Below are positions 1 to 64,000 of a stretch of 64,000 bases of DNA, one piece after another. The notes under the pieces are model-generated. The model had not been told where the DNA came from. It saw nothing but the letters and a program-made list of their open reading frames with translations, and searched no databases. Location: the NCBI GenBank assembly GCA_947034885.2, contig OX344756.2, positions 10,437,598-10,501,597 on the forward strand, written 5' to 3'. Both the position numbers and the translations under genes were made by a program. Each line of letters starts with the position of its first letter. Position 1 is the stretch's first letter. The stretch is from Thuidium tamariscinum (taxonomy: Eukaryota > Streptophyta > Bryopsida > Hypnales > Thuidiaceae).

Positions 1-147
1 AGGAAAATCATGGCAAGGACAATAAAATCAGAAGTGATGAGAGATTTAATGTAAAAAAATTATCTTATGTGTGGTGAAAGTCGCTCTCTCTTTGGTCTGT
101 TGTTTACTTTCAACTGAATTCTAGGCTGAGCTTGGAAATTTTTTCAA

Positions 148-738
148 CCATTAGAGGATTTTTGAACCCTCAAAGAGGCTTCTAGAATGGTCTCAGTTGA
201 GGACCTTCATTGGATTTAAATGCGTACTTGTCAAGAAAGGTACAATTTTCTTCCCCTATTTCCACCCATTTTTGACATTATGATGTTTACAAAAGTACAT
301 GCCTTTTATTGAACGTTGGGACACTAGATACTTCTTGTCATTTAAATCTTAAGTATATTGAGGGATTATTTTATATGGAAAAGGACAAATTTAGTGCAAC
401 TAAATACTTATGGCTCTTGAGTTTTTAGTGCTATGAATGAACCTTTTTATTTTTAAAAGATCATGGGTACTTCATACTTATGATATTTGCACATTGAAAT
501 GCATCTTATTGGACAATAAGACATTAGGTATTTTTTGTCATTCAAGTCCTTGGTACTATAAGTGAATTCTTTATTTTGACAAATTCATAGGTGCTTGATG
601 AATATTCACACAAGATGAATATTCACACAAGATGGCGACACATATCATGTAGTTAGGCTATCATCTCTAACCTTGAATACATAGCTTTGCGTGTCAAGTC
701 CTAAGAATCTCTTCGAGGGTTCAAAAATCTTCTAATGC
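148..738. repeat. Inverted-repeat element with about 37-bp arms
   Basis: The left arm (148-185) and right arm (701-738) are inverted copies matching at roughly 31 of 37 positions. Both contain the core TTTTTGAACCCTC. The interior of about 515 bp is AT-rich and has no coding sequence that I can see. The arms and size fit a MITE-like non-autonomous DNA element. No clear target duplication was found, so the superfamily is unassigned. Confidence 0.5.
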
Positions 739-1336
739 TTAATATTATTAAAGTGGCTTTGAAAATGAATTCAAAATGAACCAAGATAATGGATTAGGAG
801 GTCAACAAGAACATATACAATTTTGTTGACAAGATGAACCAATTCTAATCATAATCTGAACTAAGAGCAACCATGTAATTCTCAAATTCCAATTCTTAAA
901 TGCGGTTAGTGACTAAACCTTAGCTGATTGATTTTTCCCCAATAGGTGGTTGTCGAGTACCCTCTCATTGTTTTACTTCCACAAATATATGGAAATATCT
1001 GTAATTTTGTCCATCACATATAAAAAATATTTTTAAGTGAATGGTAACAATGCTTCATTGTCATTGTGTTACCATGTGATCTAATCACATTGGGTTGTCT
1101 TCTTTTCGAATTGAAGTGGAGCCTAAAGTGTAATTTAGAAAGAAGTTAGCACATTATGATGAAATTGCACGCAAATAGGCTTTATTGTTTATTGTGGCAT
1201 TCCAAGAAAATTGAGTGGAATAAAAGTTCAATTGCAATCCAAAATCAAATGCAAACTAGAGACCAAAGAGAGAAGACTCTAAGAGTCATACTATAACTCT
1301 AATGAAGTATCATTTGTAGTGATTTTTATGCAAGGT
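739..1336. other. AT-rich gene-free stretch
   Basis: No coding, RNA or repeat signal could be supported here. The DNA is AT-rich with short homopolymer runs. Confidence 0.5.
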
Positions 1337-1927
1337 TTAACCCTTAAAGAACCAAGTGACCATTCAATGTATGCAAGAAATCTTGGGTAGGTTCCTTCAA
1401 AGTCATATTTGGCCAAATGTTTTTGAAATTTGGATACAACATGAAAATATATAATCCCTTCATAAAAATCTAATTTTTTTCCAATCGAGTGCCCAAATCA
1501 AAAGTTATGTTGTCTTGAACTTTTGGGGCAACTCAAGCATCTTGAGGTAGCTTTTGCAAAACTCCTTCATTACTTCTAAAATTTGATAGGTATGTAATTT
1601 TTAAAATATAAGATTAAAATGTCAAAAAAAAGAACCATATCTAGTGTAAAAATCTCACTCTAGAAGGAATTAAAGTTTGTTGGCCCTATTAGGCAAGGTG
1701 TCAAGGTTGTGAAAAAACTTTTTCTTCAAAATTTGGATTTTATAGTCTTTTAATCCATGTAGTCAAATTTTTTGAAAATTTTTCTACACATTCCTATAGT
1801 AGTCTAGTTCAAATTTGTACAATTGAATTTTGAAGGGGAAAAAATTTTCATTTTTTTCTCACTACCGTAGAAAGTAGCACTTTTATAATTTTTGTTCAAA
1901 AAGGTGCCTTGGTCTTTTAGGAGTTAA
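1337..1927. mobile_element. TTAA-bounded MITE, single type (583 bp inside the TTAAs)
   Basis: TTAA (1337-1340) is followed by CCCTTAAAGAACCAAGTGAC. The right end reads GGTGCCTTGGTCTTTTAGGAG and is followed by TTAA (1924-1927). Reverse-complemented, the right end matches the left over about 25 bp with few mismatches. The interior has no open frame of note. TTAA duplication with CCC-starting termini is typical of piggyBac elements; in AT-rich DNA TTAA is common, so the assignment rests on the paired termini. The right TTAA is directly followed by CCTCTAAATGCCCAAGG, which looks like the start of another such terminus. Confidence 0.6.
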
Positions 1928-4105
1928 CCTCTAAATGCCCAAGGCTTGTTTGGAGGTTTTTGAAATTTGCACTAAATTGAACAAAGTGCCAACATTTTGA
2001 TAAGTTGTATCAATTTTTTTTTAATTGTAACCATACAAATTCAAACTCAACATATTAGAGACCACATAGGAAAAGAAAACACAACAATATCACTTATAGA
2101 TTGAAAGATTATAGTGTTTGACCATGAGGGTGTTAAAGTAGCAAAAATGATGTGAAGTCTTTCTATACTCTTTTCACAAGTCAAATCTGAAAAAATTGGT
2201 GACCAAAAAAAATATAAGGGTGAAGAACCAAACATACATAAGTCCAATCAATTTACAGCTTTTCAAAATCTACTCTATAATTTTTATAAATGAATTTTGA
2301 GTGTGATTTTTTCTCCAAGATCTAGTCGGTATTTGAGGCTCGATATGTGAGTATTTGACTAACCTGTAAAAATATTTTACTCATGTTGCCTTCTATAAAG
2401 TTTTTATTGTTATTCTGAGACAAAATTTTTAATGTAATTTTAGCCTAGTAAAATGGGGTTTGGAGAACAAGTCTACTATAAATTATACTACAATTGCCTA
2501 ACTTGTTTCTTGAAGAAATGAACTCAAAATATAAAATAGTGTTCAAGTATTAGGAAAGAAGAAAAAATGATGTTTGCATGATATTTATGACAATAGTGCA
2601 CTAATCTATAGAAGATGAAATTTTAGCCATGTATTGTATTTAAGGTGAATCAATATAAGTTTCCAAACTGATTTTATAAGTATTTGTAAATACTTTTCTA
2701 AATTGAATTCAAAGATGATCTCTATTCATAGTGTATATCCTAATATATTTCTAAAGAATATACTAAAATATATTTTATCACACATCTAAAATTTGTTTAA
2801 AATTCTCTTAATGTGCACAAGCATTTATGTACCATATCTTCTATAGGTCAGAAGTATTGTTACAATGTATATAGGGTGAAGCATTTGTTAGGAAGTATGT
2901 GTCATATATTCTTAATGTAAGATGAGAGAGGTATCAATTTGCAATTAGAAATGTCACAAGTAATAATAGCCTTTGGTCTTTAAGGCCCTTAAGAATTAAT
3001 ATAAATTACAAATATTGCTTATGAGAGTTTTATTATAAAGAGGTATTTATAGTTTTTGACTTATTCATATAGTGTTTAATTGATATGAACAAAATAACCT
3101 TGGGGTTTTCTATTGTACTTCAGCGATATGCAACCAAAAAGTAGCCAACATGTAACTTTCCATGACAATTTAGGAATGGAAAATGTACTTTGATGTACCA
3201 AAAGTTATCAATTTATAAATCATTATTAGCAAAATGCCTTGGTTATAGGTCTCATCCTTTTAGAGATAAATGCTTATTATAGTAGGATACTTTCAAGACA
3301 TATTTTACAAACATTAAAATTTGAATACACACTTCTAAATCAAAGTCCTAGTGAATTCTTTGTATAGTAAAATACAAGTGTTGAATGAGCATTTGACTAT
3401 GTACAAAAAACAAAAATACTTCAATGCAGAAGTTTTCAACCCCAAAAAATTATAGATGTTCATCTCAAAGTTTGTCTTTATATTCACTTCATACAAATTT
3501 GTTGGAATTAGTCCACTTTCAAACTTGTTCTTAAAATGCCAATCCATCATTACGATATCGACATCCAAAATCTAGGCAATGAATAGAGAGGTTTTAATGG
3601 CTATTTTTACACAAATATTTTCATTCATTCAAATCAATGCTTGCCACTTTTTTTTTAAACTTATAATATAATAATATTATGGTAGATAATATATATTTAT
3701 AATTATATAAACAAAAATACACAAAAATTAAAGAAAGGATTTAGGCTCCAAGCAAAGGGATTCCTTTGGAAATATACTAAAAATGATTGAATTTGTCAAT
3801 AAGAGATGGGAAGTCCATCAAATAGTTTGAATTCCAACTTGCTTTTATTAGTCTCATTAAATAATAAAACAAATCACAATCCAAATACCACTCAATGAAG
3901 CATCATTTTTTACAAGATGGAGCATTATTCTTTATTTAATTGGAATTCAAACTACACATTTCTATGTTGGCTCAAAAATTTCTCAATAAATGTCTGAATA
4001 TTCTTGTAAAGAAACTAGAATGAAACAAATCAAGTTGGGGGTATTGCTCTCATATAATTCATTTTAATCATGTATAAGCTACTTTGTAGAATAGTTGGAA
4101 TCTGG
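1928..4105. other. AT-rich gene-free stretch starting with an orphan TTAA-type terminus
   Basis: The first bases (CCTCTAAATGCCC after the TTAA at 1924-1927) resemble the start of another TTAA element, but no matching right end was found. The rest is AT-rich. Short ORFs around 2047-2247 and 3335-3568 (minus) have no recognisable domain and look random. Confidence 0.4.
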
Positions 4106-4962
4106 CCCCTAAAGTCCTAAATTATGTTTTTTAGCAATGTAGAGATTTCAAGAAGCTCAATACAAATGGAGTTTTTATTTATTTTCCTTAAAGATTTTCA
4201 TACAATAGTTTTCCAACAAGTTTCTTTAAAGACCAACAATTTTCATAACATTTAACAACATGGTTAAGACATTATAGTATGATATGTAGTTTTTATTTCT
4301 TAGCAAATAGCCTAGGCAACTGAAAAAACCTTTTTTTAAATAATTATTTTCTTAAATAAAAATTTGAGAATTGGTTTATTAAATTTATATGTATATAGAA
4401 AGCTTTGAATCATTATATTTTGATGAATGAGATGAAATTTATGACTAGTTCTAGTTTGGGGTAGTTCACGGGTAATTATAGAATCTCTACTCTACAAAAA
4501 AGTTTGAATTTTTTTATTTAATTCAAATTTTAATATGTTTTAGAAATAGTTGAAAATTTTTTATTAAAATATCACAAACATTGGGATTTTCATTTTTCAT
4601 TTCCATAAATAAGTTTCTCACAATTTAGTATTTTGAACCAACTTGCATTGAAGAATGAATTCAAAGAGTAACCACCATTTGAATATTTTTTCATACAAAT
4701 GTAACCTTGTGAAGTGTAGCTACCCAAGTTTTCAAAGGAATAAAAAAAGGATTTTTGTCAATTCAAATGCTAATATCTTGCAATCCAAACAATGAAAATT
4801 TATGAAGTTTTTTCTACATCTTTTCAAACCACCTTACTACAAGTTCTTAGAGTTACATATGTCAAAAAATGTTTTTTTTCTAGAACTTTGAACTTGTACT
4901 AGAAATTGTAGTTTTGGAGCTTTCTTTGGTGAAAGTATAATAAAAAAACTTGAGAGGCTTAG
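4106..4962. mobile_element. Diverged copy of the 0.9-kb TTAA element
   Basis: This stretch aligns along most of its length with 59761-60687. Shared landmarks in the same order are CCCCTAAAGTCC at the left, a segment containing AAAGCTTTGAATCATT, one containing CATACAAATGTAACCTT, one with CTAATATCTTGCAATC, and a GGTGAAA stretch near the right end. The left flank is CTGG rather than TTAA and the right terminus is worn, so it is an older copy than the pair near 60 kb. No transposase is encoded. Confidence 0.6.
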
Positions 4963-5814
4963 CTAATTAAATTTTACATTAAAATCATTAGCAAAGAATT
5001 TGGGCCTCTAGAATTGCTCCACTTTTGCATTAGCAACTAAATTGAGGTGTTGAATTTCTTTTTGAATTGTAAAACAATGAAATAAAGTGAAATTTTTTTT
5101 TCATTTTTCATTTTTTTAGTATTTCAATGTGACCAATGTTCATCTACATAGGAACAAGATTTTTAAAAATAATTTTAAATTATAATATAATATTTTTCTA
5201 TATTTTTAAATTTTGGCCAACATTGTTCACTACTGAATTCAATTTCTCATAGAAAAGATGTCCTCTAGAGACTCTATCAGTCTCCTAATACCTTAGATGA
5301 ACAAAATACTTTCAAGTAAACATTAAGAAATTAAATAGCCCTAGTTGCCTTAGTATTGTTACAGGATAGTTTGAATGGAGGTATAATATAAGATTGAAAG
5401 TTGATATTGTTTTTCCATTAAACTATATTATTACAACAGTGAAGTTACTGACACATAAGAGGTTTTTTCAAGGGTGACAAGAGACTGTTTCAGCCTTATT
5501 TCCCAATCTATATACTAGCCATTGTTGGTCAAATTAAAAATTAAAAAATTAAAATTTTTAAAATAAATACAAATAAAAATAAAATAACAAACTTTAAAAA
5601 CATTGAAAAAATATTTTTAATTTTTAATAAAATATTATTATTTAATGTGGCAATCTCTGTACCACATCAGATCACCTGCTGGGACAATTTTTAGCGAGTT
5701 TTCATAGTCCAAGAACTCGTAGTCTCCCAACAAGGCCAGAAAACCTCTTATGATTACTGGCAATTCTTAGTGCATAGTGACAATGGATAGTATGCATATA
5801 GTTACTACCTTTGT
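4963..5814. other. Gene-free; weak similarity to other intergenic blocks
   Basis: AT-rich sequence without genes. The part around 5630-5760, with paired ATGTGG and CCACATCA motifs, weakly resembles 41330-41425 and 36380-36450 and may be a fragment of a dispersed repeat. The surrounding A/T-rich runs make the limits uncertain. Confidence 0.3.
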
Positions 5815-6375
5815 AGGGTACATAGTTGCAAACTGTACATCCGAAAGAGGCAATAACTGCACTCACAAAAAAATTTAAATTTTAAAATTTTTCACCTTAA
5901 TCCCATGTCCCCTCTCTTCCCTTCCTTCTTTAAAATATTTTTAAATTTTTAAATTTTAATCTTTTCATAACCCTCCCTCCATCCCTCTTATAATTTCTAA
6001 AGACAAGTGCAACTGACAAACAATATGGGACAATCATCTCATATTCCATATCCCATATCTCATATTTGTATTCGTACTTCAATAATATATCGTATCTATA
6101 TCTATATCCATATCAAAATCCGTATCCATATTCATAAAAAATACTATATCTATATTCAGTATTCATTTTTATATTCGTATTCAACTATATTAGATGGCTC
6201 AAATTAAATCTCACAAGATCAACGACTTGTGATTTTTTGTGAAATCAAAGGTGATAAGCAAGGTAAGCATTGTTTTTCAAAAACAATCAATGGCCTTTAA
6301 ATTTTTTGAGAGGGGGGGCAACTAATACAAACTAGAGGTGACAACCACTACACCCTAGATAGTGAGACTTCTATC
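5815..6375 (+). repeat. Dispersed repeat with CATATC-type simple-sequence core, copy 1
   Basis: The order of parts is: a segment containing GAGGCAATAACTGCAC, a pyrimidine-rich CCCTCC stretch, CAATATGGGACAA, about 130 bp of degenerate TATCCATATTCGTAT-type hexamers, GGCTCAAATTAAATCTCAC, AACAATCAATGGCC, then a G-run and GGCAACTAATA. The same order recurs at 6415-6890, 39690-40240 and, inverted, at 51110-51680. The Tyr-rich ORFs across it are products of the simple repeat and not genes. Confidence 0.6.
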
Positions 6376-6414
6376 ATCATGCACTTAGAATTTTAATTAA
6401 TTATTTAAAAAATT

Positions 6415-6890
6415 TAAACTCCCCCCAGAGGCCCGGACCCCTCTAGGTTTAAATAAATTTTTATTAATTAAAATTAATTTCTTACCCTTCCACCCTATTT
6501 GTAATTTTTTGAACCAAGTTAATTTGACAATCCATATGGAACAATCAAAATTTTGTAATCCATATTCGTATTCATATTTGTATCCGTATCCGCTTCCATA
6601 TCCATATTTGTACACATATTTTCAAATCAAATATTTGTATCCATATTTTGATATTGTACTTGCATTTTGTATTCCTATAATATTTGTATCCATATTCATA
6701 TTCTGAATTCATATTTGGACGGTTCATATTAAACCTCACAAAGATCAATGGCTTATAATTTTTTGAGAAATCGACAACATTTTTTAGAAAAAAAATCAAC
6801 AACCCAAATTTTTTGAGGGAAGGAGGGGCAACTAATGGCAAACCAAGATGTGTGCCCCCACTTTTGAGGCCATAGTGAGGCAATATCACA
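6415..6890 (+). repeat. CATATC-core dispersed repeat, copy 2
   Basis: This is a shorter copy placed in tandem just after copy 1. It has a C-rich stretch at the start, then CAATCCATATGGAACAATC, the hexamer core, GGTTCATATTAAACCTCAC and GGGGCAACTAATGG at the right side. It lacks the left part seen in copy 1. Confidence 0.6.
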
Positions 6891-7548
6891 ACAATATACT
6901 TGCACTAATATTGTATTGAGATAGCAACTTTGGCTTAAATTAAATAAAAAAATAATGCCAAAAAATCATTCTATTTTTTAAATAAGACAATCAAATCTAC
7001 AAATAATTATATAGGTGGTTTACAAAAAATTCATTAAAAATCCATTGAGTTAAATACCAATTTGTCATTTGACCAACTACAATGAAGATGAATCTTGATG
7101 TCAAAATGAAGGTGTTACTTCATTTACATTTGGTCAAGATGAAGGGCGGCGAGAGGATTTTTTCTAATAAAATTTATTGTCCATTAAGAATCTTCAAAGA
7201 GTATGGGATAATTTGAAGATGGGAACTTAAATACTCATTGTCAAAATTTAGGCATTGCAATCATAATGTAATTTCAAACCTCATTTTGGCACAATAAAGT
7301 AATTTTTGCTGGAAAACTTTGAACTAAAAAAAGTTGGAAAATCAAAATAAATTTCATCTTCAAAAAATCACTTTTTGTGATTTTGAGACTTCAACAAAAA
7401 GTTATGGATAAAATCGTGAGAGGATATCTAGAAAAGTCAAAAGAACTATCCCTTCCAACTTCTTTATGAATTTTTTCTGTAATTTTTTATTAGAGGCTCA
7501 AAATCTAAAATAGATTTTTGAAAATGGAGGTTAGCTTGATTTTCAATA
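6891..7548. other. AT-rich gene-free stretch
   Basis: Nothing could be supported here: no domain-bearing ORF and no clear inverted or tandem repeat. Confidence 0.4.
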
Positions 7549-7778
7549 TTAATCCTTAAATTTCTAGGAGGGCATTTTGTGTTCGATGAATGATAGAGAA
7601 TAATTTTGTATAGGAAAGAAGTACAACTATTCTATTTTTGGAATTTTGTATGAAATGAAGAGATCTTCTACAATACTTTGACTTTCAATGAGTGCTTTTG
7701 GATTTTTTAACTAATGATTCTCAAGGTACCAAAATGGATGATTTCCGTGGTTACAAGTCCATCCTTTTTAAGGATTAA
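7549..7778 (+). mobile_element. 0.22-kb TTAA MITE (small family), copy 1
   Basis: TTAA (7549-7552), then TCCTTAAATTTC; the right end AAGGA is followed by TTAA (7775-7778). The 222-bp body aligns with 41431-41656 in the same orientation, with 41661-41882 in inverted orientation, and loosely with 38870-39090. Shared inner motifs include TTGTAGAAGATCT (on the complement), AATGGATGAT-like and TCCGTGGTTAC-like stretches. It has no coding capacity. Confidence 0.6.
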
Positions 7779-7947
7779 TTCAATTAAATTTTTTTGAAAA
7801 ATTACTCTATGAAGCTAATATAAGGTATTCAATTCTACTTTAAGCACAATTTGTACTTTTGAATTGAGAAGAAGCTTTTGAACTCTTACTAATCCTAATT
7901 TTTTCCATATTCTACATAGGGTTGTTTCCCTTCATTCTACTTTAGGG

Positions 7948-8664
7948 TCATTGCAAGAAACACTAATTGGTTTTTGTACGCTTTGGCCATAGTACTCATG
8001 ATTTTTGAGGAGTAATTTAAAAATAGAATTTTTTTTTTAAAAATGTGTTTAATGTTTATTTATATAAGAAGAAGATACCTCAAGAAGGAAAAGTGCAGAA
8101 AAGTTCTCTAACTAAGTGAACTAGAAAAGTGCAAAATCTCATGAAATTAGGCACTTTGACATTTGAATTTCTAAAAAAAAGAATCAAAATTTTAAAAAAA
8201 CTATAATTTTTTTATCTGTGAATAGTTGATGATGACAAGATTTTTTTTTAATGATCTAAAAACCATCTTTAATGTTCAAAAATTGTGTGCAATGATAGTA
8301 CTCTTTGTACTCATGTAGTGAACATAAAATAGTAAAATTTCAAATTTCCTTTGGTAGATACGTGATTCTCTACTATGCAAATAGACTGTTCAAATTTGAG
8401 CTCTAGATCATCAAATTTGGGGACTCCTAATGTAGTTAAACCCCTAAATTGCCAATTGTGACATTTTAGCTAAATTAATATTAAAATATAAATTTATTTG
8501 TTTTTTAATGTAAAAAATAAGGGATTTGATTAACATCAAGTTAGGTATTTCCAATAAAAATTTCAAAATTATGAGATTTATGCTTCGAAAGTTATAGCAA
8601 GAAACAACAATGTAACTTCAATCATGACATGAATTAGGACTAGTGTTTCTTGTAATGACCCTCT
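7948..8664. mobile_element. GGGTCATTGCAAGAAACAC-ended TIR element, copy 1
   Basis: The left end GGGTCATTGCAAGAAACACT and the right end AGTGTTTCTTGTAATGACCC are inverted copies over about 22 bp. Both flanks carry TCTACT directly outside or next to the GGG/CCC, which may be part of an 8-9-bp target duplication as in hAT or Mutator elements. The interior is AT-rich and non-coding. A second copy with the same termini lies at 10117-10868. Confidence 0.55.
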
Positions 8665-8670
8665 ACTCAT

Positions 8671-10115
8671 ATAAATACCTTGTCTTCTCATTTTTTTATA
8701 CACATCAAGTGGTTTTTGAAGATGTATACGAAATTTGTGCATAAAATGAGTAACCATATAAGAATAACAATTTACATTAAATGATTAGTGAAAATTTGTA
8801 AACTTTCAAGCGTAACTAGGATGAAAATATTGTAGATTAGCTACCAAAAATATTTTATTTATCTAACATAAATGCTAAATTTTTGAAAATTATATTTTAA
8901 AGTGTCAAATCTTACTTTTGGACTTTAATCAAATATTTGCAACAAAGTGCCAACTATGTACTATCCAAACTTACTATCCCAAATACAATATACCATATCC
9001 CCACTGAAACTATACTACAACAATATTAAGGCTATAGAAGAGGGTTCAACCCTTGTTGTAGGCACTAAGTATTCAATGGATGACTTCACTTAAGATTGTT
9101 AAATGGAAAAAATTGTTTTTTCATCCATTTTTTTAGTTGAAAGTACTTGAGTATATCTTCAATAAATAGTATAGCAAAATCCTTCAATATAGTGTTACTT
9201 TTCTTGTGAAGAAGATGCTTAATCCATGGATCACCCTCGAAGTATATTCTAGCCATTTCTTACTACTTATTCTTGATGTGAATCTTAACTATAAAAAGAT
9301 CTTTCTTGAATTTAAGTCCAACTAATGAAATGAAGTTTATAAAGTCAAGTTTCTACTTCAATTGAAATTTTTGAAAAATCATTCATTTTCAATATTTTAT
9401 AACAATATGAACTTTAGATTTGTAACCATGGTTTGTTGATTGCCTAATTTTAGAATGACATGATAATTTTGTTTTATATCATAACGTTCTAAAATAAAAT
9501 TTACATTTATGGTGAAATTTTCAGCTTTCCTAAATATATTTTGTATTTGATATGAATGTTTTTAATATTTTACTTATGAAACTTGTAATAATTTCAAATT
9601 TCCCCCCAAAAAAACTTCAATATTTCATGATTTGTAGAAGGCAAGTGACTTGAGTTCATTTCTAAAATATAAGTAAAATTTTTCTTCATTCATATTATGG
9701 GACTTTGTCTCATTCGATAATGATTTTCTTGTTAGCCTTAATTTTTAATTACAAAATGATCTTCTTATTGCAATTTTGATCTTGCAAATTAGTCACATTC
9801 AACTTTCAATTGCTATACAAGACCAACAAAACAACTTTCAATAATACTTTCCCCTTCATAAATGCAATTATCAATAAAAAAAACAAATGAAATTCAAAGG
9901 GTGGCAATCGCTATTGTTCATCCTTATTATTTGCATCTCTTTGAATATTGCCCAATTGAAAGAGATGAAGCTATGGGAGGCAAAACAAAGGTGCAAACAT
10001 GGTCTTTGGCCCTACTAAACGCCCATAAATTGACAACCTTCTACTCAACAATTAAATGTCTAGTATTACTCTTTGAAAATACCAAAAAAATTCCACTTTC
10101 AAATACTTGAAAATT
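8671..10115. other. AT-rich gene-free stretch
   Basis: No gene or repeat could be supported. The ORF at 9862-10110 (plus) has no recognisable domain and is probably chance. Confidence 0.4.
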
Positions 10116-10116
10116 G

Positions 10117-10868
10117 TAGTTGGGTGATTGCAAGAAACACTTGTTTTTTTGGTCCCCTTGACCTCCAATAGGTAGTTTTTGCTCATACCTTTTGCATCTT
10201 TTGTCGTTTTGACTTGAAATTTAGAACAAAGGTACATGCAAAAGTTTTAGATGTTGAATAGTTTTTTCAAATTTTTTCAAATTATTTTACTATTTTTAAA
10301 TTGCCCCTAGTTGGATGTCTACCTTGGCCATTTTGGGGGGGTTTAGTCTTGTTTTTTACCCTAAAATCCAAATTTGAAGCCACAAATTAGACAAGTTGGA
10401 GGTCTACTAACATTACAAATATTGACAATGAGTTTTTATGAAAATAGCAACATGTTTGTTGCGCACATAGGGTCAAAGTAACCTTCCTTTGCACAAAGGC
10501 TATGAAGAGGGAAAAAATTTCCTAGAGGAATTCTTTATTGCAATGTGAGCACAATCTTGTCTAAAAAAAATACATTTTCTTTAAAAAAAAATTCAATTTT
10601 TTTGAATTACTAAAAATGAAATGGTCCACAAACCCCTTTCTTGTTATTTTCTACTACCAGTGGCCTCTATAGTACTTTGTAGCAATCTATAGTACCACAT
10701 AGTACTACATTGACAATTGAGATCCATAGGCACCTTCAATCAACGGTTTAGATTTGCAAGTGCCGTGCTATCATTTGGTACTTCTAGTATCAAGTAATAG
10801 TGCCTGTCTAGTGGCCAAAAACTGCGTTTTTGAGACAAAAATGCAAAGTGTTTCTTGTAATCACCTAC
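10117..10868. mobile_element. GGGTGATTGCAAGAAACAC-ended TIR element, copy 2
   Basis: The left terminus GGGTGATTGCAAGAAACACT is mirrored by AGTGTTTCTTGTAATCACC at the right. Length and termini match the element at 7948-8664, so the two define one family of about 0.72-0.75 kb. It is non-coding. Target duplication is unclear. Confidence 0.55.
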
Positions 10869-11162
10869 TTTGAAATGGACTAATATTCAATTTCAAGGAT
10901 ACTAAGGTAACTACACCTAATTTCAACCCCATGTCTAAAATTGACCCCTACAAATTCTTGTCTAAAATGTGCTCCCACTACTCATGAGAATATAGAGTTA
11001 ATTTTAGAAACATCTATCCATAGTTTATTCATACTATGTCCAACAAAAATTGCATTCTAAGAGAATCTACAATCCCCTTTTGATTACCCCACAAAAAAAT
11101 TTCAATATAATAATGAGAATCATCCAAAATTGCATATTTGGTTGACTTTAGGTTTAGTTACC

Positions 11163-12322
11163 TTAACCTTCGAATGCCAAGAGGATCATTGTGGGAATAA
11201 GCAGTCTATAAACAATGCAAATTCATCATAGCATATGTACATGGTTAGTGCCTATAATAGCATAGAGACAAAGTGACAACTTCAAAAAAATGATTCCCAC
11301 TTGCTATAAAAGTCAATGATGCATGTTGTCTTTGAAGAAATTGTGAAGAAGACAACATGAAACTTAACACCGTTTTAACCCTTCACTACCTATAGTTAGA
11401 TGCACAACGTCAAAGTGTTTATCAAGAAGCACGTACAAAACACTCGGGGGCAAAAGATAGTAATGAAATGTGACAAAATAAACGGCACATATGGAAAGGA
11501 CCCTTGTTGCAGGAGTCAGAGTGTCTTTTTATCTGAAATCGGTCAATCAAATTTTGTGGCACTGGGGTGCAATTGGATGTGAAAGATAAGAGAATGATGT
11601 TTCTTTTCTTCTGAAAGTGTGGAGTAGTTTGGAAGCTCTAGAAAGTGGTGTACTTAATCAAATAAAACAAAAATTGGTATATATCAAGGCCAACACTAGG
11701 TGAATCACTTCGTCAAATTAGAAAAGAAAATATGCATCAATGCAACTATGAAGCAACTTATAGAACAACAAGGAACGCCTCGAGCCATTGTGATAATTGA
11801 CTTTAGCACACTCCTTTGACCAACCGTGTGGGTAGTAGTAGAAGTGACTTGTGGTTACAAATTGTCGACAAGGACAAAGTGCCACTACAAGAGAATAGGG
11901 TCTTTTAAGTAATGTCCTAGACATCGTGTCTTTTAAGTAATGTCTTTTAATGCATCTTTTAAGTAAAATTTTATTGAAAAGATTGATCAAAGCGAATCAT
12001 CAATCAAAAGATAGCAAGTGTGGAGGTGGAGCACTCCAATACGTATTGTGGTAACATCCAAACCTAATGATTGGAGATCGGCAAATAGCAGTCACTTTTG
12101 GGAAACCACCATGTCCAATTTTAGACTTCTTTTGCTTCAATCTTCCACAAATCACAAATGGTACAAGCAAAAACCCTCACTAATGGCATTGCTTGATTCG
12201 AGACAAAACCCTAAACTGTAGTGGTACTTTTGTGCTACAATTTTGTGACTATGTAGAGTGAGTGATGTATTTGACAAAATAGTTGTCAATACTTTTAGTT
12301 CTCTCAGGCAATGAGGGGTTAA
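11163..12322. mobile_element. Possible TTAA-bounded element (about 1.15 kb)
   Basis: TTAA at 11163-11166 is followed by CCTTCGAATGCC. The right end is GGCAATGAGGGG followed by TTAA (12319-12322). The termini match only over about 12 bp with mismatches, and no second copy was seen, so this may be a chance pairing of two unrelated termini. Short ORFs inside have no recognisable domain. Confidence 0.3.
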
Positions 12323-12493
12323 AATTTTTACAACCATCTTCTAATAATTTATTGAGCCTAGAAATAATAATGCTTTGAATGCAACTATTTTTTGTCTCAA
12401 GGAAACCAACACAACTACACCTTCACTTTTGTCAAAAAATTGAATAAATAAAGATTTTCTCACATTTAGGAGATGGTTCTTTAAACACAAATT

Positions 12494-12649
12494 GTCCACA
12501 TCAACATTCAAGTGCACCAAACTTGACTTTGACATAAAATTAGTTTTTAACCCTCGAATGCCCAACCAATGGTCACATCAACATTCAAGTGCACCAAACT
12601 TGACTTTGACATAAAACTAAATTTTAACCCTCAAATGCTCAACCAATGT
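12494..12649 (+). repeat. Two-copy tandem duplication, 78-bp unit
   Basis: 12494-12571 and 12572-12649 are near-identical direct repeats containing ACATCAACATTCAAGTGCAC and ending with TTAACCCTC(G/A)AATGC. The unit therefore carries a TTAA-type terminus like that at 11163. Confidence 0.75.
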
Positions 12650-13516
12650 TCATTGGAATGATATTGATTGATAGTAACACATGCTTCAAGGTACATGGAA
12701 AGGGATGCAACTTTTGATTCTACCATTGAAAAGATTATAAGAATCAAACAAAGATATTTTTCAAAATTAAGAGGCCATGTTTGAAGCTCTGAGACACTAA
12801 GGGGTTCAAATGTTATTTTTAGCTTTCATCCAAAATATTTATCCTATAGGAAGATTATTTGGGGGAGGCTCATAACAATCAAAGTACCAGGAAATGGGAT
12901 TTGAAATCAATGCACAGACCCCACAACTTGGCAGGCTTAAGTTTCATTCAACTAACTCTGAAGAGTGTTTTTCAATTCTTCTATTTTCAACACTAACAAA
13001 ATTCATAATTTTTACACCCCTGTTCTAAAAGTACGCACAACAAGAACATGTCAAATTCTTTTCGGTTTCAAACAAGATCCACTATAATGTAGAGTCATTT
13101 AGACAATTTGAAAATTGGAACAAACTGAAAGAGCTAACAGTGACGGTTTTAGATTCACCTCCGTATTTGATTCCCATAAAACTGAACCCACTTATACAGA
13201 ATGGCAAAGCTCTACAGTAATCCACCCAAACCCTGTCCGCCTTCCCAAAGCCAAGTCTTCAGAACCATTTACCACAATGAAGAGAGCCTGTATTGCAAGT
13301 TCAAAACTCAGCTGTACATTGACACAAGGTTTCAAACGACGCACGGACTCCTTATTTATCCACCAGGAAAACTCCCAAGTCCGATCGGAACGAGTAAAAC
13401 CTCCATACAACCTAGCACCCTAGCCGATAATGATCTGGACGTGTGGCTAGATCAACACATACAGCTAAAGCTGCGAGTGATAGGATTAATGGGCAAGGCT
13501 ACTACCCGGTCACCGT
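12650..13516. other. Intergenic DNA and probable SYT 3' UTR
   Basis: From about 13.1 kb the base composition becomes GC-richer and is probably the 3' UTR of the minus-strand SYT gene. ORFs at 13115-13572 in both strands have no recognised domain. ACTAAGGGGTTCAA near 12793 resembles a worn TTAA-element end. Confidence 0.35.
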
Positions 13517-16500
13517 CTAAACAGTCCTCCAGTTCAACTCCACTAAGATCTTTCCACGACCCGAGTCAATGAGCTGAAACGTCTCGTTGATCCGCTTGTT
13601 CTTCACCACATCATTCAAAGGAATGTCCACGTAGCCCAAGGATTCCTTCGTACACGAAAAACAGATGATTCAGCATCACAATATAAGGGAAAAAGAAATA
13701 GCCCCCCAATGAAAAAAACGATCTTGAATCGCACGGCTTCTTCATATGCTACACAAATAGAGCTTGTCAATATGCTCGAACCTCATGCTAGCAACAGCAC
13801 CCTAGTTACAAATTCAAACCAAGTCTACAATTTTTTTGTACCCTAGCCAGTCAGATAGAATAGGCCAAGGAGCAATGGGGAATACCTGTCGATGCACCAT
13901 GTTCATGCTGGAACCTTTGCTGTGGACCTCGACGCGCAGGCGATCATTGGCGGGGGTATCTTCCAACTGCCAAGTGAACTCCCTATCCCATCTTGGGTCT
14001 CTATTCTTCTTGATTACCTGAAAGGCCGAACGATGATCAGTTGAGGGGTCACAAGAACATGGCCACAGGACGCTCTGAGCAGATACAAGAACCTTTCCGA
14101 GATGGGAGAGAGCATTCCGATTAGAAACTCACCTGGGTTTTCTGCTTCTCCCCACGAAAATGCACTTCAGCATACGGATTGGTATGATGTTTGCCTTCCA
14201 CTTCCTCAGCGCTGTGAATAGTAACAGATAGCAAGCCTCCGTTTGGAGATGTTCCCTCTGGCGCCCTTTGACTACCTTCCATTTCCTCTACTGAACTAAC
14301 ATTATCCTCCTGAAGCCATTAAAAACAAGCTTAGACACGAATCCCCAATGCACGCAGATCTAAACAAATTGCTCAGACATCTTGATAACACAAAATTCGG
14401 CACTGATCCGCCTCCCAACTATCACAAGAAAAAGAAAAAACTCACTTCCTTGAAAGGCTTGAAAGTCAATTGGAACGTAAGCTCGCCACGCTTCTTCGCG
14501 TTGGCTTCATCATTAGGATCCATATTCTTCACTAGATTTTCAGTGTAAACTTTAGGCTCATCCGCCACCAAATCTTTCAACGGTACTATTTGCATAGCCA
14601 TCTTCTCATGGGATCCAACCTGACATACGAGTCAATTGTAAGTTCCCATTGATTTAAACTGATAGTGTCCAAATATAACCAAACAATGGGCGTGCTCAAC
14701 CACAGAAGTTCAATGCTTCTCTCGAAATACAGTTGCACAACTAGACAAGGTTAAAAACATAGCAGAGTACATGAAAGATCCGCAAGAAAAAATACACGCC
14801 CGCCTTTTCAAACGTAGACTATCGTGACCAGGCAATCTCCTTCATCGTAGGCCTGTAACAAGATAGTGAAAATAGAACAAACAGCAAGAATTAAAATAAA
14901 ATCTTTCATGCTCGTACCTTTTCCCAGTCAAAAATCTGCAGCTCAAGTGACTGCGACTTCGGATCCTGAACCAGAAGCTTAAAAGTCTCATTCCACACGG
15001 GGTTCAATGTGCTCATCTTCGTCGTCGTTGTCTTTGACAAAACAGTCTTAACTAACTGAATCTTCACGTACGGATCAGCTTTGCCCATTAAATCCTTCTT
15101 CAACAGATTCTTAGCATGCATAATTTTCACCTCAACAATGCCTACCGGCTTCTTCGTGGCACTGCCAGATCGTACAAAACGAGTGTCAACATCCTTCAAC
15201 TACTGGCTAAGGTTGAGACAGGTGGGTAAGATGAAACAAGCGATGGCAACGACGAACAAAAGATTTGAATACCTGGGATCATCAATTACAGGAATTTCTA
15301 AGGTCTTTGGCCACATGTAAAGCGCAGCGACCTGATCTCTGATAGTATCCTGCAATAGGCGATCAGACATCCCGTATCAAACATCTGGGAATAAAAATGA
15401 ATAGATCTTCAGAAGCCCAAAGCCAAAGAATCTACAAAGACAATTGCAGCGGCAGATACGTGAGCAGAGCATGGATCCACGTACCTGAACGAAACCATAA
15501 AGCCCGGGAATTGCCATGACATCTCCACCCAAGAGCTTCAAACCAAAATCTACATGGGGCTGCCAACACAGAAGAAATGCAACGTCCAAAGCGATTCATA
15601 TCAAGAAACACATGATCCACACAAGGACAACAACACTCGTGGATGCTGTCAACAGCACATCAAAGACAACGAGCACGGTGTTCGGACATTCGCTCACAAT
15701 GCGGACAGTGCAGTGTTTGAGATAACGACACTAAGAAAAGATCAAATACATCTCTTAACATACGCACCTTATCCATCAAGGAAACAACGATCTTCGAGAA
15801 ACAAGGGAAGACAGGAACCAGCGGTTTCAGTGTAATTCGAGCAGTTGCAAATACTTGTACGTCCACCAGCTGCACATTCAATTACGTACATTGTCAGAAT
15901 CCAAAAATGAGTATGAACCATAGGAATAACAATAGAAGAATTTCTTCCGGAACCTTCATCAACTGACCTGCACAGTTGCTTTCATCCCGAAAGCCTTCAC
16001 AGCAACGATGATGTTCGGATTCCCAGCGAACTTAAAGGAAGGCTCTAGAATCACCTCCTTCTCTTTAGTGTCGTACACTTTCATACCTGGAACGGAAAAT
16101 GAGATATCAAAGATGGAAGAATTAAATTCCCTGGTGCTGAACCATAATATGGAACTGAAGAAAGCGACAACTACAGGCACAAACACAGGAGAAAAAGATA
16201 TTTTACCAACGAAAGTGGGAGGGAGGGTTCCCAAAGTTAGTGACTCGAACTCGATCGAGTCCATTTTATACTGCGGACCATACTGATCAATGTAAGGTTG
16301 TGCCTGCTGTCGGACCATCTTGCAAATTGCCTGTCAAAATTGTCACATAAAACGCAAGTTACGCATCTTCTGGGGACACTCAATACAGCTTATTAAATTG
16401 CAAGCTTAAATATCCCTGCAACTGGACGTGTACTCTTTACAAGTGATTTCAGTCAGATGCAATCTGCAAAAAGATAGACTTTCCTATTTCTCTACTTTCC

Positions 16501-17310
16501 TTAAGAACGAGGAAAATGAGGTCCACTTAAGTTTGTCTTTCAAAGAAAATAGCATCAAATGTTAACTGAAGAGGCAGAAATACCTTGTCAAGATAAGGCC
16601 ATATGTCCTTCAAGAACTTATTCAACCAGTCCACCTAAAAACAACAGAGTACATGTAATCAGAAAGAACACCCACTTCTATGTTGAAGACAAAATTACAC
16701 CAATGATAGTCTGCATTCGTGCAACAACAGCAATGCCAACAGAAACACAAACAATTAACAAACAATTTGCATAATCCCTTGCTAAACAACCCCCAAAAAA
16801 CAGGAAACTACTCGGAAACCACGAAGATTGTCAGGAAATGGCGTCGATACCCGATCGTAGTCTGGGTTCTTCACCCAAAGCGGGATTTCTTGAAGGAGCT
16901 CCTCCAGAGACTTCGCATCCATCTCTCCCAGTTGCCTTATGATAGGATCCTGCATCCATTGCAACAAAAGTTTAAATACACTCGCAACTCTCGCCGCTCA
17001 GAACGCAAGAATACAAAAGAATTCAAAACCGACATCCCTCAGAAAACCTCCCCCAGACGCACAACCGAGAACCGAGAACCCCTGTTCCAAATCATAACGC
17101 ACTCATACTAAAACCCCAGGCACTCATTCCAAAACTCAGAAACTCAAAAACTCGAAAAAGAATGTGAGAAAGGAAGGAGAAGCGGCAAAGCGGCGTCACC
17201 TTCACTCCCGTCGGCTGCAAGTAGATGAAGAGGAAGTATCCCGCCACGAGGCCCAAGCTGATGCCCCATCCGAAACCGACCAAGCCCAGAATGGTGCTGA
17301 TGACCCCCAT
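13517..17310 (-). CDS. SYT1: Plant synaptotagmin/E-Syt-type SMP-C2 protein (SYT1-like), 13 exons, complete
   Basis: Exons on the minus strand: 17310-17200, 16949-16851, 16634-16584, 16330-16207, 16086-15968, 15869-15768, 15559-15485, 15349-15273, 15161-14918, 14619-14446, 14309-14133, 14017-13886, 13645-13517 (TAG stop 13519-13517). All introns are GT-AG, 98-298 bp, and the phases join to 537 residues, close to Arabidopsis SYT1 (about 541). An N-terminal membrane anchor (about residues 5-31) is followed by an SMP lipid-transfer domain (about 70-250), C2A (about 258-365) and C2B (about 417-520). In C2A, Asp276 and Asp282 (KKDLMGKADPY) and Asp331 (FDWEK) fit the calcium-binding loops. In C2B, EGKHHTNPY lacks such acids, as in SYT1. 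The family tethers ER to plasma membrane and acts in membrane repair and stress tolerance. The short exon 3 (17 residues) and the start of exon 9 (AG before TGCCACG) were decided by phase and homology. It looks intact. Confidence 0.95.
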
Positions 17311-17854
17311 TGCGAGTGAATCCCTGTTCTCGCCACTTCAATCCCTGTTCACAATCTCGCTCACACTGCTCGCTCGCTCTCCTCTCCGGTCACGGTGCTC
17401 AGTCTCGGCGATACGCCATGGAAAACAATCAAAATGGCTATGGCGGACGGGGACGACGAAAACTATGGCTGGCGCTACGGCTATGGCTACGACTAGGGTT
17501 TGGGTGGGTGAGGTGTCGGTGCGGGAGTGTAGGTTCGTTGTGGGACCGCCAGCTGGGTAGTCCACGTGGCTCGGCCGACCACGTCAGACTGGTAAGTACG
17601 TCGACGAAAGGCGACTGCAGGTAGTCGTTCGCTCCTACTAAAGTTCCCTTTCAAATTTTGAACAATGTGTGTAACAAGTATCTTCTCCGGTGGTCGTGGT
17701 TGGAAAAAAAATTTCTACGAAAAGATGTCAAAATTAGAAATATTACTTTTTCAAAAACAATTGTGTAGAAGAAGAAAGAAATCTTTCTATATTAACCTTG
17801 AAAAGACATAATCAATTATCAAATAATTATGTTAAAATAATTTGATTTTAGAAC
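17311..17854. promoter_or_regulatory. 5' flank of the SYT gene
   Basis: GC-rich DNA up to about 17640, probably the 5' UTR and proximal promoter of the minus-strand SYT gene, then AT-rich DNA. No TATA box is obvious, and no divergent gene could be supported. The overlapping ORFs at 17225-17624 are by-products of the GC-rich composition. Confidence 0.4.
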
Positions 17855-18018
17855 CACTACACTAAAAATGGTAAATAGTGTTGGCAACACTAATTAGCCG
17901 AGCTAAAACTAATTGTGATTTGCAAGGTTAGTGTTAGATCATTATTAACCCATTCTAACACTATTTCAGCTTTATGATAAAATCTAGTCATTTGAGCAGT
18001 CTGACAAAGAGTGTATTA

Positions 18019-18222
18019 GTGTTAGACTGAAATGCTGACTTGCTGAATTTCTAGACTGAAATGTTGGACTGCTGGACTGAAATGCTGAAATAAATGCTGA
18101 ATTGCTGAAACACTGAATTGCTGAAATGCAGGAATGCTGGAATGTTGAAATACTGAAATGCTGAAATGCTGAATTGAAATATTGAAATGCTGAAATAGAC
18201 AATAAAATGCTGAAATGCTGAA
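18019..18222. repeat. Degenerate short-unit array (GAAATGCTG type) inside the CACTA-like element
   Basis: About 200 bp consist of variants of GAAATGCTG / GAATTGCTG / GGACTGCTG with 8-11-bp periods. ORFs reading ISAFQHFSIS-like peptides on the minus strand come from this repetition. Confidence 0.8.
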
Positions 18223-18365
18223 ATTTTTCATAGTATATGTATAAGTTGTTAAATATATTAACAACCAAAAACACAACATAATAATCCTAGCCGTAAACTG
18301 AAAATTGAAGGGAAAAAATTCAGATTTGCAAACAAGGAGCCAAAAACGCAGATTTGCTAAGAAGA

Positions 18366-18600
18366 AGCCAAAAACATAGTTTCCTAGGGAAGGGCCAGAT
18401 TTTTATTCTAAAAGGCCAAAAACGCAGTCTTCTAAGGAAGGGCCAGATTTTAATTGTAGGAGGCCAAAAACGCAATCTTCTAGGGAAGGGCCAGATTTTA
18501 ATTGTGGGAGTCCAAAAACGCAGTTTTGCAGGGAAGGACCAGATTTTAATTGTGGGAGGCCCCAAATGCAGTTTTGCAGGGAAGGACCAGATTTTGACGA
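18366..18600. repeat. 48-bp tandem array, about five units
   Basis: Units begin near 18366, 18414, 18462, 18510 and 18558. The shared core is GGCCAAAAACGCAGTCTTCT, then AGGGAAGGGCCAGATTTTAA. The period is a multiple of three, so the array stays open in several frames on both strands and gives 16-residue peptide repeats (GQKRSLLRKGQILIVG type). A degenerate shorter unit precedes it from about 18330. Confidence 0.85.
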
Positions 18601-18713
18601 CAGAAGTTAAGAGCCAACACTATTTACACATGACTTGGAAAATAGTGTTAGAGGTAAAAAAAAGGTCCAACACTATTTATCAACCAACACTATTTACCAT
18701 TTTTAGTGTAGTG

Positions 18714-21700
18714 TCTTTGAATCAAAGCTTCTTTTTAGAATAAAATTTTGCTAGATTTGTCAAAGATCTTGCCACTAATTAATTGTCCCTCCAAATATTG
18801 GATCGTATAGTGAAGTTAGCAAAGGGACACTAGTAAAAAAAAGCCTTGCTTTCAATGTTTGGAAAGAATTGACATTTAATTCAAAGTTAGCTGATCCAAT
18901 TGGGAAACATAGGCAAAAATTGGTGAAAAAATATATAAGATTTTTATTTTGAGAATAAAATAGAAGAAATGATAGGGTTCAAAACTTGAAAATTTAATTC
19001 AATTTGAAAATTGGATTAAACTAATAAGTAAAAATCGAAAAAATTCTTGAATTTAGGTGTCTTCTTCATTTCATTAGTAATCTTGAAAGTCATCCATTGG
19101 CCACTTTCCAACTTCAATGCAAGGGTTTTTTTTGGCAATTAAATGCCCAATTTCTTCAAAAAAAATGTGTAGCTTCAAGCCTATAGAAAAAATAAGGTAA
19201 ATGTGTTAAAAATGACAACCTATAATCAAAGCCCTCTACACTATTGCCAAAATGCTTCTAAAACAACATTTCATCCATCATACAAAGCGAATTTATATAA
19301 AAATTGCATACAAAAATACATATTCAAAATTGCATACTCAAAATTGGCCTCTTTCAATTGAAAACCCCCAAATTAGGAACCTAAGCAACTAAAAAACTTC
19401 TTAAAGGGAAGGCCACATAACCATTTGTCTTGGAAAAAGACCCCAAAAAATCCCCTACTTCAATGTCAATGTCATTTTAATATTAATTTTAAAAAAACAA
19501 GCCTTATCACCGAGGTACTTTGTCAAAAATGATTTATTTCTTAGACTAATAGGTACATTCTTCATTTCTACAATAATCTTCAAAGTCATCCTAATCAGAT
19601 ATTTTTTGGGCTTCAACTTCCTTCCATCATTTAAACATATGCCAAATCACATTTGCCACTTTAATTAATCATTTGGCAAGGAATGCCAACCTTGACCATC
19701 AAATATGATACATTTGTTTTCTTGAATTCACATTTGATCCTATAGCTTTGATTCCATCAATTAATAATTTATGCTATTTTATACAATTATAAAAAAAAAA
19801 TTGAATTCTAATTTTCCATAATATATTTCAAGTATATTGAATTTAGAAGTTAGCTAGCTTAGTAAAAAAAGGTCTTATATACATTTGTTGCATATTGGTT
19901 GAAATATTTGTAGATTTATATTTGTTATATTTTACTAAAAAGTTGAATGAAATTTGATTTATAGGTTATATTTTATTGAAGGTTGGCATGTGTATTTAGA
20001 TTAGTCTATTTTATTTTAGGCTTTCTTGACTTATTTTGTAGTCATGTTTAAATTTGAAGCTCTTTCACCAATCTTGGGGGGCTAACATCAACAAAAGGAT
20101 CCTACAAATGTTATACAAACTACAAAGTAACAAAATTTTGATATTTGGTTGATTTTGTCTTTTGAAAGAATACTTTTGAGATTGTTTTAGGACATTACAA
20201 AAAGAATTGAAAACTAAGTGAAAAAGTAACAAACTACAATATTCTTTTATTTTTTGAGTAATCATTGCATTCTTATAGGAGTGAATATCTCATGATTTCA
20301 TACACTTGCAACTATGACAAATAATTTATATTCAAATTGTTGATTCATTATTTGTACTCTCACTTTATGAATGCAAAAAATCTTAAATTTGAACCAATCT
20401 TGATTGTCATAGTAACTTCACATGAATCATATTAGGAGGTAAATTTTTCATTTTTCTTTCTAAGTATGATATGCAAGTGTGTTAAATTGAACAAAAAAGT
20501 TGTTTTAAAATCACATAGTTTTCAATCAAAGGCTATATAGTAATATCCAACTCTTCTTGAAGTGGATTTTTAAAGGTGGCTTTTATTATTGTTTCATACA
20601 CTTAGACCTTTTTATGTACAGAATTGGTATCTTATATTTTATTTTGTTAAAGTTGACCCCAAAAAATAATTTTAAATTTTAATTTTGGATATATTAAGTA
20701 TATGATCTTAAACATTTTGAACTTCACAATTTTTCTAATATTGTTTGTGATCATCAAGAACTTTTCATACCTTTCAAAAAAAATTTAAATTACTTTCTTA
20801 AAAACATTAGTCAACTAAAAGTCAATACATATTTGTAAGTTTCATTTTTAATTTTAATTATATTTATAATCTACAATAACATGCACTGATGTTTTGAATT
20901 TGATTTTTTTAATATTTTTTGACTTTGTAGAACAATATATTTTTTAATATTTTAAAGGACACAATCAAATTTCAAACTTAGATAGCTTAGATAGTTTTGG
21001 ACCTCAAATTGTTAAAACTTTCAACAAAAACATTGTCTACTTTTCCATACTTGCACCTTATATAAAAGTAAACATGATAGTGCTTGAAAGTGTTGTTCAA
21101 TGATGCAATCAAATTGTAAACCAACCAAATGTTATTAAAAAATTGCAAATTATTTATCATGCTATAAAAAAAAATTATATTTAGCTTTGAAGAGTAACAT
21201 CTTTTAAGTTGTAAAGTCCTATTGTCTCTAAGAAGGACAGAATGGATTTTGTATAGGCTTCTATAGTCTCAATTCTCATTGTGATATTTTGTGATTTTTT
21301 TTAACATAGAAAGATGGCATGTAAAAATTCAAAAAAGAATTCAAAAGATTTTTTTACGTGATTTTGACTTTTAACAATTGTAGTTTTATTTCAATTGGTA
21401 CATTAAAGAAAAACTTATACCACCATTATTAAGTCTAAAACAAAACTTGTCAAGTATCATGTAAAAACTACAAGAAATAAAAATAAAAATTTCAAAATTT
21501 TGTTTATTATTGAAAATGCTTTTGTCTACATGAAAAGATTTGGCTCATTTCAACTACAAATAGAACCTCTCTTGTTGCAATTCTTTTTTGTGCATAACTT
21601 ACAGTAATAGAATTTGTAGGTAGGACCAATCTAAAAAACATCCTATAAAAAATAGTGTTGGAAGTTGATATTTGTAAAATAATGGCTATTTATTGCACTT

Positions 21701-21932
21701 CTTTGACATGCAAAAAACTTGTCAAATTTTCATATTTTCTTCTTGGCAATTGAAAGGAGGTTTGAATTCACCAAAGAGCACATTCAAACACAACTTTTGG
21801 ATATCATATGCAAAAGTTATGAAGGATCTAAATTTTTTTGGTAGATGTTCAAAAATTGTATGCATAGTGATGATGGAGGTTCTAGGCAGGATGCAATTTT
21901 GGGTGTACCCACCCATGAGAATGCTTCATTCA
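18714..21932. other. Long AT-rich gene-free stretch
   Basis: No gene, RNA or clear inverted repeat was found in these 3.2 kb. ORFs at 20065-20265 (minus) and 21693-21947 (plus) have no recognisable domain. Confidence 0.4.
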
Positions 21933-22222
21933 GGTAGGGGGCTGTAATTGTGACCTTGTCTCTAAAAGCGATCTGGTAGATTTAGCCTCTACCATGTACC
22001 AGAAGTGTACATTTCAAGAAGGGGTCACTTTTAGAAACCACTGAGTTTTCAACTTCAAAAATTCATAACTAATTCCATGAAGGTTCAAAAAATATGAAAT
22101 GACTTGGGTTAGATGCCAATTCCATTTTTCTTACCATGAAAATTTACTAATTTTTCTTAAATAGTTTAGCTTCCCCAAAATCCAAATTAGCTGGTAAAGG
22201 GTCGCTTTTATAGCCCCCTACC
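21933..22222. mobile_element. GGTAGGGG-ended TIR element, copy 1 (290 bp)
   Basis: The left end GGTAGGGGGCTGTAATTGTG and the right end CGCTTTTATAGCCCCCTACC are inverted copies over about 24 bp with several mismatches. The stretch 22035-22222 aligns with 62665-62843, sharing TAACTAATTCCA, GACTTGGGTTAGATG and CTACCTTACTT-like motifs. It is non-coding. The element is unassigned to a superfamily. Confidence 0.55.
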
Positions 22223-22336
22223 TTACTTAGACGGACTTTGCAGTATGCAAAATTTGTAAGTAGGAACTGATCCTGCAAGGAACGATTTTTATTATGGCAG
22301 GTAGCATGAAGTGAGATCAAAGAATGAATCATGTAA

Positions 22337-22826
22337 GAGCATCCGCACGCCAGCTCGCTACAGGAAGAAAAACGCTAGTTGGGCGGGTCATGCTGAAAAA
22401 AGTGCCCCATGTCAAGCTCGCTAAACGAGCAAAAGTGGCTGGGCTCTCCAAAATTTGAGGATGCCACAGCCAAATTGGGGGTCTCGGGAGGGCATGCTAC
22501 ATGATGCGAAACAATCTTCAAGGTACAAAGCCTTGATTTTCTTTCTACGTGGCAGAATTGGAATGCTTGAAGTTGATGCTAATAAATGCACAAGTGAAAA
22601 TACCAAGAACCATCAATGCTTTGTTCAATTTTAAATCAATTTTGTTCAAACATTGTATTTGTGTTGTGGATAAACTAGATTTTAAATTAGTAGATTGTGT
22701 CTTGGCGTGCTGAAATTTTGCTCCTGCGATGGAGCACATGAAGAGAACACGGCCCTGGCTCACCATCTGAGCACGCCAAAGGTTAGTTTGGCACCCCTGT
22801 TTGGCGTGCATGCCATGGGGATGCTC
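22337..22826. mobile_element. PIF/Harbinger-type MITE (490 bp, TAA duplication)
   Basis: The termini are GAGCATCCGCA at the left and GGGGATGCTC at the right, in inverted orientation. TAA directly flanks both sides (22334-22336 and 22827-22829). A 3-bp TAA/TTA duplication with GAGCATC-type ends is typical of PIF/Harbinger MITEs in plants. Inner parts near both ends carry GCGTGC / GCACGCC motifs and are GC-richer than the surroundings. No transposase ORF is present. Confidence 0.75.
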
Positions 22827-23404
22827 TAATGGCAATGTAACCTCAAATTTCAGTGGTGATATTTTCTAAGATTGAATGCAATTTAATGTAGTATACATTG
22901 ATGGAGATCAACTCCTCGATCCATCATCAATAATGCATGTGTATGATCATCAATGAAATTCTTGCTACAACTCTTCACTATAGTCCGAAGAATTCTGTGA
23001 GCCAAATGGTAGATTTCCGTTAGAATTTCATCCATCCTAGTTTTTTCAAAAATAGGTCGGAAGTGTGTCGGGAGGTTACAGAATTTGTCGGTCAATTTTC
23101 TAAAATATTTTTTTTCTTCCAGTTGCATTGCCACCATTGTCCTATTCCAATCGGAAATTTTCCTTCAAAGTGAAAATGTGTCCGGTTGTAGTTTTTTTTG
23201 GTTATCTTCTTCATTCTTAAAGTGGCTTTGTTTTTCTTCAAAATTGTTTTTGAAATAGTATCCCTGGCAGGATTTGAACCTGGCATTGCCCCTACCAATT
23301 TAGGGCTAGGAATTCAGCCTTCCAAAAATGCAAAGATGCAAATGAGGGTCAATGCATTTTGGGGAGGCTGGTTAGTACGACATGCCCACAACATACACTT
23401 GTAC
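22827..23404. other. Gene-free; contains a tRNA-like B-box on the minus strand
   Basis: No gene was recognised. On the minus strand near 23258-23277 there is GGTTCAAATCC flanked by a short stem, which resembles a tRNA T-arm, but no proper acceptor, D or anticodon arm could be folded. It may be a worn tRNA-derived fragment or chance. Confidence 0.25.
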
Positions 23405-23720
23405 ATTTACAAGAATCAAACGTTAGCCAAAAAGATTAGGTGAGTAGTGAATCAACAAACACATTCACAAGAATCAAAAACACAATTAGCCCAAAAAAAT
23501 GGGATGAGTAGTGAATCAACAAACACACTCATAAGAATCCAAAACACAATCAGCCAAAAAAAATGAGATGAGTAGTAAATCAACAAACACACTTATAAGA
23601 ATCCAAAACACAATCAACCAAAAAAAATGGGATGAGTAGTAAATCAACAAACACACTCATAAAAATCCAAAACACAATCAACAAAAAAAAAATGGAGTAA
23701 ATAGTAAATCAACAAATATG
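23405..23720. repeat. 64-bp tandem array, about 4.5 units
   Basis: Repeats with period 63-64 bp, marked by GAGTAGTAAATCAACAAACA at about 23443, 23507, 23571, 23635 and 23697. It lies just beyond the 3' end of the hAT transposase remnant. Confidence 0.85.
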
Positions 23721-23819
23721 CAAACATAGTTTTCTTCAAGAAAATGAATCCAATATGTGCAATGAATAAGACCAAAAATGCATACAAAGTAAAAAAAACT
23801 CTCAAGACTGAGGTGTTTC

Positions 23820-24930
23820 CAGCTGATGCATATTTTCATACAAAGAAGAAAAATTGCTAGCACTAGGACCCATGTCTACATTGGGCAAATAACTAGAAGG
23901 ATTAACATACAAGTATTTGTATTTAGTTTCATGTTTTCACAAGGGTATGGCATCACATATTATACCATCAAACTCATCATCCGGACCCTCTAAAGCAACT
24001 CTAAGCAAAGCCTCAAGGTTTTTACTTCCCAATCAGTTCCTAACACGAGTTTTGATTAAGTTTTGGACACTAAAAGCTCTCTCATGGGTGGCTGTTGATA
24101 CATATTGTATTCTAGCTATGTCTACTACGATTAGCAAATTGGGATATCGGATTTGTAGGGCATGATTCCAAGTAATCATGCCCCATAAATCCTGAAAGTT
24201 TTTGTCCACCCATTCGGCGGTACACTGCAACTTAAATGACAAGAACTCCCACTTACAAGCCTGCACATCCAAAATCGGGGGAAAAGAAAAACTTGAGTGC
24301 GACTGATCCTGCCCATACAACTGAAGCAGTTTATGAAATTCAGAGACCCCCCCAGTTCTGCAAATTGACTTGCTTGGAGGGCATGTTAGAAGGATTCAAA
24401 ACTTTGAAGTAAGAAACCAAATCATTGTCTTCAAACCGAACATGCAAACCTTGACAAACTGCTTCAGCAAATGATCATTGAAATTCAAGAGCTTCTCCCA
24501 AATCCATTCCTAGTCTAGATCTCGACACAATAATCCCATTAAACAAATTTCCCCGAATCTGGCTTAGTATTTTTCTGAGATGACCCCTGGAGGGGCCATA
24601 CTCAGGAAGCACATGATATCCAGTGCTATCGTTAAAGAAGTCTACATTCAAATCAGTACTTTCAATTATAAACAACATTTGGATTTGGGCTATCTCTGTA
24701 TAAATTATGCTGCCCACAAAGTTCACATCAACAAATTTACACTAGAAGATCTTGGACAACATAGCCAAGGACTTTAGAATGTCAGCAAGAAAAAATAAGA
24801 CATAAATAAACTTGAACCAAGATAGCTCCTCAAAAATAGAAGATGCTTGTGTAGAATCAGAATCATTCATATCACGGAAATAGCAAAAAACAGACTCTAA
24901 AGAGTTGCAGAGTAAACAAATGAATGTCCT
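23820..24930 (-). pseudogene. hAT transposase remnant, C-terminal half (ZNF862-like type)
   Basis: Read on the minus strand, the segment at 24727-24870 gives ASSIFEELSWFKFIYVL and FFLADILKSLAMLSKIF. Next comes VLPEYGPSRGHLRKILSQI (24565-24620), and then the hAT C-terminal dimerisation region with YPNLLIVVDIARIQYVSTA, THERAFSVQNLIKTRVRN (24030-24150) and NLEALLRVALEGPDDEFDG further down. This order matches plant and animal hAT transposases of the ZNF862/DUF4371 group. Stops and frame changes interrupt it, including one just after RVRN, so it is inactive. The matching N-terminal zinc finger lies about 5 kb upstream on the same strand (29750-30150), with another decayed gene between. Confidence 0.75.
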
Positions 24931-25994
24931 TGGAGTGAAACGGAAAAGAATTTCTGCTACTAGATTTACAAGAGGGCCCGTGTGTTTTGGACAAAGTCCA
25001 AATAGAAAAAAGATGTCACTATCTCAGTTTTTTTCTCCCTCACCAAAATCTAAATCAAAGAGACTAAAGGGTCAGCGAAGCAAGAAAAGAGATTCCAAAA
25101 CCAGTTACCAAATTTCAGCACAATGTTGCGGATCTAGTAGTAGACCAAGATTGTCGTACTTCTGAGCATGTGCTAGTAGTAGATGCGGCCCCACAAGCAA
25201 GTATTAAAGGGGGATTGATATTAGATGGAAATTCCCCTATTCTGCCTTGTGCCGTGCAAATAGAGTAAGTGGTAGTGAACCCCCTCATCAGAGCCCAACG
25301 AATTCTGGATTTTCCAGTTATTGCACCGTAGTCACAAGTTGTAGACCTTTCTGCAAAGTGCAGAACACGAATCTCCGCTTCTTGAAAGGCTGAGGTAGCA
25401 GAGATGGAGTTGGTAAATGTGGAGTCCTTTACACTAGAGACCACAACACCTAAAGAGGTTGAAAGTAACTTGAATGTTGCAGCAACCTTAGTGAAACCCT
25501 TCGAGTTTGTTAAAGAGGCTGAAAGTAACTTAAATGCCGGAGTGTCCTTGGTGAAACCCTTCGAGTCTATCAATAATGGCTTTGTAGCAAATGGAGGTAG
25601 CAATGGTATCGTTTTGAACCTTAGTGGAGCAAATGATTATGACAACAAATTTTCAGTGAGGAATGCTCTAGAGAATGACCTGAATTCAGAAGAATATGGA
25701 AGAGGGCAACAAATTTGATGTGAATCTTTAGAGCAACTTAAGCCAATTTATTCAAGAGAGACTTTCGAACGCCTGTTGATGCTTATACTTTCTCACAGAC
25801 GTCAAGAATTTCTAACAATGCATCCCTTACTGCCGCTCCAAGACACGCTTCGAAGAAAGTCAATTCAGTTTGATACTGTGGGAGTAGCAGACCTAGAGCA
25901 GGTTGAGGTTTTTGGAGAAGGGTTTGAAAACCTAGTGGCCTTTCCAAATTCCCAAACAGACCCTTTTTTCTTCAACGCAGGCCACAAGTATTAA
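24905..25994 (+). pseudogene. Decayed coding region upstream of the transposase-like exon
   Basis: Open segments at 24905-25165, 25404-25718 and 25776-25994 have protein-like composition: a basic start with KRKRISATRFTRGPVCFGQS, a twofold 20-residue repeat (ESNLNVAATLVKPFEF and ESNLNAGVSLVKPFES), then ERLLMLILSHRRQEFLTMHP. The latter two segments share one frame with stops between. They probably form the N-terminal part of the gene continuing at 26269. I do not recognise a domain here. Confidence 0.4.
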
Positions 25995-27320
25995 AAACAA
26001 AAATGTGGTCTCTGAAGAAATATACAAGAAGACTATGTGGAAGCTCGCGAGTGATGAAAAAAAATACAAGAAGAAGCAGGCTTAGAAACACGCAAAGAAA
26101 AACAAAGCCAAAGACTTAGCGGGAAAGGGGCTACTTGAGATAACGGCAGCGACTTCAAAGCCTCTCTTAACCCTTGGCCATCCAATTACAGGTGTCGCAG
26201 GTCTCAACTTTGCCAGGCAGCCACTTGTAAAAAGAGATGTGAAATAGTCCAGTGGTGGCTTGTCAGGCATGCCATCCTCATCTGCTGCAAAGAATTTACT
26301 TGGGGAAGGGGATTCGGCTGCTATTTTGAATAGTTGGGATACAGTTGAAGAGATTCCACCATTCGAGGTCAATTCACTCACAACACCCATCGGAGAGTTT
26401 TGGGAGCACATGAGGCGATATGCATTGCAACAAGCGTCATTTGAGTTCCCATGGCATGTGGATTGGAACAAACAATGTTCGGAACTAAAATCAAGATTTA
26501 CATTGAAACTAAGGAAGATTTATCCAGGGCCTTGGGATTTGAAGAGTATTCTCCAAGCAATTGGAGCCAATTTGAAGGAACGTCGAATACGATTGAAGAG
26601 AAAGTTTGAGAGGGTCAAGAAAATTAGCCAAGTGTCACGACCTCATGGTTGCTCAAAAGGTTCTTAGATGATCATTTACAAATCCATTAAAGATGAGAAG
26701 AAGCAAAAGAAAGCGAAGTTGTGTAGAGAAGCTACTGACTTGCGATTCCAAGACCAAGGGCCTACCTATCGTTGTGGGCCACGAGGAGTGAGACAGCTGT
26801 ATGACCGATTTGTAAGTACTTTGAACCCTTTCGCTTCTTGATGATTGAAATATCCAATTATGTGGTGATTGTGGAAAATTATATAATTGACAATATTGTT
26901 TCTGATTCTTTGATATGGTGAAATTTAGAGGTGCCATAAAGATTTTAGGCTTAACCCTAAAATTGACAAATTCCAGTGTTTATTAGATGTTCTACCTCTC
27001 ATGTCATTCTAATTGAATTGTACCCTATTTTATAAAATTGTGATTAGGTTTAGGATTTTTTATTTATTCTCAGTGATTGCTTTAGAGATAGGATGCACTA
27101 CTAATTTCCTACGATAGTAGTCAAAGCTGAAATTACTTTCAGAAGAAGAAAAAAATTCAGATGAATCCAAGGTCTGTGCACCTTTGGTTGGTTGTTTAGG
27201 TGTCATTATACTTCATTGAATTTTGAAAGGTACTTCATTTTAAAATTTTAAATGTAGAAATATATGAAGAAAAAAAATAAATATTGGAATTAGTTTGCCG
27301 ATCATAGATAATGTACCAAC

Positions 27321-27551
27321 GGTGCTAGTATGTGAGCATGAAAGTGTGAGCATGTGAGCCTTGAGCATATAGATAAGTATGTATATGCAACCATTTGAAG
27401 GTGTTTATAACATAAACACCTATAATATAGGTGCTTATAGCATATATACACTATTAACATAGAAGGTTACTATAGTATAGACACTTATATCATAGATGTA
27501 TAGTCTTCTAGGCTCATAGGCTCACACTTTTATGCTCACATAATAGCAACC
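27321..27551. mobile_element. Palindromic MITE (GGTGCTAGTATGTGAGC ends), copy 1
   Basis: The left arm GGTGCTAGTATGTGAGCATG and the right arm, reverse-complemented (GGTTGCTATTATGTGAGC), match over about 40 bp. ATAATGTAC(C)AAC occurs on both sides, at 27310-27320 and from 27556, and may be the target duplication. The element lies inside the intron of the transposase-like gene. It aligns along its whole length with 35155-35373. Confidence 0.6.
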
Positions 27552-27607
27552 CTCGATAATGTACAACTTCATACAATAGCAACCCTCGATAATGTACAAC
27601 TTCATAC
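27542..27607 (+). repeat. 33-bp tandem duplication at the MITE edge
   Basis: 27542-27574 and 27575-27607 are identical, containing AATAGCAACCCTCGATAATG. The unit covers the right tip of the adjoining MITE and its flank, so the duplication happened after insertion. Confidence 0.85.
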
Positions 27608-28557
27608 ACTATATAGACAATTATGTACAATATGTAGACAATTATTTCTGTTGCTACTTCTTATCCAGTTTTTGTTGTAATTGGGACTTGTAAACCTCCA
27701 TGTGTATAAATTAAAGAATTCATATAGATATTTGTTGACTTTAATGGCTTGTATTGCAAAAGGAATGGACCTTCACTATTTAGGTTAGGCCTGTGTTGTT
27801 GAATATTATTGTATAGGTCCATTAATTTTTATAGAATAATTTAGAACTGATTCACCAAGTGTCGAAAATGCTCATGACTTCGATTGTAGTTGGCTTGTCC
27901 ATTGGACTCAGTGTGATAAACTAATAATCATATTGGTTCTATATTTGAAATTTAGAAATAGTTAAATTTTTTAATGTTGCAAATCAAAATTGGATTGGAA
28001 TTTGCTTCAATGATTGAGTGGAAGGGGGTATTGATTTCTTGAATTTTAGGTCTCCATGAAAAACAATTTCAAAATTTCATATTCAACATGCCAACTGAAT
28101 TTCATGTTGTGTTTTAACAGTTATGAAAGGTTTGAAGTGACATTGCAAGTGATAGAACTTCTATTATGCAACTATTTCAAAGTTTAGTGAACTTTAAATT
28201 TCTGTATGTGCTTTTCATAAGTTTGTTTTCATTATGTGTTTTTTGTTGTTATAGGTCGATTTTTTCAACAGACCACCAACACATGAGGAACTGGAATTTG
28301 GGAAGATGAAAGGGTGGATAGATTTAAAAAAGAAGATGGAAAAAGCCTTGGACGTGCTACAGTCGGTTCAAGGCAAATCAATCAGCCTACTGAGTCCACC
28401 AATTGATCCTATCATCACAGTTCCAAGGGGCGAGTATCTTGTGAAAAGTCCATCAATCTCTGGTGCTTGTACCTTAAGTGCTTCAAGTAGTTCAGACAGC
28501 TCTGAAAATTCAAGTAGTGACAGTGATACCTCTTCATTAGAATCGGAGGAAGAATAG

Positions 28558-29749
28558 CACCATTCCAACGTTACAACTCCATAGTATGGTTGATTCCTTC
28601 ATTCACTGGTTTTATGCTCGGTTGAATAGTTCCACATGTAGCCATTCCACTTCATGGGTTGATAATAGGAAGATATTATCTTCTCATTTTGTTGCTCTTT
28701 CATTTGGAGAGGATCCATTTCTTTTACCGTTTACAGCCTTTGAATAGAAATCTATTCACTTTTTCAGCTGACTTTATGTAAATTAGAATTTAGTAATCAT
28801 CAGTAAAATTTATGTTATCAAAAGTTTTGGTGACTTTCATATTCTTGAGTCTAACTACAAGCCAAGTTGTAAATGTGTTAGATCTTGACTGAATATGTGT
28901 TGACATTGCTTGTTCCTTTTTGTTAAACAATTTTAGGTGAGTGCCATACATTCAAATTCTTCCATTCCTTCCATTTATGTTCTCATTAATGTACACTATA
29001 TGGAATTTAGTCATCTACTTTTCAGGGTTTGTGAGTTTTACAATTTGTTAATGCGATTTTGAAATTCATAGCATTCAAATTGCCTTCTAGAATGCTTTGA
29101 TGGAAGGCAATGCAGGTCATGACACATAAGCATTAGAAGTTAATGTATGCTCTACACTTTGCAAAATCCAATGGCAAAAGTTACCTCCACTAATTCGCCC
29201 CTTTCATTTCAGTAAATATTATGATTGCATCGTAATTGGGAATAAAAATGTATTTCTTAAAAATCAAGAATTCTCTTTGGTGAAGCATTTGAAATTCTGA
29301 ACCTTTCCAATGCAATGGATCCCTCCATTTGTTCCAAAAAATAAAATAAAATTCTGGACCTTTTTCATTACGACAGAGATCAAAATTAGATCTTAGTTAC
29401 TGAAAATAAACCTACAAGTGTCAACAGTATTGAAGGCAGTTGACCACAATCAAAATAGAATGATGGTAGAAAAACCAATTATGGAAGACTTTAATATTAC
29501 ATGTCTATATTTGATGGTGGCAAATGGTGGCAAACATTCTACGGACCCACCAACTACTTTCAAGAGAGTGGGGTCCAGACAAGCATCGTGCAAATTCACA
29601 GGAGGGGTTCCCAAACATATCTTATAACGTGGCAAGATGTAGGTTCCAAAACGTGGATAATTCTAAACAACGCTTGGGAATCTACTAAAATCACGGTTTG
29701 GAGGCCCACTCTTGTCGAGGTTAGCAATGTAGTGTGCAACGTCTCTAGC
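28558..29749. other. Gene-free stretch with an unassigned coding-like segment
   Basis: On the minus strand 29450-29690 reads ILPRYKICLGTPPVNLHDAC and LDPTLLKVVGGSVECLPPFA; it looks protein-like but I do not recognise it. It may belong to the hAT remnant next to it. The rest is AT-rich with nothing supported. Confidence 0.3.
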
Positions 29750-30150
29750 CATGCAAAAGGACCTCATTTCTAGTAGTGACGACTTCATCGCAAGCTCTCT
29801 GCCTGTTGAGAATGGCTTTCTCCATCACCTTTCCGCCATTGTTCAGAGCCCACGCAAGTCATTTGTGTTCGTTGGAGCAGGCGTAGTCTTGAAAGACACT
29901 CACTTTCAAATTTTTAGAATCATCTCTAGCATATGACGATCGTCCACCTTTGTCTTTACACACCCTACAGAACATCCTCTTCATGTTCACATCGAAGTGG
30001 AGCTAGTCAAATTGGCTGCTCCATTCCTCTTTCCACTTACTCCGAGCTATCTCTTCGTCCGATGGAAGAGGGCAATCTACCCTTGAAACAACAATTTCGT
30101 GATTCGATTCATTCTTAGACCCCCGAGGATAGAAGTTCGATGATGTCAGT
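29750..30150 (-). pseudogene. hAT transposase remnant, N-terminal zinc finger
   Basis: Minus-strand reading contains VVSRVDCPLPSDEEIARSKW, then LHFDVNMKRMFCRVCKDKGG and FQDYACSNEHKRLAWAL. The pattern C-x2-C followed by H-x-x-x-x-H-like residues in a SxxHK context is the N-terminal zinc finger of hAT transposases of the ZNF862/DUF4371 type. A stop stands before LHFDV, probably where a Trp codon was, and another stands after EVLLHG. With 23820-24930 it could derive from one element whose middle was lost or displaced by insertion. Confidence 0.6.
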
Positions 30151-32533
30151 TTCCCTCGACTTTGCAAAGTAATGGTCCCTCAAGGACTTCTGGCGCTTTG
30201 CTATGAGTCCTACAATTTTCAAAAGGAAATGAAATAGAGAATCAAAAGATTAGCATTTACACGAAAAAAATTTGTAAACTCATGTAGCATTGTAGCCCAA
30301 GTATCCAACCCGTAAACCCTCCAAAGGCAAGTGTAAAACATGATGAGCATTCACCAATATCCCCTCCAAAAAATAGTTGAGAATTGCTCGACGTACTTGT
30401 GAATCTGTGATGCACTGATGCAAAAATCGCCACATGAGTTCATGAACCCTAAACTGCCCATCTACTCAAGTGCTCACTCCGCTAAATGGTAGAAGAAATT
30501 AAAATTTGCAACCCTCAAGGAGCACAATCAATACACCATGCTTCCACAATCCACAGCTATCGATAGACAACTAGACAGTGAAAGCCGAGCTTTCAAGAAC
30601 AGCGCTCTGTAGTTTGGAAGTTAAAACTTCAAAAGCATGAGAACTTGGATTTTTGATTGCATTACCACAATGTAGGTGTGGTGATTTCTCAATTCTTTAA
30701 AACGAAACTGAATGTACATTAAGCGCACCCCAAGCGTTCATTGTCTCTATTCTTTCCAATAGGCCCAAGACCCTGAGCACTTTCGTGAGCGTTTAAATCC
30801 TAATCCAACATTCCAGCCAAGTAAGTCATTGCGTCATTGCGAGACAGGAAAATGTGAAAATGTGAACGTGAATTGCTGAAGTTCTCAGTTTCTCACTTCT
30901 TAGAGCTACGTGAAATTGTGAATTGCTGAACAACTGAAGTTCTCACTTCTTAGACTGGCTACATGAGTGATTGAGTGTGGTGCGTGACAACGTGAGGCGT
31001 GAGCGACTGAATGACAAGTTGAGGCGTTGAACCCTTGTCCGTTGGGAGCGTAGCACGCCCTGAAATGCTGATGTGCACCAACCGCAGATTGATGGCTACA
31101 ACAATTTTAAATTTCACTGCAAACCTAAACTTCTAAAGTTCGAAACTTTGAAATTTTTAATTCCACAATATTATCCAAACCGAATACTAAGCTGCATTTG
31201 TAGACAGCTTAGTAGCTCACAACAGTCAATTAGTCACAGACTCACACTCAGCTGGAAGTCCAACACTTGAATTGTTGAACATGTAAGCTAAACACATTTG
31301 TGATAATTAAGAAAGTGAGGATCATAAGATACTATGAATAATGTCATATGTGATATGTCTATAATTTTTTAGGATACTATATAAAAATTTCCTACAAAGT
31401 ATAATCCTAGCCGGCAAAAAACCATAGTAATCTTGTATTTTGAATTGGTAATTTTCTGACATATTTGTAGCATACATAGTAAAAAGCTGAATTTTTTTTT
31501 ACTATTGAGTTTGTTTCCAAAAAATCAAAATTTTCATCTAGAACCTCTACTGAAACTTTACAATCTCAATCGGAAAATCTCAAAATCATCCGGCTACAAT
31601 GCTACTAAATGCCGGTACTCCCCGTTCATTGCTCTCCACAACCCTTTTTTTTTAAGTTTTTGAGAAAGTGCCAAGATGGTGACCATTTAAAATTTGGTGA
31701 AGCATTGTATATCTCCATCCATCCTTTTGACCAAAAACACTTTTCAATCATATCAATGCACTTTTTCATCCAAATTTGGTGATTTCATCTACGTTTTGAA
31801 TAAAAATGAAGAATTTTTGGCAAAAAAAGATTACTTTATGTAGTGAAAAGTAGACATTTACTTTGGAATGGTGCAATCTGGCACCATATCGCCCAAAAAA
31901 AAAGGCTGCTCTCCAGTACTTCATGAGCAGACAACACAGCATGCAAGCATTCACGAAGGATCGGAGTTGATCCAGCAACGAAATATTCTGAGAATGGATT
32001 ACTTCACGAAGTGTGAGCAAGGAGTCAATCATGCAAAGGCAATGGAACCCCATTCAAGAGGTGACAAATTTCTCAAATTGAATGAAATTTGACCTATGGT
32101 ACATTCATGGAGAGTCCTTCGATCATCGTCCATGAAATTTGTATGATCCTCTCTAAACTCCACTGGAATTCTCGCTACAACTCTAGCTCGACTGCAGTGC
32201 TTTTTCAGCAGTCAAAACTCCCCGGAGATTTACAGTTGCTTCAGATTGGAAGTTCAGGCTTCAGTGGAAGAGATAAAGAAGCCGCGCATGCCAGGAGATT
32301 TATGCAATAGGAATCTAAAACAGCCCAATTGGTTGAAGATGAAAACGTCCTGGATCAAGGCTGCTCCGTTTTCTAACACCAAATGTTTGCATAATTAAGT
32401 CTTCCTTTTCAAGCTGCCTTGGGCGATGGGTAGGAGTCTGTGATGCAGCAGCTTACCTTAGCGCAGATCTCATCGTGGCGAGCAAAATCATTCTGGAGTA
32501 TATATGCATGATCAATCGATTGTGTACAAAATT
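30151..32533. other. Gene-free stretch
   Basis: No gene was recognised. Around 30875-30960 a GTGAATTGCTGAA...TTCTCACTTCTTAGA segment occurs twice in direct orientation. From about 31.9 kb the base composition rises towards the CML gene; 32400-32533 is probably its 3' UTR. Confidence 0.35.
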
Positions 32534-33106
32534 TCAGTGAACGAGAGTTCCACTCATGAGCGACACGAATTCCCGGAAGTTCACCATCTGGTCGCCGTCT
32601 TCGTCCACGCACCGAATCATACGCCGACATTCGTCCAAGGAGACGTTGGAATCCCCAAACGCCACCAGCACACGCTGGAGCTCGTCCGCCGAGATGAAAC
32701 CGTTCTTGTCCGCGTCGAACACACCAAACGCCGACGCCAACGCTTCTTGGTTACCATCCTCCGACTCCCCCTCACTTTCCGACGAGCTTGAATCGGAGCT
32801 ACGGATCGACCTCGTGTTCAACTCGATGAACTCTTCCAGATCGATGTAACCGTCGCCGTTCGCGTCCACATCCTTGATCAGATTGGCAATCTCCGCGTCG
32901 CTCACGGGTTGCCCGAGCGAGCGGAGAACAGCCGCGAGTTCCTCCTCGCAGATTTTTCCGTCGCCGTTGCGATCGAAAACCTCGAAGGAGTCGGAAAGCT
33001 CCCGCACCAAAAGAGGGGGAAGGTCGAGAATGGCCTTTGGAGAGAGGCTGGGCGATCTCTCGAATCTCGCCGAACCCGTCCAACTCGATTCCATCAAATA
33101 CTCCAT
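32534..33106 (-). CDS. CML: Calmodulin-like protein with four EF hands (190 aa)
   Basis: Single-exon gene. The first Met is at 33106 (MEYLMESSW...); the frame is open a little further upstream but only from a TTG, beyond which lies an in-frame stop. Four canonical 12-residue loops are visible: DRNGDGKICEEE (about 45-56), DANGDGYIDLEE (81-92), DADKNGFISADE (131-142) and DEDGDQMVNFRE (168-179). All have Asp at position 1 and Glu at position 12, so all could bind calcium. A Ser/Glu/Asp-rich linker (about residues 103-118) separates the two EF-hand pairs and is longer than in calmodulin. The N-terminal 25 residues have no clear targeting signal. Plant CMLs relay cytosolic calcium signals to target proteins. 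The gene is GC-rich against AT-rich surroundings and looks intact. Confidence 0.92.
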   Translation of the reverse strand: MEYLMESSWTGSARFERSPSLSPKAILDLPPLLVRELSDSFEVFDRNGDGKICEEELAAVLRSLGQPVSDAEIANLIKDVDANGDGYIDLEEFIELNTRSIRSSDSSSSESEGESEDGNQEALASAFGVFDADKNGFISADELQRVLVAFGDSNVSLDECRRMIRCVDEDGDQMVNFREFVSLMSGTLVH

Positions 33107-33243
33107 GGCCAAGGTATGGCTTTGCAACCCTAATTGCGCACAAATTCAATTGGGTCCTCAAAGGATCGACCACAATTTCAATCGAGAGAGCTGCACTGAT
33201 GATTTGTTGGCTCCAGAAGGTATGAAGATCTGCTCGATCGGAT

Positions 33244-33252
33244 CCTTTTATA
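33244..33252 (-). promoter_or_regulatory. TATA box of the CML gene
   Basis: On the minus strand the sequence is TATAAAAGG, 138 bp upstream of the ATG at 33106. This predicts a transcript start near 33215 and a 5' leader of about 110 bases. Confidence 0.65.
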
Positions 33253-35154
33253 ACCCCACCAACGACCCCTCTAGGGATGAGGGGTTGGCGAATCTCCTCC
33301 GAAATCTGACGGCGGAGAGCGTGTAAAGGGCCTGCGTGGAAGATTCAGAGACGTGCCGGTTGGTCAAGACTCTTGCGTGTCGTTAATTGTCGGAGGAAGT
33401 TTCGGTGATGGTGGGCTGCAGACAACTTGCAAAGCACAGTAGGTGAACTGGCCAACTGACTTCTCGGGGCAAATGGAAGTCGCGCCGCTCATCACCTACT
33501 CGTCCAGGCCAATGTTCGGGGAAATTTTTGGAAGTCGGCTCCTGACCAGCTGATTTCCTCCTTCCACAAAAATCAACCGTTTTTTTTCCAAATGGGCACC
33601 GATTGCATCCTTGGAATCACGAAAAGTACTGGTTTTTTTCCTCCAATTCCAATTCCCCATTGGCTAGTTTCCTTCATATTGAAAATGCATTAGAAAAAAT
33701 ATGAGGGCATTACAGAAACGGCTCTCAATCCATTGGCCACTGTCAGGCCAGCTTTAATCAAAATAAATAAATAAAAATTTGCATCCTAAAACACGAAAAT
33801 AAGTCAAAAAAAAAATTGAGTTTTTCTTATAATGACATGGCAGGGACGCGACCACGTAGGATTCAAGTTCATAGGGTAGAAACTGCGTTCCCACAATCCG
33901 GAAACCCCCAGTCTCCCAATGCCCTCAAATTTCATCTAATGGCATTGGTTTAATTGCAAAATTCCAATAATATATAGGAAATCAAGTTGAAAATGAAAGT
34001 TCTAATTAATATTCTTTCTGTAGTAAAAATTGAAAGTCAAGGATCCTTCCAACCCATGCAATATGGAATTGAAGATGGTCATGAAAAGGTTGCTTACATT
34101 AAAAAAAAATTTCAAGGGGTACCAATTTTTTCCACGAGGTACCACTCCCTTGCTAAGAACCTTTAAGTCATTCTAGGAATGCAAGAAAAATTAAGGTCCC
34201 TTATTTAGTACTTAATTAATTTACCCTATACACCCCTCGTAGCTATTTTGTTGCCTTTAATTACAAATATGAATTCAAAATTTACAAAGTTGATAATGTG
34301 TGGATAATAAAAAAATTCTAGCATTCCCCCAAGGAGTGAAGTGAGGAAATTATAGCCCTCTAGCCTCTTGTACCAAACAAGAGTTCTGGACAACTCCTAC
34401 GAGAGCTATAGAAGGTGCTAGTAGGAAATTGAGAGGTGGCGGACCACTCAACAAATATTCCCTCCCTACTATATATTTTTTAAGTAAATCTTTTTCTTAA
34501 ACAATTGAAATGAAATTTAAAAACCTAATGCTAAGTTTTGAAGTCTTAAAATCCCCTCCCCAAGGTTGATATCTTCCATGTTTCTTCTAATTTTGTTGGA
34601 TATTATTGTTTTAATTTTGTTGGGTAATAGATATTGCTTGAAGTCTATCAAAATCCCTCTAATATTTGAATGAGCAAGCCAAATATCTTGTAATTTATGG
34701 GTGGCACCAGTTGATTTCCTTCCCTTCCAATTCCTTTTGGTTTTGCATCTGTTGATTTTGAAATGCAACCATTTTTAATCCAAATCCATTAGCTAAATTT
34801 GAACTAATTGATTTTTTTTCCCGATCATTGGTCCAAGCAATTTGTTAGTAGTGTTTGGGGGGAATTTGAACCTAATTTATAGAAGCTTACAATCCATTTT
34901 AAGGAATTTAATTAGCACAATATCTGCCTGGGTTTGGTGGGGTAGGGGGAATTTTCTTTGACGAAAAACAGATTGTAGATGGATTTGAAGGATTTTCTAA
35001 TGTGTTTTTTGCCCCAAAACTAAATTCATGTGAATTTTTTCATCAAAATTCTATAAAACCTATTCTTGATATATACGTATGTCTACTTCTAACCATAGGA
35101 TAGTCAAGAGATCGAGAGGAATTCAACACCATAATGACTAGTTACTTGCACAAT
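33253..35154. other. CML upstream region and AT-rich gene-free DNA
   Basis: 33253-33560 is GC-richer and probably promoter of the CML gene. The remainder is AT-rich; an ORF at 34517-34768 (minus) has no recognised domain. Confidence 0.35.
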
Positions 35155-35373
35155 GGTGCTAGTATGTGAACAAGAAAATGTAAGCATGTGAGCCTTAAAC
35201 ATATATATAAGTAGGTATACTACAACTATTGAAGGTTCTTATAATATAAACATTTATAATTTAGGTACCTATAAAATAAATACACTATAATCATAGAAGT
35301 TTTTTTCAATAAAGACACTTATATTATAGATATATAGTCTTTTAGGCTCATAGGCTAACATATTAGCACTCCC
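35155..35373. mobile_element. Palindromic MITE (GGTGCTAGTATGTGA ends), copy 2
   Basis: It aligns end to end with 27321-27551: GGTGCTAGTATGTGAACAAG at the left, AAGCATGTGAGCCTTAAACA, ATAGTCTTTTAGGCTCATAG and a right arm ending TATTAGCACTCCC. It is non-coding and more diverged at the arms than copy 1. Confidence 0.6.
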
Positions 35374-38218
35374 AACTCCTATACTCAAATATAGAACAAT
35401 CAAACTTTTGAAATGTTTGTAGAGGGGATTGAAAACTAAGGGATTGGCTACCTTACTGTAGTATTTCTAGTTTTCTAATGAATAACACTTTTTCATTTAT
35501 AATCTTCAACTACTTCAGATAGTATTTTACTCAAAATAGATAGTTTTTGAAATGGTGATTGGTAATAAATTTGTCCAAAATTTTGATTTTCAATCAACAA
35601 TTTGGAAAAATGAATTGGCTCATAATACACTAAATATTAGCTCTTAATGTAATTAGGGTTTCATTCTTTATAGGTGCTTGATTGAAGTAGGAAGAAACTT
35701 ACATTGTTGAATGCTTCATGTGTGGAAGTTTGAATAGGATTAAAAGCAATTAATTCTTTTATACTTGGAAATTTTTTGCCCCCATGACTAAGGTAGCTCT
35801 ATTAAAAAATTAAAATTTTCAATTGATTTCTATTTAAATCACCAAAATATCCTAATTATTGAACCCATAGATGCATTTTTTTGTTTCTAAACTTAATAGT
35901 AAAGTCATCCATTGGATGTTTTAAATCCATAATGTTCTTACAAGGTTAAAGGTGGTCATCTTTGTACAAAAATTAACAAAAATTTCTAGTTGAGATTGAA
36001 AAAAATCTAATAACATAACTAGGGCTTTATTTTGGCTTTCTAACATTAGATTGCTCTAAAAAAAAATTGGCTATAAAATGATAACAAATCCTAAAGTGTT
36101 TTGCTATAAAACTTCAAATTAAAAAAAAATCTTAGATGAAATTGTTAGATTGTGGATAAAAACATAATTATAGACATGTGACATTAGAAGACATTTGAGG
36201 GTTGCAGAGGACTGCAAGTTCCTAAACTGCGGGAACATAGAAACTTGCGTGGGAAGAAGAATCCAACGTGCTTGTGAAAAAACTACATCAACAATTTTTG
36301 GTTTTTTTTTTTCTTAAAAATAAACCTTTTTCACATTCTAGGACCAATATTTAAAAATTTTAAGTTTAGTAATTGTTGACCTGACAATGGCCAATAGTTA
36401 TAGGAACAGTTCCAAAACGGGCTTCTAAAGCACTCAAATGTCCTCTAATGTATGTGCTAGTAAATGTGATGTTTTCTATCTAGTATGTGAATGAATGTTG
36501 AAATATAGAGCATCAATGTAACCTTTTATATTTCCACTTTAGCACTCCCTAAAATATGAAAATAAAACTAAGGCCATAATTCTATCATTGGCCTTGATTC
36601 TAGCATGAAGTTTTATAACATGGTTAGTGTACAAAAATATCACAAAAAGTCAAAATAAGTTTTTAAAATTATTTCTTATAAAACATTACATTTTAGTCTA
36701 GATGTGAAGCTATAATTCATTCTATTTTGACTAGAGATGAGAAAGTTATAGACAATCTTGTTTTTCAAAAGCAATCCAACTTTTGTTTTGAAAAAATAAC
36801 TTAAAAGATCCATTTTTGTATGCAAATTTAACAACTCTTCAAAAAAATCATTTGACAAGATAGAGATTTTTTAGTAGATCAATCTCATTATAGGTATTAT
36901 TGCATTTCAATTCCATCTTAGGACTATTAATAAGTAATGAATTTTCTAAGACTCACAATTCAATTCTTCAAAATAGATTAAAAAATTAACTCAAAATTCA
37001 CAATGCAAAAATATTCTACAAATGGTGGTTAATTAATCATCTTATTTAAAATTGTAAGCAAATGTTCAAAATTTATTTTTCCAACTTTGAATGTTAATAT
37101 CTTCTAATTTATACAATTGAACTTCATAAAATCTTTGTTGCATGATTTGTAACAAATTAAGTACAAGATCCTTATGGTTAGATTCTTTGAAAAGAATTTG
37201 TTGTTCTTAATGAACACAATATGTCAGTGAATTGTCCTACTCTAATTTCTTTTTGTGCACAGATGTGCTTGAGATTTTTTATTTTAAGCATACAAAAATA
37301 AACACTATTTTATCTAATATGCATGAAATTAAATTTGGAAAATATTGACCATTGGATTTTTAGGTAATAACAATTTTAGATGATCAACTTCACAAGAAAA
37401 AAAATGTAGCTTTTGAGGAAGAAAATTTATTAGAACATAAATAATATATTTTTATCCCCCCTTTGAAAAAATTGTACTAGAATCTAAGGCAAGTGTAATA
37501 TTTTTTTTGTCTTAAAAAATGAAAAATACAAAATTCCCTCAAATTTGTGTACATTTTCAAATAGAAAGAGTAGAAAGTCAGAATTGACCAAATTGGATCC
37601 TACAATAATTTAAAAAGTTCACATATGGGTCATTTTTTGAAACTTAACAATTGGTGTTACTAGCATATTTTTTGTTGGATTTTTCGAAATGTCTTCAAAA
37701 TTTTGGAATCATTATAAATATATTGTATTCTTCATTACATTAGATCAAACCTTGTATTCTCAAAATTGCTAAAAATCAAAATTTGAAAAAAAAATTTAGG
37801 CTCAATTTTTTTTTGCAATGTAAGTCTAGAAATGTCCAAGATAATGATTTTTTTCCCATCCTGCTATCCCTTATATTGGAAAAAGATCACATTTCTTCCC
37901 TTTTTCTATTCTAGACTCATTTTTCAAATAGAATATTAAGTTCTCATCACATAGAAATAATGAGAATTGTAAAATACAACAAGTATGTCAACTTATTATT
38001 CTACAAGATCTTCTTTTACAAATATTGAGATTTGTTTCACTCTTTTGCAAATTTGCCACTAAAAATTTCAACAAACTCATTGTATCACTTCTTGGTCCTT
38101 GAAGGGTTAAGGAGATTCAAAACCTTATAATCTAGTTAGGCTAGGAGCAAAAAAACCTTTTTTTTTTGCTTTTAATGCTTATATTTTTTCATTAATATAG
38201 TCAGAGCTTTATAAATTA
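35374..38218. other. AT-rich gene-free stretch with isolated TTAA-type end
   Basis: No gene. Around 38094-38110, GGTCCTTGAAGGG followed by TTAA is a right terminus of the TTAA type, but no left partner was found. 36186-36445 has inverted GACATTTGAG(G/T)G-like ends and weak similarity to 41110-41425, perhaps an old repeat copy. Confidence 0.35.
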
Positions 38219-38620
38219 TCCTACACTATTAGAGAAAATATAGATTCTTTGGAGTGCCACCAAAAAGTACAAAAATAACCCCCATGAGTACATTTATTTC
38301 ATCTTTCTACGAAATATTCTCCTATTCTTGCTCATCATTGATAAGAAAGAGGGGGGACATGAGTGCATAAGGCTAGTTGGTTCACAATCTTTGGTCAGTT
38401 TCACATTCTTTGATGATAGTATATTATACAATTTACGTCTATTATTATATTCATTATTACCAAACTTTTATTTGTTTAGATATTCAAACAAGACAAGGAT
38501 GGATTTTGTCATAGTTCTAGTACTTCTAATAGATTTAATTGAGCTTTTGAAATAGTTTGGCATGTGAAAACCTTCTAGTACTTTAAAGAATCCATATTTT
38601 CTCTAATGCATTCCTACATT
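38219..38620. mobile_element. ATTAGAGAAAATAT-ended TIR element with 9-bp flanking repeat
   Basis: The termini ATTAGAGAAAATATAGATTC and its inverted partner (ATTAGAGAAAATATGGATTC when reverse-complemented) enclose about 380 bp. TCCTACACT (38219-38227) and TCCTACATT (38612-38620) flank it, 8 of 9 identical, which would fit a Mutator-like target duplication. The ORF inside (38328-38555) has no recognised domain. A second copy begins at 63847 and runs off the window. Confidence 0.6.
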
Positions 38621-38869
38621 CGTCTAGTGCAAGGTCTTATAGTTATAGTTAGATAAACAAAAGAAATAATTAAAAAAGAATTATTGTTTACATTGAAAAT
38701 AGTAGTTTTGAGAGTTTTTTGACCCCTAAAAATGGCCTTTGGACTATGGGGTTAACTAAAGACTACAAGTTATTACAACCTTGACATTATTACTATCCAA
38801 AAAAAACAATGGGCCATTTCAAGTAAGTTAAATCATATCATTTATTGAATGAATTACTATTTAGTTTGG

Positions 38870-39090
38870 GAGAGTCTAGAGGCACTTTTGGGCTTCTACA
38901 CCCAATGGATGATGGACAATTCTTTATAGATAGAAATATATTTATTGATCCTTAGAATTTTGCACAAAAATAGGGAGGTCTTGCACAATAGCTTGGTCTC
39001 CATTGAATGCTTTTGATTTTTTTTAAGTGGATGATTTCTATGTATCAAAAGGTAGATTTCCAAGGCCACCAGTCTATCCATTCAGATAAG
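38870..39090 (+). mobile_element. 0.22-kb TTAA MITE family, worn copy
   Basis: It shares with 41431-41656 the series CCAATGGATGATGG, TTTTGCACAAAAA, GGTCTCCATTGAAT, GGATGATTTC and TTCCAAGGCCACCAG. Both TTAA termini are no longer recognisable. Confidence 0.45.
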
Positions 39091-39689
39091 TTGACAACCT
39101 TGTATTTTTTTTAAAATACAAATGAAATGAAATTTCAACAACCTTGCATTTCACTCGACATAATATTCAATAGCAGTCCTTAAAACTGATTCTTAGTGGA
39201 TGGAATGATCGATGTGGAATATTTCACATCAGTCCATCTAGGGTGATTCAACAAGTGAAATGGTGTGGAATATTCTACACGGCTCAGTAACTAGAGTTTC
39301 AAGCTTCATGAAATGTCAAAGTAAGCCAATGGAGCAAAATACTTTATTGTAGGATCCAAATTAATAAATAACTTTCTTATGTCAAGAAAGAAACTAATGC
39401 ATCATTCCCAATGTAGCATGGCAAATTGGCAACAAACAACTAACTATTATTGTTAGGCTTCACATGATGTGAATTTTAATTTAAACATAAAACCTACTTC
39501 TAATGTTATTTTTATTTGGGCCTCATAAGTTAACATAAGTACCCCTGAGATGTCATTGATGAAATTAGGAGATGAGGACTTCACAAAGGGAAAGGCAATC
39601 TTTGTATGGGCTATTGAGTGTTATGGAACAATTGGTCTTCTTAAACATTGTGTGGCCTATCTTTTGAGTGGATAGTGAGGTACACTTCC
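39091..39689. other. AT-rich gene-free stretch
   Basis: Nothing supported. GATGTGGAATATTTCACATC (near 39214) is a short palindrome-like sequence that recurs partly at 39255. Confidence 0.35.
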
Positions 39690-40240
39690 ATCCAAAAGAT
39701 AAGTGCTAATTTGATTTAATTTCTTAATTATCCTTAGAATCCCTTTGGATTTTAATTAATTAATTAATTAAAATTCATTACCTCTCAAATCCCCCTTCCC
39801 CCCTACTCTTTATAATTTTGAGAACCAAATTATAAAACAATCAATATGGGATATTGATTGTATCCTATACCATGTATCCCTTCCTATATCCATATCTGTT
39901 TTCATATTCCTTTTTGTATCCATATTTGTTTTATATCCGTATTTATTCATATATTTGTATCTATACCATATTCATGCTATATCCATACTTCTATAGTATG
40001 TGTATGTATATATATATAGTATGCATATAATATTCATATCCATATTCTAAATTCATATTTGAACGGCTCAAATTAAATCTTCTGAAGATCGACGACGCAT
40101 GATTTTTTGAGAAATTGATAGCATTTGAAAGGGGATCATTTTTTAAATTTAAAATCAAGGGCTTGTGATTTTTGAGGGGACACAGTAGAATGTGATACAT
40201 CTTTTCAGTGGATAGTAGAGAGTGGAGACCCCTCGGTAGT
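39690..40240 (+). repeat. CATATC-core dispersed repeat, copy 3
   Basis: A TTAATTAATTAATTAA run is followed by a C-rich stretch, CAATATGGGATATTGATTG, hexamer core of TATCCATATCTG type, GGCTCAAATTAAATCTTC and GATCGACGACGCATGATTTT. The order of parts is the same as in the copies near 6 kb. Confidence 0.6.
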
Positions 40241-40399
40241 TGGTATTCATGATTAAAGACAAGAGATGGTGTGTTGGTGTTGTACATCATTGGAGTGTTG
40301 TTGAAGTGCTTCAAAAATTAATGAAATACAAAACCTGTAAGGTATTGAAAATTATAGCAAGTTTCTCACTTGAATTGGTCGATTAAAAATTTAAGAATG

Positions 40400-40592
40400 C
40401 AGTAGAGCCTCCCTAATTCAATAAGATTGGGACCATAGTGACACATTAGATAAGAGAGGGGTTATTGTATTAGGGAGAGGCATGATATTCATGTGATTTA
40501 TATTGTCATATTATTTAGTTAGAACCAACAATTGATGTTCTTTGACAATACTTTATTGAATTAGAAAGGATTGAGTTAGGGAGCTTCTACTT
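40400..40592. mobile_element. Pogo/Emigrant-like MITE (193 bp)
   Basis: The left end CAGTAGAGCCTCCCTAATTC, with TTGGGACC inside, and the right end GAGTTAGGGAGCTTCTACT are inverted copies over about 20 bp. CAGTA-AACCTC termini with an inner GGGACC are typical of the plant Emigrant/Lemi (pogo, Tc1/mariner) MITEs. Those insert at TA; here the flanks are TG and TT, so the target duplication is worn. Confidence 0.55.
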
Positions 40593-41426
40593 TACCAATA
40601 ATTAATTGAAAACAATAAGCCGCCAAGGTGTAATCTTTAATATTGAATGGTTGTAATTAATTTCAAGGTGACTTGGATTCAAAGTTTGGTACACTAAGTT
40701 TGCTTTGGTAATCTTCAAACATTGTTAGCTCCTCACAATAAGTTATACTAGAAGCTTACAATTTGCCATAGTTCCTCATTGAGTTTTGGGGTAAAAAATT
40801 TCTCTATGTAGGGTAATAGATTTCAAATGGATTTGAATTTTTTATTTTCAATTTTTAGCCTCCAAAGGCCCAAAGTCGTAAACAAAATTATTGTGAATTT
40901 TTTTTGTCAAGATTTTGTGAAACCTATTCTCTTTTGGTAAGGATGTCTAATTCCAACTATAGATTGGTCACGAAATCCAAAAGAAATCAATGGCTCTTAG
41001 TGCATCATAATGGACTAATTGCTTCCACTTCTTCCACTTGAAAATAGAACCTAGATTTTAGAAGTATTTGTGGTGATCAAAAAGGGGAATTAGATGTAAT
41101 TTGAAGGCAAGAAGCGATTGTTTTTGGGTTGTTCCTGTGGCAGTTCCCAATCCTACCTAGCAACTGCAAACCAACCTTGACAACTTTAGTTTTAGAATTA
41201 CTTGAAAAAAATAATTTTTTTTCGAAAATTTCAAATAGTGAAAATATTGAAAATTGGATTAAGAAGTTATTTTTTTCAAAAAAACTATATTTAAAATTTA
41301 ATTATTTAATTAATTAAATTAATATCTGATGTGGAAAACTCTTGGCCACATCAAATCCCACAGTTTGGGAATTCACAATCTTGTAAAGCTCTCAAATCTC
41401 CCCTAATGTCACCAACCTTAAGGTTT
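40593..41426. other. Gene-free; right part is a possible old repeat
   Basis: 41110-41425 contains paired ATGTGG and CCACATCA motifs and CAAATCTCCCCTAATGTC, resembling parts of 5630-5760 and 36380-36450. No gene was recognised. Confidence 0.3.
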
Positions 41427-41660
41427 TTAATCCCAAAAGGCTAGTGTAGACACTCATTGTGTAATGGATGATAGAAAGTTTTTCTATGTCAGACACAAGT
41501 GTGCTTGTTCATCTTTGGTATTTTGTGCAAAAAAGGAAAAATCTTACACAATATTTTGACCTCCAATGAATATCTTCATTTTATTTTAAGTAGATGATTC
41601 ACAAGGTTTCATAAATTAAGGATAATTTCCACGGTGGTTGGCCCGTCCTTCCAGGGTTAA
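41427..41660 (+). mobile_element. 0.22-kb TTAA MITE, copy 3 (226 bp body)
   Basis: TTAA 41427-41430, then TCCCAAAAGGCTAGTG; the right end GGCCCGTCCTTCCAGGG is followed by TTAA (41657-41660). It aligns with 7553-7774 in the same orientation. Its right TTAA is also the left TTAA of the next element. Confidence 0.65.
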
Positions 41661-41886
41661 TCCTTAAACGACGCGGGGGGTGATCCAGGAACCATCTTTT
41701 GTGAAACCATGGGTATCATTGGAATTAAAAAATCCAAAAGTGCGCATTTGAAGTCAGAAAATTGTAGAAGATCTTCCTTTTCCACCCCTAATTCCGAGGA
41801 TGAATACTTACATTTCTGTCCTCTACAGCAAAAAGGCTCGCCTGTTCATCGACCAAGAAACGACTCCAGCGTCGTTTAGGGGTTAA
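41657..41886 (-). mobile_element. 0.22-kb TTAA MITE, copy 4 (222 bp body), inverted
   Basis: TTAA (41657-41660) is followed by TCCTTAAACGACGC. The right end GCGTCGTTTAGGGG is followed by TTAA (41883-41886). The inverted termini match over 14 bp with 2 differences, plus the TTAA. It aligns with the 7553-7774 copy in the opposite orientation, sharing TTAAAAAATCCAAAAG and TTGTAGAAGATCT. It shares one TTAA with its neighbour and ends next to the kinase TATA box. Confidence 0.75.
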
Positions 41887-41893
41887 TATAAAT
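41887..41893 (+). promoter_or_regulatory. Candidate TATA box of the kinase gene, abutting a MITE
   Basis: TATAAAT directly follows the TTAA of the MITE. GC-richer sequence starts some 30 bp downstream. If this is the promoter, the 5' leader to the ATG at 42824 is about 900 bases long before splicing. Confidence 0.45.
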
Positions 41894-42370
41894 CATAAAT
41901 TCTTTCAATTCGTTTCAGTTGGAGTAGGTGATGGATTCCTCACTGCCATCCTACCCGCCGAGTCGGCAGACTCTCTGTCAGTGCGTTACAGCGTTATTGA
42001 CTTCACTGGTTCAGCACTGCGCGCATCACCGTGCCTGCGGGAGTTACGTTCGCAGTTGCTGTAGCTTGTCATGTTGTTTCATTGCGGTGGAGGAGCTCTA
42101 AGGTTACAGCTAGAGAAAGACCTCGATCTGAGGTGGGTGTTGCTCTGCTTCAGCTTAGAGTCTTGACGCACGCCCTTGATCCGGGCAGTCTTATCGCAAC
42201 TTCTCTTCTCTTTCCTCTGTGTGACAGACGTGTGAGGGCAATCTTCTCCCCACTGCTGATTCATTCTCAAAGATAAACTGTCGAAAGTGGCTTTGAGTGA
42301 TGCTGTTTGACCTCGAAGAGATCGTGGAAGGACGGAGGCCTGAACGCATAACGATTTGTAAGCCTACGAG

Positions 42371-42649
42371 GTAAGATGACGTCACTCTTAATCTCTGTGA
42401 GTGATTACGATGTCATGACGTTCGTGTCGGTAGATCGAGGTTTAGGAACTTGGATTCCGATGTAGAGCTGCGCCAAAGACCCCACATGCTTGCCTTGCCG
42501 ATTTCAAGGTGGGATTAATGTCGAGAGCTGCAATAGTATGCTGCTTAGGGGAGCTAGGGGGACTGTCGGTGTCTCAAGATTTGGTTTGAGCTACCTTGCC
42601 ATCACTTACTGTAGATGTACTTCATCTGAACATTTGTACTTTGTTACAG
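42371..42649 (+). other. Possible leader intron of the kinase gene
   Basis: GAG/GTAAGA at 42371 is a good donor. A pyrimidine-rich TTTGTACTTTGTTACAG ending at 42649 is a good acceptor, giving a 279-bp intron in the 5' leader. An upstream ORF (42031-42276, 81 codons) would remain in the leader. This is inference from splice-site shape only. Confidence 0.35.
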
Positions 42650-42823
42650 CACTGCAAATTGCATCTGGTGATTCCCGGTGATGGAGCTGGTGCTCAGCCA
42701 AATGAGAGACGCGCTCAAAGGTTTTTACCTGAGACCCTATCTGATGGCACACATTTACTGACTGATCGAGCGGCCAAGTTATTCAAACGGGAAAGACGAA
42801 TTCATCTGTAATTGGCCACGGTT

Positions 42824-44050
42824 ATGGCGACTCTGAGTGATGATTACTTTCCGCTGGCACCGATTATCATGGCAAGCTTCGAAGATCACGAGAGCTCCGA
42901 AACCCTGACAGCCACTGCAGGTGCCTCCACCTTCTCTTCATCGTATGCAGGCATTGAGGTGCTCGACGATATTGAGAAATCTAAAGGGCATTGGAGTGAG
43001 CATAGCAATCTCTGTGAAGAAACAAACGGAACACACGACGAGGCTTTAGCTTGCGAGGAGCACACACTGTGCGAACCGCAGTGCTTGAGCGATCTTTTTG
43101 CTACCGTTAAAAACATGCTCAGACAAACATTCTTAGACAGGGAGAAGAACCGACAAATCACCAAGCTACTCCTTGACCACAACATCCGTCTCGGAGATTC
43201 CGGCAAAGATCTCGTCCTTGGTAGATTGATTGCAGAGGGCTCTCAAGCAGTGATTTATGAAGCCGAATGGGTAAACAGGACTGGTGAAAGAGACGGTACG
43301 ACGTGCACGCTCGTATTCAAGGTCTTCAAGGAGGCTTTCGACCTTCTTCGAGATTGCCCTCTCCACATGCTACGCAGGGGAAACCAAGGTCACTTCACAG
43401 CCATGTGCCACGGCGCCACTCTGCTCGAAGACGGCAGATTCGCGTTCGTCTACGAGCGCTACTGGGGTAGTTTGGACAAGCTCCTCAGAAAAAGACGAGA
43501 CCTCAACCCTGACGTTCCACCTTTCTTCCTCCTTGACGCCATCCGCATCATGCTCGAAATCGCGCGAGGTATGCGCAACCTTCACACGAAGGGCCTCATC
43601 CACCGGGACTTAAAATCGGCAAACATACTGGTCGAATGCAACGAGAATTACGATGTAGTGTCGGAACCAAGCCCTAAGTTCGCCTGCAACATCACAGATT
43701 ATGAGAGCTCAATGCAGGTCGTTGGCACGCGATTTTGGAGGGCGCCGGAAGTGTTGCGCTACATTCGGAAGGGTCACGATGTGGACCCAGAATCGGCATT
43801 CACGGAGAAGGCAGATGTGTACTCGTACGCCATGACGTGCTACGAAGTGCTCACAGGGTGTGTACCGCTGTCAGACATTCCTCAAGCTGATTACGACGTG
43901 ATTCTGATCCACGAGCAGCGGCCCGTTCTGCCGGATGATTTGCCTCCTTGGGTCACTGAACTGCTCGCCAAATGCTGGCACACTGATCCGTCGCAGCGAC
44001 CTGCCTTCCACAAAATCGAGGATGAGATCCTCGGGCATGGTGTCTACTAA
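42824..44050 (+). CDS. TKL-like protein kinase with altered DFG motif (408 aa)
   Basis: Single coding exon. The ATG at 42824 is the first in frame; a TAA lies at 42809-42811. Residues 1-120 have no recognised domain (acidic, Ser-rich, then a basic helix-like stretch QTFLDREKNRQITKLLLDHN). The kinase domain spans about 131-403. Lys166 (LVFKVFK) is the beta-3 lysine; HRDLKSANIL (260-269) is a complete catalytic loop with Asp262 and Asn267. The magnesium motif is DYE (292-294) instead of DFG, and the segment to APE (307-309) is short. The glycine loop reads AEGSQA (137-142), with only the middle Gly kept. LKSANIL and GTRFWRAPEV point to the plant TKL/Raf-like group. It may be active or a weak or pseudo-kinase. 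It is GC-richer than its flanks and has no frame damage. Confidence 0.9.
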   Translation: MATLSDDYFPLAPIIMASFEDHESSETLTATAGASTFSSSYAGIEVLDDIEKSKGHWSEHSNLCEETNGTHDEALACEEHTLCEPQCLSDLFATVKNMLRQTFLDREKNRQITKLLLDHNIRLGDSGKDLVLGRLIAEGSQAVIYEAEWVNRTGERDGTTCTLVFKVFKEAFDLLRDCPLHMLRRGNQGHFTAMCHGATLLEDGRFAFVYERYWGSLDKLLRKRRDLNPDVPPFFLLDAIRIMLEIARGMRNLHTKGLIHRDLKSANILVECNENYDVVSEPSPKFACNITDYESSMQVVGTRFWRAPEVLRYIRKGHDVDPESAFTEKADVYSYAMTCYEVLTGCVPLSDIPQADYDVILIHEQRPVLPDDLPPWVTELLAKCWHTDPSQRPAFHKIEDEILGHGVY

Positions 44051-45652
44051 GCTTAGTTCGATTTGGCTTGTACGTTAAGAAACTTGAATAGGTTCGGAAG
44101 TTTTCAGCTGAATCAAAAGACTTTGAGGCTCGGGAAAACGTAGTCTTTTGATATATTCTGTTCAGTAGTAGAGTTTTGACTGCCTTAAACTGCGCTATTT
44201 GATATTGAAACAATCTGTTCTCATATTGCGTTTGTGGAGATTCAAACAATCTGGTCTGCTGCACGGGCACCTTCGAAGATTGATAATCGTTAACCACCTG
44301 TCATTTCTAACTGAACTAAAAATCGGAAATCGGAAGAGAAAGGTTACGTTCGTTTTCATTAGATGTCCGTGGTGCAAGCTATGTTCTCTTGTGACGTTCC
44401 TGAGTCACGCCATGATCTTCAGCTGATCAGTTCTCGTCAGTGTTCGTGAGACCAGATCTAAAGAGATTTGTTGATAGAGTCTTACGTTTTCTCATTTCAA
44501 TCATGGCTCGCAGTGTTCGCTGTGGGAAACTGTGATCATGATACTTGCAGTTGCAAGTTCACAAGGCGGACGAATAGCACGAAGTCTTAAGTCCGCCTTA
44601 AGGAACTTGCCTCTTAATACTGCCATAACCTTGACAACGCATTCACCGTAGACTTCAGATCGAGGCAGATATTGACACTCAATTGTTTATCCTTACACCA
44701 TCATTCTTGGCCAGAGCTGGTCACGTAGACTTTTCCCTGGGCAAACTTCCATCTCATCGAAGACTGTGATATTATTTGACTACCTTAGAGCCTCGGCCAA
44801 CATTACTACTGCAATAGAATAATGCATCCTTACAATCGAATCCATTTCTTAGAAACATGAAGGATGCAAAGCTCTACATGGTAAATAGTCAATCGATTTA
44901 GGCCGAGATTGTTGAATCTTAGAACTAAGTCATAGCACTATAAACACGCAATTCATACTTTGGATTGAAGTCATATTTCATTAATCAAATTTAACCCCTA
45001 ACCGTCTGGAGTCCTCGTAAGGAATTGACGATTTGGGAAAAAGCATCATAAAGTACTAGTTGGAAGACTATTTTGGAATTGATATCCAAATGCCGCCTGT
45101 GCTGGTCTCTTTGGCACATCTGTGATGAAATGATCAATTACTGAATCTGGCTTATCATTTTTGGACGAATACAGTCTCTATTGATTCTTACGATGTGCCC
45201 TGTTCTCGTGCATGCAGCGATGCGTCTAAATGTGAGATTGTTCAGTGGATGCCGCATCATTCCTTCTGGAGTGGCTTCAATTCGAAACGGTTCAGAAAAG
45301 AGGATTCCAGGATCTTTCAAACCTTGAGCTCGTGAAAGTGAATTCTACTGGAAGCATCATATCCCGGAGCGAACCTTTCCAGCTGAATGGCGTGATGACG
45401 CTGATTCTTCATCCAGGCTGCAATTTTGTTTCGGCAAGGAATGAGATCCTTCCAGACTACTTTGCTGCCATTTCCATCACCTGCAGAACCCGATGTACCT
45501 GGATGGACGAGGGAAGAGTACTTGAAGAAGAATGGAAAGATTCCAGACTGGTGGAATGACAAGGTGGGCTAACTGCTCCTGTCAGCTGCTTCAAGATGTG
45601 CCCATCACATATGCCGATTTTGTGGTACAATAAGGGATGTATTCATTACCCC
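44051..45652. other. Kinase 3' flank and unassigned GC-richer DNA
   Basis: 44051-44450 is probably the kinase 3' UTR. TTAACCCCTAACCGTCTGG at 44991 is a lone TTAA-type terminus without partner. At 45492-45564 (plus) PDVPGWTREEYLKKNGKIPD follows a CTGCAG acceptor and precedes AAG/GTGGGC; it looks like a real exon of a protein I cannot name, but the neighbouring frames are closed. Confidence 0.3.
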
Positions 45653-47379
45653 TTAAACTTCTTTGTCGTCAAATCCAAAGGTCTGAAGCACGATACAAAT
45701 ACCATAAAGCTGGCAATAGATGTCATTGACGATTCTACAATGATCCTTGCCTACGGGCCATGCCCTAGAAAGACATCTGGAACTAGAAAAAATGCTGGAA
45801 TGAGAGAACTGAGTCAACTGACATCGATAGAAGAAACGCAACATACTAAAAGCACAACGAACCTGCCCAAAGTCATTGTCTGCACGCTCGTCCTCCTCGT
45901 CCTCGAGCTCTTCATTCTCGCCATCGACGCCCTTCTCTAGGTTTCTCCTCTTCAACATCTTTCTCACTTGTTTTCTATCATACAGAAAACAAGAAAAAAG
46001 GCAACGAACTGATTAGAATCTCTGGTGCTCAGACAATACAGTTTCCAAAAATCTGATTACCAAAACGGCATAGTTGATACTCTTTATAAAACACGATGTG
46101 GATTGTGATATGCCCCATTCCAAGATGTCAGTACACAAATTTTCCTAGTTACCTCGTCGTTCAGGCGTTTTTGCTCCAATGATGCAGGCTGATCCAATCT
46201 ATATAAATCTGCAATTCAAATGCACACTTCTCCATCAAATTCAAATGTTTCGGTAAATTGTGCTACTTGTCCGCTACAAAGCAAACTGGTCGTACCTCGT
46301 CAAAGAATTGACCAAAAAGACACCTCACGGTAGCAGAAGAGAATCAGAGACTGACCAGGTTTTCCCGAGCTTGTCCGCAACAGCCGTGGAGTCGAAACCG
46401 GAGCCAAGATCCCCTTTCGCGGTGACGACCTGCAGACTAATCACCATTATCAGAACAAACGAAGAGCACACATGTTCAAACTCATCGACAGATAGCACTG
46501 CGAAACAACGAAAGAATGACGCCGGTGTAAGGAATTAAAGAGGAATGAAACGTCGACCCAAAAGCTCGACTGGACATGAAGCACCGATCACGGAGTTCAG
46601 CGGCACAATACCTCTGCAAAACCGATCTCATCACCCTTCCGTCACCACAACTGACGACACCTTCAGAGAGAGGATGGACAGATGACTCCGTCCATCGGAC
46701 TGGACGACCCGAGCATTGCGTAGGGACCACGCATTGCACTTCCCCTATATAAAGAACAGCTCGCCTCCTCAAAAAAACGGGTCCTCAAAGGACTCTCCCC
46801 TCCTCCATGGAGGGGTAGCAATGGGAATGGCCTTGGGCCTGGGTGACTCCTCCCATAATCCCACAAAACCCACACAAAACACCCCACAACACCCTGCATT
46901 CAAACAATCCATCGAGGAGCACACAAACACGTCGCGATGGTGGAACTACAACACCAGAATTCAAGCTCCGCTTCCAATTTTGCGAAGAAACCCAAGATAT
47001 TAAAATGAGTACGTGCATAACATCAACATTTCGGCTTTCTTGAATACGGTGAGCAAGTTAGGAAGCCACTCGATTTTCCAAGGCAGTTGAAACCCTAGTT
47101 TTCAGGGTTGCACCGGAACTCTCTTAGCATTTGCGCCTCCCCTTGAATTATTACGGAAACAGTTTCTGGCCCAAACGAAAAGATCTGCGAGAAAATTCCG
47201 CATAGCCGGCGAATGTTCAAGCTACCGATAATACAGTCCTGCGTGCTCACAGGGAGAAGAAGGGGTCGTCCATCTTGCTTCTTATGGAATATGATGTTGC
47301 CATCGTCACTGCATAGCAGAAACTGAGCGCCTGGTCCTCCGCCGCGGCTTTTGCCACGCCCACGACCTCGAGCGTTCAT
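45653..47379 (-). pseudogene. RNA polymerase III RPC7/C31-like gene, copy 1, probably decayed
   Basis: Exon pieces on the minus strand: 47379-47251 (43 codons, MNARGRGRGKSRGGGPGAQF... to FHKKQDGRPLLLP, donor GTGAGC); a possible 46429-46356; 46208-46153 (DLYRLDQPASLEQKRLNDE); 45974-45863 (acidic); and a last piece ending TFGFDDKEV with a stop at 45655-45653. A Gly/Arg-rich start, an L-(F/L)-P motif at the end of exon 1, a DL-RLD--LEQK helix, a long Glu/Asp stretch and a final DFGQ-FGFDD are the layout of plant RPC7-like proteins. The acidic exon is 5 bases shorter than in copy 2 and shifts frame against the preceding exon; exon 2 phase also fails. It is probably inactive. The naming is inference from layout and short motifs. 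Confidence 0.45.
46626..47117 (+). repeat. TATA-bearing 0.5-kb block, copy alpha
   Basis: It shares with 55343-55853 and 56962-57500: CCCTTCCGTCACCAC, AGCATTGCG-AGGGACCA-GCATTGCAC, TATATAAAG (46746-46754), GGTCCTCAAAGGACTC, a CCCTCC-ATGGAGGGG hairpin, TAGCAATGGGAATGGCCTTG, CCCAAGATAT and AACCCTAG near the right end. It sits in the presumed first intron of the RPC7-like copy, on the opposite strand. Reading frames through it look similar between copies, but this may only reflect recent duplication. It could be a small transcription unit, a promoter block or part of a repeat such as a solo terminal repeat. Confidence 0.5.
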
Positions 47380-47670
47380 CTTTCTCCCAATTCAACGAGC
47401 GGTCTGAATCAGGGAGCGAGCGAGCGGCATCAATTACATAATCCGAGCACCTCAAATGGACACAGACCTCCAAAATGTCCACAATCCCTGTGTCACATCG
47501 CCACGACTCGTTGCTACACACACGAGGCACCTACAAAAGATGGGATCGGCGTCGCTCACAGAACAATTGCACTAGAATAGCAATGGAGAATTGAACAAAA
47601 CACACAAGGATCGATCGGTGTTCGGTAACGAGAACTCGCTGGAGCTCGCACAGAGTTTCACTGCCAAGGG

Positions 47671-47678
47671 TAGGGTTT
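47671..47678 (-). promoter_or_regulatory. Telo-box in the promoter of RPC7-like copy 1
   Basis: AAACCCTA on the minus strand, about 290 bp upstream of the exon 1 ATG. Telo-boxes mark plant genes for translation and ribosome production, which would suit a polymerase III subunit. Copy 2 keeps the same motif near 58050. Confidence 0.45.
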
Positions 47679-49430
47679 AAGAACGCGGTTGCCAGCGCTG
47701 CCCGGACCCGCCCGTCTTGAATCAGAACCATACCCGCTTGATATCTGGTGTGCGATGTTTGCATCCGTCAGTACCGGGTATTGTTGTCGGGGGGTCATAT
47801 AAACCAGCAATCATGACCGGTTTGCTCAGTCGACATCGTTGAAAATTTTAAAAATTTCCCATATTAAAAATTAGTCTTGTTCCGACATTGAATTTTTGGA
47901 CAACATACAAATTGAAAATCAATTTTCTTTCTCACTACAGATTGGATGAAATTCATCCTAATTTTTAGATATACTTTATGAAGTTGTTGTCCTATGTAAG
48001 GGTTGGATTTGGTCTTACTAGAGTACATATTTTTTTGAAATTACAAATGGAGAAGTATGTTAAGTTGTTGATGGGTCAAAATTATAGGGGCTCTAGTTCA
48101 GATTTGGAATTGGAAAAATGAGGTCATAGAATCAAAGAACACAAAAATTCAAAAAATCAAAATGTCCAAAGAAACTCATTTCAAATCCATTACAACAAAA
48201 TGTCCTCAAAAAATGACATTATTTTGCTTGTAATAGAATTTTGAATGAATTTTGAATTTATAGAAATTTCAAAATTTATAGAAAAATATTGCTCAAAGCA
48301 TTGGTGAATCTAACCGTATGGATAGAATCTTAAATTCAAATTCTACAACTTTTATTTGCATCTCAATATCAATATATTCTTCCAAATAATATTTTATGAT
48401 GATTTTTTCAAAATTGCCAATTCAAGAAATGAGTCTAGGTGCTTTGGAGTTAAGGCAAGAAATAAAAAGGGGGATTGAAAATTTTTTCTTTTGACAAAAT
48501 ATGAATTTATTATCAATTTCTTAAGCATACTACTAAAGTTGCCTAAGATAACAATCTTTACACTATTTAAAAACCATCCAAAAATGTACCCATCATGGTC
48601 ATCTTAACACCTAAAGCAATCACAATATCACCTAATATGGTTGTATTACTTTTTAACATTGCTATAATATAAAGGAATAAATTAAATGACCTTTTGTAAT
48701 TAATTGATACAAAAAAGGTGGATTAGTTCCTATTCAAGTCACTAATAACTCCTTCACCATCATCCATTGAACATGGTCACTTAATTGCTCTAATCATCAT
48801 CTAAAATTGTATGTATTGCAAAATTTTGTCATTCATTGATGCTTGACTTAGATGGATCATTTTTGAAGGCATTTGTTTTGGACAGTGTGCTTGTCATTGG
48901 CTAATTTACCTTTGTTGGGCTTGACACACTACATATATGACTTTCTATTTGAGTCTTGTAGATTTTATATATACCCCTTCTCTTTTCAAATAATACCAAT
49001 GCTTTTTTTGTAAAATACAAAAGAAACACATCATTCAAAAATATAAGGGATATCAAAGAGCATTCTAGGGGAGGAGGAGGGTGGACTCTTAATGGTTCCA
49101 ATTAGAATTTTCTACCAAATTAAAGTTCTCCCAAGAAAACCAATTTTTTTAAAAATGAGTATAAATAATATTTTCATAAATGGAAATTTGACACTTGGGA
49201 GTTGGAATCATTGAAATTTCTTTGTTCCTTGATTTTACTATCTACTTCAACGGAGACAAACAATAAATGAATTCTTGCTAGAATTACAATTGAAGTAAAG
49301 CTACTTGAAAGTAGAATCAAATATGGGTAAAGATTGAATGGGTTGATTAGACTAGCTACTATATCATCAATTATCAACATTAATAGGTTGCCACAATGTA
49401 ACATTGCCACCAACCACTCAAAAAATTAGC

Positions 49431-51109
49431 TGTGGGGTATATTTTTGTGCACATGATTGAGCAAGTAAGAATTGAAAAAAACACCACCTATATGGTGTTC
49501 TTCTATTTTTAAATGATAAGAATTGAGAATTCAATTCAATTCAATGAATTATAATTATTTGAAAATAATGCACATGACGTTGTAATAAAAATTAGTGTCC
49601 AAAGCAAGATGAAAGTTATCTTATATATGTTGGTAAAGACTTTAAATTAGGACATCTTAATTCAAACAATAATTAATACAATTATGTTGATTTATTTTCC
49701 AATTTGGTCAAATTATTACTATTCAAAAATTTACCATGTACATTGCTACATATTGAGACAAAAGCCACCAAGCAAGCAAGATTGTCACATTAGTGGAATC
49801 ACAAAATAGATAGGGTTGCCAAGTTGCCACATTGATGCTAGATAATTAATTGAAATTTCTAAAGTAGTATTTTATTTTATTCTTTAAAATTTTAAAACAT
49901 TTAATAATTGCTTCAAAGTAATTCAGTATACTTGGTGTTCTACATTAAAAGTAACATTAAAAGTAATTCAACATTGAATGCCACTTACCTTGTTGTTTGA
50001 AGAGATGCAAAGAGAAGCTTCTTATTCAAGTAGGATAGTAGAAGACTAGAAGGTAAGACAACTCATGTAGGACACTTCAAGTAGGATTTATAGGAGCTCT
50101 ATCACTCATAGTTAAGTGAAAAGCAATGATTGTGGATAAAGTAAAATTTCAGACCTCATTTGGATAATGTAGAATAACTTTGAACAAAATCAATGTGGAA
50201 GAGAAATTTGAAAAGAGGGTTTAGGGCAACATTTTCTATAAAAATTTCAAATTTCTTTAACATTTTTTTGGTGAAATTTGTTCATAACTTTTCATTGAAG
50301 GCTCAAAATCTCAAAGGAAATCTTCAAAATGAAATTAATTTGATTTCAAAAAAAATTTACCTCAAAGCTATTTGGAAAAATTTATTCTACTATGCCAAAT
50401 GAAGTCTAAAATTGTACTTGGAAGATGATTAATAGATTGCCAAATCAACTGAGGAATATTGTTTTAATCAAATCACGATAATTACATTAATTTTTGTTTA
50501 GAAGATTGTTAAATGAAGGCAATCCAAAACAAAATTGTTGTGATCAATGTAAATGTGTTCGTGTTTTGTTGATTAGGGCTTCGTTCTTTAGTGATGTAAG
50601 GATCATCATGTGGTGTATGACTAGCCTTATAGAAAAGGTGAACATACTATTCATTACGCAGCTAATATTAATGAACTCCAATCAATGATATTGGTACTAG
50701 TAGTAGTAGAATATTATGGTCTTGGAAAGAGTCATGAAGATGCAAATGGTTATACTTGAACAACTATAATATTTACAATTTGCAATAGTTTGATCTATAC
50801 TAAATATGAGCTTAAAAATAACTATAATTTGATTGTTGTAGCCATAGTACAATCAAGAATATAGTGTGTAAAAATCTAGATATTGACTACAAGAAGAGTC
50901 TCTTCTAGCTCTAATCAATCATTTCCTTTACTATTATAGACCCAAATTTTTACTAATGAGATCTAACATTACAATGATTTGAAATAGAAGTGATGTTATT
51001 TTAATTCTTAAAAATCGTAAATCACAAAGTGGAAACTACTCAAAGTACAAATTCCATATATAATAATCTTATTGGATGAAGAATTTAGAAAAGAGTTGGA
51101 AGCTTGATA
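49431..51109. other. AT-rich gene-free stretch
   Basis: Nothing supported. ORFs at 50193-50402 and 50494-50688 have no recognised domain. Confidence 0.4.
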
Positions 51110-51680
51110 ATGTACCCAAAAGAGGCATACCACCTTGGGTCAATGTATTTGCTCCTCCCCCTATACTCTCAAAAATTTATAGGCCGTTGATTGTTTTAAA
51201 AAAAATGCTTACTTTTGAAATGACCATTGATCTTGTGAGATCTAATTTGAGCCGTCTAAATTTGAATACAAATATGAATATGGAAATAAATGTTGAGTAT
51301 GGATACAATACTATATATGAATATGCAATAAATATTGAATATATATATAAATATAGGATATAAGATACAAATACAAATACGGGACACAGGATGTTGTTTG
51401 TCCCATATTGTTAGTCAATTACATTCCTTACTAAAAATTATAAGACGGAGGGGGGGGGGAGGTATGAAAAAATTAAAATTTTAAATTATTTTGGGTGCAC
51501 AATCACTGTGCACCTTAAAAAAATTTAATTTTTAAAATTAAATTATCTTGGCTTGTGAAGATATGCCATGTGTACCCTAATGCAAAAAAATTTAATTTGA
51601 TTATAGTGCAGTTATTGCCTCTTTTGGGTGCACAATTTGTCACACAATGCAATGCATCCAAAAGAGGCATTAACTGCCTA
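51110..51680 (-). repeat. CATATC-core dispersed repeat, copy 4, inverted
   Basis: On the minus strand it runs from CACCCAAAAGAGGCAATAAC through a C-run, CAATATGGGACAAAC, a degenerate hexamer core, GACGGCTCAAATTAGATCTC, AACAATCAACGGCC and a GGAGGAGCAAATA stretch. It aligns with 5815-6375 over nearly the full length and is the best partner for defining the ends of this family. Confidence 0.65.
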
Positions 51681-53067
51681 CCTACATTGATATGGAATTG
51701 GAATTAGAATTGGTATTTAACCTTTACACTATGAAGCTCCAAGCCCTACTTATAGCACCCTTCATTCACTTTCTACAATCCCCCCAAGTTGAAGTCTTGC
51801 CTTCATTCAAAATTTAGATCAAAATGCAGATTTTTACGTTTTTAATAGCAAAGTCAATAGAAGCGATCCAATATTATTTTATTTACTAAAACATACTTTT
51901 CTACTAGTGAGAGGATTGAGAATTAGGACACAGTGGACACTAGTACTTGTAGCTTCCAAATTAAGGTAAATACACCTAAAACTTATAGAATAATTAATCT
52001 AAGATGTTTAAATTATTATATTGAATTTTTCTTTGGGACTTGTAGGTAGTTAGAAGGAAATTTTAGAGTTTCTAGAAATACATTTTTAAAACAACGTATG
52101 AAAAAATTAGGAATTTTCAATGTGTTGAAAATAGGTGTTTCCAAAATGAATATTAGACTCTTTTCAATAATGGAATCACATTCTAGGCTACAATTGATAA
52201 ATATGAATTTTAAAATAGTGTTGGTTTTAGATTTAACTAAAGCCTTATCTTATGTGGGTAATTTTCCTTTTTGGATTGGAGATGGAAATAACTCCAATTC
52301 ACCAATTACATTGGCATAACTTAAGGGCCTTTTCATTTTGGGTCCCATCTTCAATTGTATATATTTTGAGATACACAAGGACAACCATTATATACGTTGG
52401 TAGAAAAGGAAGTTGTATGATCTTACCTCTAAATTTTTTTGGTTCATGAATCATTTTTTAGATTGTTAGAGTATAGTGTGTGTTAATATGACATGACTAT
52501 TGATATAGCACAAAGGTTGTGCAAACAATGATGGACAAGGAAGACAAAAAAGTGAGTGTTTTTGATGATAGCACTCTATTTTAGTGTCTACTTTTGTAGT
52601 TGTTAGGGTGGCTTAGTGGTCAATGAATGTGGATTGCTGATTGTCTCTAATTTGGCGATTTTTTTTTGCATTGGATTTATTTTGACACCTTGAGTGTGAT
52701 TCCAACTATTTGAAGGAGTTGCACAATAGTGGCAATGCATTTGTACAAACTTATCAATGGTGAAAGTTTTAATAGCAAAAGTCTAAAGGCTCAAACATTG
52801 TTCAGTACAAGACAAAGTAATTAGTTTACATAGTTTTCAAAGAGATTCCCCGCTTGAAAGTTGACAAACATATAGCCTTTAAACCTCAACCACAATCAAC
52901 GTCACTCTCCAAACTCTAGAGATATTGCATAGTTGGACAAATATTTGCCCACTTGCAATAACTCCAAAGTCTATATTCTACCATTAGTAGTAATCAAATC
53001 AATTGAAACCAAAACAAGCAAATAATCTACTATTGTATTATATTGATTATAGCCATAGTCAACATCG
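51681..53067. other. AT-rich gene-free stretch
   Basis: No gene or clear repeat. ORFs at 52098-52449 (plus) have no recognised domain. Confidence 0.4.
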
Positions 53068-53293
53068 ACTAGTCTCTATAAGAAACCTATATTTTTTTGA
53101 CATGCCTGGATTTTTTGGAATGTATTTTTTTTATATCTATGTTAACATTTAGTTGTTATAATGTCAAAAATAACATTTGATGAGCATCATAAAAAACATA
53201 AAAACAACTAAAAGTCAATGTAGATATTAAAAAAAATACATTCCAAGAAATCTAAGGATGTAAAAAAAAACACTTGTTTCTTATAGAGAGTAG
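53068..53293. mobile_element. Foldback MITE with about 90-bp arms
   Basis: The left arm (ACTAGTCTCTATAAGAAAC, then TTGGAATGTATTTTTTT and TTTAGTTGTT) and the right arm, reverse-complemented, match over about 90 bp, so almost the whole element forms a hairpin. ACTA(C/G)TCTCTATAAG is the outer end. The target duplication is ambiguous because the flanks are themselves similar. It is non-coding. Confidence 0.7.
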
Positions 53294-55342
53294 TTCAATG
53301 GCATCATGAACCACAAGAATTTGAATCCAACATTTCAGCAACCAACAGGAATCAGTCACCTTCTCAAATTCCACAACGAGATGTAAACCAATAAAATTTC
53401 AAGTGCATAATTTCACGCTATGCTAGGTAGAACTCCTTTATAGAAGGTTTTGCCTACATCGGCACTAATTGGTAAATAAACAACTTATGCAACAAAGAAG
53501 GAAATGCCGTCTTTAGTGCATTACATGACACATCAACATCACTCTAAACAGTCCAACAAGTTAATTTATTACCCGTCTACAAGCTCCCTCATAGCATGTT
53601 CAACCAATTTTCATGGTTCGTCGTTGTACAAATCAGTTGTTAAATACTATTGAAATAGATTCTACCGGGTTAACTTTGAATGATTCAAAATTGAAAAGAA
53701 AAACAAACTTACAAAGGAAACGACTAAGCTTTGTTTGGAATCTTCCATTGCTTAGAAGTAACTTGTCTAAATTCCAATACCCAAAACGCTTGCAAATTTA
53801 CATGTGACATATACATGTAATAATATAGTTTCTCATGATCCGTTCTCGTCCGTGGACGAAATTGTGTAGAGCTTGTTTTCTAGACCAACCGATTCTATTG
53901 CATAGTGTACACATGCAATTGTTGCAAGTATTATTAACATTACTGTCAAAGCTCAAACATGGAGTATGTGGAGTCGTCGTCACACATTAATCTTTCTTAG
54001 AAATCCTCATGGCAAGACCAATCCAAGAAGAACTGAATCCCAATGAAAGATCCCTGGATTTGGTTGGAGCAAGCAAGTGTCGACGACTATCAGACTAACC
54101 AACTGAGATGAAATTCGCTGCGAAGGTCAAGGTAACTGGAGAGAACATGGGCGTGAGACCAATTCCCAAACACCCAACTTGCCGATACTATTCTAATGTC
54201 ACCCTTGCTTGTAGCTTAATTAGTAAGTCTTTGTCAAACATTTCTCTAAGAATCGTAGTAGACACAAAACAACCCATAAGCTTAGAAAATGTCTTCATAA
54301 AGCGTTTCTCCTCTGTCCAACAGTGATGAGAGGGAATGTTAATTTGATAACCATGACGAGCAGTTTGTGTGTGCCATCACTGTCGCTGCAAGCCTTTGTA
54401 CCAAGTCTATCTGGAAATATCCTTAGACATCACCCGCAATAGAGCCATACATACTATTGTTCACAATTTCTAGTCTCTAGAAGGAGTTTGACTGTAAGTA
54501 CCAAGTTGAACGATTTTGTAGTTGTGATCAATTCAGAGCGTAGGATGTTGGAATTCAAGTAGGGAACAAGTACTTTGACATTTCTAGGGAATCCATCACT
54601 GCCAAGGAGAACTTACTCTTGTTCAAGTTCCTTGATCTCTTTTCCAAGAATTTCTCACTCGATCCGTCGGCAAGATGTGCGTTCCTACTCTTTGGATTCT
54701 GCGGTGGACTTAGAGCAAGGGTATGATCCTGATGTGCATTTGAGGTGTGCTGGCGAGGAAACACCAACATCGTTGTCATCGTTGACACTGAGCAAAGGCT
54801 CCTCGTCGTTAAAATTCCAAGCAAAGTCTCCACACAAGCCTAGCTCTCAAATGATGGCTTACATGTTGTTGTCCTTGTTGAAGGACAAGGTTGAACACTT
54901 CACTGTTTTCAAGGATGACGTTGAGCACCAGTTCCATGGGCCGCAAAAAAATGACCAAGATCCTTTTTTCCTCCACTAGGTGTGACCTTTGGTAAGTAAA
55001 ATACAAGGTTCCCACAAACTCAATTAGAAAATGTAAAGCTGCAAGTTCTGGGGAGAGACATGAAAAGACCAAAGAGTCATTTCTCGGTTCAACAATTATA
55101 CCCGTCTTCCCAAAGTTTCATCACAACTCTACCATGCAACAAAAGCGCCAAATAATAAGCACACAGAACAACCAATTTTCCGAATCGCAAGCATTCGAAG
55201 AATGTCTACTCTTTTTGGAGTCAACAAGGCCATTGATCTTGGAATATTGGTGAAAATTCCACTGCTCTTTATCACTCTACGATCTCTAGCTCCACCTCTT
55301 CCCTTGCACCACGTTTGTCACTACCACTGCCAAGCACACAAA
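53294..55342. other. Unassigned, partly GC-richer DNA with broken coding-like segments
   Basis: 54100-55000 has short protein-like stretches in different frames, such as NIVVIVDTEQRLLVVKIPSK near 54765-54825 and MKFAAKVK before GTAACT at 54132. No family could be named and frames change often. It looks like remains of one or more decayed genes. Confidence 0.3.
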
Positions 55343-55853
55343 AGTCATTGCCCTTCCGTCACCACATCTGACAACGCCACACCTTCAGATAGATGACTCC
55401 ATCCATCCACACCCGAAGCATTGTGTGGGGGCCAAGCATTGCACTCCCCTTATATAAGGGACATGCCATCTTCTCAAAAAAATGGTTCCTCAAAGGACTC
55501 CCTCCTCCACTATGGAAGGGTAGCAATGGGAATGGCCTTGGGCTTGGATGACTCCTCCCACAATCCCCAAAAAACCCCACACAAAACCCCCGTCACAAAA
55601 TCCTACATTCAAACAATCCCTCGCGCAATACACAAACACGCCCTGATGGTGGAACTAGAACACCAAAATTTGAACTCCACTTTGAATTTCATCGCGAGCG
55701 CTCCAATCTAAATATGGCAATGCGAGGAAACCCAAGATATCAAAATGAATACGTGCATACCATCAACATTTTGCCTGTCTTGGATGCGATGGGCAAGCCA
55801 CAAAGCCGTTCGATTTTCTAACGTAGTTGGAAACCCTGGTTCTCAGGTTTGCA
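55343..55853 (+). repeat. TATA-bearing 0.5-kb block, copy beta
   Basis: Contains CCCTTCCGTCACCAC, AAGCATTGTG-GGGGGCCAAGCATTGCAC, TATATAAGG (55451-55459), TTCCTCAAAGGA, a CCTCCACTATGGAAGG hairpin and TAGCAATGGGAATGGCCTTG. Unlike the other two, it is not bordered by an exon 1; its right edge meets the acidic exon of RPC7-like copy 2 directly. Confidence 0.5.
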
Positions 55854-55865
55854 ACAAATTTGGCT

Positions 55866-57754
55866 ATAGTCATCGTCTCCAAGTACTTCCTCCTCGTCCT
55901 TGAGCTCTTCATTCTCGCCATTGGCATCATCATCTTTTGCGGGATTCTTCTCTTCAACATCTTTCTCACTTACCTCCTATCATGAAGAAAATGATCAAAA
56001 AGGGTACTAACTAATTAGAATCTCTAGTGCTCAAACTATAAAATTTCAAGAAAACGGATTACCAGAACGGCAGAGTTGATACTCCTTTTACATCACGATG
56101 TAGAATGTGATACGCTCCATTCCAAGAGATCAATATTCAATTGTTACAAGTTGCTTCGTCTTTCAGGAGTCCTGGCTCCAATGAATGCAAGTTGATCTAG
56201 TCTACGTAACTTTGGAATTCAAATGCATACTTCTCTAGCGAAAACAATTGTTTTAGGGAATTCCACTACCTCTTTATTACTTCATTACAAAGCATATTCG
56301 CCATACCTTGTCACAAAATGGGTTAAAAACCTCAAAGCAGTAGAAGAGAATTAGAGACTCACCAGGTTTTGCCAAACTTGTTTGCAACAGCCATAGGAGT
56401 GAAATCCGGAGGCAAGATCCCCTTCTCTAGCCACGACCTCCAATGTTGATCACCACCATTAGATCAAACAAAGTGCATGCGTGTTCATTTTCATCGACAA
56501 ATAACACTCTGAAATAACGAAAGAATGAAGCAGATGAAAAGATTGGAAGACAAATACAACCTTAACCCACAAGCTTGGCTACAAATGAAGCACTGGTTAA
56601 TTTTAGCATAGAATTCAGGGGCACACGGTTTGCTCTTTCGTTGATTCAATGTTGATTTCAATTTCAACCAGAGTACCCTTTGCAAAACCGACGTCATTGT
56701 GTTTTCCAATAGTCAAATCCAAAGAACAACCGGTAACTTCCAATTAAACCAAACAAGCAAAGGAGAAAACACATGCACACAATTTAGATCATTTAATTTC
56801 TAACCAAAAAAATCCTTCTAGAAACATATCCGCCTTTGTTGTGATTTTTCGAATGTAATACGAAGAATATTCCCATGCTTTCTGGACATGATGTGGCCAA
56901 GCCACCAACATTTCGTCTCTATTGAATATGGTGTCAAAGTGAGGAAGCAATGCGAGTGGAGTCATCGTCCTTCGTTCGCCACAGCCAACGACACCACACC
57001 TTACAACCCTCGAACAGAGGACGGACAGATGACCCCGTCGATCGATCGTACTAGACATCCCAAGCATTGCGTGGGGGCCAAGCATTGCACTTTCCATATA
57101 TAAAGGACAAATTGTCTTCTCAAAAAAACAGGTCCTTAAAAGGACTCCCCCCTCTTCCATGGAGGGGAAGCAATGGGAATGGCCTTGGGCCTGGGACTCC
57201 TCCCACAATCCCCCAAACCCCCCACAAAACCTTGCATTCAAACAATTCATCCAGTAGTATACAAATACAATCCAATAGTGGAATAAGAACACGAGAATCA
57301 AGCTTCGCTAGCTTCCAAGTTCGTTGCTGGTGCTTCAACCCTAGAATGGCAATGCAAGGGTACTCAAGATATTACCAAGAATACATGCATGCCAACAACA
57401 TTTCCACTCTCTTGAATGCGGTGGGCAAGTCAGGAAGCCATTTGATTTTTCAAAGTAGATGAAAACCCTAGTTCTTAGGTTAGCAACGGGATTCTCTTAA
57501 CAATTTGTGTTTCCTCTTAAACTTTAAGGTAATACTTTTTGGCCAAAATAGAAAGGTCTGCAAGAAACCTCGACAAAGTCGGGACAAAAATTTCAAGTTA
57601 CAAAAAAACAGTTCTGCTTGCTCACAGGGAAAAGAAGGTGGGGTCCATCCTGCTTCTTATGAAACATGATGTTGCCATCGTCATCGCGAGGCCCAAACTG
57701 AGGGCCTGGTCCTTGGCTATAGGCCCTACCACGCCCACAACCTCAAGCATCCAT
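55866..57754 (-). pseudogene. RPC7/C31-like gene, copy 2, decayed
   Basis: Exon 1 is 57754-57626 (129 bp as in copy 1, same GTGAGC donor). It reads MDA, a TGA where copy 1 has CGA (Arg), then GCGRGRAYSQGPGPQF and FHKKQDGPHLLFP. The acidic exon (about 55974-55866) reads EKDVEEKNPAKDDDANGENE and then EELKDEEEVLGDDDYSQ in one frame and is better kept than in copy 1. It is a C-to-T decay product, with the LFP motif and DDDY tail that support the RPC7-like reading. The last exon seen in copy 1 is missing, replaced by block beta. Confidence 0.45.
56962..57500 (+). repeat. TATA-bearing 0.5-kb block, copy gamma
   Basis: Contains AAGCATTGCGTGGGGGCCAA and GCATTGCAC, TATATAAAG (57097-57105), GTCCTTAAAAGGAC, a CTTCCATGGAGGGGAAG hairpin and AGCAATGGGAATGGCCTTGG. 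It lies in the first intron of RPC7-like copy 2, opposite strand, like copy alpha. Confidence 0.5.
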
Positions 57755-59756
57755 CTTATTCCAAATTCAAAGAGCATTTTGAATCAGCGAGCGAGTGGCA
57801 TCAGTCACAAATTCGAGCAATTCAATGCAATGGACACAAAACTCCAACTTGTCCGCAATCCTGTCTCACATTGTTAGGGCTTGTCGCTAGAAACACAAGG
57901 CACCTACAACACATGTGATCGGCGTCATTCATTGTGAAATTGCATTGGAATTGCAATGGAGAGTTGAACAAAACACACAACAATCTATTGGTGTTTAGCA
58001 ACGAGAATTTGCAGGTACTCACACAAAGTTTCTTTGCCAGGGGAGTAGGGTTTAGAGTTTAAGAACGTGGGTGCCGGCTCTGTTTGGGCCTGGCCTATCT
58101 TCAATCAAAACCATACCTACTTGATAAGTATCCACGGTGTTACTTTCGTCAATTGCGGGTATTGGTCTTGTGGGCAAAATCTTCATCTTTGAGTATTGAA
58201 AACCAGGTTGTTGTTGTTTTCATTTCTTATGAAGTGTCAAAGTGGTGATATTTCATTTTATTGTGGAGCTTCAAATCTCAACATTCATCTACATATTGGA
58301 TAGAAAATATCATACTAACTCATAATATATATCTGTCATTCTATTTTCATCCATTATTTAGCAATTTCATCCACTATTTAAATTTTTTTTGAAGTTTATT
58401 GATAATTTCATCCAAAATTTTATTGTTTTTTTCCTATAGGCTTGGTACTAGGCCAAAAAATTTGGTGCAATTTTGCACCAAATCACTAGAAAAAAAACCC
58501 TTGGTGAAAACAAGCCTATTATAAGTAAAATCCACATCATTGAAAGAATTTTAATTTTATTCCATGTAAAGACTAATGTGAGAAATAGAGAGAGGATTTG
58601 AAATTTTCTTTTTTTATGATGTATAATTTTGTTATAATTCTTTGAAGTGTATTGCCCAAGTTGTCTAACCAATCTCTAGATTATAATTCCAAAACCACTA
58701 AAAAGTGTATTCAATATGGTCATCTTACTACTTGAAGCAATCACAATATAACTTAATATGGTTGCATTATTTTCTAACATGATCATGACATGTATTAATA
58801 AAACAAATGCTTTTTTGAAATTAATTTAAACTAAAAAGGTAGACTAGTTCCTATTGGAGCACATATTAGAGTTACTAACAACTCCTTCACCATCACATAT
58901 CGAAGGCATTGAATGTCAACACTCATTCACCCTAATTATCTAAAATCTCATTTATTGCAAATTTTTTGTCATTTGTGGATGTAACAGTTAAATGGGTCAT
59001 ATATTTAGGTGTTTGTTTTGGATAGTTTGCTTGCCATGGGCTATTTTACCTTAATTGAGTTTGGTACATAGTGGGTATGACTTTCTAAATGAGGCTTTTT
59101 TAGATCTATTATGTACGTCCTCTATTTTCAAATAATATTACTGTTTTTTTTAATAAAATATAGAGGAAATAGTAGTATCTTATTATTGTGAATTAGAAGG
59201 GACATCAAAGAGCATTGGAGGGGGGGAGTAGAGAATGTTGACATTTCTCACGATAATTTTTGACCAAATTATAGTTCTCTATAGAAAATCAATTCAAGCA
59301 ATTGGAATACAAATAATGTTTCTATGAGTGGGAATTCAACAATTGGGAGTTAAAATCATTGAAATCTCTTTGTTGTTTCATTTTCCTATCTACTTTAATA
59401 GAAACAAATACTAAATGGATTCCAACTAGAATTACAATTGAAGTAAAGTTGCTTGAAAATAAATTCAAATTTGGACAAAATTTGAATGGGTTGATTGGAT
59501 TAGCTACTATATCATCAGTTCTCTACATTAGAAATTTGTCATAGTGCAACATTGTCATCATCTACATAAACAATTGTAAGCAAAGTTGTACAATTTAACC
59601 ATTCAAGATCATCCTAATCCAGTGGACAATAGTGGTGAAGTATCCAAAAGTTATTGTAATGGCGTGATTGTAGGTTTGATACCTAGCCGCAATAGATTCT
59701 TGACCTTGCATGAAATCAACTTCTTTTCTTGATAGAAAACTTTTGTAGTTAGTTTC

Positions 59757-60691
59757 TTAACCCCTAAAGGACCAACATGCCTTTTTTTTGGCAACATAGT
59801 GATTTTGGGCGGGTACATGTAGCTAGAGATTTTCATATTTTGGAACCAAACTTTAATAGAAGGTGTGGACGAGGAGTATCTTCCAAGCCCAACAATTTTT
59901 GTGACTTTTGACTACATGGTTGAAAAGTTATCGCACAAAACGTTGTTTGTTTCTCAACTCGGGCAGTTTGGGGAGATCAGAAAAAATCACTTTTTTTGGA
60001 AATAAAAATTTGAAATTGGTTTTATTGATTTATATATACATGTAAAGCTTTGAATCATTCCATTTGGATTAATGAATCAAAAGTTATGAAGGATTTTAGT
60101 TTGTGGGTAGTTATGGATTCTCTTCTCTAAAATAAACTTTGAAATCCTTTATTTTACTCAATTTTCAATATTTTTGAAAAAAAATAAAAAAATAGGGTGA
60201 AGATTGTTTATTACAACATTTGAACCATTGGGATTGGCATTTTTCAATTCAATAAATAAATTGTTACCATTTTTGTATTTTGAATCATTCTCTACTTCTT
60301 TCTTCTTACTATTTTTTTTGTACATGTTGTACAATTCCAAATGATATGAAAATTTTCAAGCATGTAGCCAACTTGAATTGGAGAATAAATCCAAAGAGTT
60401 GAAACCATTTTGGACATTTTTTCATACAAATGTGACCTTCTGAAGTGCAGCTGCCCGGGTTTTTGCAGTGGAAAAAAAATGATTTTTGTAACTTCAAACA
60501 CTAATATCTTGCAATCTACATGGCGGAAATTTCTGAAATTTTTTCTACATCTTTCCAAACTAGTGCACTAAGAGATCTTATGGTTACATGTATCAAAAAA
60601 TGTTTTTTTTTAAAAATTTGGTAGGTGTCCTAGAAATGACAGTTTTGGAGTAGTTTTGGTGGAAACATAGTTGCGGTCCTTTAGGGGTTAA
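59757..60691. mobile_element. 0.9-kb TTAA element, best copy (927 bp body)
   Basis: TTAA (59757-59760), CCCCTAAAGGACC (59761-59773) ... GGTCCTTTAGGGG (60675-60687), TTAA (60688-60691). The inverted termini are perfect over 13 bp, or 17 counting the TTAA. The TTAA-CCC start is the hallmark of piggyBac-superfamily elements. There is no transposase: short ORFs inside are unlike any known domain. It aligns with 4106-4962 and with 61373-62276. The perfect ends suggest it is the youngest of the three. Confidence 0.75.
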
Positions 60692-61368
60692 ACATGCTAG
60701 TTTTAAAAGTTTTATAATTTAACCATCCTAAATTAATGCTTAATTGTTACCAAAGTGATTGAATGTGTTGAGGTTGGAATAAAACCTTGATAGCTTAATT
60801 GATGTTCTTCAAGATCTAATCATCCACTTGCGAAAACTCTTCGTATGAATCAATTTATTATTTACAATGAATGAAAATTTGGAATCTATGCGTGAATGCA
60901 AAGACCTCCAACTAGATAGGAACATCAAAAAATATAGAATTATCCAACTAAAAAATATTTAAATAGTTGATATATTTTTAATAAACCTTAATAATCTCAA
61001 GGACTAAGTCAATTGTTTATTATTTAAGTTATTTTGACAAATTGTCTCTAAAATTGACTTGGCCCAATTGGCACCAACAAAGAATTTTTGAAGTTTTAGG
61101 GATAGCATTTTGTCAATTCTATTTGACAAAGAGCTTCTTACTATAGTAAACTATATATTAGAAATGAATCAATTTCATTAAAAAATATAGTTCAAGTGTT
61201 GAATAAGAGTCTTCATATTGCATTTGATTGTTACATCTAATTGATCTAGTTATAGAAATTGTATAAGATGAATTAATTTGGACAAAATTTGAACTCAAAT
61301 GTAATGTAAAGTGTATATCTAAGTCCGAAGGAAGGGGTGAAATGCATAGAAAAGGAATTCTTATTCAA
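60692..61368. other. AT-rich gene-free stretch between two TTAA elements
   Basis: No gene or repeat could be supported. Confidence 0.4.
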
Positions 61369-62280
61369 TTAACCCCTACATGCAAAAATTGCATTTTTTT
61401 TGGCAATATAGCGATTTTAGGCAATTCACTACAAATGGAGTTTTTTTTGTTTTTTTTGTTTTTTTGTTTTCAAAGTTTTTACACAATATGCATCCAAAGA
61501 GTAGCTTTAAGGCTAATTCTTTTTCATAATTTTTGACTACATGGTTAAAAAGTTAATGGATGATATGTGATTTTGTTGCTAGACAAGTTGCCCGAAATGA
61601 TCAAAAATCATTCATTGAACATTTTTGAAGAAAATGATGAAATTGTCCAAAAAATAAGATTGTCCTTAATTTTCTCATAACAAATCCAAATGGATTGAAT
61701 CAAAGCTTTTCATGCCAACAAAATTATAATCTTTGAGAAGAAATTTTCATTTTTCTTAAGACTAAAATTTCCAAATGAAAATTTGTTGCCTATTCATACT
61801 TATTTTGAGCTTATTTGGGCATAACTTTTGTTTCCAAGCACTAATTGAAAAAAAAGAATTATACTCCCATCAAGCCAATCACTTTTTCTATCTTCAAAAT
61901 TTTTTCTAAAAATCAAGATAAAAATTGGGCCTATAAGGACTTGCCTAGAACCTCTAAAAGAACAATCATGGCAAATTTTGTTGAAATGGCAGTATTCCAT
62001 ATGCCATTTTTTAGACTCTACAATCTAAATTGAAAGTTGTCATCTAGGATAGGTATAGATTTCAAAAATCTATGACATATTTAGATTTCTACTTGTGTGA
62101 ATGCATGGTTTACAACATCTTGGACAAATTTAGATTTTGGACATCTACAACACATATAGATTTCCAAGATTTGTGACAAATTTAGATTTTAGATTGCACG
62201 TTTTAAACTATAAAAAGCGTCAAAATAATGGAATTTTGCTATTTCAATGAAATACTCCATACTAGTCCTTTAGGAGTTGA
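61369..62280. mobile_element. 0.9-kb TTAA element, copy 3 (904 bp body)
   Basis: TTAA (61369-61372), CCCCTACATGC at the left; the right end is GTCCTTTAGGAG followed by TTGA (62277-62280). The left part shares ATTTTTTTTGGCAATATAGCG-like and CTACATGGTTAAAAAGTTA motifs with the copy at 59757, and CTACAAATGGAGTTTTT with the copy at 4106. The right TTAA has one change. It is non-coding. Confidence 0.65.
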
Positions 62281-62518
62281 AAGCTAAAGGTTGCTATGCC
62301 TCACATTGTCTAAATAAGTTCTTGACTCCAATGGCTATGCCAAGACTAACATAAGTTTTTCACCTCTGCCCTTGTCTCAACTTTCATTTGAAAACTATAT
62401 GTAAAGATATAGATGGTATGGGTACATTGGAGTGAGTACATGCTCTTTAGCTAGTTGTCTCATTGAGAAGGGCCTTGTTGAATATTGACCTTCAGGATTC
62501 CTGCCCAATTGAATGTAA

Positions 62519-62843
62519 GGTAGAAGGCTCTTAAATGGAGCGGGTTCTAAAATGGTGCCCTACCTTAAATGTACAATACTTGTACATGTTTCTTTTTCAT
62601 AGCCTTCAATAGTGTACTAACAATGTACATTTTAGCTAGGGCACCATTTTAGAGCCCTATGCCCTTTCAACTTCAAAATTTGATAACTAATTCCACAAAG
62701 CTCAGAAAAATATGAAACGACTTGGGTTAGATGTCAATTCTACTTGTCTTTCAAAGAAAATTTATTGAAAAATATTTCTAGAAGTTTTACCTCCCTGAAA
62801 TTCTGTTTCAGCCCTTAGATGGTCCATTACAGGACCTCTTACC
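62519..62843. mobile_element. GGTAG-ended TIR element, copy 2
   Basis: The left end GGTAGAAGGCTCTTAAATGG and the right end GGACCTCTTACC are inverted copies with mismatches; both are flanked outside by GTAA/TTAC. The right 180 bp aligns with the element at 21933-22222. Confidence 0.45.
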
Positions 62844-62954
62844 TTACTTTATGTGTGGAACTCTAGCTGCAGTCCAAGGACGAGGAGAAATTGAATTCAG
62901 CGGTGCTTTGAGCAACAACTATCATATCTGAGAAAAAAGGCATGGCGAGTATAT

Positions 62955-63476
62955 ATGCCTGGCGGGGTGGTGTTGATTGGAGCGATTCCAACTGAGACAG
63001 CGATTAAAGAGACTTCCTATATCGAGCATCAGCAGAGGTTTCCTATCCATACCCGGCTACTGATGATCCTACGACGCATGTTGATGATGTCGGCGACCGA
63101 GGGTGAGCTTAGCCAGGACCGAAGCGTCGGCAACTCAACCAGGGTCCACTCGTCTCGGAGGGGATTCATTCTAGGCAACTTGCTATCCACACCCATTTCG
63201 GTACATCCACAGGAAAATAATGAAAGATCCTCCAGATTTGTAATCTCCAGAAGGCAACCGCATATATACTTGATCGATTCGCCCAGGTGTTCCTCAATCC
63301 GACAGACAGCGTGGCTGTCGGTGTTTTTCGCTGATCATTCGAAAGATTTTAGCTTGAGCTTGATTGAATTATCAAGACGGCCAGAATCAGTAGCCAAGTA
63401 CTATCAACGCAGTTGTGTAGGGGTAACGAGGATGTCCGAGTGCACAGAGCAATCATCTTCTTCTGACAGCAAGTGA
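62955..63476 (+). CDS. Unrecognised ORF in a GC-richer island (173 aa)
   Basis: The island 62.86-63.6 kb stands out from AT-rich flanks like the real genes in this window. The longest ORF starts at the ATG at 62955 and ends with SSSSDSK. It is Ser/Arg-rich with no recognised domain, signal or membrane segment. It could be an exon of a longer gene, a 5' region, or a decayed gene; the ORF itself may not be the true frame. Confidence 0.25.
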   Translation: MPGGVVLIGAIPTETAIKETSYIEHQQRFPIHTRLLMILRRMLMMSATEGELSQDRSVGNSTRVHSSRRGFILGNLLSTPISVHPQENNERSSRFVISRRQPHIYLIDSPRCSSIRQTAWLSVFFADHSKDFSLSLIELSRRPESVAKYYQRSCVGVTRMSECTEQSSSSDSK

Positions 63477-63846
63477 AGCTTGTCTCTCTCGCCCATTGGC
63501 AGGAATGCGGTACACACAGTCCACGTCCAGAGTATCTCTTTTCCATGTTGATTGTCATGCAGTGTAACTTCTAGTATATAAGGTAGGTCACCCCATTACT
63601 AAACAGATTTGCTATCTAGCTATTTTGGAACGCTATTTGTCAGCTCCCATAGTTTTCAAAAGATTGAGAAGTTTGAGCCTTTGAGGGAAGTCATTTTGCC
63701 AAAAGAATGAAGACATTTAAACAAGAAGTGAATTTTCTATGATTTTTCAAAGTTGAAGTGTTAAATTAAGAATAGATCCTTGTTTAAGTGTAGGTTAACA
63801 TGTGTGCTCCCCAAGTGCATTGCCATTATGATAAAGGGTTGCTAAG

Positions 63847-64000
63847 CATTAGAGAAAATATGGACTCTGTGGAGGGCCGCTAAGAGGTGCCGGAGAGACC
63901 CATCGAAAACATTTATTTTCACTTTGACAGTTTTTTTCCCCTATTGACGTTCGTGTCAGTTTTGTTGTTGTCAAAGCATTTAATCGTCAAGGAAATGCAA
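63847..64000. mobile_element. ATTAGAGAAAATAT-ended element, left end only
   Basis: CATTAGAGAAAATATGGACTC, GTGGAGGGCC and ACATTTATTTTCA match the left end of the element at 38228 in order. The right end lies beyond the window. Confidence 0.45.

Follow-up and report, generated by a model that had tools for sequence, protein, structure and literature searches.

The 64-kb stretch of Thuidium tamariscinum DNA analysed here (hereafter the window) contains at 59757-60691 an element of 0.9 kb bounded by TTAA. The question raised by this locus is whether a land plant possesses a piggyBac-like source for such elements or whether another superfamily has converged on TTAA; Sola, for example, also exists in a TTAA-type form. 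The biology of piggyBac and the tools derived from it come mainly from animals. The TTAA bounds and perfect 13-bp inverted ends described in the initial annotation were confirmed. The two arms of the 935-bp element (59757-59773 and 60675-60691) are 17 nt long and 100% complementary, each comprising a TTAA target-site copy read from the sequence (59757-59760 on the left, 60688-60691 on the right) and a 13-bp terminal inverted repeat located by inverted-end comparison (CCCCTAAAGGACC at 59761-59773 on the plus strand; 60675-60687 on the minus strand). The perfect repeat lies inside the range of 12-19 bp given for piggyBac in PMC2872659, and the element starts with CCCCT, so that CCCT lies one base in when compared with the CC[C/T]T terminal motif of the same source. 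CCCTT is the start of a 5,615-bp family of transposase elements, and CCCTTAAAGGACC copies are also present in the genome. No stop-to-stop frame of at least 120 aa overlaps the window element, which hence has no DDE_Tnp_1_7 frame of its own and was classed as non-autonomous and of piggyBac type. Full-length relatives at four loci (L005, L006, L033 and L041) are 74-84% alike to it. Scans of the 64-kb window for tRNAs and with Rfam at the gathering cut-off found nothing.

Further copies were found in the window. Words within one mismatch of TTAACCCYTAAA occur 18 times (4 of the 18 exact) against 1.54 expected, and none of 100 shuffles reached 18. It had been proposed that elements of several sizes share one terminal logic, and this held in part. 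The 591-bp element at 1337-1927, with imperfect inverted ends of the CCCTTAAAGAACC type, and two 230-bp elements, at 7549-7778 (TCCTTAAA ends) and 41657-41886 (TCCTTAAACGACG / CCCCTAAACGACG ends), have TTAA on both sides. However, three of the four ends of the 230-bp copies read TTAATCC and one reads TTAACCC. The diverged relative at 61369-62281, whose left end has one mismatch to the 12-mer, kept its left TTAA but has a decayed right one, and the copy at 4106-4962, a decayed relative of the 0.9-kb family matching the main element at 78% over 300 bp and 71% over 315 bp, has TTAA at neither end. Two tandem repeats were also noted in the window, at 18367-18595 (4.8 copies of a 48-bp unit) and 23425-23716 (4.6 copies of a 64-bp unit).

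The genome searched comprised 363 Mb in 19 contigs. It contains six matches to a LEAFY-type domain (PF01698, best E 1.6e-27) and four matches, all at a single place, to a radial spoke protein (PF04712, best E 3.5e-35). LEAFY is characteristic of land plants and the algae related to them, and radial spokes indicate motile sperm; the host was accordingly taken to be a seed-free land plant. Collecting genomic copies by the 17-bp terminus, as the initial annotation had suggested, was productive: 5,053 exact copies of TTAACCCYTAAAGGACC (2,600 + 2,453) were counted against 0 + 0 for the reversed control. When TTAA was not required, the 13-mer CCCYTAAAGGACC gave 2,949 + 2,807 copies (reversed control 4 + 5), and TTAA precedes 5,053 of these 5,756 words (88%). 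The numbers for TTAACCCYTAAAGG were 4,811 + 4,732 (reversed control 2 + 4). Among the 100 TTAACCCYTAAAGG places listed, all on C1 up to 4.25 Mb, there are 18 plus/minus neighbour pairs within 2 kb, and 15 of these span 918-939 bp. A sister subfamily of 0.92 kb, represented by L043m, has the same 13-bp ends; among the best 40 scored of 2,759 candidates, 30 places including the query are identical over the first 112 bp, and such identity is of recent date.

Transposase genes of the piggyBac type are abundant in the same genome. The PF13843 profile search gave at least 116 matches (116 scored of 659 candidates), all above the cut-off and with a best E of 5.7e-80, and no match in any of 14 control genomes; 74 of the 116 matches have no internal stop. 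Twenty transposase loci were examined; they were chosen among the best-scoring matches, with a single family making up ten of them, and so do not form a random sample. At 18 of the 20, the domain sits inside a TTAA-bounded element of 4.95-5.62 kb whose inverted ends are CCC-type and for the most part imperfect, and the ends of the elements carrying PF13843 read TTAA-CCC(C/T/A). A compact element was missing at two loci, L030 and L037. For L030 a candidate span of 7.9 kb was found, whose leading end bases match at 13 of 13 positions; its relative L037 gave no element, and by comparison with L030 the left end would fall beyond the examined stretch. The 13-bp ends of L030 (CCCTAGAAGGACG) look nearer to the insect piggyBac end than those of the other elements here.

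One family is that of 5,096 bp, for which all ten copies examined are TTAA-bounded and all ten flanks are unlike. In comparison with the tenth (reference) copy, six copies show no difference, two show one and one shows two. At least one full-length family thus looks to have been mobile very recently. The 22-base left end of this family has 13 exact copies in the genome, and the six exact ends of the 5,615/5,616-bp family are those of the three examined elements; therefore, neither family left thousands of short copies with its ends. In L041, a 5,096-bp transposase element (2546-7641) was inserted exactly at the TTAA bounding a 930-bp window-type short element (1620-2549), so the two share one TTAA.

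In the 5,096-bp family the open frame specifies a protein of 1,009 aa, with about 500 aa ahead of the DDE domain and PF13843 at residues 519-918 (E 5.7e-79). Its best match in PDB is piggyBat (9c0f, E 3.2e-27), a distant relative, followed by T. ni piggyBac (6x67, E 1e-22), and there was no other PDB match at E <=0.001. PiggyBat is a bat element, and in the alignment with it the aspartates are paired in three motifs. By our own equation, these three motifs would correspond to the DDD triad D268/D346/D447 named in PMC7351741. The C-terminus of the translations appeared Cys/His-rich by eye, and scanning two of the proteins against Pfam at E 0.001 gave no zinc-ribbon match. In the 5,096-bp element, the beginning of the 1,009-aa frame is overlapped by another open frame, which is 280 aa long (L040 6390-7232, minus strand). 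T. ni piggyBac (6x67/6x68) resembles the elements here in its TTAA target, its homologous DDE domain (E 1e-22), its left palindrome near bp 25 and its CCC-type short inverted ends. In contrast to it, the elements here reside in a land plant, carry the approximately 500 aa before the DDE domain (5,096-bp family) and have palindrome sequences that differ between families; they are also longer, 4.95-7.9 kb against 2,472 bp (PMC10803768).

The short elements were linked to one of these transposase elements through their subterminal sequences. The 113 bases behind each 13-bp end of the short elements were compared with those of seven transposase elements, L030 not being among these, and z-scores were based on single-base shuffles. 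On the right side the transposase element of L038 matches all seven short elements (z 10.4-23.2; 13.2 for the window element), as against z <=2.7 for the six other transposase elements. On the left side it matches three of eight short elements (z 18.1-21.9), the window element (z 0.9) not being among them, and the top left z against the other transposase elements is 4.1 (L002m with the 5,615-bp family). A right-end motif at 60632-60646 (minus strand), 42-56 bp from the end of the window element, is common to L038 and other 0.9-kb copies, and it starts at bp 42 in both L038 and the window element. The ends of L038 (CCCCTAAATGCCC / CCCCTAAGTTCCC) are related but not identical to those of the window element.

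As to the suggested search for a DDD transposase flanked by these ends, L038 has ends of a related type and the shared right subterminal sequence, and CCCCTAAAGGACC ends flank the transposase domain at none of the 20 loci examined. No recognisable end was seen in L049, L050 and L051, the 401-451 bp beside other transposase clades. Searches with both ends of L043m gave, in a non-exhaustive check of the best 40 of 2,759 and the best 40 of 2,534 candidates, no place tied to a transposase, and some of the places listed pair at 0.92-0.93 kb. DNA-level BLAST of the window elements tested gave no match in the interior of the examined transposase elements; hits at these loci were confined to the flanks. 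Of 884 candidates in a search with the L038 protein, 59 matches were listed; most of them cluster at about 96-97%, 60-68%, 51-58% or 49-52% identity, and a single one has 45%. On the minus strand at C1:4796302-4797903 lies a relative of 53% identity, and 3.4 kb from it, on the expected side, stands an exact CCCCTAAAGGACC end (C1:4801275-4801291). This locus is the best lead for an exact-end partner.

Target duplication was assessed at empty sites, all of those compared being paralogues and not alleles. The 922-bp CCCCTAAAGGACC element at L043 (8409-9330) has an empty-site paralogue in the window (62515-62726, minus strand) with a single TTAA at 62531-62534, and 199 of 220 columns are identical; the 5,615-bp element of L035 aligns to the same empty site, again at TTAA, with 184 of 221 columns, and both of these alignments (L043m and L035) run only 16 bp past the junction. 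The 5,096-bp copy in L039 lies in a tandem array whose adjoining empty unit reads CTAA (295 of 369 columns). The joined flanks of the window element, with one TTAA, match C8:457110-457290 (L052) along their entire length; the site there reads TTGA, gaps lie close by, and 135 of 184 columns are identical. Other matches spanning the junction of these flanks, known as search matches alone, are C8:477527-477709 over the full length and C10:13010156 and C6:8486448 over shorter lengths. A different duplication at empty sites had been named in advance as evidence against piggyBac, and none was seen among the paralogous empty sites. At these there is either one TTAA or a sequence differing from it by one base (CTAA in L039, TTGA for the window element), the latter in two of the three main comparisons. 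Three further candidates were not counted: L007 and 7549-7778, whose junctions show 28-38 and 8-14 gap columns, respectively, and no evident TTAA, and L046 as an empty site for L043m, where TTTC stands at the site. The array of L039 (1551-8234) shows one site in three states: it is empty (CTAA), holds a short element whose length is about 0.73 kb and whose right TTAA has decayed, or holds the 5,096-bp element.

Between a plant piggyBac source and convergence, the two explanations posed at the outset, the former is supported by the at least 116 PF13843 matches, the TTAA-CCC ends, the subterminal match to L038, the empty sites and the 5'-CCC termini. It is thus very probable that the window element belongs, as a non-autonomous member residing in a land plant, to the piggyBac superfamily. 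In the proposed scheme of TTAA cut-and-paste, a full-length element, with the L038-type clade as the most likely source, would produce a piggyBac transposase supplied in trans, which would bind the 13-bp ends and the subterminal sites. The element would then be cut out via TTAA hairpins, and insertion at another TTAA would duplicate the four bases. The hairpin scheme of TTAA cut-and-paste was taken from work on piggyBac (PMC7351741). We infer that these copies were mobilised in trans by the L038-type transposase, or by one closely related to it, and that they would have been excised seamlessly.

This reading has two variants, neither of which excludes it. In the first, several transposase clades, and not one partner, move the short elements. 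The 59 listed matches of the L038 protein fall into several identity groups, and the 53% relative on C1 lies 3.4 kb from an exact CCCCTAAAGGACC end; however, one end is known there and it could stand beside the gene by chance, and we consider this variant somewhat unlikely. In the second, the window-type short elements would be relics left by a piggyBac clade that has ceased to mobilise them, with other families still moving. The five window-type copies are only 70-84% alike pairwise, and the 13 left ends of the 5,096-bp family and six ends of the 5,615-bp family are few. On the other hand, the sister subfamily of L043m has the same 13-bp ends and 30 identical 112-bp places among the best 40 of 2,759, and fossil status was judged unlikely. 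That another TTAA superfamily (Kolobok or TTAA-type Sola) made the short elements, the piggyBac genes being unrelated neighbours, is very improbable: Kolobok, a transposase superfamily of its own, also yields TTAA duplications and a transposase partner with the exact ends was not recovered, but Kolobok termini are 5'-RR (PMC9587614) and those here 5'-CCC, the 0.9-kb elements share subterminal homology with the piggyBac-encoding L038, and TTAAGG pairs occur in the sequence examined only at L033 and in the overlapping L034/L035 stretch.

PiggyBac has been reported as one of the superfamilies present in every group surveyed, including land plants (PMC4438587 Table 2), and 1,230 piggyBac fragments amounting to 122 kb were counted in Ceratopteris, the C-fern (PMC6890710). 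It is also mentioned among plant transposon or MITE superfamilies (PMC10004981, PMC10794571); the available text of a moss paper (PMC10619864) uses 'piggybacking' in another sense only. The land-plant surveys (PMC4438587, PMC6890710) give, in their available portions, presence calls or counts without intact elements or ends. In the available portions of the open-licence literature, the scope here (subscription papers and Repbase reports lying outside it), no intact near-identical piggyBac elements or short partners were described for a land plant. The initial annotation had called piggyBac transposases rarely reported from land plants; in the portions available, piggyBac is known there and sparsely described, as counts, presence calls or mentions. 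Piggybac in land plants is a known kind, and no claim of a first report is made. Since such elements are known in plants in this form, they may sit unclassified in plant annotations. A close counterpart of the short elements is found in coral CMITEs, which likewise show TTAA duplication, CCC termini and a link to piggyBac, with about 1,600 copies estimated in one species (PMC2872659); their length is about 100 bp, whereas most of the elements here measure about 0.93 kb. The full-length copies, being nearly identical, speak for recent movement in a land plant and offer native plant material for testing.

The left ends of the transposase elements showed a common geometry. The left end of T. ni piggyBac contains a palindrome at bp 17-33 on which the transposase C-terminal domains form a dimer, and the minor groove is narrowed near bp 25 (PMC7351741). 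Six transposase elements with five end types have unlike left-end palindromes, and their pooled pairing is 0.71 at centre 25.0 against a mean of 0.26; none of 2,000 shuffles reached 0.71, a test that is partly post hoc because the pairing range and centre interval were chosen after the palindromes had been seen. Taken singly, four of the six have another centre scoring equal or higher. No pooled peak at bp 25 was found for the right ends. Among the short elements, L043m and L002m have strong left palindromes with centre 24.0, and pooling of 17 short-element ends placed the top centre at 20.5, with no peak at bp 25. The window element itself has a weak left subterminal palindrome, TGCC-8-GGCA (59778-59793), centred 25.5 bp from the end, with 0.57 paired and a better centre at 84.5. 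A broader reading is offered tentatively, with a little less than even confidence: this seed-free land plant may hold a living piggyBac population of several transposase clades, each with its own left palindrome in a fixed geometry (13-bp end, spacer of about 3 bp, palindrome centre at bp 24-25), in which the transposase C-terminal domain and the palindrome would form a co-evolving recognition code on which thousands of short elements depend, making it an endogenous and possibly still active plant piggyBac system. Unlike palindromes at one position in different families make this rule of end recognition directly testable. As a further observation on left ends, a 749-bp short element in L004 (769-1517) has two left-type ends, as if it had arisen from an inverted duplication.
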